Below the pieces are notes generated by a model. It had not been told where the DNA came from. It did not search any database and saw only the letters and a list, made by a program, of their open reading frames with translations. Shown piece by piece: positions 1 to 64,000 of a DNA stretch of 64,000 bases; position 1 is the stretch's first letter; each line of letters opens with the position of its first letter. Position numbers and translations under genes: made by a program. The stretch spans positions 124,001-188,000 of the forward strand of contig JAGNKX010000004.1 in NCBI GenBank assembly GCA_017999915.1. The letters are read 5' to 3'. This stretch comes from Spirochaetota bacterium. Lineage in GTDB: Bacteria; Spirochaetota; UBA4802; UBA5550.

Positions 1-1
1 G

Positions 2-1228
2 GAAGATGTTATTAGTTTGAATATCAAGTCAAACAAGATAGATCTTGGCGACCTGTCCCAGAACCTTTCTCCTCTAAAAAACATTGAATATGGCGGAACA
101 TTGAAGTTTGACGGTTCCGCCAATCTTGATTTCAAAAACAGCAAGGCATCGGGGATTAAAGGCGCAGCTGTTCTTGAAGATTTCACTCTGTCGAAAAATG
201 TAAAGGGCTCACTCGTCCCCATTGTTGAAGAATCCTCGGCGAGCCTGTCCTTTGACGAAAGCTCCATTTCACTCGACATCAAGGGAAAGCCCCTTAAATC
301 GGACCTGTCAGTGGCGTGCAGATCGAAAATCGCTTCCTGGATCCCCTTCAGATCTGAAACCGCCGTCAGCGTCAGGTCCCAAAAGATGAACCTGGACAAT
401 CTGCACCATTGCGTCGTTTATTTCGCCGACAAGGTCTTCGCCGCAGCCTACGAAGATAAGAGGAATCCCCTTGACAAGGAGCCGTTCATGCAGCGTCCCC
501 TCGGAAAGTTCCTGAATTACAATACCATAAGCCTTAAAAGCAGCTTCGATACGATGTTTTACGGTGCAAAAGCCCGTTTCAGCGACGTTGTCATGAATGC
601 TCAGTTAACGAAGGGAAGCATACTTCTCAATGATTTCTCAATTGATGGATATGACGCAAAATACAGGCTTTCTTTCCAGGGATATTTCAATAGCGACCAG
701 CCCTATGTAAAGCTGGAAGGAAAGGTTGAAGATTTCGATCTTTCGGGATTTTACTCTGACAGCGGCATCAAGGGCTCCCTGAGCGCGAAGGCCCGGACTG
801 AATTTTCCTTTGAGGTTTCAGCGGCTCGGATGGGCGATATCCTCGACAATGCCAAGGGTCATTTCAATATTTATATAGGCAAAGGGGAGATGAAGAATAC
901 GCCTTTGCAGCACAACCTCATTGCATTTTTGCGGAAAAACGGATATGATCCCGGAGCCATATCGGACATATCCTTTGAAGACATCACTTTGTCGGTATCG
1001 GAGCAGGGCGAGAATTTCTGGTTCAGCAATTTAGGCATACGCGGCGATACAATGCAGTTCAACGCCCTCGGAGATTATCTGTATGAAGGCGGCATCAGCA
1101 GCACCCCGAACCTGACGATTCGCAATGAAACCTCGTCGACCAGCGTGCCGATTAAGTTAAGCGGGCCCCTCCTGGCTCCCTGCCTCGATGTCTCCGGCAA
1201 GAGTAAATCACACAGGGTCTGTTTCTGA
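2..1228 (+). CDS. AsmA-like envelope protein, C-terminal part
   Basis: The reading frame is open to the left edge, so the true start lies outside the window. The visible part, about 408 residues, consists of alternating beta-rich segments ending in a block typical of the AsmA C-terminus: a low-rank filter-like stretch, then repeated short hydrophobic beta strands and a final 'KLSGPLLAPCLDVSGK' segment. AsmA-family proteins are periplasmic bridges or envelope-homeostasis factors anchored in the inner membrane by an N-terminal helix, which would be upstream of this window. It is convergent with the cyclase gene, 23 bases away. The family call rests on overall pattern, not on a single motif. Confidence 0.6.
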   Translation, partial: EDVISLNIKSNKIDLGDLSQNLSPLKNIEYGGTLKFDGSANLDFKNSKASGIKGAAVLEDFTLSKNVKGSLVPIVEESSASLSFDESSISLDIKGKPLKSDLSVACRSKIASWIPFRSETAVSVRSQKMNLDNLHHCVVYFADKVFAAAYEDKRNPLDKEPFMQRPLGKFLNYNTISLKSSFDTMFYGAKARFSDVVMNAQLTKGSILLNDFSIDGYDAKYRLSFQGYFNSDQPYVKLEGKVEDFDLSGFYSDSGIKGSLSAKARTEFSFEVSAARMGDILDNAKGHFNIYIGKGEMKNTPLQHNLIAFLRKNGYDPGAISDISFEDITLSVSEQGENFWFSNLGIRGDTMQFNALGDYLYEGGISSTPNLTIRNETSSTSVPIKLSGPLLAPCLDVSGKSKSHRVCF

Positions 1229-1251
1229 TCTGGCCAGGGCCCCTTTCCCCG

Positions 1252-3258
1252 TCAGTTCTTCATGTCGATAAGCTCGTATATCGTGACGGGCTTTTCCTTG
1301 CCTTTTACCCGTATGAGATCAAGCTCGCGGGCGATGACGTGGTCCTTGACCTCGTCATAGGTGAATTCGCTTATTATGATGCTGGTGCTGTATATCTTGT
1401 TCGTACCCTCAAGGCGTGCCCCCAGGTTGACCATGTCGCCCATGAGCGTGTAGTCCATGCGGGACGTTGAGCCGACGAATCCGACGACCATGGGGCCTGT
1501 ATTCAGGCCGATGCCGATGTTGATCTTTTCCTTGCCCTGATGCTGCCAGGCCTGGTTCATCTCGTTGAGCTTGACCATCATCTCAAGGGCGGCCCTGCAG
1601 GCCCGGAGCGAGTGATCGGCCTGGGGCACGGGTGCGCCCCAGAACGCCATGATCTCGTCGCCCACGTACTTGTCGAGGGTCCCGTCGTATTTAATGACGA
1701 TATCGGTCATCGCCTGGAGATACTGGTTCAAGTGGTCGACTAGCTGCTCCGGCGTCATCCTTTCAGACATGGTGGTAAACCCGCGAATGTCCGAGAAGAG
1801 AACGGTGATGGTCTTGCGCTCCCCGCCGAGCTTGGCCATTTCTGGCGAGTTGATGAGCTCGTCGACGACCTTGGGCGATACGAATTTCGAGAAGGTCTGC
1901 TTGATGAATCGCTTTTCCTTCTGCTCAGTAAGAACGCGGAATACGACGATGGCCGTAAAGGAGAGACCTATCTGCAATATGGGCGTTGAAAATGCCGCCA
2001 TGTAGCTGAACATGTCGAAGATAACGTACGACCCCACCATGTAGGCGATAGCCAGGACAAAGGTAACCACGAATGAGTAGATGATGGAGACGCGCGGCAC
2101 TATGAAGCCGATGAGCAGCGCTATCACCAGCATGACGAGCAGGTTTTCCATGTCGTTGAACTTGATGAGAAAATTCTGGCTTATGATCGTATTGAGCACA
2201 TTGGCATGGTGCTCGATCCCGAAGGTGGCGCCGTAGGGGGACTGCTTTTCATCAGTGGCAATCCCGGTGACCGCGTAGGCGGCCACAAGGACGATCTTAT
2301 TCTTCAGGGAGGTGTTGTTCTCCTTTAGCATGTCCCCTTCGCGGCAGAAATAGCTGTAGGGGTAGTGCTCGAAGCTGCCGAAACCGCCGATGAAGTTGAC
2401 GTCCATAAAGCCGCGCTTGTCTATGGGAATCTTTATTTCACGCTTGTCATTGGGCTTGGCCATTTTTTCTCGGGGAAGGTTCTTCAATTTTATATAGCTG
2501 CCCCACTTGATCTCGATATCTTCCTTGCCGATGCCATAATACTGCATGACGATCAGTAGATCTATGCTCGGGTAATAATAATTCTGCCATTTGAGCAGGA
2601 GCGGCATGGTCCTGATGACGTTGTCCGATCCGGGGAAGATGTTGGCGAAGCCGATGCCCTTTGCCGCATTCGCAATAAGGGGCGTGGGAGGCACCGCTTC
2701 TTCAACGAGCATGGGAGATTTGTCAGCCGGGTCGACAGGGAACCTGATCCGGTTCAGGATCTTGAGGCGCTCCGCCTGGTCTCCGTAATCCTTGTCTATA
2801 TATTTTGTTTCAAAGGGGAAATCGAGGAATGCCGTCTGTGCGCTGCGAATCGCGTCGGCGAGCTTGTCTTCTCCCTTTTTGTGATCGAGGAACATTATGT
2901 CAACGAGGATGGCAATGGGCTTCCCGGTGCCGATGTACTTCATGAACGTAGCGTGTATCTCCCACGGGAACGGCCACTGGATCCCCTGGTCGGAGAAGTG
3001 GCGGATGGTCCTTTCATCGATGCCGATTATTATGATGTCCTTGCGGGCGCGCTTGTTAGGGAGCCTGAGCTCTGCGCCTTTCTGGATGACCTTTGACTTT
3101 TCCGCGGGGTCGCGCAGGAAGAAAAGGAAATCGCCGGCACCGAGCTCCATCCGGTCAAGAATGGTCGTGAGCGTAAAAAGCACTGATATGACCGCGAACA
3201 GGATAAGGGATATCAGCATTCCAATAAGATGGCTTTTTTGGAGTTTAAATGAAGGCAT
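1252..3258 (-). CDS. CHASE2-domain class III adenylate/guanylate cyclase
   Basis: Predicted membrane-bound nucleotide cyclase of 668 residues. An N-terminal helix (about residues 10-34) is followed by an extracytoplasmic CHASE2 sensor region (to about 360), three closely spaced transmembrane helices (about 365-440), and a class III catalytic domain (about 480-660). The two metal-binding aspartates are visible in 'FSDIRGFT' (near 490) and 'GDEIMAFWG' (near 534), with the substrate-selecting Lys near 530, Asp in 'MDYTLMGD' near 602 and the transition-state Asn/Arg near 611/615. All catalytic residues appear present, and Lys/Asp selectivity residues favour ATP. It is divergent from argS. A lone cyclic-nucleotide-binding protein at 46.5 kb may be one of its effectors. 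Confidence 0.92.
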   Translation of the reverse strand: MPSFKLQKSHLIGMLISLILFAVISVLFTLTTILDRMELGAGDFLFFLRDPAEKSKVIQKGAELRLPNKRARKDIIIIGIDERTIRHFSDQGIQWPFPWEIHATFMKYIGTGKPIAILVDIMFLDHKKGEDKLADAIRSAQTAFLDFPFETKYIDKDYGDQAERLKILNRIRFPVDPADKSPMLVEEAVPPTPLIANAAKGIGFANIFPGSDNVIRTMPLLLKWQNYYYPSIDLLIVMQYYGIGKEDIEIKWGSYIKLKNLPREKMAKPNDKREIKIPIDKRGFMDVNFIGGFGSFEHYPYSYFCREGDMLKENNTSLKNKIVLVAAYAVTGIATDEKQSPYGATFGIEHHANVLNTIISQNFLIKFNDMENLLVMLVIALLIGFIVPRVSIIYSFVVTFVLAIAYMVGSYVIFDMFSYMAAFSTPILQIGLSFTAIVVFRVLTEQKEKRFIKQTFSKFVSPKVVDELINSPEMAKLGGERKTITVLFSDIRGFTTMSERMTPEQLVDHLNQYLQAMTDIVIKYDGTLDKYVGDEIMAFWGAPVPQADHSLRACRAALEMMVKLNEMNQAWQHQGKEKINIGIGLNTGPMVVGFVGSTSRMDYTLMGDMVNLGARLEGTNKIYSTSIIISEFTYDEVKDHVIARELDLIRVKGKEKPVTIYELIDMKN

Positions 3259-3581
3259 AGGGACCTCGGCTCAGGGTTTATCGGGATCCAGCAAGGGCGG
3301 ATCCGGGATTCGTAATGTAAGTATTCTCAATGCGGAAAGACAATAATTTCAAGTTTTTTTATTGTTTTATTATAAAAAATGATCAAGTACAACTTGTGAG
3401 ATATATATTATGAATTACTTTTCAATTGGATTTTGATGTTAAGATCTAATTATAATAGTAGTGCGTATACGGATAAATACCATATGCTAACGATCTTTTA
3501 ATCCCGCTAATTATTCTTGACAAAAAGTGACAATTTACGGTTTTTAAATAACCGTGATAAATATTCTTAAAGAGGATTTCA
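3259..3581. promoter_or_regulatory. Divergent intergenic region upstream of the cyclase and argS
   Basis: AT-rich 323-bp region with no gene that I can support. It must carry both divergent promoters. A TTGACA -35-like hexamer lies at 3517-3522, but no -10 hexamer sits at a good distance. An inverted repeat ACGGTT-N7-AACCGT at about 3537-3555 could be an operator or a leader hairpin in front of argS. An AGAGGA ribosome-binding site at 3571-3576 serves argS. Confidence 0.35.
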
Positions 3582-5252
3582 TTGAACCTGAAAAGCGAAA
3601 TTGCCGCGATACTGTCTCAAGCCATTGCTTCCGCAGTCAAAGACGGATTATTTAACGATGAGCTCCCGTCGGTGGAGAGGAAAGTCGAATATCCCCGGGA
3701 CCAGAAATTCGGCGACTATGCCATACCCTTTGCCCTCGAATCCGCGCGGATGCTCCGTAAATCACCCATGGAAATCGGCCAGAAGATCGCGGGGTATCTT
3801 GGCTCTGACCCCAGGATCAGCAAGATAGAGGTGGTAAAACCCGGATTTATCAATCTGTTCATTGCCAGCGGTTTTCTCTTTGAAAACGCAAAGGAAATAA
3901 TCAGACAGGGTAAGGCCTACGGGAAGGCGGTTAAGGATAAACCGCGCAAGGTTAACATTGAGTTCGTTTCGGCAAACCCGACGGGACCGCTCAATATTGT
4001 GTCCGCCCGCGCGGCGGCCGTGGGCGACACAATCGCAAATCTTCTTGAGTTTTCCGGCGATACCGTGAACAGGGAGTTCTATATCAACGATTACGGGAAC
4101 CAGGTGTATCTGCTCGGAAAATCGGTCCTGGCCCGTCTGAAGGAGCTCCGCGGTGAAAATGTTGAATTCCCCGAGGACGGCTACCATGGGGAGTATATCA
4201 GGGAAATCGCCTCCGAAATCCGTAATAACCACGGCGATGAGATCAACGCAATGACCGATGAATCGGAGCTGGCTGAATTCCTGGCGGTAAAGACCATGGA
4301 GCACAACGTATCCGGCCAGAAACGTGACCTGGAAAAATTCAACGTCCGGTTCCAGACCTGGTTCAGCGAGCGTACGCTCCATGAAAAGGATGAAGTCATG
4401 AAGACCCTTGATACGTTGAAGTCTTCTGATTGCGTCTACTCCTCCGAAGGGAAGGTTTTCTTCAAATCGACTGATTTTAACGATGACAAGGACCGTGTAC
4501 TCGTCAGGGACGACGGGCGACCAACCTATTTCCTCGCGGACATAACCTATCATCAAGACAAGATACGCAGGGGCTATGACCTCATCATAGACATATGGGG
4601 CCCGGACCACCATGGCCACATTACACGCCTGGTGGGAGCAATGAAGGCGCTGGGTTTCAATGAGAATGATTTCAGGATCCTCATAGCCCAGCAGGTCAAC
4701 CTCCTCATGGAGGGGGAAACCGTCAAGATGTCCAAGCGCCTCGGGCAGTTCTCGACCATGCAGGACCTCATCGATGAGATCGGCGTTGACGTAGCGCGGT
4801 ACTTTTTCGTCATGCGCTCCCTTGAAAGTCACCTCGATTTCGATCTGACTCTGGCGAAAAAGCACAGCTCCGAGAACCCGGTGTTCTACCTGCAGTACGC
4901 CCATGCCCGCATATGCTCCCTCTTCAGGGAAGCCGAGAAGAGGGGCCTCGCCTATGAGCCGGCAAATGCTCGGCCGGAGTATTTCGATAATGAAGAGTCA
5001 CAGGTATTGATGAAGCTTCTGGCCAAGTTTCCCGAAGAAGCGGCTGACGCCGCCGACAATTTCGAGCCTCACCGCATCACCACGTATCTCATGAGGCTGG
5101 CTCAGTCCTTTCACCGTTTTTACACCGAGCACCGTATCCTGACCGATGACGCGTACATGTCCGTTTCGTACCTGCTTCTGTGCGACGCGGTCCGTGTTGT
5201 CATGGCAAACGGCCTCGGGCTTCTGGGCGTTTCCGCTCCCGAGCAGATGTAA
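3582..5252 (+). CDS. argS: Arginyl-tRNA synthetase
   Basis: Class I synthetase charging tRNA-Arg, 556 residues, the normal length. The start is a TTG five bases after AGAGGA; there is no better ATG. The order is an N-terminal Add-1 domain, a Rossmann catalytic core and an alpha-helical DALR-type anticodon-binding end. The KMSKR signature is clear near residue 382 ('ETVKMSKRLG'). The region equivalent to HIGH, 'ANPTGPLNIVSARAA' near residues 128-142, keeps the ANPTGPL lead-in but lacks the usual histidines. This divergence is noted under findings. The next gene, cinA, lies just downstream on the same strand. Confidence 0.96.
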   Translation: MNLKSEIAAILSQAIASAVKDGLFNDELPSVERKVEYPRDQKFGDYAIPFALESARMLRKSPMEIGQKIAGYLGSDPRISKIEVVKPGFINLFIASGFLFENAKEIIRQGKAYGKAVKDKPRKVNIEFVSANPTGPLNIVSARAAAVGDTIANLLEFSGDTVNREFYINDYGNQVYLLGKSVLARLKELRGENVEFPEDGYHGEYIREIASEIRNNHGDEINAMTDESELAEFLAVKTMEHNVSGQKRDLEKFNVRFQTWFSERTLHEKDEVMKTLDTLKSSDCVYSSEGKVFFKSTDFNDDKDRVLVRDDGRPTYFLADITYHQDKIRRGYDLIIDIWGPDHHGHITRLVGAMKALGFNENDFRILIAQQVNLLMEGETVKMSKRLGQFSTMQDLIDEIGVDVARYFFVMRSLESHLDFDLTLAKKHSSENPVFYLQYAHARICSLFREAEKRGLAYEPANARPEYFDNEESQVLMKLLAKFPEEAADAADNFEPHRITTYLMRLAQSFHRFYTEHRILTDDAYMSVSYLLLCDAVRVVMANGLGLLGVSAPEQM

Positions 5253-5329
5253 GGGAGATTCGCTATACTATCGGCGCCGGGCCTGCATGGCGCGGTGCGA
5301 TTGAATCAGATCCATGGAGACCCGATGAG

Positions 5330-6565
5330 ATGATGAGGGCGTCAATCCTGTCAACCGGCAACGAGCTCCTGTACGGGAAGACCATCGATACCAACGGGGG
5401 CTTTATCGGCTCCCGTCTTTTCCCCATGGATATCGCGGTGAAAAGGATCATGGAAACCGGCGATTCCATCGATGATCTGGAACGCTCCATACGATATCTC
5501 CTCTTGGATTCGGATATCCTGATAATGACCGGCGGCCTCGGTCCCACCGACGATGACAACACCATTGAGGCGCTGCGGCGGATTTTCGATTTCGAAGTAA
5601 ACATTGACGATAATGCCCGTCGGCGAATGGAGGCTTTCTTCGAAAAGATCGGCATGGCCATGACCGTAAAGGACCTCAAAATGGCGGAAGTGCCCGCGGG
5701 CGCATTGGTGCTCGACAACGAGAAAGGCCTTGCTCCGGGTTTTATAATGTGCAATGATGATAAGCTCGTCATATCGATGCCCGGTGTTCCCCGGGAAGCT
5801 GAACATATGATGGTTAAACTTGTCGTTCCGTATTTGAAATCCCGCTACGGCATTGGCGTGAAGAAAACCATATCACTTAAGATCATAGGGGTGAAAGAAT
5901 CAGATATCAACGAATCGATCAAGACCTCGGGAATCCCCCTCGATGGCATGGAGTGGGGCATGACTGCGGAAGAGGGCATCACAACGCTGACATTCGTAGA
6001 TAAAGACGGCGGTTTTGATATATTCGCCATACCATCCATGATCCGACAGGTGTTTCCGAACCAGTTACTCGACCGGATGTGGGACAGGCCCGAGGAAGAA
6101 GTGATCGATATACTCAGAAAGAAAGACCTGACCATGGCAATTGCAGAATCGTGCACGGGCGGACTCATAGCGAAGCGAATCACCGATATTTCCGGTTCAT
6201 CGGATGTTTTCACCGGCGGGATCGTTTCATACGCCAATGACGTGAAGGTGCGCCAGCTGGGTGTATTAGAAGAAACGCTATCGACTCACGGGGCGGTATC
6301 TTCGGAAACCGCCGCGGAGATGGCCGCCGGCGTCCGCATAGCCCTGAGATCGTCCATCGGTATATCGACGACAGGGATAGCCGGGCCTGGGGGAGGGTCA
6401 GAATCAAAACCGGTCGGCACCGTATGGTTCGGCCTGGCCGATGAAAAGGGTGTGAAAACCTTTACCCGCGTAATAAGCGGCGACAGGGAGAGGGTGCGCT
6501 CCATGGCGTCACTGATCGCCGTTGAAAATCTCAGATCTTATTTGAAACATTTGGGCGCGTCATGA
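5330..6565 (+). CDS. cinA: CinA: nucleotide pyrophosphatase/nicotinamide-nucleotide amidase
   Basis: CinA-family protein of about 411 residues. The N-terminal half is the MoaB/MogA-like domain (COG1058; 'STGNELLYG', 'MTGGLGPTDDD') associated with ADP-ribose pyrophosphatase activity. The C-terminal half is the PncC-type nicotinamide-nucleotide amidohydrolase ('AESCTGG', 'GGIVSYAN', 'TTGIAGPGGG'). It recycles damaged or deamidated pyridine nucleotides. A longer reading frame starts at 5180 inside argS, but the family sequence begins at the ATG-ATG at 5330/5333, which follows GGAGA at 5316-5320. The stop overlaps the next ATG by four bases, so translation is probably coupled to the TPR gene. Confidence 0.94.
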   Translation: MMRASILSTGNELLYGKTIDTNGGFIGSRLFPMDIAVKRIMETGDSIDDLERSIRYLLLDSDILIMTGGLGPTDDDNTIEALRRIFDFEVNIDDNARRRMEAFFEKIGMAMTVKDLKMAEVPAGALVLDNEKGLAPGFIMCNDDKLVISMPGVPREAEHMMVKLVVPYLKSRYGIGVKKTISLKIIGVKESDINESIKTSGIPLDGMEWGMTAEEGITTLTFVDKDGGFDIFAIPSMIRQVFPNQLLDRMWDRPEEEVIDILRKKDLTMAIAESCTGGLIAKRITDISGSSDVFTGGIVSYANDVKVRQLGVLEETLSTHGAVSSETAAEMAAGVRIALRSSIGISTTGIAGPGGGSESKPVGTVWFGLADEKGVKTFTRVISGDRERVRSMASLIAVENLRSYLKHLGAS

Positions 6566-9462
6566 CACGCATATATACCATGAATACAGCACTGTATCGC
6601 GTTAAGCGTTTTACCCTGGTACGGAGATTGACGCCGCTTTTTGCCGCTTTTATCCTGCTTGTTGACTCATACTCCCTTGCCGCAATGGATTCCAGGTTGC
6701 TCTTTGACCAGGGCATGGAGGCTTTCAAAACAGGGAATTACGGTTCGGCGGAGCTCCTATTCAGGAAAATTGTAGATTCCCCCGGTGATGAATATCTTGA
6801 CCGGGCATGGTTTTACCTGGCGCGGTCCATCTTCAGCAAGGGAAAATACGATCTGGCGCTTTTTGAGTTCAAGAATTTTTTGAACCGGTGCAAGACCGAC
6901 GCCCTTTCAGCTGAATCCAGATACTGGATGGGAGAATGCTATTATAATCTCTCCGATAAACCCAATGCCATAGAGGAATTCCGTCGATACATTGCCGTTG
7001 CAGGCGATGGGGAGCTGGCCCAGAACGCCCATGACCGTATAGGCATGATGTATCAATCACAGAAAAGATACGATGAAGCGATAATCGAATGGGAAGCCGC
7101 GAGGGCAAAGAGCTCGGATCAACAGAGAAATCATGCCAGGCAATACTGGATCGGAGAGGCCCTGTACAGAAGCGGGAAATATGACGAGGCAATAAAGAAA
7201 TTGTCGCCTCTTTCCGCGGTGTTGACGGATACACGCATAAATGCCATGGCCGACATCGTCCTCGGAAGGATTTACCAGAAAAAAGGGGATCACCAGAAGG
7301 CGCTCCAGATGTTCGCTTCGATTCCGGCCGGATTTTTAAAAGAGGAACAGTTCATCGAAGCGCAGTATTTCAAGGCGCGCTCGCACATGAAGCTCGGACA
7401 AAAGGCCCAGGCAAAGACGCTTCTTGACGCGTTTCTGGCCGCCGCCGCCAAGGATTCCCGTTGGTATGAAAGCGCACGGTTTGAGCTGGCGGGGATACTG
7501 ATTCAGGGGCCGGACCATGAAGAAGGGTTAAAGCTGATGGAGGAGGTGCGCGCCGGTTCAACCAAAGATGGATTGAAATCGCGTGCGGCCCTCATGCTGG
7601 GACGTTATTACGCCGAGCTGAGCCCCGATAAGGCAATACCGTACCTTGAGGAGTCCCTTAAAAAGGCGAAACAGGCTAAGAGGAAAGAATTGCTGGAGCT
7701 GATCGGGAAAACCGCAATGCGGGCACACAATTATACCAGGGCAATTGAATATTTTAATATTTATTTGAAGGAAAATCCCTTCGATGAAAACCGTGATGAA
7801 ATAAATTTTCTGAAGGCGCGGGCCTATCTTGAAATGGGTGAAATTGACAAAGCCACAATCATTTTCGAAACCAGCAGGAAGGAGAATCCTTTCTCTAAAT
7901 TCGCCGTTGAATCGAATTATTACATGGCCCTTGTCCGGTACAGGCAGGGGCAAAAATCGAAGGCCGTTGCGATGCTTCTTGAGTATATCAGCAGGAAAAA
8001 TGGCGAGCAGTCCTATGAAGCCCATGTGGCGCTTATGAGAATATACCTCGGAGACAATGACCTTGAACGGGCCGGGCGGGTTGCCGAAGCCCTTGTGCGA
8101 GAATACCTTGGCCGCAAAGATGTGGAATCGGTACTCTATGATTACGCAACGGCTCTCCTGAAGAATGGAAAAGACGCCAGGAGGTTCGTCAATCTTATCC
8201 TTAACAGGTTCCCCGGCACTGAATCGGCGGCGGAAATGTATATGGCCCTCGGCAATGAAAATTATGAAAAATCCCGTTTTATTGCCGCGCTGGAAGGCTT
8301 CAATAACTATCTGAAATCACCCTATACGAAAAATCGGGGAAACGCCTTCTATAAATTGCTTCACACTCTCTACAGGCTGAAACGATATGACGATGTAATC
8401 GCTCTTGTAAAAAAAGGCAATTTCCCTTCATTGTCTGAGCAGCAATGGAAAGAGATCCCTCTCATTCAGGCCAGGTCCTATTATGCCTTGAAAACATTTG
8501 AAGACGTATACATGACCTTGGAAGTTAAGAACATGAAGGATTACCCGAAGGATGACATCGTCATGTATATACGGTGCGCATTGAAGGCCGGGGATTACCG
8601 GTCGGCCATCGAGGCCAATGAATTTCTGGAAAAGGACAAGACCTACTACTCAGAATCGCTGTACATTATCGCCGATTACATGATGCGCAATGAGAACATG
8701 GATGAGGCGGAGCTTTTTTTCTTTAAAATAATCAATGAATGTCCCGGAACCTCCTTTGTCGACCAGGCGAAGCTCGCCCTTGGTGAAATGCTTATTATGC
8801 AAAGAAAATATCCTGAGGCCATAAATCGTCTTGCCACGGTTGAGGATTCCGCCGATAAAAATATACAAAAGAGAAAAAATGCGATGTTGATTCGCTGCCA
8901 CTGTGAAATGGGAATGGCCGACATGGCCGCCACGTTGACTGAATCGAATCTTCAAGACCTTATCGGAAGCGAGTACGGCGAGCAGGTTTTCACGTGCATG
9001 GCGAGGCATTATTATAAGAAAAAGGATCTGCAGCACTTTGATCGATATGCGCGGCATATGGCGAGGTATCCCGGCAACGAATCAGAGTTGAATTACATGG
9101 CGGGAAAGCTCAATTTCTTTGCAGGCAATTATCAGAATGCCTACAACCATTTCCTTCCGCTTTCCCGCGTAAAAAGCAATCAGGGTGCCGAAGCGTTATA
9201 TTTCATCGGGCTGTACAATCTCATGGTGACCAGGAATATCGCAGCCGCCATGAACATATTCGCCAAACTGATCGATATGGAGGACGCTGCGGATTCGGTA
9301 AAAAGAAAAGCACTGATACAGTGCGCTATAATGTATCGCGAAATGAACGATAACGATAAAACATTGGAATGCCTGAAAAAGGTCCTATCGATCCAGCACC
9401 GCAGCATGACATACATACAGGCCATAAACCTGCTGGACGAGTTCGGTTTTGATGGAAAGTGA
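6562..9462 (+). CDS. Large exported TPR-repeat protein
   Basis: A 966-residue protein beginning with a basic segment and hydrophobic helix (about residues 20-41, ending 'SYSLAAMDS') that looks like a signal peptide. The rest is a continuous array of 34-residue TPR-like helical pairs, with recurrent 'Y..A...F......P' patterns resembling outer-membrane-lipoprotein/BamD-like and YbgF-like repeats. Such scaffolds organise envelope protein complexes. No catalytic domain is visible. It overlaps cinA by ATGA and is followed by aroQ after 35 bases, so the three may share a transcript. The specific partner cannot be told from sequence. Confidence 0.85.
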   Translation: MTRIYTMNTALYRVKRFTLVRRLTPLFAAFILLVDSYSLAAMDSRLLFDQGMEAFKTGNYGSAELLFRKIVDSPGDEYLDRAWFYLARSIFSKGKYDLALFEFKNFLNRCKTDALSAESRYWMGECYYNLSDKPNAIEEFRRYIAVAGDGELAQNAHDRIGMMYQSQKRYDEAIIEWEAARAKSSDQQRNHARQYWIGEALYRSGKYDEAIKKLSPLSAVLTDTRINAMADIVLGRIYQKKGDHQKALQMFASIPAGFLKEEQFIEAQYFKARSHMKLGQKAQAKTLLDAFLAAAAKDSRWYESARFELAGILIQGPDHEEGLKLMEEVRAGSTKDGLKSRAALMLGRYYAELSPDKAIPYLEESLKKAKQAKRKELLELIGKTAMRAHNYTRAIEYFNIYLKENPFDENRDEINFLKARAYLEMGEIDKATIIFETSRKENPFSKFAVESNYYMALVRYRQGQKSKAVAMLLEYISRKNGEQSYEAHVALMRIYLGDNDLERAGRVAEALVREYLGRKDVESVLYDYATALLKNGKDARRFVNLILNRFPGTESAAEMYMALGNENYEKSRFIAALEGFNNYLKSPYTKNRGNAFYKLLHTLYRLKRYDDVIALVKKGNFPSLSEQQWKEIPLIQARSYYALKTFEDVYMTLEVKNMKDYPKDDIVMYIRCALKAGDYRSAIEANEFLEKDKTYYSESLYIIADYMMRNENMDEAELFFFKIINECPGTSFVDQAKLALGEMLIMQRKYPEAINRLATVEDSADKNIQKRKNAMLIRCHCEMGMADMAATLTESNLQDLIGSEYGEQVFTCMARHYYKKKDLQHFDRYARHMARYPGNESELNYMAGKLNFFAGNYQNAYNHFLPLSRVKSNQGAEALYFIGLYNLMVTRNIAAAMNIFAKLIDMEDAADSVKRKALIQCAIMYREMNDNDKTLECLKKVLSIQHRSMTYIQAINLLDEFGFDGK

Positions 9463-9497
9463 AGCCGGTCCCGTCACCATAGATACTGGAGGAAGCC

Positions 9498-9953
9498 ATG
9501 GATTCAAAAAGAAAGATTCTTGTCATCAGCGGCCCGAACCTTAACCTGCTTGGAACGCGAGAACCCGATGTATACGGGACCCGCACTCTTGAAGACATGA
9601 AGAAACTTGCCGTGGAAGCTTCAAAAAAAATGAATGTGGACCTCGAATTCATTCAATCCAACAGTGAAGGCGAGATAATCGATTGCATACACAGAAATCG
9701 AACAGCCGTCGGAATGATAATAAATCCAGCGGCATTCACCCATACGTCCATAGCCATACGGGATGCCATATCCGCCGTGGGCATTCCGACAGTGGAAGTG
9801 CATCTTTCCAATATTCACGCGCGGGAGGAGTTCAGGCGGAAATCTTATATCGCCCCCGTGTGTGTCGGGCAAATATCGGGGTTCGGCATACATTCATACC
9901 TTCTGGGGCTGTCGGCCCTTGACGCCTACCTTAATGAAAGGGATAAGAGGTGA
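9498..9953 (+). CDS. aroQ: 3-dehydroquinate dehydratase, type II
   Basis: Third step of the shikimate pathway: trans-dehydration of 3-dehydroquinate to 3-dehydroshikimate by a dodecameric cytosolic enzyme. At 151 residues it has family length. Hallmarks are '[16 protein letters not shown]' near the N-terminus, which carries the catalytic Tyr and lid Arg, '[10 protein letters not shown]', '[16 protein letters not shown]' and '[14 protein letters not shown]' with the catalytic His region. A GGAGGAAG ribosome-binding site precedes the ATG. It is convergent with the zinc-ribbon gene, with only about ten bases between. Confidence 0.96.
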
Positions 9954-9963
9954 TTGGCGGGGA

Positions 9964-10476
9964 TTACCGGGCTATGGAGCCGCAGGAGCGGCACTGGATG
10001 GTTTCTCCCATGAGATACACTTTATCAAGGGGCGCTCCGCAGGACGGGCAAAAACGGATATTAGCCACCTCGTGCTCGGCTTCTTCAGTGAAAAATTCGC
10101 CGGTCGTACGATCGATTTTTCCCCGCACAAGCCCTTTCTCAACAGCCGCGGCGAGGAGTTTTGCGGCGAGCTGCTCCGGCATCGTCAGCCGGGCTGCCAC
10201 ATCACTGATCTTAATGCGCCGGTATGATATGACCATGCCCGCGATTGTTTGCATGAGCTCAATGTTCTTTTTCATTTTTTTTGAGCGCATGTAGAGGAAA
10301 AGACCCGGGATTATAAACGAGAGTGAAAAAAAGGCTATGGGGATGCCGGATTTTGATTGGGCCGATGAGCTGTCGATGTGCATCGCAATGCCCAGGATGC
10401 ATGTCGTCGCGCCGCAGAATAATATGAATAATCCAAAAAGCTGGACAGCTGTCGCTATGGCTTTTTTAAAAATCAT
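9964..10476 (-). CDS. Membrane protein with C-terminal zinc ribbon
   Basis: A 170-residue protein with two N-terminal transmembrane helices (about residues 8-32 and 44-64), a cytoplasmic winged-helix-like segment ('ISDVAARLTMPEQLAAKLLAAAVEKGLVRG') and a C-terminal Cys4 zinc ribbon ('CPSCG...CRSCG'). This layout suggests a membrane-tethered regulator or adaptor, but I do not recognise a named family. It is encoded just downstream of the response regulator on the same strand, with a gap of nine bases, so a joint role is possible but unproven. Confidence 0.75.
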   Translation of the reverse strand: MIFKKAIATAVQLFGLFILFCGATTCILGIAMHIDSSSAQSKSGIPIAFFSLSFIIPGLFLYMRSKKMKKNIELMQTIAGMVISYRRIKISDVAARLTMPEQLAAKLLAAAVEKGLVRGKIDRTTGEFFTEEAEHEVANIRFCPSCGAPLDKVYLMGETIQCRSCGSIAR

Positions 10477-10485
10477 GGCGGCTGG

Positions 10486-10905
10486 CTAGTGGCGGGTCGA
10501 GTTTCTTTTTTTTGATTCTATTTCATGGCGCTGCAGGGCGGTCGAAATGATAGAATCGAGGTCGCCTTGCTTGATCGGCTTGATCAGGTACCCATAGTGG
10601 CGTATCGTATCAGCGCGTTTTATTGTGTTTGAATCGGCATTGGCGGTGAGAAATATGACCGGAATGTCAACCTGTTTGGTTATCAAGTCGGTCGCTTCAA
10701 TACCATCCATGTCATCTGATAGAAAAATATCCATAATTATCAGGTCAGGCATGATCGACTTGACTTTCTCAACTGCTTCTTCGCCGGAAGAGAGCGTCGC
10801 CGAAACCTGGTACCCAACTCGTTCGAGCATACGTTGTATGTCCAGGGCTGTGATCAGCTCGTCTTCAACAAGCATAATGCGTTCTTTCAATATCCCCTCG
10901 TCCAT
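10486..10905 (-). CDS. Single-domain response regulator
   Basis: A 139-residue CheY-like receiver without an output domain. The acidic pair is visible in 'MLVEDE', the phosphoacceptor Asp in 'LIIMDIFLSDDMDG', the Thr switch in 'IFLTANAD' and the Lys in 'YLIKPIKQGDL'. The extended 'FLSDDMDGIEA' loop is typical of receivers linked to PAS-type histidine kinases of the HWE/HisKA_2 group. No kinase gene is adjacent. The downstream zinc-ribbon membrane protein may be co-transcribed. Confidence 0.92.
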   Translation of the reverse strand: MDEGILKERIMLVEDELITALDIQRMLERVGYQVSATLSSGEEAVEKVKSIMPDLIIMDIFLSDDMDGIEATDLITKQVDIPVIFLTANADSNTIKRADTIRHYGYLIKPIKQGDLDSIISTALQRHEIESKKRNSTRH

Positions 10906-11166
10906 TCTATGACATAATATAATGATAATGTACGGTTATTGCAAGCGATATAATAAATTTTTTTATGACTGTAATAATCACCGAGTCAATGTTAATGATA
11001 ATTCATGGATTTTTTTTAAAAATATACCTGCAACGAATATGTAAAATTTTCGTTTTATGTCCAATAAAACCGAATTGAATATATAAACAGAAATATAGAT
11101 TACGGTGTTTATAATTATAGCAAAAGTGATATATGTATCAACTCTTTTTTTATGACCGGGGTAATT

Positions 11167-12474
11167 CTAAGGCATTAATTTCGAGCGTATAAGACTGATT
11201 ATATTCTTGAGGGAAGTATCGTCACTATTCTTAAAATCTAGCTTATTCTCCTTAATGCAGGGGGCAAGCAGAGATATGATATCTTCAGTGAGTTCTCCGT
11301 ATTGGCCTATAAAAGATTCAATCCTCGCCCGGACGCTGAATTCCAGCTTTTCCCGGGGATCAAGGTCAAGGTATTCATCTATTGTTTCAAGCATGCCCTT
11401 GCGGTCCCGTGGAAGTTTTCCGAAGATGGGCAGAAGGTTTGAAGCACTGTCGCTGAGGATTTCCGTATCGGCATCCGTTTCTTCGATAAGAATCCTAATT
11501 TCCCTGACCACTAGCTCTTCCGTCGCTTCTATAAATGCGCCGTTTTTTCGAGCTTCCTCAAGAGCGGTCATGGGAAAAATCTCCAGGGACCTGAGGCGTA
11601 TGAAATCCGGCCCAATTCTGGAAAGGACACGGGCAGTGTCATGGCCATTCGCGTCGGAATGGGCCGCTCCTCCCAGACCGGGCATCACGTATACCGAACA
11701 GGAAAGGCCGGCTTCCTTCGTTTTCAAACAACCGGCTACCTGCTCTTCGGCCGATACTCCCTTGTTGACCATGGTCAGCACGGTGTCGCATCCGCTCTCA
11801 AGCCCGAAATGGACCCGGTGAAGGCCCGCGCCGGCCATGGATTTCAGCTCTTTCAATGAACGAATCCGGGCTGCCGTTGAGGTCCTTCCGTATACGGTAA
11901 AACGTGAAATACCGGGGAAATTCAGTCTTATCTCACCGATAACCTTCTTTATAAAATCGGGTTTATGGGTAAGTGAATCGGCATCACCCAGGAAGCAGGT
12001 CCTTCCTCCGCTGATGCGCCAGGTGACAATATGGTTCATGCATTGCTCGATGTCCGGTGTGCTGTTGAACCATGAAAGGAACCAGGCCATGCGCGGATCC
12101 AGAGACTCAGGCCGCGGAAGAGAGCCAATTTCAAACGCCTGTTCGGAGAAGATTCCCGCTTCCCATTGGGCGGCTTTGACGGCATCGGCGAAGTCGGGGA
12201 TGCGGCTGTATGCGGCTGATGAATAAACAGGGAAACCGACACCCTGCTCGTAAAGATAATCATCCATCAGTTTCGCCCGTCTGATGTCCTCGAGGATCTC
12301 GTCGATTCCGCGCCGGGAGTATTTTGCTCCGACCTTGTACACGGGGCAGAAGGCGCATTTCTTCCAGTGGCAGTTCCTGGTAAGCCTGAAGGTAAGGCTG
12401 TAATTTTCAGTGGGCGGTCGTATGGAGCATATCTCGAATGGCCTGATCGATAGAATGTCAGTCCCGGAAAACAT
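11167..12474 (-). CDS. Radical SAM protein with CX4CX2C motif
   Basis: About 435 residues. The cluster-binding motif is 'TRNCHWKKCAFCPVYK', with four rather than three residues between the first two cysteines; the same spacing occurs in a known COG1032-like radical SAM group with 'CPWNRCTFC'. A TIM-barrel follows ('VYVMPGLGG', 'RLRSLEIFPMT'). The reading frame could begin at 12555, but that part overlaps glmS; the family-like sequence starts at the ATG at 12474, eleven bases after the glmS stop. It is therefore probably the second gene of a glmS operon. Substrate unknown. Confidence 0.82.
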   Translation of the reverse strand: MFSGTDILSIRPFEICSIRPPTENYSLTFRLTRNCHWKKCAFCPVYKVGAKYSRRGIDEILEDIRRAKLMDDYLYEQGVGFPVYSSAAYSRIPDFADAVKAAQWEAGIFSEQAFEIGSLPRPESLDPRMAWFLSWFNSTPDIEQCMNHIVTWRISGGRTCFLGDADSLTHKPDFIKKVIGEIRLNFPGISRFTVYGRTSTAARIRSLKELKSMAGAGLHRVHFGLESGCDTVLTMVNKGVSAEEQVAGCLKTKEAGLSCSVYVMPGLGGAAHSDANGHDTARVLSRIGPDFIRLRSLEIFPMTALEEARKNGAFIEATEELVVREIRILIEETDADTEILSDSASNLLPIFGKLPRDRKGMLETIDEYLDLDPREKLEFSVRARIESFIGQYGELTEDIISLLAPCIKENKLDFKNSDDTSLKNIISLIRSKLMP

Positions 12475-12484
12475 GACCCCGGCG

Positions 12485-14326
12485 TTACTCCACCGTGACG
12501 CTCTTCGCCAGATTACGCGGCTGGTCGACATCACAGCCGCGCAGGACGGCGACATGATAGGCGAGCAGCTGGAGCGGGATGACAGTCAGAAGGGGGGAGA
12601 ATATTTTCCTGACCTCGGGTATGTAAATGATATGGTCACTGTATCGCCGGATGCTTTCATCGCCCTCCGTGGCGATGGCGATGATCTTTCCTCCGCGTGC
12701 TTTTACCTCTTCCATGTTGCTTACGATCTTGTCGTAGATGATGTCCCGCGGCGCGATGAACACGACCGGCATGTTTTCGTCGATAAGGGCAATGGGGCCG
12801 TGCTTCATTTCCGCCGCGGGATACCCCTCGGCGTGGATGTAGGATATTTCCTTGAGCTTGAGCGCCCCCTCGAGGGCGACCGGAAAATTAACGCCCCTGC
12901 CGAGGTAAAGGAAATTCTTGTTATCCTTGAATGTCTCGGCGATGGATCGAATGTAATCGCTCGCCTCAAGGACTTTTGTTACAAGATCGGGTATCTCCTG
13001 CAGCTCATCGATGCAGATACACAACTCATCCGTCGTCATATCCTTGCGATGCGCGAGCATCAGCGCAAGCATGGCGAGCACGGTGACCTGGGACGTGAAT
13101 GCCTTTGTGGAGGCGACGCCGATCTCGGGACCGGCATGAATGTAAATGCCGCCATCGCTCTCGCGGGCAATGGTGCTCCCCACGACATTGGTTATGCCAA
13201 GGACCTTGATGCCCTTCGATTTCGCTTCGCGGAGGGCGGCGAGAGTGTCGGCGGTCTCGCCGGATTGGCTGATGACGATGACCAGGTCACCCTGCTTCAG
13301 GATGGGCTTCCGGTACCTGAATTCGGAGGCGTATTCGACCTCGACGGGAATGCGGGCATATTCCTCGATGAGATATTCGCCTATGAGCCCGGCGTGCCAG
13401 GACGTTCCGCAGGCGATGAATATCACGCGCTGTATGCCGTTGAGCTCGGCTTCTGTGAGCCTTAGTCCGTCGAGCCGTATGGTGCAGGTATCGCTGACGG
13501 CCCGCCCTCTGTATGCGTTGTGAATCGTTTCCGGCTGTTCGAAGATTTCTTTCAGCATGAAATGATCGAACCCCATCTTTTCAATGGCTTTGATGTCCCA
13601 GTCTATATCAACGATTTTCTTGTCAATATTTTTCAGGTTAAGATCATAGGTCTTGAAGCTGTCCTTTGTAAGGTCGAGAATTTCCCTGTCTTCGAGATAG
13701 ATGACCCTGTTGGTATGCTCGATGATGGCGCTGGCATCGGAGGCGACGATCATCTCGCCGTCTCCCGATCCCAGGATGAGGGGGCTCCCGTTCCGTGCCG
13801 CTATGATGCGGCCCGGCTCACGCTTTGAAACAATGCAGAGGCCGTAGGTGCCTTCAAGATTCGCGATGGCCTTCATCACGGCATCGAGGAGATCGCCGTT
13901 CTGTTCATAATGATACTCGATCAAATGAGCTATAACCTCGGTGTCGGTGTCGCTCTTTATGATATGGCCTTTTTCAGTGAGCATTTTCTTTATCGCCGAG
14001 AAGTTTTCGATAATGCCGTTATGAACTACGGCGATTTCATTGTGGCAGTCCATGTGTGGATGGGCGTTGAGGTCCGATGGAACGCCGTGGGTGGCCCACC
14101 TGGTATGTCCAATTCCGGTATGATAGCGGCTGATATCGCCATGGTCGCCGTTTCCAAGCGATTGTTCAAGGTTTGAAATCTTGCCGTTTTTTTTATGTAC
14201 GAACAGATCATCATCGACAAGAGCAATCCCCGCAGAATCATAACCGCGATATTCCAGTCGTTTCAGGCCATTTATAACAATGTCGGCGGCGCTTTTATTT
14301 CCAATATACCCAACTATGCCACACAT
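12485..14326 (-). CDS. glmS: Glutamine-fructose-6-phosphate aminotransferase (isomerizing)
   Basis: Makes glucosamine-6-phosphate for peptidoglycan and LPS. The protein has 613 residues, the usual length. It starts 'MCGIVGYIG' with Cys2 as the N-terminal nucleophile of the class II glutaminase domain ('LEYRGYDSAG', 'HTRWATHG'). Two SIS domains follow ('ACGTSWHAG', 'ISQSGETADT', 'YLGRGVNFPVALEGALKLKEISY'), and it ends with the conserved 'QPRNLAKSVTVE'. I saw no convincing glmS ribozyme in the leader at 14327-14500. Confidence 0.97.
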   Translation of the reverse strand: MCGIVGYIGNKSAADIVINGLKRLEYRGYDSAGIALVDDDLFVHKKNGKISNLEQSLGNGDHGDISRYHTGIGHTRWATHGVPSDLNAHPHMDCHNEIAVVHNGIIENFSAIKKMLTEKGHIIKSDTDTEVIAHLIEYHYEQNGDLLDAVMKAIANLEGTYGLCIVSKREPGRIIAARNGSPLILGSGDGEMIVASDASAIIEHTNRVIYLEDREILDLTKDSFKTYDLNLKNIDKKIVDIDWDIKAIEKMGFDHFMLKEIFEQPETIHNAYRGRAVSDTCTIRLDGLRLTEAELNGIQRVIFIACGTSWHAGLIGEYLIEEYARIPVEVEYASEFRYRKPILKQGDLVIVISQSGETADTLAALREAKSKGIKVLGITNVVGSTIARESDGGIYIHAGPEIGVASTKAFTSQVTVLAMLALMLAHRKDMTTDELCICIDELQEIPDLVTKVLEASDYIRSIAETFKDNKNFLYLGRGVNFPVALEGALKLKEISYIHAEGYPAAEMKHGPIALIDENMPVVFIAPRDIIYDKIVSNMEEVKARGGKIIAIATEGDESIRRYSDHIIYIPEVRKIFSPLLTVIPLQLLAYHVAVLRGCDVDQPRNLAKSVTVE

Positions 14327-14887
14327 GAAGCAAAATCCCCCGGGTTGTCATTAAAAATCTGCATAAGCTTTTATTTGAACAGATTAAAGTCAAGATATAA
14401 ACAGGTGAAATTGTTAACATCATGTAAAAATGTAGTAATATTGCGATATTATATAAAAATCACCCACGGTGATCTCCTTTTCCTTATCGGGAACCCATAA
14501 ATAGATATAAGCGATGAAAATTAACTTTAATTACGGCTGAAAACATAAATTGGGAAGGCTCATTGACGGCACCAGAATTATTCGTGAAGATCGCCGAAAA
14601 GATGTATACCGCCAATTGGGAATCTGTGGACAGGACAAGCTCGATGATCTCAACCTGATGCAAGCATCTTGATGATGCCGCAGCCTGCCGGAGCCGCTTT
14701 GACAAAAAGAACGACGGCAATACATCCTTGTGATAAATTTCATGGTCAGCCTATAATTTTGAAGGGCAGTGGATCCCCGATAATTATTGATTACACTCAC
14801 ATCTCCGTCCTCAAATGGTTTTTTTATTGTAAAAAAAATACATCGGTCAAATTATTGTCAAAATTGGATGTCATACGGGGAAAAGTC
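14327..14887. other. Intergenic region between glmS and hisI
   Basis: A 561-bp region containing the divergent upstream regions of glmS and hisI. It is strongly AT-rich near glmS. Between 14563 and 14733 there is a plus-strand frame beginning TTG five bases after GGGAAGG, interrupted after 31 codons by TGA and open for another 24 codons to a second TGA. Its amino acid composition looks protein-like, so it may be a decayed or tiny gene (see findings). No family was recognised. Confidence 0.3.
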
Positions 14888-15271
14888 ATGATCGATATAG
14901 ACTTTAAAAAGACCGGGGGACTCGTTCCTGTTATTGTGCAGGACTATGCCACTGGGACGGTACTTATGCTGGCGTATATGAACAGGGAAACATGGGATCT
15001 TACCATTAAAACAGGCATAGTCCATTACTGGAGCAGATCAAGGAACAAGATATGGAAAAAGGGCGAATCATCTGGAAATGTCCAGGAAGTGAAGGAAATT
15101 CGCATTGATTGCGACAATGATACTGTTCTGATCAAGGTAAACCAGGTAGGGAAGGCGGCATGCCACGACGGATACCAGAGCTGCTTTTACCGTGTCGTTA
15201 AAAACGGAACTCTGGTGACGGATGGAGAGCGCGTGTTCGATCCTGCGGCTGTGTATGGAGAAAAAAAATGA
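14888..15271 (+). CDS. hisI: Phosphoribosyl-AMP cyclohydrolase
   Basis: Third step of histidine synthesis, opening the purine ring of PR-AMP. It has 127 residues without a fused HisE (PR-ATP pyrophosphohydrolase) domain. Visible motifs are '[14 protein letters not shown]', '[23 protein letters not shown]', the Mg-binding 'DCDND' Asp cluster, and the zinc cysteines in '[12 protein letters not shown]'. A longer upstream frame exists, but the family sequence begins at ATG 14888 ('[11 protein letters not shown]') after GGGG at 14877-14880. It overlaps hisG by four bases. Confidence 0.95.
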
Positions 15272-16158
15272 CGAAACAGATAAAACTGGGCATTCCGAAG
15301 GGAAGCCTGGAAAATGCCACCATTGAACTTTTTCAAAAAGCCGGATGGAAAATCTCGGTTTCATCTCGAAATTATTTTCCGGTTATTGATGATGATGAAA
15401 TAAGCTGCTCCCTTGTCCGCGCCCAGGAAATGGCCCGGTACATCGAAAACGGCGTCCTCGATATCGGTTTGACCGGCCTTGACTGGATCCTCGAAAACGA
15501 GGCTGATGTACAGGTAATATCCGACCTGGTGTATTCCAAGGTCAGCACGAGGAAAGCGCGGTGGGTCCTGGCGGTGCCAGAAGATTCCGATATTCATTCA
15601 ATCGAGGATTGTTCCGGTAAAACCATATCAACCGAGCTCGTGCAATTTACCAAAAACTTCTTTAAAGAGCGCAATATCCCCGTTCAGGTCGAGTTCTCGT
15701 GGGGCGCCACAGAAGCAAAAGTCGTTGAGGGCCTTGTCGATGCCATTGTCGAGGTGACGGAAACGGGCTCAACGATTAAAGCGCACGGCCTCAAGATAAT
15801 TGCGACCCTGCTGGAAACCAACACAAAGCTGGTCGCAAATAAAAAGAGCCTTTCGGACGAATGGAAAAAGAACAAGATCATGCAGATAGCGATGCTTTTA
15901 CGGGGCGCCCTCAGCGCTGAAAAGATGATCGGTTTGAAAATGAATGTTCCCCAGGGCGGTCTGGATCGCGTGGTCGCAATCATACCGAGCCTTACATCGC
16001 CGACCATTTCACAGCTGTATAATTCAGAATGGCTTTCCGTTGAAACGGTCATCGAAGAATCAATTGCCAGGGAGGTCATTCCGCTCCTCATCGAAGCCGG
16101 CGCCGATGGAATAATCGAATATCCCCTGAACAAAGTTGTAAACAAGAACGATATCTGA
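15268..16158 (+). CDS. hisG: ATP phosphoribosyltransferase, long form
   Basis: First and feedback-controlled step of histidine synthesis. At 296 residues it is the long HisG, with a two-lobed periplasmic-binding-like catalytic core ('[12 protein letters not shown]', '[12 protein letters not shown]', '[25 protein letters not shown]') and a C-terminal ACT-like regulatory domain (about 210-290, '[23 protein letters not shown]') that normally binds histidine. No HisZ partner is needed. The ATG overlaps the hisI stop, so the two genes are translationally coupled. The remaining his genes are not in the window. Confidence 0.96.
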
Positions 16159-16190
16159 AGGATTCGATAATCCGCGCGGTACCGCAGATC

Positions 16191-16820
16191 TTACAGCGGT
16201 ATCTTCAAATATGCAGTGGTGTTATTTTTGTCAGTGGAAATGACAAGGCTGTCATTGGGCGCATTGAGGCTTTTCAGCATCATCTTGATCAACACGAGAC
16301 CCAGACCTGCGCCTTCACGGTGGGGATCTTCAATGTTCTTTATGCAGTAATCAGCCAGATCCCGGCAATTTTCGGCATCAGTTAATTTTTTATTTACATT
16401 TATCGTTTCTGTCTCGGTCATCCTGACGGGATTCATGACCTTGACATGAAGCGTTTTATCCGCGGTCCAAAGATCGATGACGGCTTTCAGGTCGTCTCTG
16501 CGCGCGAATTCTTCGAAAATATTTATGTTCTCCCTGCTGATTTCAAGCTTAAAAAGCTCCAGTGCCTTATTATAATCGATTATCTCGTGGGATTTATTTT
16601 TGGGATCATAATCCTCGAAATAGATGTTCTTATAATTGGCCTTGATCGCGTTTATGATCAATTCTTTAACGCTGGCAAAAATTGGAGCCATCAGCTCGGT
16701 GCGCTCATGAGCGGTGAGTATGTCAAGAATAATCCGGCGAATTTGCTTTTCGATATCATCGGAAATGGTATAGGCGACAACTCGCGCGCTATTGGCTTTT
16801 TTTTCAGACAATGGTTTCAT
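16191..16820 (-). CDS. Orphan HATPase (histidine-kinase-like ATP-binding) protein
   Basis: A 209-residue soluble protein. It has an N-box-like 'VKELIINAIKANYKNIYF' near residues 50-67 and a glycine-rich lid 'EGAGLGLVLIKMML' near 170-183, the hallmarks of GHKL ATPases. There is no phosphoacceptor His domain, receiver or membrane segment. It resembles anti-sigma or RsbW-like regulators or kinase fragments that work with partners. It is convergent with hisG. The region upstream contains a multi-hairpin repeat and then the 7TM sensor, which carries a similar ATPase domain. Confidence 0.75.
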   Translation of the reverse strand: MKPLSEKKANSARVVAYTISDDIEKQIRRIILDILTAHERTELMAPIFASVKELIINAIKANYKNIYFEDYDPKNKSHEIIDYNKALELFKLEISRENINIFEEFARRDDLKAVIDLWTADKTLHVKVMNPVRMTETETINVNKKLTDAENCRDLADYCIKNIEDPHREGAGLGLVLIKMMLKSLNAPNDSLVISTDKNNTTAYLKIPL

Positions 16821-17052
16821 CGAGGAGTATTATTGAAATTTGTTCCAGTTGTAAATTATGGCAAGATTTTATATCAGCAATTAATGCTAAACATTCTCTA
16901 TGATTAATTGTAATAATATCACTTTTATAATAATTATTCTGTAATGCAAAATAATTTGAAAAAGCGTAATAGTCAATAAAAAAACGGGCTGATAGGATTT
17001 TATATTGACAACTTGATAATTTATAAAAAAAAACTATGTATTATAAGTTAAC

Positions 17053-17200
17053 AGTTTGCTGATAAACAGCAAACTGCTAAACGATACATGGATGTATCGC
17101 CTTTTTTCGAGGCATTAGCCGAGAAAAATGTGAGGTTTTACGAATTCACTTCGTAAAACCGACCCTGAAAAACTCCAAGGAGGGAGTTTTTCAGGAAACT
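17053..17200 (+). repeat. 148-bp multi-hairpin repeat, copy A
   Basis: Non-coding element composed of five consecutive hairpins: 10-bp stem 17052-17061/17067-17076; 8-bp stem 17082-17089/17092-17099; a stem with tandem G-A mismatches 17103-17113/17118-17128; perfect 11-bp stem 17134-17144/17150-17160; and perfect 13-bp stem 17164-17176/17183-17195 with AAGGAG in its loop. Its ends are related inverted repeats beginning AGTTT and ending AAACT. The reverse complement occurs at 46992-47139 with about six differences by eye. It lies between the HATPase gene and the 7TM sensor gene. The structure resembles a MITE or REPIN-like element, but the family is not known to me. Confidence 0.9.
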
Positions 17201-17236
17201 GTGAGTTAATTAATAAATACCTATATGATATAACAG

Positions 17237-19474
17237 ATGAAAAACAAATGGATTTATCCAGCATTGATACTGCTCTGGGCCGTTAAGAGCGTTTCAGCGG
17301 AACAAATAAACATCAATAAAAATGATGTATATATCAAAAAAGGCTTCTCCGCTGAATGGATCGATTCCATCCCGGCCGATGATGCATCCTGGCTTGTCGC
17401 AGGACCGACAAGAGCAGTAAAGACAATGAGAGTATCGGAAATGGCGTTACCCGGCATGCCCAAGCGTCATTTCTTTTCATACCGCCACTACAAACCTGAA
17501 AACTTCACGTTCATCACAAGCTTCAATATGGCAGAAGATGCGCAGATGGAAAGGGAGTTCCTGGGATTATATATAGACCAGATAGGCGAAAACTGGGAAG
17601 TCTATCTAAATGGGAAACTGCTGAAAAGTGAAATGCATGTCATGGCTGACGGCGAAATCAAGGAATTCAGGAACCAGCGGCGCGTCCTTATCTATATCAA
17701 TCCCCTCCTGATAAAACCCGGCAAGAATATACTGGCATTCAGAATTGTAGGTGATCCCACGATTGATGATACCGGCTTTTATGCGAATTTGCCCATTCTG
17801 ATAGACAATTATGAAAAGCTGGCAAGAAAAAAAATGAGGCTCACGCAGCTTATTCTATTGTTTGTTTACCTGGTAGTGGGCCTCTATCTATTATTGCTCT
17901 ACTTATTCAGAAGATCGGAGCTCTATAACCTGGTATTCGCCTTTTTTTCAATAATGTTTTTCATCTACCTTTTCTGCAGGACGAGCACTGTCTACATGCT
18001 GGTTCCCAACACCCATTGGACCTTGTTAATAGAATTTATATCCCTGTATACGCTCCTGCCGCTCATCATGTGCTTCATGGAGCTGATTCTTCACGGCAGG
18101 ATCCGGGCATTTGTTTATGGATACGGAATATTCTGTATTGCTCTTATCGCACTATCCTTCGTGTCTCCCTATTCCGTAAGGGTTGATATACTCCGGATCT
18201 GGCAATACACGTCAATAATTACGGTCCTCTATATATTATTCCAAATCACGAGCTCCTTCATAATAACGGTGCGTCATGACTATGGTAGCTCCATGCCTGG
18301 CAATAGGCCGAATGTATTACGGTCATTAATAAACAGTATCATGAACACGGTGCCGGGCAATCTCATGGTGGGCGCGCTGGTAGCGGCCGCATGCGCTGCC
18401 TTTGATGTTTTAGACGCCATGTTCTTCACGACAGGTATTGTCTTGAGCAACTATGGATTTATGGTATTTATAATAGGGATTACCATGGTCCTCTCGAACC
18501 GCTATGTCTATTTGCACCGGGAAATAGACGGCTTGAGCGATGATCTGGTAAAAAAAACCAGGGACCTCAAGGAAACACGTGTCAAGTATGGCATTTCCAA
18601 GGAGAAGTACCGTCTCCTGGTTGAAGGCTCCACCGATATCATATTCTCCCTTGATGAAAAATTCAATTTTATAACAGCCAACAAAGCCCTATGCGATCTG
18701 CTGCGGATCCCCAAGGATGATCTGGCTGGAAAAAACCTTATCGATGTCCTCTACCAGCCTGATGGAGTGTCTGTTTCGCTGCAGTTCATCCATGAAAAGC
18801 TGGGATCTTTTCTGATAGATAAAAAGCCGCTCCATATTAAGCTCGACTTTAAAATCCCCTTTGGCATTGAGCCTCAAGCTCTCCAGGTTCGGTTTGAATA
18901 CATCAATATCGAGGGCCGATACGAAATCTTCGGCAGGGGCATGCGAGTCGCCGATGACGCTCTCAATCAGTACCTTCTGTCTGAACAGCACCGCTATCGC
19001 ATAGGGAACATGCTCATCGTGGCCGATGACCTGAGCGTGAGAATCACTCGAAATCTCGACAAATTCATAGGGAAAAAAGAGGTAAACTTTATCAGGCTCG
19101 CCATTCGCGAGATGCTGATCAACGCCATCGAGCATGGGAACCTTGCCATAACCTTCGAGGAAAAGACAAGGGAGCTTGAAAACGACAATTATTTTACATA
19201 CCTGAATCAGCGACAGAAGGATCCTCGTTTCAGCGGAAGGACCGTGGAAGTCTTGTATTCGGCCGATTCTGACAAGATATCCTACACCATAACCGACCAG
19301 GGCAAAGGCTTCGAACATCTTATGTATCTGGATGAAAATATCGATGTTAATGAGGAATTCCTGTCGCATGGTCGAGGCATATCATTGGCCAAGAATATTT
19401 TTGATGAGATACGATATAATGAAACAGGGAACAGCGTGATGCTGGTAAAATGGCTTAATAGGGGTTCATTATAG
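17237..19474 (+). CDS. 7TM-DISM sensor with PAS and RsbW-like ATPase domain
   Basis: A 745-residue membrane sensor. A signal peptide (residues 1-21) precedes an extracellular 7TMR-DISMED2-type jelly-roll domain (to about 200), seven transmembrane helices (about 205-425), a short coiled coil, a PAS domain (about 455-575) and a C-terminal HATPase resembling anti-sigma/SpoIIE-linked kinases ('IREMLINAIEHGN', 'DQGKGFEH', 'SHGRGISLAKNIFDEI'). There is no HisKA phosphoacceptor, so phosphotransfer to a response regulator is doubtful; control of an anti-sigma or phosphatase partner is more likely. This arrangement is familiar from leptospiral genomes. No partner gene is adjacent. Confidence 0.87.
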   Translation: MKNKWIYPALILLWAVKSVSAEQININKNDVYIKKGFSAEWIDSIPADDASWLVAGPTRAVKTMRVSEMALPGMPKRHFFSYRHYKPENFTFITSFNMAEDAQMEREFLGLYIDQIGENWEVYLNGKLLKSEMHVMADGEIKEFRNQRRVLIYINPLLIKPGKNILAFRIVGDPTIDDTGFYANLPILIDNYEKLARKKMRLTQLILLFVYLVVGLYLLLLYLFRRSELYNLVFAFFSIMFFIYLFCRTSTVYMLVPNTHWTLLIEFISLYTLLPLIMCFMELILHGRIRAFVYGYGIFCIALIALSFVSPYSVRVDILRIWQYTSIITVLYILFQITSSFIITVRHDYGSSMPGNRPNVLRSLINSIMNTVPGNLMVGALVAAACAAFDVLDAMFFTTGIVLSNYGFMVFIIGITMVLSNRYVYLHREIDGLSDDLVKKTRDLKETRVKYGISKEKYRLLVEGSTDIIFSLDEKFNFITANKALCDLLRIPKDDLAGKNLIDVLYQPDGVSVSLQFIHEKLGSFLIDKKPLHIKLDFKIPFGIEPQALQVRFEYINIEGRYEIFGRGMRVADDALNQYLLSEQHRYRIGNMLIVADDLSVRITRNLDKFIGKKEVNFIRLAIREMLINAIEHGNLAITFEEKTRELENDNYFTYLNQRQKDPRFSGRTVEVLYSADSDKISYTITDQGKGFEHLMYLDENIDVNEEFLSHGRGISLAKNIFDEIRYNETGNSVMLVKWLNRGSL

Positions 19475-19504
19475 AGGTAAGTGCAATCTACCTGACAGAG
19501 GCAA

Positions 19505-19954
19505 TCAGCATTTCAATCCGGTGCCGAGCCTCATTTCGATGGACATGTTCCGCAAGTTTTTGGGAAATGTGATAGACCTGAGATAATCGATAAAGCATTT
19601 CTCCAGTTTTTCCGGGGCCTTTCCCCTGCATACCTTTTCAGCAGTTTTTGAGTACCCTGCCAATTTCCCTCCTTTATCGATAACCACAATTACATCGATA
19701 TAAATGTATTCGCAATTGGCGCAGTTCATGGACAATCGCGATTGCGCAAGGCATCGGCGAAAGACGTTGCGCCGGAACCCTTCTCGTATCTCATTCATGG
19801 ATTGCCAACGGTCGCCGGCAAGTTCATAGTCCTTAACGATCACGTTTTTGCTTTTTTCCGAGCATGTAGCATTGAAGAATACCAATGTCACAGCAAGTAT
19901 TGCGATAACCGGAAGTGGGATTGATCGTGAGGAATGATTTGATAATGTTGCCAT
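19505..19954 (-). CDS. Putative lipoprotein
   Basis: A 149-residue protein with an N-terminal hydrophobic segment (about 12-29) ending in 'FFNATCSEK', a plausible loose lipobox with Cys31. The mature part has further cysteines ('RRCLAQ', 'MNCANCEYI', 'KVCRGK', 'KCFIDYL') and an 'IDVIVVIDKGGKLAGYSKTA' segment resembling the TonB C-terminal/AgmX-like pattern seen in small periplasmic proteins. No function can be assigned. It starts 16 bases after the terminator of the upstream Ig-like gene. Confidence 0.65.
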   Translation of the reverse strand: MATLSNHSSRSIPLPVIAILAVTLVFFNATCSEKSKNVIVKDYELAGDRWQSMNEIREGFRRNVFRRCLAQSRLSMNCANCEYIYIDVIVVIDKGGKLAGYSKTAEKVCRGKAPEKLEKCFIDYLRSITFPKNLRNMSIEMRLGTGLKC

Positions 19955-19969
19955 TGCATTAATAAGAAA

Positions 19970-19995
19970 GGGCCCACGCTTTTCAGCGTAGGCCC
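19970..19995 (-). terminator. Terminator of the Ig-like protein gene
   Basis: On the minus strand an 11-bp stem (one mismatch) with a four-base loop, GGGCCTACGCT-GAAA-AGCGTGGGCCC, is followed by TTTCTTATT. It begins about ten bases after the stop at 20006, which fits a rho-independent terminator separating this gene from the lipoprotein gene. Confidence 0.75.
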
Positions 19996-20005
19996 CGGAT
20001 TGTTC

Positions 20006-21118
20006 TTACTTTTCCACTGTCTCGATGAGAGAGTTTGGCGGCAGAATGTCGACATAGACGGTGAATGATGTAATGGTGGACATGTTTCCCGCCTTGTCAA
20101 CCGCTTTGGCGTCAATCTGGTGTTTGCCGTTATTCTGGAATTGGATCTCACTCTTATAGGGGATGAATTCACCTTTACCGTCGATGCGGTAATAAATGAC
20201 GGCAACGCCCGACTCATCATCCTTGGCGGCAATCGTATATTTTACATCGGTTGACGCGACGTTCTGATTGTCGATCTTCTTGAGCTCCTTATCCGGCTTT
20301 ACCTCGACGACAGGGGCCGTTTCATCGGTAACAAGTTTTACAACGGCATCTTTCATTTCCACTTCATTACCGGCATCATCGAGAACCCTGAAGGCGAATT
20401 GCTCGGTGACGTTGTTTACATTGTCAGTGGCCTTTATTTTGAGGTTGATATCGGCCTTGGGAGGGATGGCGAAGGGGGCCGCATATTCCTGGAAATTGGT
20501 TCCGTCGGTGGAATATTCGACCTTGTTTACGCCGGAGAGTGCATCGCTCGTATTTATCGTGAAAAGAACGTTTTTCTGATAATAAATTTTGTCCCCGATC
20601 TTTTTAACAGGTGAACTGGTGGTAACAACGATGACCGGACCGGTATTGTCAACGGCGACATTGTATGTTTTTTCGGCTTCCTTGTTACCGGCTTTATCGG
20701 TGCCGTTATACTTTACTGTGTGATATCCTTCCTTGTCGATAGTAAAAGGATTTTGATATGTTTGGGCAGCCGCGTCATCGATTTTATATTCGATCTTTTC
20801 GATTGCGAGGTCATCAATGGCGGTCAGTTTAAATTGAACCTTTGAATTGACGAAGATCGTTTTTCCATCAGTATATGATTTTGCCGTGGCTGCGATGGTT
20901 GTCTGCTCTGTTTTCGATCCTGTATCGGTTTTGACAGCCTCTTCTTTTTTTACTTCTTCCTTCTTCACTTCGTCGGTCACTTCGCTTTTCTTTTCGTCAG
21001 CGACATCCCCGGTCTTTGCCGGATCGGTGGTTGACGGATCATCCTGCGAATAGGCCAAGCCGGAAATGAAAATTCCGATAGCTGCGCATATCGAAATTAT
21101 AAACATTTTTTTAAACAT
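20006..21118 (-). CDS. Exported protein with OmpL47/Ig-like repeats
   Basis: A 370-residue protein. A signal peptide (residues 1-24, ending 'GLAYSQDD') is followed by an acidic and lysine-rich linker (about 25-75) and then three to four beta-sandwich repeats with the recurring pattern 'A.D...I..IEYKID...Y..PF.I...G.H.V.Y...DKAGN'. These match OmpL47-type beta-barrel or Ig-like repeats known from leptospiral surface proteins. It probably sits on the outer surface or in the periplasm. The start is supported by GGAGG seven bases upstream. No enzymatic motif. Confidence 0.8.
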   Translation of the reverse strand: MFKKMFIISICAAIGIFISGLAYSQDDPSTTDPAKTGDVADEKKSEVTDEVKKEEVKKEEAVKTDTGSKTEQTTIAATAKSYTDGKTIFVNSKVQFKLTAIDDLAIEKIEYKIDDAAAQTYQNPFTIDKEGYHTVKYNGTDKAGNKEAEKTYNVAVDNTGPVIVVTTSSPVKKIGDKIYYQKNVLFTINTSDALSGVNKVEYSTDGTNFQEYAAPFAIPPKADINLKIKATDNVNNVTEQFAFRVLDDAGNEVEMKDAVVKLVTDETAPVVEVKPDKELKKIDNQNVASTDVKYTIAAKDDESGVAVIYYRIDGKGEFIPYKSEIQFQNNGKHQIDAKAVDKAGNMSTITSFTVYVDILPPNSLIETVEK

Positions 21119-21498
21119 ACATAACCTCCATTTTGCTGTATAAACATGTATAATTAATTACTTAATTTAACGTCTATAATAGTTTGTTATTAATTAATAT
21201 TAATAATTAATTGTCAATAGATATTTGGCGGTTTAGCGACAAATTTAATCATTTTAGGCTGTTTTGATAGAATATAACAGCTGTAAAGCTTATTCGATGA
21301 ACAATTATGATAAATAACAGGTAGTTGCAAGAGAATGACGAGCAATCCTGAAAAAATCAGGCTTATAACTGTATTTGATAGAATATGAATGCATTTGTAT
21401 ATCAACATATTGTTTGCAATGATCATTTACTTTGACTTGACTTTTTCAAACTTTTCAGTTAAATATGTAAAAAAATCTAATTTGAAAGGAGATAACAT
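21119..21498. promoter_or_regulatory. AT-rich divergent region with a sigma70-like promoter
   Basis: This 380-bp gap separates the Ig-like protein (minus) from the YHYH protein (plus). A good sigma70-like promoter reads toward the YHYH gene: -35 TTGACT at 21437-21442, a 17-base spacer, and -10 TAAATA at about 21460-21465. An overlapping TTGACT lies at 21432-21437. AAAGGAG follows before the ATG at 21499. Near 21170-21215 lies a run of AATTAAT repeats, probably part of the other promoter. No gene seen. Confidence 0.5.
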
Positions 21499-22098
21499 AT
21501 GGTTGCCCGAACACTCGCATTAATTGTATTTTTAATGTTTTTTATCGTTGAAATGACTTTTGCCCACGGTGGAAGGACAGATTCAGAGGGTGGTCATTGG
21601 GATCATCAGAAAAAAGAGTACCATTATCACAAGGATGGAAAAATAGCCATTGATAAGAGCAAAAGCTCCCGCTATGACGAACTGGCAGGGAAGCATGAGG
21701 GTGACAAGGATACGAAGGAAACCAGGAAAGATAAGAAGAAGAAAGACAAAGACGATGCCGAAAAAGATTCAAAGGTAAAAACCAAAAAGGACAAAAAAGA
21801 TAAAGAAGACAAGGAAGATAAGGAAATCAAGAAAGATAAAAAGGATAAGAAAAAAGAGAAGGAAGACAAGGTAGATAAAAAAGATAAGAAAAAAGATAAA
21901 AAAGATAAGGGTGATGAAGATAAAGATAAAAAAGTAAAAGATAAGAAGGAAAAGAAAGACAAGAAGGATAAGAAGGATAAAGAAGAAAAATCGGAGAAGA
22001 AGGAAAAGAAAGAGAAGAAAGAAAAAAAGGAAAAAAAAGAAGATAAACCAAAAAAAGAGAAAAAAGATAAAAAGAAAAAATCAAAAAAAGATGAGTGA
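21499..22098 (+). CDS. YHYH-motif exported protein with long Lys/Asp tail
   Basis: A 199-residue protein. A signal peptide (residues 1-22, ending 'MTFAHGG') leads into a short module 'HGGRTDSEGGHWDHQKKEYHYHKDG', the conserved core of YHYH-domain proteins. From about residue 55 to the end it is almost only Lys, Asp and Glu ('KDKKDKEDK'-type repeats), a highly charged, probably disordered tail with net positive charge. The module has several histidines that could bind metal; the tail could bind nucleic acid, polyphosphate or the cell wall. These functions are speculative. AAAGGAG precedes the ATG. Confidence 0.8.
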   Translation: MVARTLALIVFLMFFIVEMTFAHGGRTDSEGGHWDHQKKEYHYHKDGKIAIDKSKSSRYDELAGKHEGDKDTKETRKDKKKKDKDDAEKDSKVKTKKDKKDKEDKEDKEIKKDKKDKKKEKEDKVDKKDKKKDKKDKGDEDKDKKVKDKKEKKDKKDKKDKEEKSEKKEKKEKKEKKEKKEDKPKKEKKDKKKKSKKDE

Positions 22099-22113
22099 GT
22101 CCATATAACTAGA

Positions 22114-23277
22114 TCAGTTATCGCGTGAAGGTAATGACCGATAGGGAATTTTCAGAAGTATCGGCTGATATATGGCGGGATTTATATAAATGGCATAAAG
22201 TGCCGTAGACGTGCTGAAAATTTCCTTTCCCGAGTAGTAAAAAAGACGCGGCCTGGTCGATATGGAAGGAAGGGACGGCGGTGTGAAAATAACCGCCGTC
22301 TTTTTATTTTGTATTCCCTCAAAATTATCGAAGGCGATGGTTTTTATCCTGCCGTCAATGCTGCAGTAGAGTATGACATATTCATTTAAAAATTCGTTAT
22401 ATGAGAGGGACGGTTCTCCCATCACGTCTTCCATGATTGGCGCGGCGTTTATCATGTTTTTTGTCCATCTACCGCCGGCGTCAAGGTATTCGTATCCGGA
22501 CCTTTTTCTTATTAAAGAAGGACGAACCCGGGCCGTATAGGCAGGGACACGATTTTTCGAAGAAGGCCCATGGCCGATCAGGTAGAGATAATCACCCCTG
22601 CGGATCACGGCATCGCCGAACAGCGGTTCGCCCTCGTTAAAAAGCTTTACCGTTCGCTTGAATGATACCGCATCGCCGGGCTTCCACGCTTTCGGCTTGA
22701 TCCACTCCGCAATCCCCACGCCGAATACACGGATGGGAAGGCCGCCGGGTTCTTTATTCGCCAGGTTTTTATCGATACAAACCAGCATATAATATACATA
22801 GACCGTGGCGTCTATTTGAATGCCGTCAATTGCCCAGAACCTCCATAGTGCGGGATCCTCTCCCGGAAATGGCTTAATGAATTGTGCGACTACGCCATTC
22901 TCTTTGTAGAACAGGAACTCCAGATCCGCAATTGTCGAATCATCGGGTATAGCCGTAAAGGCCAGTGAATTGCTGAGCATGCCCTTCATGACCGCCGTGT
23001 TTTCAAAGGTATCATTCACGGAAAGATCACCCTTCCATGACCCTACAATGGTGTCGCCGAAGGTCCACATCATGACATTGTCGATCAGGATCGGCGTGCA
23101 GCCATCCTGTCCTATGACGCTGTTTTTTCTGCTTATGCCGAATATACCCAGGTTTGCAATCGTATCGCGGGGATTGACAATTTTATTCTGCGGACCGCAA
23201 AAAAGAAATGACAGTCCCAATACAAGTGTCATAATTGAAGGGATTATTGTTTTGATTGTTATTCGTTTCCTGATCAT
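22114..23277 (-). CDS. DUF4185-like lipoprotein
   Basis: A 387-residue exported protein. An N-terminal hydrophobic segment ends at 'LSFLFCGPQ', a lipobox with Cys28. The mature protein has the beta-propeller-like DUF4185 pattern: 'VIGQDGCTPILIDNVMMWTFGDTI' near the start, then repeated blades such as 'GEPLFGDAVIRRGDYLYLIGHGP' and 'EPSLSYNEFLNEYVILYC'. The family is related to glycoside-hydrolase-like five-bladed propellers, but its substrate is unknown. It is convergent with the YHYH gene, with 15 bases between. Confidence 0.7.
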   Translation of the reverse strand: MIRKRITIKTIIPSIMTLVLGLSFLFCGPQNKIVNPRDTIANLGIFGISRKNSVIGQDGCTPILIDNVMMWTFGDTIVGSWKGDLSVNDTFENTAVMKGMLSNSLAFTAIPDDSTIADLEFLFYKENGVVAQFIKPFPGEDPALWRFWAIDGIQIDATVYVYYMLVCIDKNLANKEPGGLPIRVFGVGIAEWIKPKAWKPGDAVSFKRTVKLFNEGEPLFGDAVIRRGDYLYLIGHGPSSKNRVPAYTARVRPSLIRKRSGYEYLDAGGRWTKNMINAAPIMEDVMGEPSLSYNEFLNEYVILYCSIDGRIKTIAFDNFEGIQNKKTAVIFTPPSLPSISTRPRLFYYSGKEIFSTSTALYAIYINPAIYQPILLKIPYRSLPSRDN

Positions 23278-23484
23278 CGGCTAACCATTATGCTGTAACG
23301 GCCATAAGCCATTACAATTTTATACGATACTATATATGATTCAATCATGCGGTCAAGAATAAATGGAAATCCGATAGATCATTTATAACCACGTTGACCT
23401 TTGCCATGATTTTATAAGCACGTATCTTGATATCGTACCCTTTATGCTAATTGTACAATATTACAAGGTAGAATAGCACAAGAG

Positions 23485-24078
23485 ATGACTAAAACCAATA
23501 AAGTCACAAACGGTTACGATATGATAGTTATAGGCGCATCGACCGGCGGACCGCTGGCTGTTAAAACCGTGCTCAGGGAGCTGCCGGCCGATTTCCCCGT
23601 GGGAATAGCCTATGTGCAGCATATGCAGGCATCATTTTATGAACAGTATGCCCAGTGGCTCAATAATCAATTGTCCCTCTCCGTTAGACTGGCCGTCAAT
23701 AACGATTATCCGTCTCCAGGCGAGGTGGTCCTTGCGCCCGCGAGGTTCCATCTTGTATTCGAGGACTGCAGGCTTGTCCTTGATGATTCGCCGCCGATAA
23801 AGAACCTCCGCCCCAGTGTCGACAAGCTCTTTGTTTCCGCGGCAGATTGCTTCGGGGAACGGCTTATCGGAATTATCCTGACAGGCATGGGAAGCGACGG
23901 CGCTGTCGGCTGTTGCGAAATCCTGGCGCATAACGGCTATACCATCGCCCAGGACGAGGAAACGTCCATTGTCTATGGCATGCCCAAGGTTGCTCTGGCC
24001 CGTAATGGCGTCACCGTGGTCCTTCCTCTTGAAGAAATAGGCCACCATCTGAAAGATTTGATTGGAATTTCCCGATAA
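23485..24078 (+). CDS. Stand-alone CheB-type methylesterase domain
   Basis: A 197-residue protein consisting only of the CheB C-terminal esterase domain; no receiver precedes it. The catalytic triad is visible as Ser19 ('IGASTGGP'), His46 ('YVQHMQ') and Asp138 ('TGMGSDGA'). CheB removes methyl groups from glutamates of chemoreceptors and deamidates glutamines. Without a receiver its activity would not be switched by CheA, unless a separate protein controls it. No chemotaxis gene is adjacent. Such stand-alone forms also occur in non-motility signalling modules. An alternative start is ATG at 23521. Confidence 0.9.
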   Translation: MTKTNKVTNGYDMIVIGASTGGPLAVKTVLRELPADFPVGIAYVQHMQASFYEQYAQWLNNQLSLSVRLAVNNDYPSPGEVVLAPARFHLVFEDCRLVLDDSPPIKNLRPSVDKLFVSAADCFGERLIGIILTGMGSDGAVGCCEILAHNGYTIAQDEETSIVYGMPKVALARNGVTVVLPLEEIGHHLKDLIGISR

Positions 24079-24292
24079 TAGCGAAAGAATGTATCGGGGA
24101 TTATATTATCCGGAATACCATGGCTGAAACATTTTAAAATGAGCCGTTAAATCAATCTTGACAAAATATATAATGTTTTGATTGTTACGGACCAATCGTT
24201 CTGGAGCATTCCCTTGAAAGAGGAATGAATTCGTTTTTGGTTATGATAATACCGTAACCATTTGAAATCCTTCAAATCCAAACAGTACATTA

Positions 24293-25513
24293 ATGAATAA
24301 AAAAGTAGTCATCACCGGAATGAATATCATATCCTCTCTCGGCCTGACTCTTGAAGAGAACTGGAAAAACTTACTGGCCGGAACAAGCGGCGCGGGCCCC
24401 ATAACATTGTTTGATCCCTCCGGGTGCGAGACGCGGATCGCCGCGCAGGTGCCGGCTGCGTTCGATGAGTACGCGGCAGCATACTGCAAAAAACGCATTG
24501 CACAGCAGATGACACGGGTTACAGCCATGGCCTTCGTGTGCGCCGCCGACGCGATCGCCGCAAGCAGTGTTGATTTTAAATCACTTGATCGCTCCCGATG
24601 CGCGGTCATCATGGGAGCCGTATCAACAGGGAACTCGTCCGTGGAACATGGAACGACACCACGGAACAGGATCGTCAAAAGCATGAGCAATGCCATCCCT
24701 GCCTGGATTTCCCTTCACTACGGATTGGAGGGCCCGAATTTTACGGTGAACACGGCCTGCGCGTCATCGGCCTATGCCATGGGGCTGGGCTTTGACATGA
24801 TCCGTAACGGGATGGCCGATATGGTAATCACCGGCGGCGCCGATTCGACTGTCAATCCAGAGGAAATCACCGGGTTCAACGAAATGTACGCATTGAGCAC
24901 CCGCAATGACGAGCCGGCCAGGGCGAGCAGGCCCTTCACAAAAGACAGGGATGGTTTTGTCCTGGGGGAAGGGGCGGGAATCATCATCCTGGAGTCGGAG
25001 GAATCAGCCCTCGGAAGAAAAGCGTCGATAGTGGCGGAGCTTGCCGGGTACGCCATTACCAGCGAGGCGTATAACATCATGGCGCCGCGGCAAAACGGCG
25101 AAGGCATGGCCGCAACCATGAAGCTGGCACTCAGGAACAGCGGCATCGGAGCCGGGGAAGTGGATTACATCAATGCCCATGGCACCGCCACGACGCTGAA
25201 CGATCTTTACGAGACCATGGCCATTAAAGCAGTGTTCGGCGAAAGGGCCTGTTGCATTCCAGTGTCATCCTCCAAGTCGATGATTGGCCATACCATAGCC
25301 GCTGCCGGGGCCATCGAAGGCGCCATAACCGCCATGAGCATACGGTACCAGATCGTCACACCGACGATAAATTACGATACCCCGGACCCTGACCTGGACC
25401 TGGATTACGTGCCCAATAATTCGCGGCCCCATAAAATTAATGTTGCAATATCCAATTCTTTTGCTTTTGGTGGTCATAATGCGACAGTTGTATTGAAAGC
25501 ATATCAAGGCTGA
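24293..25513 (+). CDS. FabF-type beta-ketoacyl-ACP synthase
   Basis: A 406-residue ketosynthase, full length for KAS I/II. The Cys-His-His triad is visible: Cys156 in 'NTACASSAYA', His296 in 'NAHGTATT' and His333 in 'SSKSMIGHTIAAAG'. It should catalyse decarboxylative condensation of malonyl-ACP with an acyl primer. It opens a four-gene plus-strand operon (KS, ACP, AT, radical SAM), with the ACP 45 bases downstream. Position and partners suggest a dedicated secondary pathway, rather than housekeeping fatty acid synthesis, since FabG and FabZ are absent from the block. Confidence 0.93.
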   Translation: MNKKVVITGMNIISSLGLTLEENWKNLLAGTSGAGPITLFDPSGCETRIAAQVPAAFDEYAAAYCKKRIAQQMTRVTAMAFVCAADAIAASSVDFKSLDRSRCAVIMGAVSTGNSSVEHGTTPRNRIVKSMSNAIPAWISLHYGLEGPNFTVNTACASSAYAMGLGFDMIRNGMADMVITGGADSTVNPEEITGFNEMYALSTRNDEPARASRPFTKDRDGFVLGEGAGIIILESEESALGRKASIVAELAGYAITSEAYNIMAPRQNGEGMAATMKLALRNSGIGAGEVDYINAHGTATTLNDLYETMAIKAVFGERACCIPVSSSKSMIGHTIAAAGAIEGAITAMSIRYQIVTPTINYDTPDPDLDLDYVPNNSRPHKINVAISNSFAFGGHNATVVLKAYQG

Positions 25514-25558
25514 CATAACGACTGTCAAGGCCTGTACCTATATCCTCAGGAGTATCCT

Positions 25559-25864
25559 ATGGCGAAGATCGATAGCGGAACGAGGGAAGAAGTCCGCAGA
25601 ATAGTCTACGAATTCTTTTCCGAAGAATGCGAAGCGGCCATCGAAGAATTGAGCGACACTACCAATGTCATCAAGGACCTCGAGGGGGATTCCCTGATGT
25701 TCCTGGAGCTCCTTGAAATTTTCAAGAAGAAGTACGGTCTCAACGTTGAATTGAAGACCGTTGGGAAATACGTGGTCAAGCACCCCGCTGAAACAATCGG
25801 CGCGATCATCACCATGACGCTTCTTATTATCGAACATGAGAACAAAATCGCCGACCTCGATTGA
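25559..25864 (+). CDS. Acyl carrier protein, first
   Basis: A 101-residue acidic helical protein. The phosphopantetheine attachment site is Ser45 in 'DLEGDSLMFLEL', and the length and helix pattern fit a discrete ACP with an extended C-terminal helix ('MTLLIIEHENKIADLD'). The motif has GDS instead of the usual LDS, a pattern seen in carrier proteins of specialised pathways. TCAGGAG precedes the ATG. Its end overlaps the acyltransferase reading frame by 29 bases if that gene begins at 25836. It probably serves the adjacent KS and AT. Confidence 0.87.
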   Translation: MAKIDSGTREEVRRIVYEFFSEECEAAIEELSDTTNVIKDLEGDSLMFLELLEIFKKKYGLNVELKTVGKYVVKHPAETIGAIITMTLLIIEHENKIADLD

Positions 25865-26834
25865 CAGACACCGGATACCTGATTTGGAAAGAAAAAAAAC
25901 CGCAGCCATTTTCCCCGCCTTCGGGTGCAAATACCTCGGTAACGAGCGCGAAATCCTTGATGGGATGTCGAAGGACCTCCACGAGTTGTCGGTGCGCGCG
26001 AATTCGGCCGTCGGCCTGGACATCGGGGAATTCCATGCCTGCAGGGATGGCTGCTTTTCCGATGAACTGCTCTCCCAGTACGCCGTGTACATATACAGCT
26101 GCGCAGTATCCAACAATCTCAAGCGGTTCGGACTTCACACGGACTATGCCGCCGGTTACAGCATGGGATTATACGCTGCGCTCTGCCATGCAGAATCGAT
26201 AACCTTCGAGCAGGGACTCGATCTGATCACCAGGGCATATCAGGGCATCCGGGCAGTCGCTTCGGAGCTCCCTTTTGGAATCGGCGTCATTTCGGGCCTT
26301 ACCCCGGAGGATGTTCGTCCCATTATCGCTGGATTTGACGATGTGGAAATAATCAATATTAACAACAGGCACAATCTCCTTATTTCAGGATATGAAGATA
26401 GCGTGAAGGCGATTCTCGCCATGGCCCATGAGCAGGGGGCGCTGCACCGCAAATATCTGACCTTCCATTCGCCCTATCACTCCCGTTTCATGAACGGCGC
26501 CGCGGAGCAATTGAAGAAATACATATCCTCAATGACGATCTATGATCCGCTATATCCGGTCATTTCGACCGTTGACCAGAGGGAAATGACCACCTGGCAG
26601 GACATTGCGGCTGACCTTGCCGGCAACATAAACAGGAACATAAACTGGCTGGCCACGGTGAACCACATGATCGCGGACGGCGTTGACGTCTTTATAGAAT
26701 GCGGGCCGGGGAAAAGCCTCCACCGCATGGGCAAATTCATCGATGGCGGCTTCGAGATCTATCACCTCCAGAACCTCCAGGACCTGCTCGTTTCAGACAG
26801 GGTGTGCCCGTCGGCCAGTGCGATCAACTATTAA
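25836..26834 (+). CDS. FabD/trans-AT type acyltransferase
   Basis: Acyl-CoA:ACP transferase of up to 332 residues. The nucleophile is Ser109 in 'AAGYSMGLYA' (GHSxG variant) and the catalytic His is His215 in 'HSPYHSRFM'. An Arg in 'LITRAYQG' near 133 occupies the position of the malonyl-carboxylate-binding arginine, which supports malonyl use. The start is uncertain: ATG 25836 has no clear ribosome-binding site and overlaps the ACP; a TTG near 25882 would begin just before the domain ('KKTAAIFPAFG'). The radical SAM gene follows six bases after the stop. The discrete AT would load the ACP in trans. Confidence 0.87.
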   Translation: MRTKSPTSIDRHRIPDLERKKTAAIFPAFGCKYLGNEREILDGMSKDLHELSVRANSAVGLDIGEFHACRDGCFSDELLSQYAVYIYSCAVSNNLKRFGLHTDYAAGYSMGLYAALCHAESITFEQGLDLITRAYQGIRAVASELPFGIGVISGLTPEDVRPIIAGFDDVEIININNRHNLLISGYEDSVKAILAMAHEQGALHRKYLTFHSPYHSRFMNGAAEQLKKYISSMTIYDPLYPVISTVDQREMTTWQDIAADLAGNINRNINWLATVNHMIADGVDVFIECGPGKSLHRMGKFIDGGFEIYHLQNLQDLLVSDRVCPSASAINY

Positions 26835-26839
26835 CCTGA

Positions 26840-28180
26840 ATGAAAATCCTTCTCGTAAATCCGCCGCGTTCGCCCCATAACGGCATCCTTGCCCATGCGC
26901 CGGACGAGGCGAAGCCTTTCATCCATAAGAAACTGATAGGTCCGCCCCTGGGGCTCATCACCATTGCCGCAGCGGCCCGGGAACATGATGTCAGGGTCCT
27001 TGACATGAAAGGCGAATACGACCTTGATCCTGCGGCGCCCGGGATCGAGGCGCTTGTGAATGAATGTCTTTTTCAATACAAGCCGGATATTGTCGGAGTG
27101 ACCTTTATAGCATCTGAATTCCCCTATGGCATCGAGATCTTCAAAGCTGTAAAAAAACACAATCCTGCCATACGCACCGTTGCCGGAGGGCTCCATGCCA
27201 CCGTCTGTACCGCCGATTTCACCGATAATTCCGTTGATGTCGTGGTGCCGGGCCAGTGCGCAGGTATTTTCATGAACCTTGTCAGGGCCATGGAAAAAAA
27301 CATTCCCCTGGACAGGGTGCCGGGGATATATCTGAATACCCAGGACGGCCTCGTGTATACGGGTGACACGGGTAAAACAGGTGATGCCGCCGGCGATGAT
27401 TTCATTTTCCCGGACCGTTCATATTTGAAGCGATGGATATCCACCTACTGCGTCGGCGGTTCTCCCCATCCCAGCACCTATATCTTCACATCATTGGGAT
27501 GTCCGTACCGCTGCTCCTTTTGCTCAATATGGGGCCAGTTCGGCGGCCGGTACCTTCAGCGCGATGTGGAAAGCGTCATTGACGAGCTGAAAATGGTCGA
27601 CGATTACCCGGTGGTGAGGTTCGCCGATGCCAATACCATCGTCAACGACCGGTTCATCGACAGGCTCTTCGACAGGATCAGGGAGGAGGGCATTGAAAAA
27701 TTCTTTATCATGGATATACGCTTCGACACTGCCGTGAAGCATCCAAAGCTCATTGAAAAGCTCGCCCGCGGGGGCCTCAAGGTGGTCATCTGCGGATTCG
27801 AGTCCTTCAAGGAGGAGGAATTACGCCGGTACCGCAAGGAAGCTCCGGCACGGCTCATTGAAGAGGGCATCGGCATTTTCCACGCCAATGGTATCATGGT
27901 GCGGGGAAACTACGTGATACCGGCCGATTACACGGAAGATGACTTCAAGGCAATGGCCGATTACGCAGGCTCCCACAGGGTTGTCTATGCCGGGTACACG
28001 ATACTGACCCCCATGCCAGGAACCGATTATTATGAAACAGTCAGGGACCGCATCATTGATTATGATCTTTCTAAATACAATTTCTTCAACTGCGTGTTTA
28101 AAACGTCCCTTCCGGAAGAGCGCTTCTATGAAAACGTCGGGAAATTGTGGCTGATTAAGGAAGGTTCGGATGTGATTTGA
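26840..28180 (+). CDS. B12-binding-domain radical SAM enzyme 1
   Basis: A 446-residue protein. An N-terminal Rossmann-like cobalamin-binding-type domain ('KILLVNPPRS', 'PPLGLITIAAAA', 'VAGGLHATV') comes first, then a radical SAM TIM barrel with the CX3CX2C motif in 'TSLGCPYRCSFC' near residue 220, followed by 'GFESFKEEELRRYRK' and 'LTPMPGTDYYE'. Enzymes of this architecture methylate unactivated carbons or carry out ring closures in natural-product and lipid pathways. It closes the KS-ACP-AT operon, so its substrate is likely the ACP-bound or released acyl product. Exact reaction unknown. Confidence 0.88.
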   Translation: MKILLVNPPRSPHNGILAHAPDEAKPFIHKKLIGPPLGLITIAAAAREHDVRVLDMKGEYDLDPAAPGIEALVNECLFQYKPDIVGVTFIASEFPYGIEIFKAVKKHNPAIRTVAGGLHATVCTADFTDNSVDVVVPGQCAGIFMNLVRAMEKNIPLDRVPGIYLNTQDGLVYTGDTGKTGDAAGDDFIFPDRSYLKRWISTYCVGGSPHPSTYIFTSLGCPYRCSFCSIWGQFGGRYLQRDVESVIDELKMVDDYPVVRFADANTIVNDRFIDRLFDRIREEGIEKFFIMDIRFDTAVKHPKLIEKLARGGLKVVICGFESFKEEELRRYRKEAPARLIEEGIGIFHANGIMVRGNYVIPADYTEDDFKAMADYAGSHRVVYAGYTILTPMPGTDYYETVRDRIIDYDLSKYNFFNCVFKTSLPEERFYENVGKLWLIKEGSDVI

Positions 28181-28198
28181 AATCGGACAAGGCCTTGC

Positions 28199-29341
28199 CT
28201 ATACTGATTTGCCGAAATAGGTCAGGGCGTAACCGGCCTGCATGAATTTGCTCACCTCTGTGACGAAGCTTAAAATAAGGTCGCCATCGACGAGTTTTTC
28301 TTCTCTCAGTATCCTGTCGAGGCAAATGAACACCATGGGAGGGCCGGAATATCCCATCTTCGCTATTTTCGTGTAAAGAGTGCCGGCCGGGATCCCCAGG
28401 GCTGCGCATTCCTCCAGCACGAGGTCCGATATATGCTTGGAGGGAAGGTTGACCTGGAAGAAGCGCAGCCTCGACAGGTCGATATGATAGGCGTCTATCA
28501 TTCTCTTCAGACCCTTGGCGAAAACCGTGCCGTCAGGGTCATGGAAATATGACTGCAGGTGCTGAAACATCTGGGACAGGTGGTGATATCCCCGCTCATA
28601 TTCGTCCCGGGGATTCATCCAGTAGGCGGGACGGCGGTTCCCCATGGAAGACGGCTTTTTCCCTCCCACTGATTCCATGTAGGTGTGGTCGAGGTAAAGC
28701 CCGTTGCCCTTCATATCGCGACTCTCCAGCACCAGGGCGCCGGCTCCGTCGCAGAGGAACCATCGGAGGAAAAGGTCCTCTTTCCTGATCAGGGGCTGGT
28801 TGTAGTATTCCGCCCTGAGCTCCGATGATGATATCCCAGAAGATAGCACCAGGGCGTTGCGGTACCTCCCGTTTCGCAGGAGGTCGCCGGCCAGGAGCAG
28901 GGCCTTGTACGCGGAGGTACAATTGGCGTGGATCGACAGCTCGGCGCACCGCTCGATTCCCAGGGCCTCCTGGATCCGGACCGACGGCGTCGGCATCTGG
29001 TCCATGTGAGCGCTGCCGTACACAATCAGCTCGATATCGCGGCTGTCGATGCCAGCCATGGCCAGGGCCTCGCAGGCAGCCTTTACCGACATGGTGACAT
29101 TGTCCTCGGTGAATTCCCGCGTGACGGGGTCAATGGCGTAGTGATACTGCTCGACATCGAGCATTTCCTTCATGAGGGGGCCCATCCGCTCCATCCATTT
29201 CATCACCCTTGGGGGCGCGTCGGTTATCTTGCCAAGGTACCGGTCTATATCGTCAAAAGGCACAGGGTTCCCGGGAAGAAAGGAGCCGCTCCCTGATATC
29301 TGAACATAAGTTTCCCTCGGATGATTTAAAACGGGATTCAT
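28199..29341 (-). CDS. DarB-like KAS III family protein with altered triad
   Basis: A 380-residue thiolase-fold protein whose N-terminus ('FLPGNPVPFDDIDRYLG...PPRVMKWMERMG') and 'ELIVYGSAHMDQMPTPS' resemble KAS III proteins of dialkylresorcinol and aryl-polyene clusters. The nucleophile Cys141 is present in 'HANCTSAY', as is 'FLCDGAGALVLE'. The His region reads 'FFQVNLPSKH', with no His at the expected place although His303 is close, and the Asn region reads 'MGYSGPPM' instead of 'GNTGSA'. It could be a condensing enzyme with a different triad or an acyltransferase. Last gene of the minus-strand operon with thioesterase and two crotonases. Confidence 0.78.
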   Translation of the reverse strand: MNPVLNHPRETYVQISGSGSFLPGNPVPFDDIDRYLGKITDAPPRVMKWMERMGPLMKEMLDVEQYHYAIDPVTREFTEDNVTMSVKAACEALAMAGIDSRDIELIVYGSAHMDQMPTPSVRIQEALGIERCAELSIHANCTSAYKALLLAGDLLRNGRYRNALVLSSGISSSELRAEYYNQPLIRKEDLFLRWFLCDGAGALVLESRDMKGNGLYLDHTYMESVGGKKPSSMGNRRPAYWMNPRDEYERGYHHLSQMFQHLQSYFHDPDGTVFAKGLKRMIDAYHIDLSRLRFFQVNLPSKHISDLVLEECAALGIPAGTLYTKIAKMGYSGPPMVFICLDRILREEKLVDGDLILSFVTEVSKFMQAGYALTYFGKSV

Positions 29342-29345
29342 GGTT

Positions 29346-30010
29346 CTATCTCATGTAGTCATAAATATAGCTGTTCATTCCCAATCTGTTGTAGCGCCCA
29401 GGAATAAACTTGATAAAATTGATTGCCGCGGTAACAACATCTTTTTTCGGCACGATTTTATCAACAATTTTCCACTGATGGGCCTCCTCCGAGGTAAAGC
29501 TTGATCCTGACAGGACCAGTTCCATGGTCCTGGGAAGGCCGGCCAGGGACGCCATGTTAGATATACCTCCGCATCCGGGAATGAGGCCGAAGGTAGATTC
29601 CGGAAGTCCCAGGACCGAGCCGTTTCCGCAGATCCGGCAATGGCAAAACAGCGCCAGCTCAAGGGCTGAACCGAGGCAGACGCCCCTTATGGCGGCAACG
29701 ACTGGTATGGTAAGGTTCTCGAAAAAAGTAAAGGATCTGAGATTATCGCTAAGTATGGATGATCTGTCCTGATCGAGGTCGGATTTTCCATGACCTTTAA
29801 TGGCGCTGATAAGGTCATCCAGGTCGGCGCCGGAAGAAAAATGACGGCCCTCGCCATATATGACAATACCGGTTACGTCAGACAGGGGGATCACTTCCTC
29901 GGTAAGACGCCTCAATTCAGAAAAAAAAAGCGCGTCATACTGTTGGACGGAGGATCATTGAGGACAAGATGACCGATGGTATCTTCGATATGCCATTCCG
30001 GATTATTCAT
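29346..30010 (-). CDS. Enoyl-CoA hydratase/isomerase family, frameshifted (first crotonase)
   Basis: The crotonase begins at ATG 30010 ('MNNPEWHIEDTIGHLVLNDPPSN'), overlapping the upstream crotonase gene by eight bases. After 'MTR' the frame meets nine Ts (9 As at 29921-29929 on the plus strand) and then hits TGA; with one more or two fewer Ts it reads on as 'FFSELRRLTEEV' into an intact domain of 189 residues. Oxyanion-hole and acid regions look intact: 'GRHFSSGADLDDL', 'CLGSALELALF' and 'LPESTFGLIPGCGG'. This is a real frameshift, a sequencing error, or a slippage site. It lies between the second crotonase and the KAS III gene. Confidence 0.75.
29921..29929 (-). other. Nine-base homopolymer at the crotonase frameshift
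   Basis: A run of nine As on the plus strand (nine Ts in the coding strand) lies exactly where the first crotonase changes frame. Runs of this length are prone to polymerase slippage in transcription and to indels in sequencing and assembly. Confidence 0.85.
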
Positions 30011-30734
30011 GGACCTTCACCGCGAGACGGCAGAACATTTTCGTTTCCTCTTCCATGGCCTGCTGGGCGGTCATGGTGCGTGAATTGTTAAGGGCTCTGA
30101 CAATGGAGCGAATCACTTCGACGGGCCTCTGGGCAACCATTTTTTTCATCAGGGATAGTGAAAATTGAAGCGCTTCCTTCGGCGGTGTCACATGGTCCAC
30201 GAGTCCGATCTCCTTTGCCCTGGAGGCATTGACAATATCGCCTCCCAGGATCATCTCCATCGCCTTCCCGTGGCCGATCATGCCGGGAAGACGTACGGTG
30301 CCGCCCATGCCAGGCATGATGGCGTGATTGACCTCCGGAAAGGCCAGAAGTGAGTTCTTGGCGCATATCCTCATGTGGCAGGCAAGGGCTATCTCGAGGC
30401 CGCCGCCGAAACAGGCGCCTTCGATTGCTGCAATGGTCGGCACCGGTATCGCTTCAAAATCGGCAAGAAGCTCCTTGCCGTCATGAATGGAAGACATGAG
30501 GAGGGCCTCATCCGCTGCTATTTCACGGAGCCTGTCAAGGTCGGCCCCGGCTGAAAAATGCCTTCCTTTCCCGATTACGATGATCCCTTTCAAAGTATCA
30601 TCTTCGATCCACCGGATCAACGATCCAGGATCGACAAATACGGCATCGGTAAGACGATTTTGTGGCGGATTATCAATGGTCATAATGCCGATGGAGTCCT
30701 GAATTTCCCATGTTACGAGCCGAGATTGTTCCAT
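30003..30734 (-). CDS. Enoyl-CoA hydratase/isomerase family (second crotonase)
   Basis: A complete 243-residue crotonase. Characteristic parts are 'GKGRHFSAGADLDRL' (oxyanion hole), 'GACFGGGLEIALACHMRI' and 'FPEVNHAIMPGMGGTVRLP'; both Glu positions used for hydratase activity (the E of GGGLE and the E of FPEV) are present. It should hydrate or dehydrate acyl-thioesters, or isomerise double bonds. It lies between the thioesterase (eight bases upstream) and the frameshifted crotonase (overlap), clearly in one operon. Confidence 0.92.
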   Translation of the reverse strand: MEQSRLVTWEIQDSIGIMTIDNPPQNRLTDAVFVDPGSLIRWIEDDTLKGIIVIGKGRHFSAGADLDRLREIAADEALLMSSIHDGKELLADFEAIPVPTIAAIEGACFGGGLEIALACHMRICAKNSLLAFPEVNHAIMPGMGGTVRLPGMIGHGKAMEMILGGDIVNASRAKEIGLVDHVTPPKEALQFSLSLMKKMVAQRPVEVIRSIVRALNNSRTMTAQQAMEEETKMFCRLAVKVHE

Positions 30735-30742
30735 TTATGACA

Positions 30743-31126
30743 TTATCTCCCGGTTATGAAAAATTCCGGAATATCGTGGGGAACACGGTCACTGTCGACC
30801 AGTAATGTCTTGATGTTCCCCCGGGCAATGATCTCACCCGCGGCCGCGTTACGGATAACATGGGTGAAAACAAGATAGGGCGGCGCGTTGTGCATATCCG
30901 TCTCCACGACCAGCTCGTCGAAGACCCTGGATTCTTTTGAATACCGGATATTTGCCTCTGTCACGACCAGGATGAGGCCATTGCTCTTAAAGTATTCGAA
31001 AAGGTCCCTGGACCTGAGAATCTCCCAGCGGGCCTGTTCAAAATAATTAAGATAGACCGCGTTGTTGACATGGCCGAATGAGTCGATCTCATAGCCGCGG
31101 ACTGTTATTGGATATTCATATGACAT
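30743..31126 (-). CDS. Hotdog-fold (4HBT) acyl-thioesterase
   Basis: A 127-residue single hotdog domain of the 4-hydroxybenzoyl-CoA thioesterase type. The active-site region 'EIDSFGHVNNAVYLNYFEQARWE' has the expected Asp and His-Val-Asn-Asn motif. It would hydrolyse an acyl-CoA or acyl-ACP, releasing the product of the pathway. First gene of the minus-strand four-gene operon, divergent from the dehydrogenase gene. Confidence 0.9.
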   Translation of the reverse strand: MSYEYPITVRGYEIDSFGHVNNAVYLNYFEQARWEILRSRDLFEYFKSNGLILVVTEANIRYSKESRVFDELVVETDMHNAPPYLVFTHVIRNAAAGEIIARGNIKTLLVDSDRVPHDIPEFFITGR

Positions 31127-31236
31127 TGAGCGTTCCAGTTGCAGACAATTATAGACGAATTTATATAACAGGCAAGCGGGATTCGGTCCAGGGCAAAAAA
31201 AAGCAATGCATGAGTCTTCTTGAACATGGGGTTTGC

Positions 31237-31265
31237 TTGTAAAATTATATCATGGATTTTATAAT
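31237..31265 (+). promoter_or_regulatory. Sigma70-like promoter of the dehydrogenase operon
   Basis: -35 TTGTAA at 31237-31242, a 17-base spacer and a perfect -10 TATAAT at 31260-31265 lie 42 bases upstream of the dehydrogenase start at 31307. This is the best promoter match in the 180-bp divergent region between the thioesterase and dehydrogenase genes. Confidence 0.5.
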
Positions 31266-31306
31266 TGCATTATTATACGGATCTGGATAGATAGAGACAA
31301 TTTAAT

Positions 31307-32443
31307 ATGAAAGCAGCGGAAAACAGGACAATCGGCGTTATAGGCAGCGGCCGCATGGGGACCGATATCGCCTATTTCCTCAACGAGTTGAATTTCAATC
31401 TTGTGTGGATTTGCATAGACGAGGAAGAAAAATTTCGCCTCAATAAGTCGTTTAAGATAAAAACAGACCGTCTATCAAGAAACGGCATTATCAGCCATGA
31501 TGAGCTCCGTAAAAGAACAGACGCGATGGTGATTTCCTGCTCCCTGCGGGATATCTCCTCCTGCGATATTATCATTGAAGCCATAGACGAGAATGCCGCT
31601 GCCAAGGTGAAGCTCTATACGGCCCTGGAGCCGTTTGCCCGTGATAAGGCCATAGTCGTCACCAATACTTCATCGTTCAGGCCTTCCAGCCTGGTCCGGG
31701 AGGGTATGCTGAAACACCGATTCGCAGGGCTCCATTTTTTCTTCCCTGTGAAAATGAAAAAAATAGTTGAACTCATTACAACTGAATATACGGATGATGT
31801 CAGCATTGCCGAATTGCGCGATTTTATCAGCGTCATGGGTAAGTTTTGCCTCGAGATGCCCGAGAATGAAGGCTTCGTGCTTAACAGGCTGTTCCTTGAC
31901 TGCCAGGCCCAGGCGGTGCGCCTTCACCGGGACGGCAATATCGACATGAGAGCGATTGATGCTATCGTAAAGGGATCCATATTCCCAAGGGGGGTTTTCG
32001 AGTTCTTCGATGATGTCGGGATAGATGTGATGCGTCAATCTGTGATCAATTATACCAGCCAATTGAATAACAGGGATTTTTATAATCCGTTGCTGGATTT
32101 CCTTGCAGATCTCTTGTCAAGGAACAGGCTTGGCCGCAAGTCCGGATCAGGCTGTTACGACTATCCTGTCGACATTGCATCACTTGACTTGCCCGGTGAG
32201 AAAAATAAGGAAGAAATAATATCGCTACTGAGGGCCATTTATATCAATTCAGTCTTCAAGGTCCTTGAAAAAAAAATCTGGTCCGTCGATGACATGGAAT
32301 TCGCCGTTAAAGAATATATGGACATGGAAGAGGGCCCCCTGGCGCTGGCTGAAAAAATCGGTCATGGCGCGATCAGGGAGATTTTGAAGCGCCACTACGA
32401 TACAACCGGCTTTGAAGCCCACAGGCCGTCATCATTGTTATGA
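31307..32443 (+). CDS. FadB-type 3-hydroxyacyl-CoA dehydrogenase
   Basis: A 378-residue NAD-dependent dehydrogenase. The Rossmann motif 'IGVIGSGRMGTDIAYF' starts at residue 9; the catalytic His region is 'GLHFFFPVKMKKIVELI' near residues 143-159, with 'NEGFVLNRLF' as the Asn/dimer region. After the first C-terminal 3HCDH domain there is a second 3HCDH-like domain ('IYINSVFKVLEKKIWSVDDMEFAV'), as in the dehydrogenase part of FadB. It interconverts 3-hydroxyacyl and 3-ketoacyl thioesters. Since FabG is absent, it may supply ketoreduction for the pathway. First gene of a long plus-strand operon. Confidence 0.9.
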   Translation: MKAAENRTIGVIGSGRMGTDIAYFLNELNFNLVWICIDEEEKFRLNKSFKIKTDRLSRNGIISHDELRKRTDAMVISCSLRDISSCDIIIEAIDENAAAKVKLYTALEPFARDKAIVVTNTSSFRPSSLVREGMLKHRFAGLHFFFPVKMKKIVELITTEYTDDVSIAELRDFISVMGKFCLEMPENEGFVLNRLFLDCQAQAVRLHRDGNIDMRAIDAIVKGSIFPRGVFEFFDDVGIDVMRQSVINYTSQLNNRDFYNPLLDFLADLLSRNRLGRKSGSGCYDYPVDIASLDLPGEKNKEEIISLLRAIYINSVFKVLEKKIWSVDDMEFAVKEYMDMEEGPLALAEKIGHGAIREILKRHYDTTGFEAHRPSSLL

Positions 32444-32477
32444 CGATAATGGAAGGGCATGCTCCGGCTGAACATTC

Positions 32478-33896
32478 ATGAAAAAAGTACTGCTGATAAA
32501 TACCAACACAGAGAAAAAACCGTACCCGGTGCCTCCCCTGGGACTCTGCATCATCGCCGGGGTCCTTGAAAGGAATTACCGTGTAAAAATTTATGACGGC
32601 GCCTTTGATGAAGGGAAAAACCTGCACCGGACGATAAATGATTTCATGCCGGATTATATCGGCGTATCGATACGCAATATAGATGACATGGATATCATCA
32701 ATCCCACCAACTATATTCAATCAATTCTGGAGCAATTCATCAGACCGATCCGGAAGGCCACCCGGGCGCCTCTGATACTGGGCGGAAGCGCCTTTAGCAT
32801 CTTACCCGATTATCTGATGACATATTTTGACGCCGATTTCGGTGTCATCGGGGAAGGTGAGACCGTGTTGCCGAGGATCCTTCACTGCCTTGATAATGGC
32901 GATGACCCCTCGCGGTTACCCGTCGTAATAAGCCGCGATAAAAGGATCTTTTCCGGTGAAAATAATGATGTTGCCATGGCGGGCATTCCCTATTCCGAGA
33001 TCGACCAAAGGATCGATTACGGGCCCTACAGGGCGCGGAGCTCCTACCCGGTACAGACGAAGCGGGGATGCGCTCACCGGTGCATCTATTGCACCTATAA
33101 CTGCATAGAGGGATACCGCTACAGGACCAGGCCTCCCGAACGGGTGGCGGAGGAAATCAGGGAGGCTTCGGAGCGCCTGGGACAGGTGACCTTTGAATTC
33201 GTAGATTCCACATTCAACGATCCGCCGGGCCATGGCGAGGCCATTTGCCGCGAAATAGTACGCCGCGGCCTCAGCGTGCGTCTCCGGACCATGGGTATAA
33301 ATCCGTGCAATGCTTCCCGGGAGCTATTTGACCTGATGAGCCGCGCCGGTTTCACACAGATCGACTGTACTCCCGATTCCGCGTCTCCCTCGATGCTTGC
33401 TGGACTGGGCAAGAACTTTACTCTGGCTGATTTACAGAATACGGCACGTATCATTCGTGACGCTGACATGCCCACCATGTGGTTCTTCATTTTTGGAGGT
33501 CCGGGCGAAACGGAGAATACGATCGCAGAGTCTTTTGATTTTATCGATAGCTTCATCAGGCCACGGGACATGGTCCACATGACCTGCGGTATGAGAATAT
33601 ACCCCGGCACGGGCCTGCACAGACGCGCTATTGAAGATGGAATCATCGGCCCTGACGATGACCTTGCTCCAACACGATTCTATGTTTCACCGGCCATCGG
33701 TAAGGAACGCCTCTTTGACATAGTCAAAACAGCGTCGATGTCACGTCCAAACTGCGTTCCTGTCATGGAATCCAGCCCGCCACCGGAAATGATGCGCGAA
33801 GCGATGAAAATGAGGGAGGAGGGCGCCCTTGCAGAGCCGATGTTCAGGACCCTCCTCAGGCTTCGGTACCGGAAGTTCGGGAAAGAAATGGACTGA
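32478..33896 (+). CDS. B12-binding-domain radical SAM enzyme 2
   Basis: A 472-residue protein with an N-terminal cobalamin-binding-type Rossmann domain ('VLLINTNTE', 'PPLGLCIIAGVLE', 'LILGGSAFSILP', 'GVIGEGE') and a radical SAM domain with the CX3CX2C motif in 'KRGCAHRCIYCTYN' near residues 195-208. The C-terminal region carries 'FFIFGGPGETENT'. BchE-like in layout. Located 34 bases after the dehydrogenase gene. Its reaction is not predictable, but methylation or cyclisation of a lipid or polyketide-like substrate would suit the neighbourhood. Confidence 0.88.
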   Translation: MKKVLLINTNTEKKPYPVPPLGLCIIAGVLERNYRVKIYDGAFDEGKNLHRTINDFMPDYIGVSIRNIDDMDIINPTNYIQSILEQFIRPIRKATRAPLILGGSAFSILPDYLMTYFDADFGVIGEGETVLPRILHCLDNGDDPSRLPVVISRDKRIFSGENNDVAMAGIPYSEIDQRIDYGPYRARSSYPVQTKRGCAHRCIYCTYNCIEGYRYRTRPPERVAEEIREASERLGQVTFEFVDSTFNDPPGHGEAICREIVRRGLSVRLRTMGINPCNASRELFDLMSRAGFTQIDCTPDSASPSMLAGLGKNFTLADLQNTARIIRDADMPTMWFFIFGGPGETENTIAESFDFIDSFIRPRDMVHMTCGMRIYPGTGLHRRAIEDGIIGPDDDLAPTRFYVSPAIGKERLFDIVKTASMSRPNCVPVMESSPPPEMMREAMKMREEGALAEPMFRTLLRLRYRKFGKEMD

Positions 33897-33969
33897 GGTA
33901 AATAATTTGACAAAACCTTTATGGCATTATAATGTCTAATAGATTAATAACTGTCGGCAACCAGCTGAT

Positions 33970-35460
33970 ATGAAAAATATGGAATATACAATGAGAATAT
34001 CTATCCTCTGTTTTGTATCCGCCCTTATATTGATTATAAGCTATCCAGTCGAAGCGAAGAAAGCCCCTTTTGACGTCAGCAGGGGGACTGTCAAGATAAT
34101 TCGCACGGCAATACGGCCTGATTACAACCTGCCCTGGAAAATGAAAGAGCCTGAAACCGCTGTCGGTTCCGGTGCGATCATCAACGGGCACATGATTTTG
34201 ACCAACGCCCATGTCGTATCCGATGCTACATACATACAGGTACGAAAGGAGATAGACCCGGAGCTCTATGACGCAGAAATCATGTTCATTGCCCATGACT
34301 GCGACCTGGCCCTGCTCAGGGTCAAGGACCCGCGCTTTTATGCAAATACCCAGGTCCTTGAGCTGGGAGAAATTCCAGAATTAAGGTCGATGGTCACCAC
34401 CTACGGATACCCGATGGGAGGCAGCCGCATTTCCATAACGGCGGGCGTGACGTCGCGGATTGAGATAGGCGAATATTCCCACATGGGGAGCGTCTCTTTC
34501 ATCATGATCCAGACGGACGCGGCCATCAATCCCGGAAACAGCGGCGGCCCCGTCATACAGAACAACAGGATCGTGGGTGTAGCCTTCCAGGCCAGCGCCA
34601 ACTCGGACAATATCGGCTACATGATACCTGTTCCGATAATCAAGCATTTCCTCGAAGACATAAAAGACGGCAGCTATGACGGATTTCCCATGCTGGGAGT
34701 CTTCACCGAGACCCTGGAGAATATCAGCTACCGGCGCTACCTCGGAATGAAGGATGACCAGAGCGGGGTGCTGGTTTCCGTGACGATCCCGGGAGGCGGC
34801 GCCGAGAAAGCCCTGCGCCGCGGAGACGTGATACTGTCCATCGATTCCGTTCCGATCGCCAATGACGGAACGATCCGGTTCATGAAAGGGAGGATCTTTT
34901 ATTCGTACCTCATAGACCTCAAGCAGATCAATGAGACTGTGCGCCTCGCGGTCCTTAGAAACGGAAACGTCATCAAGGTGAGCTATCCCCTCAGGACATA
35001 TCCGTCAAGGATATCCTGGTTCAATGAATTTGAAAAACTGCCCCGCTACTGCGTCGTGGCCGGCCTGATTTTTCAGCCCCTTTCCAAGGAATATCTCATG
35101 ACCTGGAACAAGTGGTGGCATACGGCCGACCGGCGCCTGCTCTATTACTATACCTATCACATATCGGACAACCTTTTCCCCGAGAGGCGCGAATTCGTGG
35201 TGCTCAACAGGGTGCTGCCGGACCCGGCCAACACCTATCTTTCGGATATTCACGACAAGGTGGTCGATTCCGTCAATGGCGTCAAGATCAGGTCCCTTAG
35301 CGACATTGCCGAGGCTTTCGCAAAACCGGCCGGCGCTTTCCACGTCATTCAGATAGATGGCACCACCTGTCCGCTGGTTATCAAATCATCCGAGGTCGAT
35401 GGCGCGAACAGTCGCATTAAGAATAAATATGACATCCCAAGGCTTATGAGACTGCAATAA
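33970..35460 (+). CDS. Secreted trypsin-like serine protease (HtrA-like, with PDZ-like regions)
   Basis: A 496-residue exported protease. A signal peptide (about residues 8-29, ending 'SYPVEA') precedes a trypsin_2 domain with an intact triad: His81 ('LTNAHVV'), Asp112 ('HDCDLALLRV') and Ser191 ('NPGNSGGPV'). A PDZ-like segment follows ('GVLVSVTIPGGGAEKALRRGDVILSIDS') with another at the C-terminus ('DKVVDSVNGVKIRSLSDIAEAF'). It fits a periplasmic DegP/HtrA-type protease. The following gene is a degenerate paralogue of the same length; the two lie 19 bases apart inside the acyl cluster. Confidence 0.9.
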   Translation: MKNMEYTMRISILCFVSALILIISYPVEAKKAPFDVSRGTVKIIRTAIRPDYNLPWKMKEPETAVGSGAIINGHMILTNAHVVSDATYIQVRKEIDPELYDAEIMFIAHDCDLALLRVKDPRFYANTQVLELGEIPELRSMVTTYGYPMGGSRISITAGVTSRIEIGEYSHMGSVSFIMIQTDAAINPGNSGGPVIQNNRIVGVAFQASANSDNIGYMIPVPIIKHFLEDIKDGSYDGFPMLGVFTETLENISYRRYLGMKDDQSGVLVSVTIPGGGAEKALRRGDVILSIDSVPIANDGTIRFMKGRIFYSYLIDLKQINETVRLAVLRNGNVIKVSYPLRTYPSRISWFNEFEKLPRYCVVAGLIFQPLSKEYLMTWNKWWHTADRRLLYYYTYHISDNLFPERREFVVLNRVLPDPANTYLSDIHDKVVDSVNGVKIRSLSDIAEAFAKPAGAFHVIQIDGTTCPLVIKSSEVDGANSRIKNKYDIPRLMRLQ

Positions 35461-35479
35461 CAGACGGAGAATTCCAATA

Positions 35480-36943
35480 ATGAAATTTCGTGTTATCATA
35501 ACTATTCTGTCAGCTCTGTGCCTGGGCGTTCCAGTAATGGCCCAAACTATCGAAGACAGCGTGGTAAATATCCTGGTTACATCGCAAAAGCGTGATTATG
35601 CGTCGCCATGGCAGAAGGGCGAAGTCGTCCGATCGAGCATAACAGGCTGCGTCATCGAAGGCAATCGCATCCTCACGGCCTCATATTCCTTGACCGATAA
35701 CATCCTCATAGAGGTCATGAAAAAGGGCGAAAGCCGCAAGTATACCGCTTCGATAGAGATAAAGGATTATCAAAGCGGTGTGGCCCTGCTCCGCGTTGAG
35801 GATACGTCTTTTTTCAATGGCCTCAGGGCCGTCACGTTCCTGCCTTCAGGAGCAATGAACGGCAGGAGCGCCCGGGTCTATAAATGGGACTCCCTGAGCA
35901 GCCTCAAGGAATACCTGGCGGAGCTCACCAAGACATCGGTACGATTCTATGATCCGAGCTGCGGCGTCCTCATGCACCAGTTTTCGACCAGCATGAACGA
36001 GGGGGGCAACGGCGAACCGGTATTTATAGATTCCAGGCTGGCCGGTATAGCCACCGGTCTCAACGCCGAGTCCAAAACGCTTTTCGTGATAAGCTCCGAG
36101 ATGGTTAAGCGCATGATCAAGGACGCGTCAGACGGATCCTACGAGGGGCTCCCCTTTTTCTGGATCGACAGCGTCGAACTGCAGGGGGATATAAACCTGA
36201 GGGAATACTACGGAGTCGGCGCCGGTGAGGGCGGTGTGCTTGTTACCGGTATTCCTGGCATCAGCAGCGGAAGCGATGTGCTCAAAAAGGACGATATCAT
36301 CCTTGCTATCGACGGCCATGTGTTGGACGATAAGGGTAATTATGATTCGCCCTATGGTAAGTTGTACTATTACGGACTGATACAAATGGATCATTTTGCC
36401 GGCGAAGAAGTGACTATGACGATTTTAAGAAATAAGAAAAGAATACCGGTGAGGTTCAAGCTCAAACAGATCCCGGATGAATGCTGCGGCATACCCCTGA
36501 TATCATATGACTCGGAACCGCTCTATTACATTTTCGGCGGCCTTGTCTTGATGGAGCTCAATGCCGGTTATATGGAGTCATTCGGACAGGACTGGAAGCA
36601 GAAAGCGGACAAACGCCTCCTGTATTATTTCGACAACATGAAAAAAATCGCCGAGAGCGGACTTGACGCGAGAGTTATCATTCTCAGCCGTGTACTTCCG
36701 GATACGATAAATAAGGGATATCAATTCCAAAAAGATCTGGTGCTGATAAAGTTCAACGGTTCCTCGGTGAAAAACCTTTCTGGCCTGAAAGCGGCCATTG
36801 ACGCGTCACGGGATCGTTTTATTGTCCTTGATTTTGCCGGTGAAACGTCGATCGTTATTGACCGGGAACTGGCTGTTCATAACGCGCAAAACCTGTTTAA
36901 GACTTATAATATTAATCGGTCTCATAATATTCGCGGCAATTGA
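35480..36943 (+). CDS. Pseudoprotease paralogue of the upstream HtrA-like gene
   Basis: A 487-residue exported protein with the same domain order as the gene before it: signal peptide (ending 'VPVMA'), trypsin_2 fold and PDZ-like segments ('GVLVTGIPGISSGSDVLKKDDIILAIDG'). All three catalytic positions differ: His to Tyr69 ('LTASYSLTD'), Asp to Gly100 ('QSGVALLRV') and Ser to Asn177 ('EGGNGEPV'). It cannot be a classical serine protease and probably acts as a regulator, scaffold or substrate-binding partner of the active copy. The open frame of normal length shows it is maintained, not simply decaying. GGAG precedes the ATG. Confidence 0.87.
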   Translation: MKFRVIITILSALCLGVPVMAQTIEDSVVNILVTSQKRDYASPWQKGEVVRSSITGCVIEGNRILTASYSLTDNILIEVMKKGESRKYTASIEIKDYQSGVALLRVEDTSFFNGLRAVTFLPSGAMNGRSARVYKWDSLSSLKEYLAELTKTSVRFYDPSCGVLMHQFSTSMNEGGNGEPVFIDSRLAGIATGLNAESKTLFVISSEMVKRMIKDASDGSYEGLPFFWIDSVELQGDINLREYYGVGAGEGGVLVTGIPGISSGSDVLKKDDIILAIDGHVLDDKGNYDSPYGKLYYYGLIQMDHFAGEEVTMTILRNKKRIPVRFKLKQIPDECCGIPLISYDSEPLYYIFGGLVLMELNAGYMESFGQDWKQKADKRLLYYFDNMKKIAESGLDARVIILSRVLPDTINKGYQFQKDLVLIKFNGSSVKNLSGLKAAIDASRDRFIVLDFAGETSIVIDRELAVHNAQNLFKTYNINRSHNIRGN

Positions 36944-37039
36944 TCACAGTGCCCGCAAACCACGCGGCTTGGTGCGGGGAATTCTATTATCAGCGTTTTC
37001 ATGCTTGACATCCGGGGTCTATACTCGTCAATTTCTCCA

Positions 37040-38089
37040 ATGGCAATGAACATGATCATGAGAATAATCCTATCAATCCTGCTGTGCCTTGTTCCCGCCA
37101 CCTTGTCGGCCATGGAGGATGAAAAAAGCGATTCATCCGCACTTTCACGGGCCGTCGATATCGATAAAGCTGACAAATCCGAAAAGACCGAAAAGCTCGG
37201 CGCGGCCGGGAAACAAAAAAATGAAAACCACGTGACCCCGGAAGAGCTGGCCGAGCGGATTAAGACCGACAAGATAAAGAAATCATCGATTCGCTATTCC
37301 ATCCTTTTCGGGTTCCCGGTCAATACCTACGTGGTGGCCATGCTGACCTGGGACTGGGGAAAGACCACGAAATTCCGTCTGTCCCATGAGGGCTGGTTCG
37401 GGGCTAATACCTATAGCGGAGGAGCCGATAAGGCCGCACACATGTATTCTCATTACTTATTGATGAGGGTTTTTTACAATATTTTCAACTACACTGAAAG
37501 CGGGAAGCCCATAAAGTGGGCCTACGCGGCCGGTCTGACCGGCTTCCTGGCACTGGGCATTGAGATCGGAGACGGATTCTGCAAGAACCAGCACGGCTTC
37601 AGCGTAGCGGACCTTACCATGGGCTTTCTTGGCATAGGCATCGCCTCGATCCTTGAGCTGTTCCCCGAGGTCGATGCCTTTGTCAGCCTCAGCGCCCAGT
37701 ACATCCCGACAAAATATTTCAGGAAATACCCACAGAGATTGAAATGGCTGATGGACGACTACAGCGGCTGGAGGTTCATGGCCAATATCAAGCTGGCGGG
37801 ATTTCGATATATCGGCATCAACGTCCCGGAGTTCATGCGGTACATCCAGTTTGACATAGGATACTATACGAAAGGCTATACGAAATATGATTACCGGTAC
37901 GCGGAGATACAGAGGACCATGACCACGCATGGAAAAACGAGAAACATTTACATCGGCATATCCGTCAACCTGGCCGAATTCATCAAGGATTTTTTCAAGG
38001 ATAAGGACAGCCTCGCCTGCCGCGCCCTCCAGCAGCCCTTCAAGTATTACCACGTTCCTCTGGGCGTAGATCAGAGGTTCAGATTGTAA
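37040..38089 (+). CDS. DUF2279-family periplasmic protein
   Basis: About 349 residues from the ATG at 37040; three other in-frame ATGs follow within 20 bases. The signal peptide ends 'VPATLSAMED' and is followed by a charged linker (about 25-80). The core shows the DUF2279 pattern: 'GADKAAHMYSHYLL', 'WAYAAGLTGFLALGIEIGDGF' and 'GFSVADLTMGFLGIG', with two hydrophobic helices in the middle. The family is described as putative periplasmic lipoproteins of unknown role. It lies in the operon with the protease pair, suggesting an envelope function linked to the cluster. Confidence 0.75.
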   Translation: MAMNMIMRIILSILLCLVPATLSAMEDEKSDSSALSRAVDIDKADKSEKTEKLGAAGKQKNENHVTPEELAERIKTDKIKKSSIRYSILFGFPVNTYVVAMLTWDWGKTTKFRLSHEGWFGANTYSGGADKAAHMYSHYLLMRVFYNIFNYTESGKPIKWAYAAGLTGFLALGIEIGDGFCKNQHGFSVADLTMGFLGIGIASILELFPEVDAFVSLSAQYIPTKYFRKYPQRLKWLMDDYSGWRFMANIKLAGFRYIGINVPEFMRYIQFDIGYYTKGYTKYDYRYAEIQRTMTTHGKTRNIYIGISVNLAEFIKDFFKDKDSLACRALQQPFKYYHVPLGVDQRFRL

Positions 38090-38100
38090 AGGGGGATCCC

Positions 38101-38565
38101 ATGAAAGAAAAAGACGCTGCCGTTGATTACAAGGAGCACCAGCTCATACTCTATGTCGAAAAAAAGGACGGCTCCTACGGGCCGGTGAAAACAGGCTCGT
38201 ACATTTCAAAGAACTACATCGATGATTTCTGGTACAAGCGCCACAACCTTGAGAAGGAGCTCCTGGAAAAGGTCCGTCGTGGCGAGATGAGCCCGGTGGC
38301 ATATTACATGACCCTCGAGGAATTGACCCCTTCGGAGCTGGCCGCCAGGGTAAAGCTGAGCGCGCGCAAGGTGAAAAAGCACATGGACCCCGGACTTTTC
38401 GGCACTGCCACGCTGGAGCAGCTGAAACGATACTGCGGGGTATTCAACGTCCCGCTGGCGAACATGGTGCAGGCCATCGTGACGGATAAAAAAAACTTGA
38501 AAGTTTATGAAGAAAAAACTGATAATCCATTCTTCTCGATCTTGAAAATCGCTGCGGGGAAATAA
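38101..38565 (+). CDS. Small protein with XRE-like helix-turn-helix
   Basis: A 154-residue protein of no recognised family. Residues about 75-125 ('LTPSELAARVKLSARKVKKHM...LKRYCGVFNVPLANMVQ') resemble an XRE/Cro-like helix-turn-helix. The N-terminal part is charged and beta-rich. GGGGG precedes the ATG, and the stop overlaps the next start by one base (TAATG), so it is coupled to the BtrH-like gene. It could be a transcription factor or a protein-binding adaptor. Confidence 0.6.
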   Translation: MKEKDAAVDYKEHQLILYVEKKDGSYGPVKTGSYISKNYIDDFWYKRHNLEKELLEKVRRGEMSPVAYYMTLEELTPSELAARVKLSARKVKKHMDPGLFGTATLEQLKRYCGVFNVPLANMVQAIVTDKKNLKVYEEKTDNPFFSILKIAAGK

Positions 38566-39569
38566 TGACATTCCAGCATAAAATGGCGGCCCATTGCGAG
38601 TCGGGGACAGTGACGGCCCTTCTGAATCATGGCGGCCTTGATATATCGGAACCCCTTGTCTTCGGCATATCCGCCGGCATATTTTTTGGATATTTCGAGT
38701 CAAAGAAGTTTCCGTTCCCGACCTTTGTCGTGCGCAACAGGCCGGGACAGATCCGTACCGGCATGGCCCGGCGCATCGGGGTATCCTTCAGGGAGCAGAG
38801 ATTCAGGAACCCGGAAAAAGGAGAACGGGAGCTCGACAGGCTTCTGTCGGAGAAAATACCGGTGGCCTGCCAGACCGACTTTTTCTACATGAATTACCTG
38901 CCCAACCATGTGCGGGTCCATATCAACGTGCATTTCATCACGGTCGTGGAAAGGCGAGGGGATACATATATGGTAAGCGATTGCTATTCCCCGACCCTGG
39001 CTGAGCTTGACCGTGATTCTTTCATGAAGGCCCGTTTTGCCGGCGGCAGTTTCTCCCCGAAGGGTTTCCTTTTCCATCCTGTTTCTATACCGTCCGAAAT
39101 CGATTACCGCACCGCCATCTGGAAGGGGATCAGGAGCGCCGCGTTCAACATGGTGAAGCTGCCGATTCCTTTTATCGGCGTCAAGGGGATCAGGCTCTTT
39201 GCCAAAAAGGTGGTGGACTGGCCCAGGCTCGCCAGGGACACGGAGCATCTTTCCCATGAAATAATGAAAATAAACATATTTCTTGAAGATCAGGGTACCG
39301 GCGGGGCCGGGTTCCGTTTCATGTACGCGACCTTTCTGCGCGAGGCATCCGAGCTGCTTAACGATCCGGACCTTCTGGAAATGTCAAAACGCATCATGGA
39401 GATCGGTGACCGATGGCGCGAGATATCGCTGTTTTCCGCAAGAATCGGCAAACGACGCGACTTCAGCCCGGAACGGCTGAAGGAATTGAGCGGCATGATC
39501 TACGACAGGGCCGATGCGGAGGAGCGTTTTTTCAGGGATATGCTGAAGCTCTGCAAATCAAAGAAATGA
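38565..39569 (+). CDS. BtrH-like acyl-ACP acyltransferase
   Basis: A 334-residue protein. The N-terminus 'FQHKMAAHCESGTVTALLNHGG...PLVFGISAGIFFGYF' matches the BtrH_N domain (family of butirosin BtrH), with Cys11 in 'HCES', and the remainder corresponds to the DUF4872-type C-terminal part. In butirosin biosynthesis BtrH transfers an aminoacyl side chain from an acyl carrier protein to an aminoglycoside. Here an ACP gene follows eight bases downstream, which strongly supports transfer of an ACP-bound acyl group to an unknown acceptor. Confidence 0.82.
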   Translation: MTFQHKMAAHCESGTVTALLNHGGLDISEPLVFGISAGIFFGYFESKKFPFPTFVVRNRPGQIRTGMARRIGVSFREQRFRNPEKGERELDRLLSEKIPVACQTDFFYMNYLPNHVRVHINVHFITVVERRGDTYMVSDCYSPTLAELDRDSFMKARFAGGSFSPKGFLFHPVSIPSEIDYRTAIWKGIRSAAFNMVKLPIPFIGVKGIRLFAKKVVDWPRLARDTEHLSHEIMKINIFLEDQGTGGAGFRFMYATFLREASELLNDPDLLEMSKRIMEIGDRWREISLFSARIGKRRDFSPERLKELSGMIYDRADAEERFFRDMLKLCKSKK

Positions 39570-39576
39570 ATACCAT

Positions 39577-39867
39577 ATGAGAGGACCGAATTATAATATG
39601 ACTGAAAACAGCCTTAACGACGAAATAAAGCTGCTTATAATCAAAACGCTTAATATTGAGGATGTGCAACCTGATGAAGTGGTCGATGAAGATCCGCTGT
39701 TCGGCGAGGGAAACGTTCTTGGCCTGGATTCAATCGATGCGCTGGAGATCGTCATGGCCCTTCAGGAAAAATACGGCGTGCGGATCGACGACAAGAACCA
39801 GTCGCGCTTTATCCTGCGATCCATCGCCACCATCGCCGATTTCATAGAAAAAAACAGGACGAGATAG
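39577..39867 (+). CDS. Acyl carrier protein, second
   Basis: An acidic 96-residue protein (89 if the ATG at 39598 is used). The phosphopantetheinylated Ser52 lies in 'LGLDSIDALEIVMAL', the classical ACP motif. It is the last plus-strand gene of the operon, immediately after the BtrH-like acyltransferase, and is convergent with radical SAM enzyme 3. The pairing suggests that this carrier delivers the acyl group used by the BtrH-like enzyme, distinct from the first ACP beside the KS and AT. Confidence 0.9.
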   Translation: MRGPNYNMTENSLNDEIKLLIIKTLNIEDVQPDEVVDEDPLFGEGNVLGLDSIDALEIVMALQEKYGVRIDDKNQSRFILRSIATIADFIEKNRTR

Positions 39868-39873
39868 GCTTTT

Positions 39874-41244
39874 CTACGGCCCAACGTAAAATTCATCCTT
39901 TGAAACGTCGACGGCCCCGCGAAGCTTGGCCTGCAAAACAAGGGCGAAGATGGTTTTATGGATCCTGTCACCGTTGAATTTTGACAAATAAAAACCCGTG
40001 CGCCCGAGTATCTCTTTCCATGAATATCCCGCGTCACCGACATTTTTAAGGGCGTCGAATATTTCCTCATCGCGAATGGCGGGATTTCGGAAATTTATCA
40101 GTTTGCCGTCATCAAGGGTTCCTTCTTTTTTCAACCTTTGGTAGAGGCGCGTTCCCGGAAGCGCCTTCACCGGGAATATCACCGGTACTATCTTCATTTC
40201 ATTGCAGAATTCAACGGTCCTGTAATAGGTGTCGATATCATCATCCTCATAGCCGATCACAAACCAGCCTGACACGAGGATCCCCTGGTCCTGGATGAAG
40301 CGGATGGAATCCTTCATGGAAGCCAATACATCTGACGAGGAAGGAGCTCCCATTTTTCTGATGGCTCCGGACTTCGCGAGTGTTGACGGATTAATTGATT
40401 CCATTCCGATGGCGGCGTAAATCAGCCCTGATTCGGCCGCCTTTTTGATGACGGCCCTACCTCTCTCATCCAATGCCGCATCGAGGTTGGCCTGCCCGGT
40501 CCAAAATCTTTTTTTCTTTAATCCTGAAATCGCGTCGTATAGATCGCAATAATAATCATACACGGGCGGCTTGCCGAAAACCGAATCATCGAGGATGTAG
40601 TAGTAATTCTTGAACGATTCAATCTCACGCACCACATCTGACACAGGCTTCATCCTGTAACCGGGACCGAATATTTCCGTGACCGAACAGAAGTCGCAGT
40701 TCACGGGACAGCCTCGAACGGCATACACCGTATCAAAAACATATTTTTTTCTATAAAGGGAGCGGATCGGGACGATGGTTTTTGTAAGATCCGGGTAGGT
40801 GTTGATCTTATGGATAGAGTATGGTCCCGGATCAAAGACAGCAGGCGAACAAACGTAAAAATTCCTGAGTTTCTTTTTTTCAGCGTCTGAAACGATAACG
40901 GGCCATAACTCCTCCGCTTCACCTACCGCCACGGCGTCAGCGTGCTCGATGGCGCGGAACGGCACCATTGACGGCTGCGGACCTCCGAGTACGACAGGAA
41001 TTCCCCGCCGCCGGAATTCATCGGCGAGTTCATAGGCCCTGTTTTCCGCCGTGTATCTGAAGCTTATTCCCACCAGGTCGGCGGGCTCGTCGAAGCGCAC
41101 ATCGTCTTCCCATAACAGATCGACAAATGAATAATCATGTCCCGGGGCGGATCCGGCAAGTATCGGCAAAGACAAGGGCATGAACGGGTCGTTTTGACGA
41201 AGGGGATCGGTCAGGGATGCGGCGAGGATCAGTTTGATTTTCAT
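39874..41244 (-). CDS. B12-binding-domain radical SAM enzyme 3
   Basis: About 457 residues from the ATG at 41244; a longer TTG frame starts at 41280. Cobalamin-binding-type N-domain ('LVGISFRYTAENR', 'VVLGGPQPSMVP', 'VAVGEAEELWP') and radical SAM domain with the CX3CX2C motif in 'VRGCPVNCDFC'; later 'GMESINPSTLAKSG' and 'SGWFVIGYEDDD'. Third enzyme of this architecture in the 24-43 kb block. It is encoded opposite to the ACP/BtrH operon, only seven bases from its end. Confidence 0.87.
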   Translation of the reverse strand: MKIKLILAASLTDPLRQNDPFMPLSLPILAGSAPGHDYSFVDLLWEDDVRFDEPADLVGISFRYTAENRAYELADEFRRRGIPVVLGGPQPSMVPFRAIEHADAVAVGEAEELWPVIVSDAEKKKLRNFYVCSPAVFDPGPYSIHKINTYPDLTKTIVPIRSLYRKKYVFDTVYAVRGCPVNCDFCSVTEIFGPGYRMKPVSDVVREIESFKNYYYILDDSVFGKPPVYDYYCDLYDAISGLKKKRFWTGQANLDAALDERGRAVIKKAAESGLIYAAIGMESINPSTLAKSGAIRKMGAPSSSDVLASMKDSIRFIQDQGILVSGWFVIGYEDDDIDTYYRTVEFCNEMKIVPVIFPVKALPGTRLYQRLKKEGTLDDGKLINFRNPAIRDEEIFDALKNVGDAGYSWKEILGRTGFYLSKFNGDRIHKTIFALVLQAKLRGAVDVSKDEFYVGP

Positions 41245-41364
41245 GTATGCAATATTCTCAGCAATTGTGATTAAATGCAATTAATATTTGGTGACCACGC
41301 GCCGGTTTTTACCACGGATCAAAAAAGTAATTGAAAAATAACAATTTCCCCCGACACTATCATC

Positions 41365-41775
41365 ATGAAATTGTCAACACGATCTCGATATGGCATCCGC
41401 GCTCTTCTGGATCTCGCCATGAACAGCGGAGATAAGCCTGTCAGCATAACCGACATTGCCAGGCGTCAAAGAATTTCACCGAGATACCTGGAAAATATCT
41501 TTCACGGCCTCAAGACAGCCGGCATCCTCGGAAGCTCAAAGGGGAAGGGAGGAGGGTTTTATCTTTCAAAACAACTGAAAGAGATAAGCGTTCTCTCGAT
41601 CATTGACATTCTCGACGGTAAGCTCGCTATCGTTGATTGCCTTGAACATGAAGGAGAGTGTGAAATGGACGGAGAGTGCTATACCCGCATGATGTGGGAA
41701 AGCCTCAACAAAGAAATCCGCCGCGCTTTTTCAAATGTCAATCTGGATGATGTATTCGGCACAATCAAGAAATGA
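41365..41775 (+). CDS. Rrf2-family regulator with three cysteines
   Basis: A 136-residue winged-helix transcription factor. The N-terminal 'MKLSTRSRYGIRALLDLA' and 'ISPRYLENIFHGLKTAGIL' are typical Rrf2. Cysteines 92, 99 and 105 ('DCLEHEGECEMDGEC') occupy the positions of the IscR iron-sulfur ligands, so it may sense oxygen, iron or cluster status. It sits between divergent/convergent genes inside the radical-SAM-rich cluster, a plausible control of oxygen-sensitive enzymes. This is inference. Confidence 0.92.
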   Translation: MKLSTRSRYGIRALLDLAMNSGDKPVSITDIARRQRISPRYLENIFHGLKTAGILGSSKGKGGGFYLSKQLKEISVLSIIDILDGKLAIVDCLEHEGECEMDGECYTRMMWESLNKEIRRAFSNVNLDDVFGTIKK

Positions 41776-41781
41776 CGCCTG

Positions 41782-42825
41782 TTACTTTTTCACGGCTGTG
41801 ATGACCCCAAGTCCCGGCGTGCGCTTTATGCAAAAATCACGAATAGCGGAAAACCCGGATTCCTCGAGCCATCTTCTGACATCGCTCCTGTTGTGAAACG
41901 TTCCTTCGGTTGAATTATAAAGTTCCAGCTTCAAGAGGGCCGCATTGGTTTTCATCAACTGTGAAGATGGGACATGACCGAGATGGTCCATGATGATTAT
42001 CATGCCCTGAGGCGCAAGGGATTCATGAAATTTTCTCAATAATACCACAAGTTCACCGGGCTTGAATATCCTTATCACGTTGAATACGAGCATGACATCA
42101 TAACCGTTCCCAATAGGATCGCTGATGAAATCCCCGGCTTTGAAGGTTATTCGATCCGACAATCCGAATGATTCGATATTATCAACAGCCGTTTTTTCAG
42201 CCGGCTCCCAATCGTACACGATACAGGAGAGATTCTGGTATCGGAGGCATAATTCGATGCAGTACTGTCCGTGACTTCCGCCTATATCGATCACCCTCGC
42301 CGCGCCTGACGGTAATGTGACCTTTTTCAGGAGCTCCTGCGCCACGAGAACGGCCGAGCATTGCAATCCCGCATGGTAGGCGTTCCAGCATTCCGGATGC
42401 CGGTCGAGCCACTGCCATCCGGGTATATGGGGCTTACCGATTTGGATCGACCGGTCAAGATAATCCCACCGCAAGGACATATCGTTGAATTGATGGAACA
42501 GGGCAGCGATAGAGTAGGGTGAGCCCGACAGAAGCCATTTCCTGGTGCAGGCGGTATTTCGGTAGTATCCACGCTTCAGTTTGAGATACCCAAGATGGAC
42601 GAGAGCATCGAGAAGCAGTATCAGCCCACGCTGGTCAACATTTATTACAGATGCCATATCGCCAGCATTTTTAGCTTCTGTTCCAAGACAGTCAAAAATG
42701 CCCAGCTTCAGCGCGGTCGCGACAGCCTTGAACGACAGCATGCCGAGAAGGTCGATCATCGGGGCCGGCCCCTTGTTGAGGCGGTTTATGCCAATTTTTT
42801 CCAGAGCGTTTAATGTAAGAGGCAT
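41782..42825 (-). CDS. SAM-dependent O-methyltransferase-like protein
   Basis: A 347-residue protein of the acetylserotonin/hydroxyneurosporene-type methyltransferase group: an N-terminal winged-helix dimerisation domain ('FKAVATALKLGIFDCLG', 'LILLLDALVHLGYL') followed by a Rossmann methyltransferase domain (motif I 'VIDIGGSHGQYC', motif IV-like 'YDVMLVFNVIRIF', 'MIIIMDHLG'). It probably methylates a hydroxyl of a small molecule. It lies 14 bases downstream of the MBL gene and is convergent with the Rrf2 gene. Confidence 0.87.
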   Translation of the reverse strand: MPLTLNALEKIGINRLNKGPAPMIDLLGMLSFKAVATALKLGIFDCLGTEAKNAGDMASVINVDQRGLILLLDALVHLGYLKLKRGYYRNTACTRKWLLSGSPYSIAALFHQFNDMSLRWDYLDRSIQIGKPHIPGWQWLDRHPECWNAYHAGLQCSAVLVAQELLKKVTLPSGAARVIDIGGSHGQYCIELCLRYQNLSCIVYDWEPAEKTAVDNIESFGLSDRITFKAGDFISDPIGNGYDVMLVFNVIRIFKPGELVVLLRKFHESLAPQGMIIIMDHLGHVPSSQLMKTNAALLKLELYNSTEGTFHNRSDVRRWLEESGFSAIRDFCIKRTPGLGVITAVKK

Positions 42826-42839
42826 GATGCAGCCCGGTA

Positions 42840-43694
42840 TTAGTTTTTTCCGAAACCATAGTAGGCATGCTGTTGCGTGAAACCGGCAAACCCGTATTTT
42901 TCCGCGGTCTTTTCGAATTTTTTCCAGTTATCCCCGTAATGATAAAGGTAAAGTTTTTTCTTTATTTCAGCCGGGAGCTGGTTGAGCTCATCAATGCCGG
43001 CATGGACTCCGCCATTGAAAAACTGGCAGTCATGAAAGATAGCTTCGAAATTGAACTCCCTGTCATAATCGACCACCAGAGAAGGATCGTAGCGCGTATC
43101 GCTGCTGAAGAAGATACGATCGTCTATAATCACAGCGCAGCTCCAGAAAGAGCTCTGCCAGTCCGGTGCCGTGTCGGGAATATGCTTGGTGCGAACCATC
43201 TTGATATCGATGCTCCCGACTTTCACGGCGAAGGTATCCCGGGCATATTTAGGGATCTTGTCTGGCCTGATCACCTCGAAGAAGTCATCGAACGTTAGCA
43301 CCTTGTGGGCCGTTCTCTCATTATGGCCGAGCCCGCCTCGCAGCGATGTTTCCCAGAGTAGATGCTGAAATGTTTCATTGATGACCATCACCGGCCTGCG
43401 CTTCGCGAAGTATCGTCCCATGATCGCAAGCTCTTCGAGACCGCCGATATGATCGGCATGGGAATGGGTGACGAGAATGTTACGTACATCGGTTATCGTC
43501 AGGCCGACGTCATGCATGGCCTGGGGGCATCGATGACCGCAATCGATGAGAAGATGGTCTTTACCCTTGATAACGACGAGAATGGTATGGTATTGCTCCT
43601 TGGTGAAAGCGCTGCCGACGCCGAGAAAAAAAATATCCAGGCCGCCTTTATTGGCAAGGGACAGCTTGCGCTTCCCAAGGGGTTTAATCTTCAT
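42840..43694 (-). CDS. Metallo-beta-lactamase-fold hydrolase
   Basis: About 284 residues from ATG 43694 ('MKIKPLGKRKLSLANKGG'); a longer frame reaches 43883 but its extra N-terminus looks untypical, although it contains a hydrophobic stretch that could be a signal anchor. The zinc-binding signature 'THSHADHIGG' is clear, with downstream 'FSSDTRYD' and 'FHDCQF' contributing ligands. Related to the glyoxalase II/RNase Z superfamily. In trans-AT polyketide clusters an MBL hydrolase (PksB type) often acts as a thioesterase-like editor, so a similar role is possible here, but it is not demonstrated. Confidence 0.82.
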   Translation of the reverse strand: MKIKPLGKRKLSLANKGGLDIFFLGVGSAFTKEQYHTILVVIKGKDHLLIDCGHRCPQAMHDVGLTITDVRNILVTHSHADHIGGLEELAIMGRYFAKRRPVMVINETFQHLLWETSLRGGLGHNERTAHKVLTFDDFFEVIRPDKIPKYARDTFAVKVGSIDIKMVRTKHIPDTAPDWQSSFWSCAVIIDDRIFFSSDTRYDPSLVVDYDREFNFEAIFHDCQFFNGGVHAGIDELNQLPAEIKKKLYLYHYGDNWKKFEKTAEKYGFAGFTQQHAYYGFGKN

Positions 43695-43942
43695 ACGACG
43701 CCTCAATGATTCGATAATGGAACATTCATGGTGATGTGTTGCTGCAAAATATCGAGTTGGAAAATAAAAAGTCAAGACTATTAACAGGCATATAATATTT
43801 TTTCGGCCGTTCATGATTACATTTAATCGGTTTGACATGATTGATCTTGCCGGTATTATTATTGACATTATGTCAGCTTGCATAATTAGATGTGAAGGCG
43901 GTCATCCGGCGGATGATTAATATCTGTAATAAAAAGGTCATT

Positions 43943-44503
43943 ATGGCATTTACCCGAACCGGCAATATCTGGCAGTCATTTAAGACCGTCCTCTTCATCG
44001 TATTGATACTCTGGTTGATCCTTATTATCGGTCTGTTCTTGCCACTGGAGAATTTCGGGATAAAACCACGGACGGTTCACGGCTTGATGGGGATATTATT
44101 CGCTCCCTTCATTCATTCAGGTATCGAGCATCTCCTGACAAACTCCATAAGCCTTCTTATCCTTGGCTCGATCTTCCTTACCATGGAGCGAAAGCTTTCG
44201 ATATTCCTTGTCATTCAGATAATACTTATAGGGGGGGGCGGCACCTGGCTTATCGGCCGGTCGGAATACACCCATGTCGGTGCCAGCGGCGTCATCTACG
44301 GCATCCTGGGGTATCTGCTGACCATGGGCTTCTTCAGCCGCAACGCAAAGGCGATCGTCGTCTCCATTGTCGTTTTTATTCTCTATGGCGGCGCCATTTG
44401 GGGAATATTTCCAACAGTCGGCTTCATATCATGGGAGAGCCACCTGTGCGGCTTCATAGCCGGCATAATCACCGCCAGGCAAAACTCCAATAATAAAAGA
44501 TGA
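43943..44503 (+). CDS. Rhomboid-family intramembrane serine protease
   Basis: About 187 residues from ATG 43943, which follows AAAAAGG at suitable spacing; a GTG at 43892 is less likely. Six hydrophobic helices. The catalytic Ser lies in 'VGASGVIYGILGY' and the His in 'WESHLCGFIAG'; 'GIEHLLTNSISLL' carries the conserved His/Asn of helix 2. It cleaves transmembrane substrates within the inner membrane. First gene outside the acyl cluster. Confidence 0.92.
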   Translation: MAFTRTGNIWQSFKTVLFIVLILWLILIIGLFLPLENFGIKPRTVHGLMGILFAPFIHSGIEHLLTNSISLLILGSIFLTMERKLSIFLVIQIILIGGGGTWLIGRSEYTHVGASGVIYGILGYLLTMGFFSRNAKAIVVSIVVFILYGGAIWGIFPTVGFISWESHLCGFIAGIITARQNSNNKR

Positions 44504-44526
44504 TGCTACGATGCTACCGACGTCGC

Positions 44527-45387
44527 TCAATGCCCGCCTTTCTTCTCACATCGAGGATTGGGCAGTATGGTAACATGGTAGCAGCGCTGGTTCCTTTCCC
44601 AAATGGCGTATAGCATTCCCTCTTCCTGAAGTTGGACGAGTGTCTCCATCAGCATCGCCCGGAACTGGCCCCGCAAAGCGTCGCCGAGAAGAAAGCCCAT
44701 CCGTGTTCTGAGCATATCCATAACGACGTCGGATATGGCGTTGCTGGCCACGGGCCGGGGCAGAGAAACGAAATAATCATCGTAAAAGATATCGAAGCTT
44801 ATGCCGTAGCTGTGGGAGGTGATTTCCGTGGCGTTCGCGTTTATTGTGCGGAGATCCGTCTGGTATGACGCGGGGCGCAGCATCGAAGACAGTGCTATCT
44901 TGACCGGAGGCAGTTTCAGTCGTGTGGCTATGTTTTGCTGAAACCTATCTGTGATCGCCTTGAGACCGCATGCGGCCACCGGGGTAAGGACCCGGTACTT
45001 TTCACGGACATTGTAAAAATAATACAGCTTTTCGGTTCCTGATTTGACCTTTACCAGTGAACCGCCCTTGACGAGGTCGGACAAGGAATCGTCGATCGCT
45101 ATCGGTTTCATGCCCGACCTGGCGGCCACATCCATATGGGCTGGAAAAAGATATGTACGCAGTTTCAATTCCCTCTGCGGCGTGGCATAATCGTCATAGA
45201 GGGGAAGATTTTCTATATAACCCCTTTCAGTTGCATGGATTGTGTCGAGATAAGAGGTGATGTCCTTCACCGTGCTGTTGTAATAATAGCCATAACTGGC
45301 TGCAATTGATAGGGCCGATATGACTGCTGCAGCTATTATCCAGATGAGCAGTCTTGCCCGAAACGGCGCTGTTTGTGATGGTTCCAT
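44527..45387 (-). CDS. DUF5715-like exported protein related to M15 peptidases
   Basis: A 286-residue protein with one N-terminal transmembrane helix (about 12-34) and a periplasmic domain. The segment 'SSMLRPASYQTDLRTINANATEITSHSYGISFDIFYDD' and the later 'YAIWERNQRCYHVTILP' recall the zinc-binding pattern of D-Ala-D-Ala carboxypeptidase-like M15 folds (His, Asp, His). It may bind or cut peptidoglycan. I am not sure that it is catalytically active. Confidence 0.65.
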   Translation of the reverse strand: MEPSQTAPFRARLLIWIIAAAVISALSIAASYGYYYNSTVKDITSYLDTIHATERGYIENLPLYDDYATPQRELKLRTYLFPAHMDVAARSGMKPIAIDDSLSDLVKGGSLVKVKSGTEKLYYFYNVREKYRVLTPVAACGLKAITDRFQQNIATRLKLPPVKIALSSMLRPASYQTDLRTINANATEITSHSYGISFDIFYDDYFVSLPRPVASNAISDVVMDMLRTRMGFLLGDALRGQFRAMLMETLVQLQEEGMLYAIWERNQRCYHVTILPNPRCEKKGGH

Positions 45388-45423
45388 ATTGGTTGTTCCA
45401 TTGACGATTTAATTTATTGATTT

Positions 45424-45951
45424 TTATTCTGATACAAGCTTATCTTCTCTCCATGTTCCACGGAGTACTACCTTGCCCTTGTATTCCAATGACCCGGATC
45501 CATTTTTTACGTCATGATCCCACTGGCCGATATATGTATAGCCATTGTTGTAGTAGTAGGTGCCTTTACCCTGCTTTTTTCCGTTAAAGAAAGTCCCGGT
45601 AAACCTGTCACCGTTTTTGAAATAATAGGTGCCTTCCATCATCCTGCCATGATGAAAAGTGCCGATGAAACGCCCGCCCCCGGCAAAATGATAGGTTCCC
45701 TGTCCATGGATCATCCCCCAATAGAACATGCCGGAATAGCGGTCGCCGCCGCTGTAGTTACAGCTACCGGTTCCATGGGGCTTCCCATTCATGAATCGCC
45801 CGGCATAACAGTCTCCGTTGATATATTTATATGTACCGCTGCCGTTTTTGCAATTCCCTTTGATGCATTGAGCAATGACAGAATCATGGCTCATCCAGAT
45901 CATGAAGGATATGGCAGCGCCAAAGAGCATTATAGTATTAAAACGTGTCAT
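45424..45951 (-). CDS. Exported MORN-repeat protein, first
   Basis: A 175-residue protein with a signal peptide (about 1-27, ending 'DSVIAQC') and about six MORN repeats of 22-23 residues with the pattern 'GD.Y.G.F..GK.HG.G.Y.Y'. MORN repeats form beta-hairpin scaffolds that bind lipids or proteins. No enzymatic domain. It is encoded on the strand opposite to a second MORN protein 2 kb away. Confidence 0.88.
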   Translation of the reverse strand: MTRFNTIMLFGAAISFMIWMSHDSVIAQCIKGNCKNGSGTYKYINGDCYAGRFMNGKPHGTGSCNYSGGDRYSGMFYWGMIHGQGTYHFAGGGRFIGTFHHGRMMEGTYYFKNGDRFTGTFFNGKKQGKGTYYYNNGYTYIGQWDHDVKNGSGSLEYKGKVVLRGTWREDKLVSE

Positions 45952-46279
45952 ATTGTTGATATTGAATCTTTCCGTTAGAATCGATTGCGGCTAAAATTCA
46001 CTCGTCCATATCAAATACGGGAGCACGCAATCTGCAATGTGAATAATAATACCTCCCTATAGGCGAGGATTGCAATTATTATTTTTTATATATTTGACCT
46101 GTCAATTTATAAAAAGTCACGTGCCCATAATTTGGGCCGTGTTTTTGTCTTTATTTCATAATCCGCCCCTATAAGAATGCCCGCTGCGATCAATAAATAT
46201 GCATTTTTATTGAAATATGATTGTAAAAAAAAGAAATATTAGTATATTAGAAGATAAGAAAGGACTTTAGCGTTAGGCC
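45952..46279. other. Intergenic region with a hairpin
   Basis: AT-rich 328-bp region. Around 46119-46145 there is an imperfect hairpin CACG(T)GCCCA-N5-TGGGCCGTG followed by TGTTTTTGTC on the plus strand, and by a T-rich stretch on the minus strand. It may be a bidirectional terminator, but no gene that would need it ends here. No gene seen. Confidence 0.35.
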
Positions 46280-46459
46280 ATGGCTTATTACACAATACCA
46301 GGTTTTGAAGGAAAGATTTTTATTCCTGAAGAAAACAGCAATGAATTAAAAAAATACGATTGCCCGGACTGCTTCTCTTGCCAGTTTTGCAGCGATGACC
46401 GTTGTGCTTCTTGCCTTAAAAAGAATAGTTGCAAAAAACAGAACTGTCTGCCGAGATGA
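46280..46459 (+). CDS. Small eight-cysteine protein (59 residues)
   Basis: A short reading frame of 59 codons that a length cut-off would miss. The first half is 'MAYYTIPGFEGKIFIPEEN', the second half 'CPDCFSCQFCSDDRCASC' with two more cysteines before the end. Eight cysteines in about 30 residues suggest a zinc knuckle or an iron-sulfur site. The start has only a weak ribosome-binding site. The codon pattern and the non-random 'IPGFEGKIFIPEE' lead suggest that it is real. I recall similar short unannotated proteins in other anaerobes, but I cannot check. Confidence 0.65.
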   Translation: MAYYTIPGFEGKIFIPEENSNELKKYDCPDCFSCQFCSDDRCASCLKKNSCKKQNCLPR

Positions 46460-46513
46460 TGCATTGACACGCCATTGTATCTTTACGAGGGCCGCATTAT
46501 ACGCTATCGGGAC

Positions 46514-46915
46514 ATGGGAATGAGCAAAAATATCATTTATTTTCAGAACGGAGAAAGAATAATCGAAGCGGGCAGGGTGGAAACAAAGATGTACATCATA
46601 CTCGATGGTGAAGTGCAGATTTCCCTTTCCGATAAAGTCGATAAAATCGTTGTGGCGCAATTGAAAAAAGGCGACTTTTTCGGTGAAATTTCTCTCTTTA
46701 ATAAAACACCACGAAGCGCCACCGCCACCGCAGTGGGAAATGTAAAGCTTGCCTTCATCGATAGCGTCGAACAGCTGCGATCATTCCTCATCAAGAATCC
46801 GGTTTTTGCCGCGAAAATGGTGCATACCCTTGCGCAGCGGCTTGCCAAGACCGATGAAATACTCATCGGCAAAATAAGTGAATTGAACAGGATAAAGGTT
46901 ACAAGGGATATTTGA
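46514..46915 (+). CDS. Single-domain cyclic-nucleotide-binding protein
   Basis: About 133 residues from ATG 46514; a TTG at 46475 and an ATG at 46520 are alternatives. It consists of one cNMP-binding (CAP_ED) domain; the phosphate-binding cassette is 'GDFFGEISLFNKTPRSATATA', with the Glu and Arg that contact cAMP. There is no helix-turn-helix or kinase domain, so it is not a CRP-type transcription factor by itself. It may work with a partner. The upstream eight-cysteine protein and this gene lie 55 bases apart. Confidence 0.85.
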   Translation: MGMSKNIIYFQNGERIIEAGRVETKMYIILDGEVQISLSDKVDKIVVAQLKKGDFFGEISLFNKTPRSATATAVGNVKLAFIDSVEQLRSFLIKNPVFAAKMVHTLAQRLAKTDEILIGKISELNRIKVTRDI

Positions 46916-46991
46916 CAGTTTTCAGGGAATTTGTTACATATAATTATTGCTTCATAATAAAATCTATTACTTCCCAAAAAATTATTCTAAG

Positions 46992-47139
46992 AGTTTCCTG
47001 AAAATCTCCCTCCTTGGAGTTTTTCAGGGTCGGTTTTACGAAGTGAATTCGTAAAACCTCACATTTTTCTCGGCTAATGCCTCGAAAAATGGCGATACAT
47101 CCATGTATCGCTTAGCAATTTGCTGTTTTTCAGGAAACT
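46992..47139 (-). repeat. 148-bp multi-hairpin repeat, copy B (inverted)
   Basis: Reverse complement of copy A at 17053-17200, same length and about six base differences by eye. Here the termini are a perfect 13-bp inverted repeat, 46992-47004 and 47127-47139 (AGTTTCCTGAAAA and its complement). The internal hairpins of 11 and 8 bp are conserved exactly; the first and last stems carry mismatches. The four bases CTAA occur just outside both ends. It lies in the gap after the cyclic-nucleotide-binding gene. It contains no ORF. Confidence 0.9.
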
Positions 47140-47159
47140 GCTAAATTTTCGGAATAATT

Positions 47160-47287
47160 TTCCCAGCATTGATTACCGGTGTAACATGTCAAGAAATTCT
47201 GATACATATCAAGTAAGGTTAAAGTTTTTTCATAAATCCTCCAAGATTTATTTAACAAGGAGCCCTTTGATGGGGCTCTTTTTTTTG
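47160..47287 (+). ncRNA. Possible small RNA ending in a strong terminator
   Basis: A terminator at 47260-47287 stands over 300 bases after the nearest upstream gene and about 120 bases before the next. Just before it lies a hairpin, ATAAATC-CTCCAA-GATTTAT at about 47232-47251, whose loop exposes CCTCC, complementary to Shine-Dalgarno sequences. A short transcript from this area would look like a regulatory RNA targeting ribosome-binding sites. I see no convincing promoter, so the 5' end is arbitrary. Confidence 0.35.
47260..47287 (+). terminator. Rho-independent terminator
   Basis: GAGCCC (47260-47265) pairs with GGGCTC (47273-47278), followed directly by eight Ts. It terminates either readthrough from the cyclic-nucleotide-binding gene or a small RNA. 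Confidence 0.85.
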
Positions 47288-47404
47288 TAATATAATACGG
47301 ATGTTGTTATCTCATTAAAGCGAATATCAGCAAAATAAATTATGCTTGATTTATTATTTTTATTATAGTAGCGATTAACTCCAGAGCAATCCAGGGAGGA
47401 TCTG

Positions 47405-47866
47405 ATGAAAAAACTATTAACGCCGCTGATCATTGTCCATATGTTCATTGTTGCCTTTTATCCGTCCTGCAAAGGAGACAGTTGGAAAAATCTTCAATAC
47501 TCCGAGATCAGCGCCTTCGAATGGCTCCAGGCGAACGTCAAAGACAGAAGCGGGGAGGCCGTACTCTGGTTCCAGATTTTCGATCAGATCGATGATAAAG
47601 CTACGATCGAAGGATATAAGAACTCCACTGAAAAGGTCGGCAAATACCCGGCCAAAATATTTGAAAACAAGTGGATATGGATACTTGTGAACAACCGCAT
47701 TGAGATAAGGCTTATTGCGGATGAAAAAATGAAGGATTTTCAAGACACGAATAAACTGAAAAAATTCATTGAATCTTTTGATCTGGCGGGAATGGAAAAA
47801 ATTACAGGCCCCAAGGTCAAGGGAAAGGACCTACAGAAATTTATACCCAAGCTGAAAACAAAATAG
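47405..47866 (+). CDS. Putative lipoprotein of unknown function
   Basis: A 153-residue protein with an N-terminal hydrophobic helix ending in 'FYPSCKGD', a loose lipobox with Cys22. The mature part is charged, with a 'WIWILVNNRIEIRLIADEKMKDFQD' segment and a lysine-rich end. No domain was recognised. GGGAGGA precedes the ATG at good distance. It is preceded by a terminator and probably transcribed alone. Confidence 0.75.
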   Translation: MKKLLTPLIIVHMFIVAFYPSCKGDSWKNLQYSEISAFEWLQANVKDRSGEAVLWFQIFDQIDDKATIEGYKNSTEKVGKYPAKIFENKWIWILVNNRIEIRLIADEKMKDFQDTNKLKKFIESFDLAGMEKITGPKVKGKDLQKFIPKLKTK

Positions 47867-48020
47867 CGTTCATACTAAATACAGGTTATGATAAACTACC
47901 TCACTGCATCGTTTCGCTCGCCATGACAAAGAAAGGAAGTATAATTGTATTTTTGAGATGTCTTCTGGCACAATTTTCCCGATAATAATAAAAATACACA
48001 GTTATTATTCTAAATATGTC

Positions 48021-48722
48021 ATGCAACAGTGGTTTATCAAATATTTATCAGCCATAATACTTTCCGTGATGGCAGTGCCTGCCGCCATTGCCCAGGATCC
48101 ATCCCAGCCACCTGTTAAGATCATCTATCCCGACGGTTCTTATTATGATGGGCAGATGAAAGAAGGAATAAAACATGGCACAGGATGCTTTGTAGCGGCT
48201 GACGGGTCTGAGTACCGGGGGGGGTATTCCGATGGAAGGCCCCATGGAGAAGGCACTTATTGTTATCCCGACGGGAGAAAGAAAAAGGTTTTTTATGAAA
48301 ACGGCCGCCTCGTTGGGTCGAGATTTATCAGCCATGATACTGATGAGAATGGTTGCGTATTCGGTGAATTTGAATTATTGGGACGCTATAGCGGCTGGTT
48401 CAAGGGAAGCAAGATAAAAGGATTCGTACCCCATGGCAGGGGCATCATGAGATATTCCAACGGTTCGGTGTTTTCTGGCCAATGGGAAAATGGCAAGATG
48501 CACGGCAACGGCTCGGTAAGATGGGAAGACGGCTCAATGTATTCAGGCCAGTGGGTTCATGGGAAAAGGACAGGATACGGCATCTATACATGGCCCAATG
48601 GAGAAAGCTATGTTGGTGAATGGAAAGAAAACCAGTTATGCGGCATGGGAACCTATCATTATAGTAACGGGAAGGTATTAAAGGGTAGGTGGGAGGAGAA
48701 AAGGGTCTATTTTAATAAATGA
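48021..48722 (+). CDS. Exported MORN-repeat protein, second
   Basis: About 233 residues from ATG 48021, where a signal peptide starts ('MQQWFIKYLSAIILSVMAVPAAIAQ'). About eight MORN repeats follow, with patterns such as 'YPDGSYYDGQMKEGIKHGTG' and 'WPNGESYVGEWKENQLCGMG'. Likely an exported scaffold like the first MORN protein 2 kb away; the two are paralogues in type but not obviously duplicates. Confidence 0.88.
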   Translation: MQQWFIKYLSAIILSVMAVPAAIAQDPSQPPVKIIYPDGSYYDGQMKEGIKHGTGCFVAADGSEYRGGYSDGRPHGEGTYCYPDGRKKKVFYENGRLVGSRFISHDTDENGCVFGEFELLGRYSGWFKGSKIKGFVPHGRGIMRYSNGSVFSGQWENGKMHGNGSVRWEDGSMYSGQWVHGKRTGYGIYTWPNGESYVGEWKENQLCGMGTYHYSNGKVLKGRWEEKRVYFNK

Positions 48723-48746
48723 ATTGCCGAGGGCCCAATACTATCG

Positions 48747-48923
48747 TCACTGGAATGTTATCAGCGTTTTCACAACCTTTTCAACGCGACTTGTGAATTC
48801 ATTGCCATGGTATTTTCTTGTTTCGCTGATAATGTCGTCAAAGTTCACGCCAAGGTGCACCGCGTTGCACACCATTTCCGAATATCTCATAATACTCATG
48901 CTGGTAAAGCGTTTTGGATGCAT
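48747..48923 (-). CDS. Small 58-residue protein
   Basis: A short minus-strand gene below usual length limits. The ATG at 48923 follows AAGGA at good spacing. The product starts 'MHPKRFTSMSIMRYSEMVCN' and continues with an amphipathic helical pattern rich in Glu, Lys and Val. It is convergent with the second MORN gene. No family was recognised. The good ribosome-binding site and compact size between neighbours support it as real. Confidence 0.55.
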   Translation of the reverse strand: MHPKRFTSMSIMRYSEMVCNAVHLGVNFDDIISETRKYHGNEFTSRVEKVVKTLITFQ

Positions 48924-49116
48924 GGTTATTTCCTTGTAAATCAGTATTGAAGGATTATATTTACCTTATCGGAATTATTTATTATTACATTAGTAATGTT
49001 AATAGGTCATTAAATCAAATTTAGATGCTAATTTGTAAATCAATGCCGATTAAAAAATGCTTGCCTTTGATCCATGTAATGCTAAGGTGCTTTTAGCAAC
49101 CCTAAAGGAGATCATC

Positions 49117-49479
49117 ATGTCCAAATCATTTACAAAAGAAGAAAAGATGGTCCTTATTGCCGTCATGAAGTATATTGTCAGCACCGACGGCATTGTGACA
49201 GACCGTGAAGTTGACGATATCAATGAACTTGCAGAGGAAAAAGGCTTCGAGGATTTCCAGGAGATATTCAACGAGGTGGACAGGACGGTTAAATCAATGG
49301 ATGATCTTAAGAAACTCGTAAAGCAGATTGAACATGAGGGAAGCAGAAAAAAGATTATCAAGTATGCCGTGGAATTCTCCCGCGCCGATGCGGATGTCAA
49401 TCCCCATGAGATCGAGATACTGAAATATATGTGCAACGTCTGGAACATCAACTTGAAAGCCCTTTTAGATGAGGGATGA
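49117..49479 (+). CDS. TerB-like helical protein
   Basis: A 120-residue protein starting at ATG 49117 after a perfect AAAGGAG; a longer upstream frame from 49057 lacks such a site. It is all-helical, with acidic segments resembling the TerB/DjlA-N fold ('EEKMVLIAVMKYIVSTDGIVTDREVDDI', 'FSRADADVNPHEIEILKYMCNVW') in which Asp residues may bind metal. TerB proteins are linked to tellurite resistance and membrane-associated stress responses. No other ter gene is nearby. Confidence 0.7.
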   Translation: MSKSFTKEEKMVLIAVMKYIVSTDGIVTDREVDDINELAEEKGFEDFQEIFNEVDRTVKSMDDLKKLVKQIEHEGSRKKIIKYAVEFSRADADVNPHEIEILKYMCNVWNINLKALLDEG

Positions 49480-49584
49480 TAGATAATAGCCTCATTAATA
49501 TTCATGCGTGTAGCAAACATTTGTTGACATTTTAATTATGTCATGTATGCTGTGGCATATTCTCATTAGAAAAGGTCACGGCAT

Positions 49585-52026
49585 ATGGAAGATTTAAAAT
49601 ACTTCATCGAATCAAAATTCAATGGCGAAGTTCGCGCCTCTTTTACCATTCCTGGTAGCAAGGGCTCCTTTGTCGATTTCCCTCCGAACCTTGATAATGA
49701 GCTGAAGAAAGTTCTCTTATCGCAGGGAATTAATGCCCTGTATGCCCATCAGGCAGAAGCGTTCAAAAAAATAGAAGGCAGTTGCGATACCCTTGTTGTG
49801 TCCCGTACGGCCAGCGGGAAAACGCTCTCTTTCTTCCTGCCCATACTTAATGAATATCTCCACGCAGAGCAGCCCTTTTCCGTGATGCTCCTGTACCCGA
49901 CCAAGGCGCTTTCCCGGGACCAGGAGAGCACTTTTGGCAAGCTGATGTCCTCTGTTAACAAAAGCGGGATGCTGGGCACCTTCGACGGCGACACTCCCCG
50001 GGACGAGCGCGATAGGATACAGCGCTCATCAGATTTTATCGTGACGAACCCCGACATGCTTCATAGCGGGATATTGCCGAATCATAATCGCAAATGGCGC
50101 GGATTTCTTTCCCGCCTGCGGTATATAGTCGTTGACGAAGTCCATATTTACCGCGGCGCCTTCGGCTCCCATGTCTCCAATATATTCCGCAGACTTCAGC
50201 GCGTATGTGCCGTCCATGGGAGCAGGCCGGTCTTCGTATGTTCCTCCGCGACCATCCGCAATCCCCATGAGCACGCACGTCTTCTCTTCCACCGGGATTT
50301 CGAGGTCATTGATTACGATTCATCTCCTCAACCGGAAAAGAACTTTTACTTCATCAATCCGCCGCTCGAGGAAAGCCTCGGCCATGCCGCCTACCGGAAG
50401 GGTCCGGCTTCGGCGTCGATCCCCCTTATCCGGGAAGCCGTCCGCAGAAAAATCAGAACCATTTGCTTCTGCCGGGCCCGACAGGAAGTGGAGCGCCTCT
50501 ACCGCGCCGTTATCGACGATTATCCTGAACTCCGGCAGTATGTTAAGCCGTACCGCGGCGGTCTACTGCCCACCGAGCGCCGCCAGATCGAGCGTGACCT
50601 TGCCGGAGGAAAGCTCCTCGGCATCATCACGACAAACGCCCTGGAGCTCGGCATCGACATAGGCGACCTTGACCTGTGCATTTTATCAGGCCATCCGGGG
50701 ACCATCGCCAGTTTCTGGCAGCAGGCGGGGAGGGTGGGCCGCAAGGGTAAATCTCCGGTCATTGTCTATATAGCCAAGGACCGCCCCATCGACCAGTTTC
50801 TCGTGAATCACCATGACTTTGTCACCACAACGCCGGTGGAACAGGCCCTGCTTAATCCTGACAACCCCTATATCATTTTACAGCATCTGCCCTGTGCCGC
50901 CCAGGAGCATCCCCTCCGTCTCACTGAAGATGTTTTCGATCCATTCCTGTATGACGAGGCACTTAATATCCTCAAGGATGACAAGTCAATCGTGCCGTAC
51001 CACGATTCTTTCAGGTACGCGCTTCAAGATTATCCCGCCCGGGGTGTGAACATCAGGGGCATGACCGATTATAATGTCGAGATATACTGCGGCACTGATG
51101 TGATCGGCGAGCTGGATCCGATCGGCGCCCGCGGCACCCTTTATAAAGATGCCATATACCAGCATCTTGGGAGAAAATACATGTCCATGGACCTCGACCT
51201 GGACAAGAAGCTCTGCAGGGTCGATCCCGTCGACGTTGATTATTACACAGAGGCGGTCTGGGAGGGGCGTGTGGACCTCACCGAATCGGAGGAGATCCAT
51301 ATATTCAACAATGCCCGCCTGGAATTCGGCGTCATCCGGGTCAACAAGCAGCCGAAGCTTTACAAGAAGATTAGAGAGCGCACCTATGAAAATATCGGTT
51401 ATGGGCCAATAACCCTTCCGGCATTTGAATACGACACGACCGGCTTTAACATAGTGGCCCCTTCCGGGTGGATCAAAACGCTTGAAGAAAAAAACAAGCT
51501 CTATACCGGCGCCGCCTATTACGGTCTCAGCTATATACTTCGCCACGCGTCAACGGTATTTTGCATGTCGGACATAAAGGATATCAACACTGACATATCG
51601 CTCTATGAGGCCGAAAAGGGAACCTGGCGCAGCGCCCTTTATTTATACGATACTATCGAAGGGGGTGTCGGTTATGCGGAGCGGATTTTCGAGCGCATAG
51701 AGGAGGTCCTCCGGTTCTGCAAGGAGATCCTCGACAACTGCGAATGCCGTTACGGATGTCCTTCCTGCGTTCCGCCCCTTCCTCCCGGCGTCGACAGCAA
51801 GGAGCTCGAGGAATTCCTGGTGGAATCCAATGCCTCTGTTGAATGCACCAGGAGTCTCCTTCTGTCCATCCTTGAAAAGACGGTACATGTCCCGGAAATC
51901 GCCATCGGAAGGACTCCCCTGTCAACGCGCGACGCACCGCCGGTTGACACCGAAAAATTGCGTGTCAGCAGGAAGCTTGACAGGGCGGCTAGAATCCTCC
52001 GCGACAAGCGCGAGAGGCTCCATTGA
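49585..52026 (+). CDS. mrfA: MrfA/YprA-type DEAD/DEAH helicase with DUF1998 domain
   Basis: An 813-residue SF2 helicase. The Walker A motif is 'SRTASGKT' near residues 72-79, motif II is 'VVDEVHIYRG' near 190, and motifs V/VI are 'TTNALELGIDIGDLD' and 'QQAGRVGRKGK'. The C-terminal DUF1998 region carries the four-cysteine site 'CECRYGCPSC' near 718-727. This is the architecture of B. subtilis MrfA (YprA), a 3'-5' helicase repairing mitomycin-type DNA damage. Its partner exonuclease gene starts at 52023, overlapping by four bases. Confidence 0.93.
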   Translation: MEDLKYFIESKFNGEVRASFTIPGSKGSFVDFPPNLDNELKKVLLSQGINALYAHQAEAFKKIEGSCDTLVVSRTASGKTLSFFLPILNEYLHAEQPFSVMLLYPTKALSRDQESTFGKLMSSVNKSGMLGTFDGDTPRDERDRIQRSSDFIVTNPDMLHSGILPNHNRKWRGFLSRLRYIVVDEVHIYRGAFGSHVSNIFRRLQRVCAVHGSRPVFVCSSATIRNPHEHARLLFHRDFEVIDYDSSPQPEKNFYFINPPLEESLGHAAYRKGPASASIPLIREAVRRKIRTICFCRARQEVERLYRAVIDDYPELRQYVKPYRGGLLPTERRQIERDLAGGKLLGIITTNALELGIDIGDLDLCILSGHPGTIASFWQQAGRVGRKGKSPVIVYIAKDRPIDQFLVNHHDFVTTTPVEQALLNPDNPYIILQHLPCAAQEHPLRLTEDVFDPFLYDEALNILKDDKSIVPYHDSFRYALQDYPARGVNIRGMTDYNVEIYCGTDVIGELDPIGARGTLYKDAIYQHLGRKYMSMDLDLDKKLCRVDPVDVDYYTEAVWEGRVDLTESEEIHIFNNARLEFGVIRVNKQPKLYKKIRERTYENIGYGPITLPAFEYDTTGFNIVAPSGWIKTLEEKNKLYTGAAYYGLSYILRHASTVFCMSDIKDINTDISLYEAEKGTWRSALYLYDTIEGGVGYAERIFERIEEVLRFCKEILDNCECRYGCPSCVPPLPPGVDSKELEEFLVESNASVECTRSLLLSILEKTVHVPEIAIGRTPLSTRDAPPVDTEKLRVSRKLDRAARILRDKRERLH

Positions 52027-52820
52027 TCCAGGGCTGCTTTCGCCATATTCATGGGATCGGTCCCAAGACTGCATCCCGGTTGAATGACCTGGGCTTTCTC
52101 GCCTGGGAGGACTGCTTTTCCAGGGAGAGCTCTATTCCTTTTAACGGAAAGAAGCGAAAAAAGTTTCTTGAGGAAATCCGGAGAAGCATCGAATCCTATG
52201 ATTCCCGCGACATCGGTTATTTTACAGAATCATTTCCAACATCTGAGCAATGGAGAATACTTGGAGAATATTTGCCGGGCGCTACATTTATCGATGTGGA
52301 AACGACGGGACTATCGTGGAATTACTGCCATGCATCGGTCATTGCGGCATATCATCGCGGCGAACTCCATGCCTTCGTTTATGGCGAGAATCTTGATGAT
52401 TTTCTTTATCTGGCTGATGAATCCGAGCTTCTGGTTACCTATAACGGAACCAGTTTCGATATTCCGTTCATTGAAAAGACCTTCAACATCCCATCATTGA
52501 ACCGGCCCCATGTCGATCTTCGATGGATTGCGTGGCACAAAGGCTATCATGGCGGCCTCAAGTCAATCGAGCGTCGCCTTGGCATACAAAGACCCCCTCA
52601 AGTGGAAGGCATAGACGGTTTTGAAGCTGTTGATTTGTATTACCGGTGGCAGCAGGGCGATCCCTTATCGCGGGACCTGCTCGTCAGCTATTGTGAAGCC
52701 GATGTCCTTTCGACATACCTTGTGGCCGAACGGATATTGATTGAATCAGGATGCACGGTGAATCAGATTGACCTGGATAAAGCCTTCAGTTTAATCGAAT
52801 GTCCCGGCGTTATTATTTAA
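52023..52820 (+). CDS. mrfB: MrfB/YprB-type RNase H-like exonuclease
   Basis: A 265-residue DEDD-type exonuclease. An N-terminal helix-hairpin-helix-like segment ('HIHGIGPKTASRLNDLGF') is followed by an RNase_H_2 domain with 'FIDVETTGL', 'TYNGTSFDIPF' and 'YCEADVLSTY', which hold the acidic residues. In Bacillus, MrfB works with MrfA in repair of mitomycin adducts. The start overlaps the mrfA stop by four bases, so the proteins are made together. It is convergent with DUF3343 and overlaps its end by about 30 bases. Confidence 0.9.
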   Translation: MIQGCFRHIHGIGPKTASRLNDLGFLAWEDCFSRESSIPFNGKKRKKFLEEIRRSIESYDSRDIGYFTESFPTSEQWRILGEYLPGATFIDVETTGLSWNYCHASVIAAYHRGELHAFVYGENLDDFLYLADESELLVTYNGTSFDIPFIEKTFNIPSLNRPHVDLRWIAWHKGYHGGLKSIERRLGIQRPPQVEGIDGFEAVDLYYRWQQGDPLSRDLLVSYCEADVLSTYLVAERILIESGCTVNQIDLDKAFSLIECPGVII

Positions 52821-53042
52821 TGGAATGATTTCGACGAATCCTTCAACGCCGGCAAGTATGGATTCGGCCTTTTCGGCATCATCAGGCATGATTCGAAGGC
52901 AGACACCGCAATCCGCGCTTATATGACGAGGAACCGGTATCAGCTTATGGGGAATTCCTTTATCTTTGAGAATCTTGTCGGCCCACATGGTCTGATTGAC
53001 TGATTTAAAAAGAACAACGTGATATGATTTTAGCGAATTCAT
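52791..53042 (-). CDS. DUF3343 protein (putative Se/S carrier-like)
   Basis: An 83-residue protein with the DUF3343 pattern: 'YHVVLFKSVNQTMWADKILKDKGI', 'LIPVPRHISADCGVCLRI' with two cysteines, and a short C-terminal beta part. The family is found beside YedF and other selenium-metabolism genes and has been proposed as a Se/S carrier. It overlaps yedF by four bases and mrfB by about 30 bases. Confidence 0.87.
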   Translation of the reverse strand: MNSLKSYHVVLFKSVNQTMWADKILKDKGIPHKLIPVPRHISADCGVCLRIMPDDAEKAESILAGVEGFVEIIPLNNNAGTFD

Positions 53043-53644
53043 ATGTTGATGGTCGAAGAAGCGCTTAACATCAGCTCTTTTATCTCATACATGTTTGATA
53101 TCTTTCCGGCCAGCAGCTTGTCTTTCAATTTAAAAAAGTCAAGGCATGTGCCGCAGGCAAGGATTTGCCTCCCTTTTTTTTCGAGAATTTTAATATCTTC
53201 GATCACCTCTGACCCTTCGGCAACCAGCTTTACGCCGCTGTTAAGAAAAATCATGGTATCCGGCGACGGATCTGTTTCAGCGAGGGTGTGAAAAAGGCTT
53301 TTCATAAGAACCTTCCCAAGTTCTTCGCTCCCTTTGCCCATTATGTCCTGGGAAACGACGAGAACGCGCATGCCGCAATTTACAGATGCCGGAGAAACGT
53401 CGACTATGCCGCGGGTGGATGCAGACGTTGATGTAGTTTTATCTATGGTGATGTATATCCCGTCATTCCTGGTGTCGCTTGAAATGGCATATCCTTTATT
53501 TTCAGACATGCGCCTGATGTTCTCAAGGGCCGTTATATTGTCAACAATGACCATGATATGATCGTTGGCCTCAAGCGCTTTTGTAGCATTGATTACGGGC
53601 TGCGGGCAGGCCAGTCCGCGTGCATCTATGGTATGAATCATCAC
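53039..53644 (-). CDS. yedF: Selenium-metabolism protein YedF (TusA-like/DsrE-like)
   Basis: A 201-residue fusion of an N-terminal TusA/SirA-like domain with 'DARGLACPQPV' (Cys13) and a C-terminal DsrE/F-like domain with 'ILACGTCLDFF'. Proteins of this layout are called sulfurtransferase-like selenium metabolism protein YedF. It forms an operon with DUF3343, the usual pairing, and suggests that the organism handles selenium. selD/selA/selB are not in the window. Confidence 0.91.
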   Translation of the reverse strand: MMIHTIDARGLACPQPVINATKALEANDHIMVIVDNITALENIRRMSENKGYAISSDTRNDGIYITIDKTTSTSASTRGIVDVSPASVNCGMRVLVVSQDIMGKGSEELGKVLMKSLFHTLAETDPSPDTMIFLNSGVKLVAEGSEVIEDIKILEKKGRQILACGTCLDFFKLKDKLLAGKISNMYEIKELMLSASSTINI

Positions 53645-53776
53645 AGTATCTCCTCTTTATACATTCGTATTTTGTCATGTGTTAAGCGTTCTTATGATAT
53701 GTCAATAAATTATATTTTAAATAGATACTATCTAATAATTAAATATTTGAAGCTTTAAAAAAATACTAAATATATG

Positions 53777-53804
53777 TTGACTATATATATTTGAATGCTA
53801 TATT
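53777..53804 (+). promoter_or_regulatory. dinB promoter placing the transcription start near the ATG
   Basis: -35 TTGACT at 53777-53782 and -10 TATATT at 53799-53804 with a 16-base spacer. The expected start of transcription, about seven bases after the -10, falls at or just before ATG 53812, and there is no Shine-Dalgarno sequence upstream of it. This suggests a leaderless mRNA. Confidence 0.5.
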
Positions 53805-53811
53805 GATTAAT

Positions 53812-54894
53812 ATGAATATCAGGAAAATAATCCATGTTGATATGGACGCCTTTTACGCCTCCGTCGAGCAAAGGAATAATCCACTATTGAAAGGAAAACC
53901 CGTCATTGTGGGTGGAGACCCGAAGAAAAGGGGAGTCGTCGCAGCCTGTTCTTACGAGGCTAGAGCATACGGGATCCATTCGGCCATGGCCTCAAGCATA
54001 GCACATCGGCTCTGCCCCCATGCCATTTTCATCCGGGGCAACTTTGATGAATACCATGCCGTGTCAGAGCAGATCCATGAAATATTTCATGATTACACCG
54101 ATATGGTCGAGCCATTATCACTTGATGAAGCGTACCTCGACGTTACTGATAATAAAGCAGGTAATCCCTACGCAACGTCAATTGCCTGTGAAATAAGAAA
54201 AAGAATCTATGAACGCACATCCTTGACTGCTTCCGCAGGCGTATCGTACTGTAAGTTCCTCGCCAAGGTCGCTTCCGACTACCATAAACCCAATGGACTT
54301 ACCGTGATAATCCCCGAGGAGGCAGACGCTTTCATAGAGAACCTGCCCATCGGCAAATTTTACGGGATCGGAAAAGTCACCGAAAGAAAGATGCTGCAGC
54401 TCGGCATCCGTACGGGCCGGGACCTGAAGCGCCTGTACCTGGAAGACCTCCTGCGGATTTTCGGGAAGGTAGGCGAATACTATTACGATATCTCCCATGG
54501 GATCGATGATCGTCCCGTTGAAACCGAGTATATCAGAAAATCAATCGGCAAAGAGGAAACCTTCGAAAGGGACCTTGATGATATTTATGAAATGAATTCA
54601 ATCCTGCGAACGCTGTCATGGAGGGTCGCAGATTCTCTCAATCATCATGAAACCAGGGGCAGGACCATCACTATTAAAGTAAAATATGCTGATTTTACCT
54701 GCATAAGCAGGAGCATAACCATTGACGAGTTGTGCGATAACAGTGATATTATATTTATGCACGCCAAGAACCTACTCACAAAGACCGAGGCCGGCATTAA
54801 AAAAGTGAGGCTCCTCGGGATATCCCTGTCAAATCTCGATACCGAAGAGACGGAGATTGAAGACCGCCAGCTAATCCTGACTTTCGCAATGTAA
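53812..54894 (+). CDS. dinB: DNA polymerase IV (Y family)
   Basis: About 360 residues from ATG 53812 ('MNIRKIIHVDMDAFYASVEQ'), which matches the normal N-terminus of the family; an earlier start at 53791 is unlikely. Catalytic acidic residues are in 'HVDMDAFYA' and 'SLDEAYLDV', with 'ATSIACEIR' and 'TASAGVSYCKFLAKVASDYHKPNG' further on. The helix-hairpin-helix segment 'IGKFYGIGKVTERKMLQLGI' and the C-terminal little finger follow. It performs error-prone translesion synthesis. It neighbours, on the other side of yedF, the mrfAB repair pair. Confidence 0.96.
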   Translation: MNIRKIIHVDMDAFYASVEQRNNPLLKGKPVIVGGDPKKRGVVAACSYEARAYGIHSAMASSIAHRLCPHAIFIRGNFDEYHAVSEQIHEIFHDYTDMVEPLSLDEAYLDVTDNKAGNPYATSIACEIRKRIYERTSLTASAGVSYCKFLAKVASDYHKPNGLTVIIPEEADAFIENLPIGKFYGIGKVTERKMLQLGIRTGRDLKRLYLEDLLRIFGKVGEYYYDISHGIDDRPVETEYIRKSIGKEETFERDLDDIYEMNSILRTLSWRVADSLNHHETRGRTITIKVKYADFTCISRSITIDELCDNSDIIFMHAKNLLTKTEAGIKKVRLLGISLSNLDTEETEIEDRQLILTFAM

Positions 54895-54897
54895 ATC

Positions 54898-56004
54898 CTA
54901 CAGAGTAACAGAAAGCCCTATCAGCGTATACATGGTAATGCCGATGGCGATTTTATTGTAATCGTCGAGGCCGAGAAATAACCCGAAATTTACGTGGTCG
55001 ATGTTTAAAAGGTCAGGATAAACGTTCAGCCGGAGCCTGTAGTTCTCCGTTCCATTTATGATGAGTGACGCGAGAAGGTTCCCATTACGGTCATAGAAAA
55101 TACCACCGCAGGTCCTGAATTTTTTTACCGCATCGTCCGTCGAATCCTTGTTGGGGTCAAAGCCCTTCATGACGGCAACGCCGGCGCTGAGCGTCACGAA
55201 ATCCGTGTCGTTCACCCTGAACCCGAATCCGGCTATGTAATGATAGCCCATGAAAAAGAAAAAACGAACGAGGTTTTTATATATAAAGGGCCGAAAGACA
55301 TAGTTGCATGAGGCGTTGTAAATCCTGGTCTTCCGGATATCGAACATCGGCTGGCCCATCCAGTTCCGCATCTGGAGTGTCCTGTGAAAAAATCGCGTAA
55401 CGTCATCGCTTAAAAAAAGGAGCTTGCCTACCCAGTCAAAAAAAAGAAGGTCCGCGATGGGATCGTGGGGCGTGAGGCTCTTGTTGGAGTTCTCCAGTGC
55501 CTCGTTGCTCAGGTGTCCTGCGTAACATGTTATTAATGAAAAAAAGTAGGGAGCCGGCACGTTGTTGAACTTGTAATACTCGGCGATCATCCTGAAGTCA
55601 TAGCCGCCGCCTATGATATGGAGCGTGTAATTGGGTATGGCCCTGGAGCCGGCCCATTCATCGGCGAAGAATTTCTTCCATCCGCCCCCCCTCTGCATGG
55701 ATCGGGGGAAGTGGGCGAAGATATCGTAAATGTTGCCATATCTTTTAAAATACCCCGCCTGCTTGAAGGCAGTGGGAACCTGGACGCTGTCGAAGGCCGA
55801 ATTGAAATAAAATTTAAGGGGAAGTAAAAAGTTACCGGGGGTCCTGAGATCCTCAGTGTAAATGATGTACTTTTTGTATACAGCGTCATCATCCTTTCCG
55901 GCATCTTCGTCGGCCCCCAGGGATGGGCGGCCATGAATGGCAAGAATGCAGCATATGCATACAAGGATCCATCGCACTCGATTAAACTGTTTTGAGTAAA
56001 CCAT
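54898..56004 (-). CDS. Exported protein of unknown function, probably outer-membrane associated
   Basis: A 368-residue protein with a signal peptide (about 12-30, ending 'GRPSLGADE'). The mature part is rich in aromatic residues and alternating beta patterns ('YHYIAGFGFRVNDTDFVTLSAGVAVMKG', 'NYRLRLNVYPDLL', ending 'MYTLIGLSVTL'), which suggests an outer-membrane or lipid-facing beta structure. No family was recognised. Convergent with dinB, with three bases between, and 14 bases after asnS on the same strand. Confidence 0.7.
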   Translation of the reverse strand: MVYSKQFNRVRWILVCICCILAIHGRPSLGADEDAGKDDDAVYKKYIIYTEDLRTPGNFLLPLKFYFNSAFDSVQVPTAFKQAGYFKRYGNIYDIFAHFPRSMQRGGGWKKFFADEWAGSRAIPNYTLHIIGGGYDFRMIAEYYKFNNVPAPYFFSLITCYAGHLSNEALENSNKSLTPHDPIADLLFFDWVGKLLFLSDDVTRFFHRTLQMRNWMGQPMFDIRKTRIYNASCNYVFRPFIYKNLVRFFFFMGYHYIAGFGFRVNDTDFVTLSAGVAVMKGFDPNKDSTDDAVKKFRTCGGIFYDRNGNLLASLIINGTENYRLRLNVYPDLLNIDHVNFGLFLGLDDYNKIAIGITMYTLIGLSVTL

Positions 56005-56018
56005 AATTCAAAAAGCGA

Positions 56019-57407
56019 TCAGAATTCGAGCGTTTTAACCGACCGGGGGAACGGGATCACGTCGCGAATGTTCTGCATTCCCGTTACGAACTGTATGACC
56101 CTCTCAAAACCGAGACCGAAGCCGGCGTGCGGGACCGTGCCGAATTTACGCAGGTCCAGATACCACCAGTAATCATCGGGATTGAGCCCGCACTCGGCGA
56201 TCCTGCTTTTAAGCCTGGCATAGTCGGACTCGCGCTCACTGCCGCCGACGATCTCTCCGAGACGCGGCACCAGGATGTCCATGGCCCTTACGGTCCTGTT
56301 GTCGTCATTGAGCTTCATGTAGAAGGCCTTAATCTGCTTGGGGTAATCGGTGATTATCACGGGGAGCCGGTAAACCTGTTCGGTAAGAAATTTTTCATGC
56401 TCGCTCTGAAGATCGATGCCCCATTCGACGGGAAATTCGAATGTTGCCCCCGATTTGAGGAGCTGATCAACGGCCTCTGTATAGGTTATTCGCTTGAATT
56501 CGCTTTTTATGATGTGCTGGAGATTCTCAATAATTCCCTGGCTTATCCGGCTGTTAAAGAAATCCATGTCATCGGGGCATGCATCGAGGACATACGTGAA
56601 AATGTATTTCAAGAATTCTTCAGCGACATCCATGTTCCCATTGATATCGCAGAATGCCATCTCCGGCTCTATCATCCAGAATTCGGCAAGGTGACGCGAC
56701 GTATTGGAGTTCTCCGCCCTGAATGTCGGCCCGAAGGTGTAGATATTCTTCAGGGCGCATGCGTATGTCTCGCCTTCCAGCTGGCCGCTCACCGTGAGAG
56801 CTGCCTTTTTGCCGAAGAAGTCCTGGCTGAAATCAACCTTTCCCTCGATCACCGGCACACTTTCGAGGGGCAATGTCGTGACCTGGAACATCTCGCCGGC
56901 GCCTTCGCAGTCGCTGCCGGTAATGATAGGGGTGTGGACATACACGAATCCGCGCTCGTTGAAGAAACTGTGGATCGCGAAGCTCATGGCGCTCCGAACC
57001 CTGGCCACAGCTCCGAAGGAGTTCGCCCGGGGACGGAGATGGGCGATTTCCCTCAGGAATTCAAAGGTATGCCGCTTTTTCTGCAGCGCATATTCCTCCG
57101 GGGAGGCCGTACCCACGATCGTGATCTCTTCCGCTGTCACCTCAACCGACTGGCCCTGGCCGGGCGATGCGATGAGTTTACCCTTCACAATAACGCTGGC
57201 GCCGGTATTCAGGTCTTTTGAAATAGAGGCATAATCCTTATATGTTTGGTCAATAACAATCTGCAGATTCTTAATGGTTGACCCGTCATTGATCTCTAGG
57301 AACGTGACCCCTTTGGATTCCCTCTTCGTGCGCACCCAGCCTTCAACGGTCATGGGGCCGCCGTCGCCCTTCATTGTCAATATGTGCTTGATTCCTTGTT
57401 TTATCAT
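56019..57407 (-). CDS. asnS: Asparaginyl-tRNA synthetase
   Basis: Class IIb synthetase, about 462 residues from ATG 57407 after GAGGG; a longer frame starts at 57434. The N-terminal OB-fold anticodon-binding domain is visible ('[25 protein letters not shown]'), motif 2 as '[21 protein letters not shown]' and motif 3 as '[12 protein letters not shown]'. The AsnRS rather than AspRS character follows from '[12 protein letters not shown]' and family pattern. The gene upstream on the same strand is a related catalytic domain without the OB fold. Confidence 0.95.
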
Positions 57408-57488
57408 GGGACCCTCATGGAAACGCTGCGTCAACCAAGCCGGTGCAATGACGGGATCATGTCACCGGACGTGACGCAACAGGCTGCT

Positions 57489-58724
57489 CTAAAAAAGATA
57501 TAACGGGTGCGAATCCGGATTTTTCCCGAAGAATGTTATATCGTCGATTTTCTTGATCTTTTCGCCGCGCAGGATTGAGTAGAGCGTGCGTTCAACTCCT
57601 ATTCCGCCTCCCATGGTGTCGGGGAATACAGATTTTCCCGCGGCGTTTTTCATTGAGGCAAAATAAAGGAACGGTCCGTATCCGCCCAGCTCATTGATGT
57701 TCTCGATGTTGCCGTCTTTAAGTATGGGACGCGCCGGCAGCACCTTGTTGTCATAAATGCGCTCGATGATAGGCTCGAAGAGCCATTCGCGTATGGCGCC
57801 CGAGAGTATCTCCTTGGCCGACGATTGTTTACCGCTTTTTGCGTCAATGCTCTTTGCGCAGATATCGTAATTGAAAATATTGGGTGAATTAATCTTCTTC
57901 ATGTCGACTTTTTTATTATGGGGCAGCAGATACGGGTATACCAGGTCGTAATTTTCCCTCAACAGGCCGGTGATCCAATAAAACTGCGACTTCGTGTCCT
58001 CCCCGGTCTTTTCCTCGTAATTGCGTGGGCCGTATTTCTTGACGGCATCGTCCTTCATGTAGGCGGGGAAGGGGGAGCGCGGGACTTCCAGGACAACGCC
58101 GAGGCTCTTCAGGCTGTCGGCGTTCCTTTTGTTGATTTCTTCGCACGCCGCGATGATCAAGCGCTCGAAAAAGTTCATTATTTTTTTCATGTCCTCATTG
58201 AGGATCTCCGTGACCTTCTCGGAATTATAGTAGTAATCATCGAGGGTGAGGCCTCGGTTGCGACGAAGCTCCACATCCAGCTGTGAAAAATCCGCAAGGT
58301 ATTTCCCTCTCTGAAGGCGCATGGGGCTTTCAATCTCAAGTCGAATATTCGGCGAATCAACGAATATTCCCTTGATATTGGGATTGGAGCAGGCAAGAAA
58401 TTTGCTGTATATCATGCTGTGCGTCGTAAGGTACGTATGTCCCTTATATGGTATTGACGGCGTGTGCTCTATGTCGTGGGCGAGGGGGTCTGTTATGATG
58501 CTGAGCATAACCCGCTCCAGGTTAAAGAGACCTTCATCCGTCATGAACCGCGTGGCCGCGTTAATAAAGCTGGTCCGGATAGCCGCTGCATGGTACATTT
58601 CATCGGAAATCCATTTGTTCAGGTAATGCTCGCGGATATAGTCTTCCATGGTGGAACCGCTTTCGTTGATGGCTGATTGAAACCGGTAGAGGCTTTCCCC
58701 GATTTTTTTGATATTGTCTTCCAT
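57489..58724 (-). CDS. AsnRS/AspRS-like paralogue without anticodon-binding domain
   Basis: A 411-residue protein with a class II synthetase catalytic core but no OB-fold at the N-terminus. A motif-2-like 'SPMRLQRGKYLADFSQLDVELR' and motif 3 'MGGGIGVERTLYSILRG' are visible. This is the layout of AS-AR-type asparagine synthetases (AsnRS-related, known from archaea) and of other amino-acid ligase paralogues. It is encoded just upstream of asnS, separated by about 80 bases, so a function in asparagine or aspartate metabolism is a reasonable guess. Confidence 0.75.
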   Translation of the reverse strand: MEDNIKKIGESLYRFQSAINESGSTMEDYIREHYLNKWISDEMYHAAAIRTSFINAATRFMTDEGLFNLERVMLSIITDPLAHDIEHTPSIPYKGHTYLTTHSMIYSKFLACSNPNIKGIFVDSPNIRLEIESPMRLQRGKYLADFSQLDVELRRNRGLTLDDYYYNSEKVTEILNEDMKKIMNFFERLIIAACEEINKRNADSLKSLGVVLEVPRSPFPAYMKDDAVKKYGPRNYEEKTGEDTKSQFYWITGLLRENYDLVYPYLLPHNKKVDMKKINSPNIFNYDICAKSIDAKSGKQSSAKEILSGAIREWLFEPIIERIYDNKVLPARPILKDGNIENINELGGYGPFLYFASMKNAAGKSVFPDTMGGGIGVERTLYSILRGEKIKKIDDITFFGKNPDSHPLYLF

Positions 58725-58949
58725 TGAATGACCTGCTCTGTAAAAATAATAGCTATAACCAGCATCGCACTATGAGCAAATTGTGACGTTGCCTTCTCAT
58801 TGTCAAATAATATTTTCAGGACATCATCATAGACGAGTTATTTGGTCCGATCCATTGTCAAGCAGGTCTTCAATGTCAACAACGGGTGTAAGCCCAACTG
58901 GAGACTGCAGTTCATCTTGACTAAATGTTAAAGAACTCCGCTTATACCG
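58725..58949. other. Intergenic region between purB and the AsnRS-like gene
   Basis: A 225-bp gap. Directly after the purB TGA the same frame stays open for 37 codons with protein-like composition ('LQSPVGLTPVVDIEDLL') and no start codon; the next part is open in another frame. Three TTGACA hexamers occur on the minus strand. It may hold a promoter of the downstream gene and the remains of a small gene. Confidence 0.25.
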
Positions 58950-60245
58950 TCACAGCAATCCGATCTTCTTATAAATAAAATCTATATTTATCAAATACCG
59001 CCGGAGGTCGAAGATCTTGTCCAGTTGCCCGGCCGTAAGGGTTTTAGACACAACCGGGTCTTTTGAGCAGAGCTCGCGGAGACTCCCTTCCCGGGCCCAC
59101 ACTCTCATCGCCATGTCCTGCACGGACTTATAGGCATCCTCCCTGGACATCCCCTTTTCCACCAGCGCGAGGAGAAGGCTTTGGGAATAGAAGAGGCCGC
59201 CGGTTCTGTTGATATTGTCCATCATGTTTTCGGGATACACATGAAGGTTTTCAATCACGAATATCATCCTGTGTATCAGATAATCAAGGGCGATGGTGGA
59301 ATCGGGGAATATGATGCGCTCCGCCGAGGAATGAGAAATGTCCCGTTCGTGCCATAGCGTCATGTCGTCAAGGGCGACGTTCATGTTCGCCTTTATAACC
59401 CGTGAAATGCCGGTAACCCTTTCGCACAGGATCGGATTACGCTTGTGAGGCATGGCCGACGACCCTTTCTGACCTTTCTGAAACGGCTCCTCGACTTCAC
59501 GCACCTCCGTGCGCTGGAGGTGGCGTATTTCCGTGGCGAGCTTATCAAGGGTTCCGGCGCAGATGGCCAGAGCCGACATGTATTCGGCATGACGGTCCCT
59601 CTGGATGACCTGCGTCGATATGGTATCGGGCTTGAGGCCCAGTTTAACGCAGACCCTCTGTTCGATATCCGGTGAAATATTGCTGAAGGTTCCCACCGCC
59701 CCGGAGAATTTACCGAACGAAACCGCCTCAATGGCATTGCGTATCCTCTCCCTGTTCCGCTTGAACTCATCATAGTAGAGGCACATTTTAACGCCGAACG
59801 TCGTCGGCTCGGCATGGACGCCGTGGGACCGTCCCATGCAGGGAGTGTCCTTGTATTTGAGCGCCATTTTTTTCAATATTTCAATGAGTCGATCAATGCC
59901 GGACAGCAGTATCTCGCCGGACTGCTTGAGTTGAATGGAAAGTGCCGTATCGACTATGTCGCTCGAGGTGAGTCCATAGTGTATAAAACGGCTGGATGGG
60001 CCGACCTTCTCGCCGACCGCGGTGAGGAAGGCTATGACGTCATGGTGTACCTGGTCCTCTATCTCAAGGATGCGGACAACGTCGAAGGACGCTGATTCCT
60101 TAATCCTTTCAAGGTCTTCCCGGGGAACGATACCGTCACTGGCCTGTACTTCGCATACCGCAATTTCGATGTCCAGCCAAATCCTGAATTTGTTCTCAAG
60201 GTCCCATATGCGGGATATCTCTTTTCTTGAATAGCGGTCAATCAT
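58950..60245 (-). CDS. purB: Adenylosuccinate lyase
   Basis: Purine-biosynthesis lyase acting at two steps (SAICAR to AICAR and adenylosuccinate to AMP). About 431 residues from ATG 60245 ('MIDRYSRKEISRIW'), the expected size for the bacterial form. The superfamily signature 'GSSAMPHKRNP' is present near residue 265, with 'GLTSSDIVDTA' and 'GRSHGVHAEPTTFG' carrying active-site residues. GAGGGGACC precedes the start. Confidence 0.96.
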   Translation of the reverse strand: MIDRYSRKEISRIWDLENKFRIWLDIEIAVCEVQASDGIVPREDLERIKESASFDVVRILEIEDQVHHDVIAFLTAVGEKVGPSSRFIHYGLTSSDIVDTALSIQLKQSGEILLSGIDRLIEILKKMALKYKDTPCMGRSHGVHAEPTTFGVKMCLYYDEFKRNRERIRNAIEAVSFGKFSGAVGTFSNISPDIEQRVCVKLGLKPDTISTQVIQRDRHAEYMSALAICAGTLDKLATEIRHLQRTEVREVEEPFQKGQKGSSAMPHKRNPILCERVTGISRVIKANMNVALDDMTLWHERDISHSSAERIIFPDSTIALDYLIHRMIFVIENLHVYPENMMDNINRTGGLFYSQSLLLALVEKGMSREDAYKSVQDMAMRVWAREGSLRELCSKDPVVSKTLTAGQLDKIFDLRRYLINIDFIYKKIGLL

Positions 60246-60314
60246 AGGTCCCCTCATCTAATGTCATTGTTATTTTCGATATACCGGCGGTGTCCATTAT
60301 GTCAATAAGAAATA

Positions 60315-61217
60315 TCAGAGCCCCACCATATGTGGAGGCATGTAAAGTCTCTGGCAGTTTTTACACAACGAATTCACCACGTTATTGGTCATGAACTCGT
60401 TTCTCAGTCGTACGATGGGTTCGGCCTTCCATATTTCCGCAAGGGTTGATGATCTTAATGAGCCTAGGACATACTTTTTATCATAATCAAAGCAGCAGGG
60501 TACAACGTCGCCGTCCCAGGTTACGGTCATTCTCTCAAAGGGCCAGCGGCACTGTACGGCGCGTCTGTCGAAGGATCGGCTCTGGTCGTTCCTCGAAAAT
60601 ACGTTGATATCCGCGGCGCTGCCGTCCCAGGTGGTAAAACTTTTCGGCAAGAAGGAATCAATGCCCTGTACCGATTCCCAGTACTTTCCGGTGCGCTCGA
60701 TGCTTTCATGGTTCAAATTGAAATCAACCATTGAGAGGACAACGGTCATAGGCGTTTTGCCTGTAACTTTTTTATTCAAGAATTTCATGAGACGTCCTTT
60801 CGATGTCTCGTATGCGTGCTTCATGCCGCGGATGGCATGGAACGATTCATCATCATGGCCGTCCAGAGAAATGTACAGCACCTGAGGCCGCGCCGCTATC
60901 AATCTGGCTGCCACCTCGTCGGTCAGCATGATCGGATTGATCGACAGTCCCGTTCGGATATGCCGTTCCTCGGCATAGGCAATGCATTTATCGAACTCAG
61001 GGTGCAGCAGGCTTTCACCGAAATGATGGAGCCATAATGTTTCAGCGCCGTTCCCCGCGGGATTGCATCCATGCATCTCATCAATTGTCTTTTTATAGAG
61101 AGAATAATCCATGAAGCCGATTTTGCGTGTCATGTTCTTTGTCCTTGGGCACATGACGCATTTCATCACGCAATGGTTGGTCAGTTCGATATTAAAAACA
61201 TTGAATTCATGGTTCAT
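60315..61217 (-). CDS. Radical SAM protein with SPASM-like C-terminal cysteines
   Basis: A 300-residue protein. The CX3CX2C motif is 'TNHCVMKCVMCPRTKNMTR' at residues about 13-31. The C-terminal part has 'CRWPFERMTVTWDGDVVPCCFDYDKK' and 'CKNC', a SPASM-type pattern holding auxiliary clusters. Such proteins modify peptides or act in cofactor and envelope-glycan metabolism. No partner peptide gene is adjacent. Upstream is AT-rich and probably its promoter. Confidence 0.88.
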   Translation of the reverse strand: MNHEFNVFNIELTNHCVMKCVMCPRTKNMTRKIGFMDYSLYKKTIDEMHGCNPAGNGAETLWLHHFGESLLHPEFDKCIAYAEERHIRTGLSINPIMLTDEVAARLIAARPQVLYISLDGHDDESFHAIRGMKHAYETSKGRLMKFLNKKVTGKTPMTVVLSMVDFNLNHESIERTGKYWESVQGIDSFLPKSFTTWDGSAADINVFSRNDQSRSFDRRAVQCRWPFERMTVTWDGDVVPCCFDYDKKYVLGSLRSSTLAEIWKAEPIVRLRNEFMTNNVVNSLCKNCQRLYMPPHMVGL

Positions 61218-61408
61218 ATTGACGATAAGACTTTATCGTTAAGTAATCCTGTCAATTATTATCCGTAATTTATCAATACAAAAAATTTTTCAGGAAAAAT
61301 AATGTTATTGCATAATTAATATGCGTTGATCCTTTATTAACATATAAACCGGTATTGCAATGTTATGTTCCTTGCCTCACGGTATAGCATAAAACCTCGT
61401 TTTAATCT

Positions 61409-63055
61409 GTGCATATGAATATTACGGTTGTGACATATATCATAGGCGGCATCGGTCTGTTCATACTCGGCATGATTCTCATGACCGAAGGGATGAAGTC
61501 CCTTGCCGGCGATACGTTGCGGAGGACTCTCAGCCGGTTTACCGGTGGCACCGTTTCGTCGATTTTATCCGGCGCCTGTATCACAGCGATGCTCCAATCT
61601 TCCCACGCGACGATTATCACGACCATAGGCTTCGTGAGTTCGGGCCTTATCACGTTTCATCAGTCTCTTGGCATCATACTGGGTGCGCACCTGGGCACAA
61701 CCAGCACCGGATGGATCGTATCGCTCCTCGGCATGAAGCTGAAGCTTGGCATCGTGGCCCTTCCCATCGTCGGATTCGGGGCGATACTGCGCCTTCTCGG
61801 CAAAGAGAAAATCGCAATAGCCGGCATGGTGATGGCCGGTTTCGGCCTTATCTTCTTCGGCATCGATGTTCTCCAGGACGGCATGAAAAGTCTCTCCGCG
61901 TACATTGATCTGAAAGATTTTGCGGGTACCGGGCTGGGGAACAGATTCCTGCTCGTCGGAGTCGGCATCGTGATGACCATCATCATGCAGGCGTCAAGCG
62001 CCGCCGTTGCGACGACCATGGCAGCGCTCAACACCGGCGCCATCGACCTTGCCCAGGGTGCCGCGCTGGTGATCGGGCAGAATATTGGGACAACCATTAC
62101 AGCCGCAATAGCCGCCATGGGCGCCACCCCCTCGGCCAAGAGAACGGCCATTGCCCACATTCTTTTCAACGTCATTACCGGTATAGTTGCGTTCATCATC
62201 CTGCCGTTTTTCATATCGTTCATTCAGTACATAATCCATACTTTCGGCGTCATGGACAACACGATCACCCTCGCCGGTTTCCACAGCGCCTTCAATCTTC
62301 TTGGCATATGCATCATACTTCCGTTCCTCGGATTTTTTTCAAGGTTTCTGACAAAGATCATACCTGACCGGGGCCCGTATCTTACGCGTTACCTCGACAA
62401 CTCCATCCGTAACGTGCCCACCGTTGCCGTTGAAACAGTACGGCGCACCATCATAGATATCACCATTGCCACAATCGATGTCGTGCGGATCATGATCGAG
62501 AACGAGAAAATATCACCCGTGGTTAAAAGCAGGCTCCGGGATGTGGGAAAGGCCCTGAACGAGACACGCCGGTTCCTTGCCCAGATCCGTTCCCTCAAGG
62601 GCGCGTCCTCCGCGTATGGTTCCCATCTCATGGCCATCATGCACGCCCTAGATCACGTGGATCAGCTCATTATCGCCTGCTGGGAATTCGAAAAGCTCTC
62701 CACCATGCACAACGATCACCAGCTCAATCACCTGGCGCTGACTCTCTCCGAAGACGTCGGCCCGGTGCTTGTCATGCTGGAGGGATTAAAAAAAAAGGAA
62801 TCCGTCGTTGAGATGGAAAAAACATCGCACTACATGAAAGAGCTCAGGGAGAAGCAGCGTGAGGAAATACTGGCACGCACCGCCGCGGGGACCATCGACG
62901 CCGACACCGCCATACGCCAGATCGAGGCGATCCGCTGGCTGGACCGGGTTACCTATCGCATTTTTCGCGCACTCTATTATCTCGGCCATTATACCGAAAA
63001 CGCCGATTCCGTCGATCATTCCGAGTATTCGGATGAACTGTCCCGGAATGCATAG
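61409..63055 (+). CDS. Na/phosphate cotransporter-like protein with PhoU-like tail
   Basis: A 548-residue membrane protein of the NptA/PNaS family. Two inverted hydrophobic halves each carry a QSS-type motif ('MLQSSHATIITTIG' near 63 and 'IMQASSAAVATTMA' near 195), and about eight transmembrane helices lie in residues 5-325. The C-terminal 200 residues are helical and PhoU-like ('AIMHALDHVDQLIIACWEFE'). It likely imports phosphate with sodium or regulates phosphate uptake. Probably co-transcribed with the downstream HExxH gene. Confidence 0.92.
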   Translation: MHMNITVVTYIIGGIGLFILGMILMTEGMKSLAGDTLRRTLSRFTGGTVSSILSGACITAMLQSSHATIITTIGFVSSGLITFHQSLGIILGAHLGTTSTGWIVSLLGMKLKLGIVALPIVGFGAILRLLGKEKIAIAGMVMAGFGLIFFGIDVLQDGMKSLSAYIDLKDFAGTGLGNRFLLVGVGIVMTIIMQASSAAVATTMAALNTGAIDLAQGAALVIGQNIGTTITAAIAAMGATPSAKRTAIAHILFNVITGIVAFIILPFFISFIQYIIHTFGVMDNTITLAGFHSAFNLLGICIILPFLGFFSRFLTKIIPDRGPYLTRYLDNSIRNVPTVAVETVRRTIIDITIATIDVVRIMIENEKISPVVKSRLRDVGKALNETRRFLAQIRSLKGASSAYGSHLMAIMHALDHVDQLIIACWEFEKLSTMHNDHQLNHLALTLSEDVGPVLVMLEGLKKKESVVEMEKTSHYMKELREKQREEILARTAAGTIDADTAIRQIEAIRWLDRVTYRIFRALYYLGHYTENADSVDHSEYSDELSRNA

Positions 63056-63136
63056 GCAGCGTGAAAATCATGCATCGGCAACATTGAATTCCATGGGACT
63101 ATCAGCGAGACTGACTATATCTAACAAGGACATATA

Positions 63137-63952
63137 ATGAACCAGGACCAGGTAAAAGAAAAGCTCCTCATGCTTGACAACAAGGTGGAAGACTTCACCG
63201 TCATCCTCTCAGGGAAGGAGAGCAAAAAAGTCGACGGACTCTATTATCCCGACAGCAGGGAGATCATCATCCATAACAAGAATTTCAATGATGACAACCA
63301 GCTGATCTACACCGCCATTCATGAATTCGCCCATCATCTTCATCATACACGCTCGCCGGTGCCTGTTTCGTCACGGGCCCATACGAACAAATTCTGGGAT
63401 ATTTTTCACAAGCTCCTCTTTCGGGCTGAGGAAAACGGCATTTACAACAATATATTCAGGCAGGACAAGCGGTTCGTTGATCTGTCGAATAATATCAGAA
63501 CCAAGTACCTTGCCGTGAACGGAAATCTCATGAAAGAGCTCGGGGGCCTCCTTGAGAAAGCCCACGCCCTCTGCGAAGAGCTCAACGTCTCCTATGACGA
63601 CTATGTTGACCGGGAGCTCCTCCTTCACAGGAACACGGCCAGGCTCCTGATGAAGATCAACACGATGAACATCAACCCGGCGATCGGCTACGAGAACATG
63701 AAAACCGTGGCCTCCATCAAGGACGATTACTCGAGGGGCCGCGCGGAGGAGGCCTTTGCCGAAGGGATGTCGCCTGACATGGTCAAGGCCGAATTTTCGT
63801 CGCGGGATAAATCCGATAATTCCATCGATGTTCTGCTCCAGGAACGCGACCGCATCGAGCGGTCCATTGACACTCTGACAAAAAAACTGGCAAAGATAGA
63901 ACGCAGGATCAACGATTTAAAATATGAAGCTCCTTCGCGAGGTAAAAAATGA
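63137..63952 (+). CDS. HExxH-motif putative metalloprotein with coiled-coil tail
   Basis: A 271-residue soluble protein. The motif 'YTAIHEFAHHLHH' (His62, Glu63, His66) is a zinc-metallopeptidase signature. The C-terminal third ('LLQERDRIERSIDTLTKKLAKIERRINDL') is a coiled coil. There is no signal peptide, so it is likely cytosolic. Family not recognised. Its stop overlaps the next ATG (ATGA), so it is coupled to the gene that leaves the window. Confidence 0.75.
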   Translation: MNQDQVKEKLLMLDNKVEDFTVILSGKESKKVDGLYYPDSREIIIHNKNFNDDNQLIYTAIHEFAHHLHHTRSPVPVSSRAHTNKFWDIFHKLLFRAEENGIYNNIFRQDKRFVDLSNNIRTKYLAVNGNLMKELGGLLEKAHALCEELNVSYDDYVDRELLLHRNTARLLMKINTMNINPAIGYENMKTVASIKDDYSRGRAEEAFAEGMSPDMVKAEFSSRDKSDNSIDVLLQERDRIERSIDTLTKKLAKIERRINDLKYEAPSRGKK

Positions 63953-64000
63953 CAAAGACGGCACGTGACAGTAAAACCATTGATAAGATAAAGGAAACGA
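63949..64000 (+). CDS. Start of a gene cut by the window end
   Basis: The ATG overlaps the stop of the HExxH gene by four bases, and only 17 codons are visible ('MTKTARDSKTIDKIKET'). Too short for identification; the coupling suggests the same operon. Confidence 0.6.
   Translation, partial: MTKTARDSKTIDKIKET

Follow-up and report, generated by a model that had tools for sequence, protein, structure and literature searches.

Sponge RNAs that bind CsrA are familiar chiefly as single genes in Gammaproteobacteria. CsrB carries repeats of CAGGA(U/A/C)G in its loops, and the SELEX consensus for CsrA, RUACARGGAUGU, is mostly presented as a six-base loop closed by AC/GU (PMC7652899). Bridging by CsrA has been reported for sites 10–63 nt apart (PMC7652899). 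In the spirochaetal genus Leptospira, from which csrB and csrC are reported to be absent, CsrA binds GGA hexaloops in gel shifts in vitro (PMC8668096). Pairs of ANGGA hairpins have also been used to predict CsrA binding for two further RNA families, TwoAYGGAY and Bacillaceae-1 (PMC4333381). A literature search for work linking CsrA with MITEs found none making that connection.

The element described here occurs twice, as copies A and B, in the window, the 64,000-nucleotide stretch of Spirochaetota DNA that was analysed. It is almost certainly a MITE, that is, a non-autonomous DDE transposon, and the most likely reading of its sequence, with a probability of about two-thirds, is that of a MITE whose transcript binds CsrA. 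The preliminary description, made from the sequence of the window, had placed the two copies correctly, in opposite orientation and both between genes, and its estimate of about six differences agrees with the 6 mismatches found within 148 bp (9 over 158 bp when the target duplications are included). The two copies do have the same length, as it had said, but this is 150 bp and not 148 bp, the true element being one base longer at each end. The chain of five hairpins that it recognized is borne out by folding: as a single strand, copy A with its flanking 4-mers reaches -65.7 kcal/mol, compared with -30.7 +/- 3.6 kcal/mol for dinucleotide shuffles (z = -9.7). Stems of the family consensus measure 14, 7–8, 8+3, 11 and 13 bp for hairpins 1 to 5. 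Hairpin 1 contains a CTAA that is complementary to TTAG, the usual target duplication, and is thereby lengthened by the left duplication (17048–17051 with 17077–17080 in the window; other copies are alike).

Table. Features of the two MITE copies in the window
Feature	Position	Strand	Remarks
Left target-site duplication, copy A (TTAA)	17048..17051		Partner is TGAG, a decayed pair
Copy A, 150-bp MITE, hairpin 1 to hairpin 5	17052..17201	+	93–96% identity to most other full-length genome copies
Left terminal inverted repeat, copy A	17052..17067	+	CAGTTTGCTGATAAAC (family: CAGTTTGCTGAAAAAC)
Hairpin 1	17048..17080	+	Near-perfect palindrome of the terminal repeat
Hairpin 2	17081..17100	+	Stem CGATAC/GTATCG, loop AUGGAU (ANGGAN)
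Hairpin 3	17101..17130	+	Family CATTTTTC..GAAAAATG; tandem GA internal loop; GGC..GCC
Hairpin 4	17134..17160	+	11-bp stem, strongest compensatory changes
Hairpin 5	17164..17195	+	13-bp stem, loop AAGGAG (ANGGAN)
Right terminal inverted repeat, copy A	17186..17201	+	Reverse complement CAGTTTCCTGAAAAAC
Right target-site position, copy A (TGAG)	17202..17205		
Target-site duplication, copy B (CTAA)	46987..46990		
Copy B, 150-bp MITE	46991..47140	-	
Second target-site duplication, copy B (CTAA)	47141..47144		Same as the other side, a perfect pair

The two copies belong to a large dispersed family. Sequence searches of the genome that contains the window (G000; 5.46 Mb, 99% complete) found about two dozen copies, 16 of which, A and B included, are full-length 150-bp copies with 89–97% identity. 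Five more are long copies of 206 bp, where a stretch of about 56 bp containing two additional hairpins takes the place of the foot of hairpin 5. There are also several deletion forms, the smallest being a single palindrome. Single-hairpin forms are represented by L100, L108 and L125. The preliminary description had held that a simple local inverted duplication would be left if neither further copies nor compensatory changes could be found; both exist. Such a duplication of one intergenic spacer would fit a window holding two inverted copies 30 kb apart, but it is effectively ruled out by the two dozen genome copies, by the many copies in other genera and families, and by the flanks of copies A and B, which are unrelated. 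The element is short, has no coding capacity and is present in many copies; a match to phage or plasmid sequence was sought and none was found.

Relatives of the element occur in 20 of 247 sampled Spirochaetota genomes. Within the genus, copies are present in G001, G003 and G005, and searches of G002 and G004 returned none. Distant copies keep the order of the hairpins and differ in their terminal repeats: read by eye, those of G111 have GTAAGCTCTGAAAAA with TTAG or TTAA duplications, those of G151 have CAGGCTGCTGAAAAAG, and those of G001, G005, G123, G133 and G158 have GAGYGCRTCCCAAAAC-like ends with TAA-like flanks. Some copies of G001 and G003 (L047, L049 and L121) have a far longer hairpin 4 of about 80 nt (GCGGTAAACACC...) and may represent an earlier and larger version of the element.

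Evidence for mobility comes from both ends and target sites. The terminal inverted repeats are 16 bp long (CAGTTTSCTGAAAAAC); intact copies have CAGTTTGCTGAAAAAC at the start and the reverse complement of CAGTTTCCTGAAAAAC at the other end. The flanks were compared in 48 copies, 37 with CAGTTTGCTGAAAAAC/CAGTTTCCTGAAAAAC ends and 11 from G151 and G111. The four bases on either side are identical in 30 of the 48, whereas re-paired shuffles gave a mean of 18.1 and none of 20,000 reached 30; the next four bases further out, taken as a control, match in 0 of 37. The duplication is of the YTAR type. It is mostly TTAG, always facing the same way with respect to the element, and matching ATAG/ATAG, CTAG/CTAG, TTAA/TTAA and CTAA pairs also occur. 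Empty sites are present as well. In the rplU–rpmA spacer (gene names read by eye), G003 carries a short palindromic form that is absent from G000, G001, G004 and G005, and at G000:C15 the stop codon of a gene is the site of a 150-bp copy, where the G005 orthologue (G005:C38) is without the element. The preliminary description had offered a MITE and a REPIN-like element as alternatives. Many copies of a short, palindromic, intergenic repeat and the existence of single-hairpin forms are what would be seen in a REP/REPIN-type element that a RAYT (Y1 transposase) mobilizes. However, inverted terminal repeats and 4-bp target duplications are features of DDE transposons and the same ends flank IS5-family genes, which makes a REPIN highly improbable and supports the MITE.

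The IS5-family genes were located by scanning one genome per species, 84,980 species in total, with TARCAGTTTSCTGAAAAAC. At least 114 stretches were found, many outside Spirochaetota, and transposases between the same terminal repeats, a partner for which the preliminary description had suggested searching, do exist in other phyla. At L158, L162 and L204, facing ends lie 1.27–1.35 kb apart with a transposase between them; the L158 and L204 proteins contain DUF772 and DDE_Tnp_1 and match NCBIfam NF033581 (IS5 family) with 250 bits, well above its cut-off of 140. Relics of such genes persist in the genus: an interrupted transposase adjoining such an end in G002, a 476-bp remnant with both ends in G005 and a fragment adjoining one end in G001. 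At the right end, the relics of G002 and G005 read CAGTTTCCTGAAAAACTC, the same as in the MITE. One query, a Zixibacteria IS5, found no transposase homologue in G000, and to that extent the genome lacks the same-ended autonomous partner that is usual although not universal for MITEs. This partner may have been lost, and its absence weakens the link to a living partner and not the assignment to the MITE class. Because relics with the same ends occur in congeners and no homologue was found in G000, the MITE was probably moved in trans by an element that has since disappeared or is absent from the assembly. An IS5-family DDE transposase would act on the CAGTTTSCTGAAAAAC ends and duplicate a 4-bp YTAR site. 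The CAGTTTSCTGAAAAAC terminal repeat also bounds many unrelated MITEs of 44–480 bp across phyla (L131–L243: Nitrospira, Alphaproteobacteria, Deltaproteobacteria and others).

The preliminary description had named a structured RNA as a further option. This reading is supported too, by covariation and by loops conserved across the phylum, and the MITE and the structured RNA are one and the same object. The five-hairpin structure was examined in 30 copies taken from four genomes, and 93.7% of its cells pair. The compensatory changes that the preliminary description proposed to look for are present: double-sided changes occur in 17 of 56 pairs, compared with 5.5 +/- 1.6 after shuffling and 5–8 in slid controls, and are strongest in hairpin 4. 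Within one G000 subfamily, by comparison, changed stem pairs are broken in 15 cases, kept by a one-sided change in 16 and compensated in 1. Since covariation is seen across genomes while changes within G000 are mostly uncompensated, it seems that structural selection works in the long term on the source copies rather than on every inserted copy. Hairpin 2 closes with AC..GU and hairpin 5 with CC..GG around ANGGAN, and over the 30 copies the A and the GGA are 92–94% conserved and the N positions 53%. Inside G000, bases of the GGA have changed at a neutral-looking rate (4/84, compared with 29/1512 for stems and 7/266 for the remaining loops), which indicates that functional conservation does not extend to most individual copies.

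Circularity was controlled for by masking both loops with N, rebuilding the covariance model and searching 393 phylum genomes. The loop-masked model still recovers copies in G151, G006, G214, G133 and G177. When 38 divergent copies were aligned to it, A(N)GGA or CAGGA was found in 25/36 loops of hairpin 2 and 25/35 of hairpin 5, and elsewhere in 3/36 of hairpin 1, 0/35 of hairpin 3 and 2/34 of hairpin 4; these 38 loci were partly gathered with the unmasked model, and the masked-model search of the 393 genomes is the cleaner set. Together, these patterns make RNA-level selection on the interior of the element very probable.

The hairpins of a plain IS5-type MITE would matter only as DNA, through templated repair or as cruciforms aiding transposition, and its GGA loops would be incidental. 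All of the mobility evidence fits this explanation, same-ended MITEs in Nitrospira and Alphaproteobacteria likewise have a pronounced inverted-repeat architecture, and quasi-palindrome correction can maintain perfect palindromes. However, correction at the DNA level acts on stems and cannot explain a fixed A and GGA beside the most variable N positions, nor can it explain why GGA loops are concentrated in hairpins 2 and 5 under the loop-masked model. Moreover, MITEs of other phyla with the same ends are mostly without GGA loops (5 of 281 hairpin loops). A role of the hairpins as DNA alone is therefore considered unlikely.

In the structured-RNA MITE favoured here, the likely partner of the RNA is CsrA. 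The ANGGAN loops of hairpins 2 and 5 correspond to the CsrA/RsmA recognition motif, a pairing missed in the preliminary description, which had compared the AAGGAG of hairpin 5 with a ribosome-binding site; that sequence is real and is better read as an ANGGAN loop. L286 and L315 contain the exact SELEX consensus, GUACAAGGAUGU, and the window copies contain AUACAUGGAUGU, one position away from it. The 206-bp form brings GGACAGGAUGUCC and GCGCAGGAUGCGC, two more hairpins of the CAGGAUG type. CsrA itself (PF02599) is encoded in 23 of 23 genomes examined, as a single copy in all six genomes of the genus and in 17 further carriers, and its presence in every genome checked means that it discriminates little. 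The CsrA of the window's genome keeps the RNA-binding residues Leu4 and Arg44. Two properties count against CsrA: hairpin 5, with its 13-bp stem, exceeds the SELEX winners in stability, and the two GGA loops are about 86 nt apart linearly, beyond the bridging range, though hairpins 3 and 4 fold in between.

The GGA loops might instead serve another partner, for example in ribosome/anti-Shine-Dalgarno interplay in 5ʹ leaders or in RNase III processing of neighbouring transcripts. Several copies (L082, L042, L077 and L266) do end 10–25 bases short of a reading frame that has the same orientation, and AAGGAG resembles a ribosome-binding site. Against this, orientation relative to the right-hand (downstream) gene is near even, with no clear bias (33 of 56); the motif has variable N positions; hairpin 2 has the AC..GU closing bases typical of CsrA sites; and hairpin 5 often presents UGGAU or CGGAU, which is not a ribosome-binding sequence. 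Such a partner is quite unlikely. Several copies sit just before a reading frame, but the same orientation count led to rejection of a strict 5ʹ-leader element as a general rule. Intrinsic terminators were likewise rejected, the pattern hits being consensus matches on hairpins without a proper T-run, and promoters inside or upstream of the element showed no excess over shuffles.

With CsrA as the partner, the interior of the MITE would be the DNA template of a structured RNA, a hairpin chain with ANGGAN loops in hairpins 2 and 5. A copy transcribed from its own or a neighbouring promoter would be expected to yield an RNA that binds CsrA, and the bound RNA would either be a decoy or make part of a host transcript responsive to CsrA. 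Transcription of the element, its binding by CsrA and its effects on CsrA activity or neighbouring genes are predictions from sequence.

A second dispersed repeat of about 105 nt, dissimilar to the MITE, is found in G000, G001, G003, G004 and G005 (L010:2229–2337, minus strand; L385–L401 and L403); BLAST did not find it in the window, and it has no Rfam match. A long outer stem, highly variable in sequence but paired, encloses two ACA(N)GGA hairpins that are invariant, with double changes in 11 of 29 pairs among 18 aligned copies. Unless they have an RNA partner in common, it is difficult to see why two unlike dispersed families of one genome should share this paired motif. A module with two hairpins of the CAGGAUG/CAGGACG type makes the 206-bp MITE form (L070, L023, L025, L026, L111 and L112), and at L403 (101–249) a copy of the second repeat is interrupted by an insertion resembling this module. 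GGA-hairpin modules look as if they were moving on their own.

A broader interpretation, put forward tentatively, is that Spirochaetota carry selfish elements that spread decoy or regulatory CsrA sites. Their payload would be selected in the moving source copies and decay neutrally after insertion, and TD-2 RNA (see below) and the second repeat would be related or convergent. Titration of CsrA would perhaps favour transposition or host expression of the element. If so, the phylum would have a multi-locus, mobile counterpart of CsrB: a transposon with paired CsrA-type sites would place dozens of these around the genome, in an arrangement changing with each transposition. This would tie a class of mobile elements to a global regulator and suggest a function for TD-2 RNA.

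Among described families, the nearest in Rfam is TD-2 RNA (RF03162, clan CL00124; classed by Rfam as a small RNA), a similarity missed in the preliminary description. No Rfam family matches the element at the gathering threshold; the TD-2 scores of the window copy (30.8 bits) and a G151 copy (41.3 bits) are both below the gathering score of 48.7. TD-2 is likewise a hairpin chain with two ANGGAN hairpins and a GGA-free hairpin between them, its last hairpin has the arms CTGAAAA..TTTTCAG, and it occurs in many copies per genome in one spirochaete family. Unlike the element, the TD-2 copies examined are without hairpin 1, and no terminal repeats or target duplications are apparent by eye. Given these absences and the scores below threshold, TD-2 is treated as the nearest described relative and not as the family itself. 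TD-2 copies L316 and L320 lie in tandem or close clusters in spirochaete family f24.

TwoAYGGAY (RF01731) and Bacillaceae-1 (RF01690) share two ANGGA hexaloop hairpins and are predicted CsrA ligands, but they belong to other taxa and are not described as mobile (PMC4333381); neither is matched by the element in Rfam. Like CsrB, CsrC and RsmX/Y/Z, the element has repeated hairpins with (C/A)(N)GGA loops, at least two of them, and its long form contains CAGGAUG repeats like those of CsrB (motif from PMC7652899). Unlike those RNAs, it has two to four sites and not many, it is transposable rather than a single-locus gene, and its transcript and CsrA binding are predicted. REP/REPIN and other bacterial palindromic repeats resemble it in their dozens of intergenic palindromic copies, but its ends and target duplications are of the DDE type. 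With IS5-family MITEs, it shares the lack of a reading frame, short terminal inverted repeats in common with an IS5-family element, 4-bp YTAR duplications and many intergenic copies. It differs from them in its conserved, RNA-like interior of several hairpins with selected loops, a fold that Spirochaetota genomes share even when their copies have different terminal repeats.

Follow-up and report, generated by a model that had tools for sequence, protein, structure and literature searches.

Among the closest described systems, BtrH of butirosin biosynthesis has a known role in ACP-dependent acyl transfer, as given in the available part of the source (PMC10318531). The lincosamide condensing enzymes CcbD/LmbD use a Cys-His-Glu triad and an amino-sugar acceptor, and the available text describes a carrier-protein-dependent ping-pong reaction of CcbD in which the chain is loaded onto the Cys while the His and Glu activate the acceptor amine (PMC12945683). 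For CtaG of the closthioamide pathway, the accessible account proposes that hydroxybenzoate is transferred from one carrier protein to a tri-beta-alanine held on another, with formation of an amide (PMC6772006). The Azoarcus dar cluster harbors darE (a 'BtrH-like peptidase'), darD (a conserved protein), an ACP and a ketosynthase beside darA/darB; in the available portion of that paper darH denotes a different gene (PMC3949708). The role inferred for the DarH family in flexirubin and arcuflavin clusters is esterification of an aryl polyene with the 2,5-dialkylresorcinol made by DarA/DarB. In azinomycin biosynthesis, AziU3 works with a small partner protein, AziU2, with which it has been crystallised, and their chemistry is an elimination on a sulfated intermediate rather than acyl transfer.

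The locus compared here with these systems lies in a stretch of 64,000 nucleotides from a Spirochaetota bacterium (assembly GCA_017999915.1, contig JAGNKX010000004.1, positions 124,001 to 188,000), called the window hereafter, whose features are collected in Table 1. The DarH ORF (334 aa, ATG start) begins with MTFQHKMAAHCES, which places Cys11 in the motif HCES as described in the earlier note, and its product lies above the Pfam cut-offs for DUF4872 (147 bits, cut-off 28) and BtrH_N (130.3 bits, cut-off 29.7) as well as that of the NCBIfam family DarH_acyl NF053550 (313.9–314.4 bits, cut-off 300). ORFs and profile scores thus confirm a BtrH_N-type protein followed by an ACP. The proposed BtrH_N/DUF4872 membership holds, but among curated families the closest is DarH, known from dialkylresorcinol/flexirubin clusters, and not butirosin BtrH, with which the protein shares the BtrH_N domain and, presumably, the described role. 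A butirosin-like or aminoglycoside pathway was rejected, as no such genes were found among the window genes scanned. The ACP (ACP2), with the motif GLDSIDALE, matches Pfam PP-binding (30.5 bits, cut-off 20.8) and begins close behind DarH after a gap of 7 bases (39570–39576), not the eight counted earlier; its true start may, to judge from the sequence, be the ATG at 39598 behind AGAGGA. It was correctly said to be separate from the carrier protein of the KS operon, which has an ACP1 of its own without any NCBIfam match at 1e-5. The pairing of DarH and ACP2 is real although incomplete, since a DarG-like gene directly in front overlaps the start of DarH by one base (TAATG), which makes the unit, with its DarG-like protein, DarH and ACP, a triad instead of a pair. 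The DarG-like protein remains below its family cut-off and aligns at 21–23% identity with DarG of the other DarH type (clade A, see below). Its residues 64–126 adopt an XRE-like helix-turn-helix fold in the predicted model (pLDDT 80), which matches SinR with Z 10.9 and an rmsd of 1.5 over 62 residues; the 50 matches listed for this model do not include the 7wuw/8gs1 chains, an absence with no bearing on likeness to AziU2 either way. Around the triad, relatives of the adjoining rSAM2 (47–53% identity) adjoin the KSIII operon in two other loci (L122 and L123), and both tandem DegP-like proteins are kept beside the module within the genus.

Table 1. Features of the window discussed in the text, with the evidence for each (bit scores against family cut-offs)
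Feature	Position	Strand	Evidence or remark
FabF-type KS	24293-25513	+	profile match; kept with clade B
ACP1	25559-25864	+	clusters with ACP-like L047 661-963; kept with clade B
AT	25836-26834	+	profile match; kept with clade B
rSAM1, B12-binding radical SAM	26840-28180	+	profile matches
Divergent KSIII, distantly StlD/DarB-like	28199-29341	-	PRK06816 110.6 bits, cut-off 450
Crotonase-type proteins (two)	29346-29915, 30003-30734	-	profile matches
YbgC/FadM-type thioesterase	30743-31126	-	profile match
3-hydroxyacyl-CoA dehydrogenase-like	31307-32443	+	profile match
rSAM_ladder-type radical SAM	32478-33896	+	335.5 bits, cut-off 360
Two tandem DegP-like proteins	33970-36943	+	second: PDZ matches, no trypsin match (Pfam)
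DarG-like protein (154 aa)	38101-38565	+	NF053536 53.1 bits, cut-off 70
DarH-type (BtrH_N+DUF4872) putative acyltransferase, clade B; Cys11, His123, Asp139	38565-39569	+	profiles, alignment, tree, model
ACP2, acyl carrier protein dedicated to the module	39577-39867	+	PRK09184 78 bits, cut-off 70
rSAM2, B12-binding radical SAM protein adjoining the module	39874-41280	-	Pfam Radical_SAM 38.4 bits
Metallo-beta-lactamase-fold protein	42840-43883	-	Anti-Pycsar Apyc1 131.4 bits, cut-off 50

The DarH model, obtained with AlphaFold2 on 32 sequences and compared by Foldseek and VIA-align, reached a pLDDT of 92.3 and a pTM of 0.90, and its top structural matches are AziU3, CtaG and CcbD. CtaG aligns with Z 24.5 (rmsd 3.2 over 290 residues) in spite of only 16% identity, AziU3 with Z 24.0 and CcbD with Z 22.6. 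His123 and Asp139 of DarH align structurally with His128 and Asp144 of CtaG, and on our reading of the model Cys11/His123/Asp139 would correspond to C11/H128/D144 of CtaG, the residues of CtaG being those of the variants named in the PDB titles and the numbering offset of 6 being our own reading. Among 75 non-identical relatives, His123 and Asp139 are kept in 75/75 each and Cys11 in 72/75 (the exceptions are two gaps and one Ser). Neither outcome that the earlier note had named as refuting, a placement outside BtrH_N/DUF4872 or a loss of the active residues in homologues, was observed. By analogy with these enzymes, the best reading is that DarH would act as a Cys acyl-enzyme taking its chain from the ACP; the ACP-dependent acyl transfer put forward in the earlier note is supported by the family, the fold, the conserved Cys/His/Asp and the dedicated ACP. 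On the other hand, the matches with C39 peptidase domains and with phytochelatin synthase are mainly to the N-terminal half of DarH (Z ~13–15), and this C39/papain-like fold would suit a hydrolase or a release factor, which would set the chain bound to ACP2 free or close it into a ring instead of transferring it. Such a role appears improbable, given that the full-length matches with Z >22 are CtaG, AziU3 and CcbD, not peptidases, and that the KS operon has a separate thioesterase.

Scanning the window protein against the genome contigs gave 42 loci (L057–L098), and with the window 43 window-type loci (clade B), found in Spirochaetes, in Bacteroidales/Bacteroidetes and in one Fibrobacterota MAG. 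One of them (L077) carries an Alphaproteobacteria label, although its DarH hardly differs from that of a Bacteroidales MAG (L074), and probably represents a mislabelled or contaminated MAG. In the search for co-occurring pairs that had been suggested, an ACP was found behind DarH in the same orientation, at most 269 nt away as measured between profile envelopes, in 41 of the 43 loci; in the two exceptions the contig ends 70 nt on (L082) or the ACP lies 2 kb off (L088). DarG is directly upstream in 42/43, the remaining locus (L098) being truncated by the contig end. The DarH-ACP pairing is not chance. DarG also precedes each of the 11 DarH copies of the other type that were compared, and none of these has an ACP directly downstream on the same strand. 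More distant BtrH_N proteins of other Spirochaetes genomes (L052–L054) had neither a DarG nor an ACP match around them in the stretch examined.

Further proteins recur around the Bacteroidales clade-B modules. A 602-aa protein (L060 5364–7172) and a 128-aa protein (L066 2347–2733) are found repeatedly in these clusters, without a match in NCBIfam or Pfam. Additionally, a Sulfotransfer_3 protein (L074 11287–12372 and relatives; a cluster spanning 26 loci) stands soon after ACP2 in many of the loci, and a sulfated product is possible. The recurrence of this protein near the ACP, together with the structural closeness of AziU3, equal to that of CtaG, and its crystallisation with a small partner, could be taken to mean that DarG-DarH functions as AziU2-AziU3 does, by elimination on a sulfated intermediate without any acyl transfer. 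This is highly improbable, however, because DarH retains the Cys of the transferases and no sulfotransferase was recognised among the window genes scanned.

The DarH tree (quick method, SH-aLRT supports) comprises a clade A (15 rows, support 93), with the copies of the type found on contig C17 and those linked to DarB, and a clade B (43 rows, support 87), of the window type; the tree does not include three further copies (in G097, G135 and G162), which were assigned to clade B by their identity to the window protein (88, 81 and 59%, respectively). The window protein passes the DarH family cut-off and shares with DarH a DarG-like gene directly upstream, but differs from the DarH of dialkylresorcinol/flexirubin clusters in its sister clade, its ACP directly downstream, the lack of a DarB over cut-off and its other KSIII operon. 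The same genome (G000) contains a second DarH (369.5 bits, contig C17), at a locus with a DarG over cut-off, KS-type proteins, an ACP and ABC transporter genes, near which are found a KS-CLF fusion and reductase-, dehydratase- and LolA-like genes; by analogy, this locus may be said to recall the Azoarcus dar cluster. An aromatic lyase lies ~34 kb away from this second locus (G000 contig C17, L003 and L136), with the motif FHG compared with SHS in FlxA. One genus member (G107) has clade-A copies and lacks both clade B and KSIII. Clade A tracks the flexirubin lyase FlxA: in a sample of the order Bacteroidales (n = 247), 27 genomes have both, 8 clade A only, 19 FlxA only and 193 neither, where clades were called by identity (at least 54% vs at most 39%) and one copy at 27% (G347) was counted as A. 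The separate searches of this order were treated as a single sample, since their genome identifiers agree.

The KS operon of the window was found, whole or partial, in the Bacteroidales stretches around KSIII, which is 60–71% identical there. KSIII retains the active Cys, while the His and Asn of DarB are replaced by Asn and Tyr, respectively, in 27/27 rows (the window and 26 orthologues); by its score as well as by the missing Cys-His-Asn set it lies outside the StlD/DarB ketosynthases. These replacements make an ordinary decarboxylative condensation doubtful, and from its sequence KSIII may be an enzyme that condenses without decarboxylation or one that transfers acyl groups. A profile search revealed no DarB over cut-off in the window's genome (best 107.3 of 450 bits), which makes a classical dialkylresorcinol an unlikely acceptor; the dialkylresorcinol pathway was rejected for the home genome. 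Such a DarB is also lacking in 35 of the 45 genomes that carry a related DarH. These observations bear on the classical DarH role, in which the aryl polyene would be esterified with the DarA/DarB product: it is suggested by the DarH score, by the DarG-like neighbour and by the Azoarcus cluster with its BtrH-like gene and ACP near darA/darB (as far as described in PMC3949708), but the distribution of DarB, the separate clade of the window DarH and the residues lost from KSIII all speak against it, and there is little chance that it applies here.

Clade B and KSIII occur together. A search of 48 genomes, 47 of them with clade B, recovered KSIII in 39; it is missing from 8 of the 47. Two samples chosen independently of the clade-B/KSIII question gave the same picture: in the window's own phylum, KSIII is present in 8/296 genomes, all 8 among the 10 with clade B, and in the Bacteroidales order sample, 11 of 247 genomes have both, one has clade B only (G324), two have KSIII only (G471 and G575) and 233 have neither (Fisher p 2e-16, uncorrected for relatedness between genomes). 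KSIII was found in 2/25 of the order-sample genomes with only other DarH copies. On single contigs, the two lie ~9 kb apart in five genomes (G000, G135, G097, G122 and G092) and ~23–41 kb apart in four (G325, G330, G301 and G529), and in G074 the FabF-, ACP1- and AT-like genes are followed directly by ACP-DarG-DarH. It was considered whether clade B simply follows FlxA, an explanation weakened by the counts: FlxA over cut-off is found in 8 of 12 clade-B genomes, but 38 of 46 FlxA genomes are without clade B. The 27 genomes with both FlxA and clade A include 8 with clade B and KSIII, none with clade B only, two with KSIII only and 17 with neither. Among the titles listed from one literature collection, none concerned a DarH-KSIII association, and no paper on DUF4872 was found there.

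Concerning the chemical setting, FlxA over cut-off is present in 34 of the 45 related genomes, and an FlxY-type ligase (703.6 bits, cut-off 520) and an FlxA lyase (853.5 bits, cut-off 700) are found within clade-B loci; 4 of the 12 clade-B genomes of the order sample are without FlxA over cut-off. The spirochaetes searched showed no FlxA over cut-off and only aromatic lyases of unclear substrate (in the window's family, one of 314.5 bits). A KS-CLF fusion is present in all 7 genomes searched of this family, including G092 and G122, in which no clade-A copy was found. The distant genomes G044, G053, G067 and G074 gave only partial KS matches and generic aromatic lyases. Given the lack of FlxA over cut-off in the spirochaetes searched, an aryl polyene is best supported for Bacteroidales and only probable for the window's genome, which has the KS-CLF fusion.

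It is proposed that DarG-DarH-ACP2 constitutes a dedicated acyl-transfer module serving the pathway of the KS operon (24.3–33.9 kb). Holo-ACP2 would carry the chain as a thioester on the Ser of GLDSIDALE, Cys11 of DarH would receive it from ACP2, the presumed donor, to form an acyl-enzyme, and His123/Asp139 would activate an O- or N-nucleophile of the acceptor, giving an ester or an amide, in line with the reaction described for CcbD and the one put forward for CtaG. The findings point to a pigment-like product of the module and the KS operon together, and we consider the chances about even that through the module an aryl polyene and the KS-operon product become linked, yielding a conjugate that resembles flexirubin but lacks the classical dialkylresorcinol, the identities of chain and acceptor being presumptive. 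A more specific version, in which the KSIII/crotonase/radical-SAM operon replaces DarA/DarB, the clade-B module couples its moiety to the aryl polyene and clades A and B provide two joining steps of one pathway, is advanced more tentatively. The acceptor could also come from outside the KS operon, with ACP2 serving to transfer the KS-operon chain onto a sugar, a lipid head group, a peptide or another amine. The acceptors of BtrH, CcbD and CtaG are amines in every case according to the available accounts (PMC10318531, PMC12945683, PMC6772006), and the tracking of KSIII by clade B would fit the KS-operon chain as donor; nevertheless, genes for sugars, lipids or peptides do not regularly accompany the clade-B loci compared, and in Bacteroidales FlxA and FlxY types are repeatedly found close to clade B, which makes an outside acceptor rather unlikely. 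The interpretation in the earlier note is partly supported as a whole: its tie between the module and the product of the cluster is upheld by co-occurrence and partial linkage, whereas nothing found points to the sugar, lipid or peptide that it had suggested as acceptor.

DarH-type modules exist without a DarB over cut-off, and a 'DarH' annotation should therefore not imply dialkylresorcinol production. The association ties a carrier-dependent Cys acyltransferase, as DarH is read here, in a testable way to an uncharacterised KSIII/radical-SAM operon common to two phyla, and the clade-B genomes are places to seek an unknown aryl-polyene conjugate. If the more specific version of the proposal is true, it would mean an undescribed class of composite pigments or lipids in Spirochaetes and Bacteroidales of anaerobic habitats.
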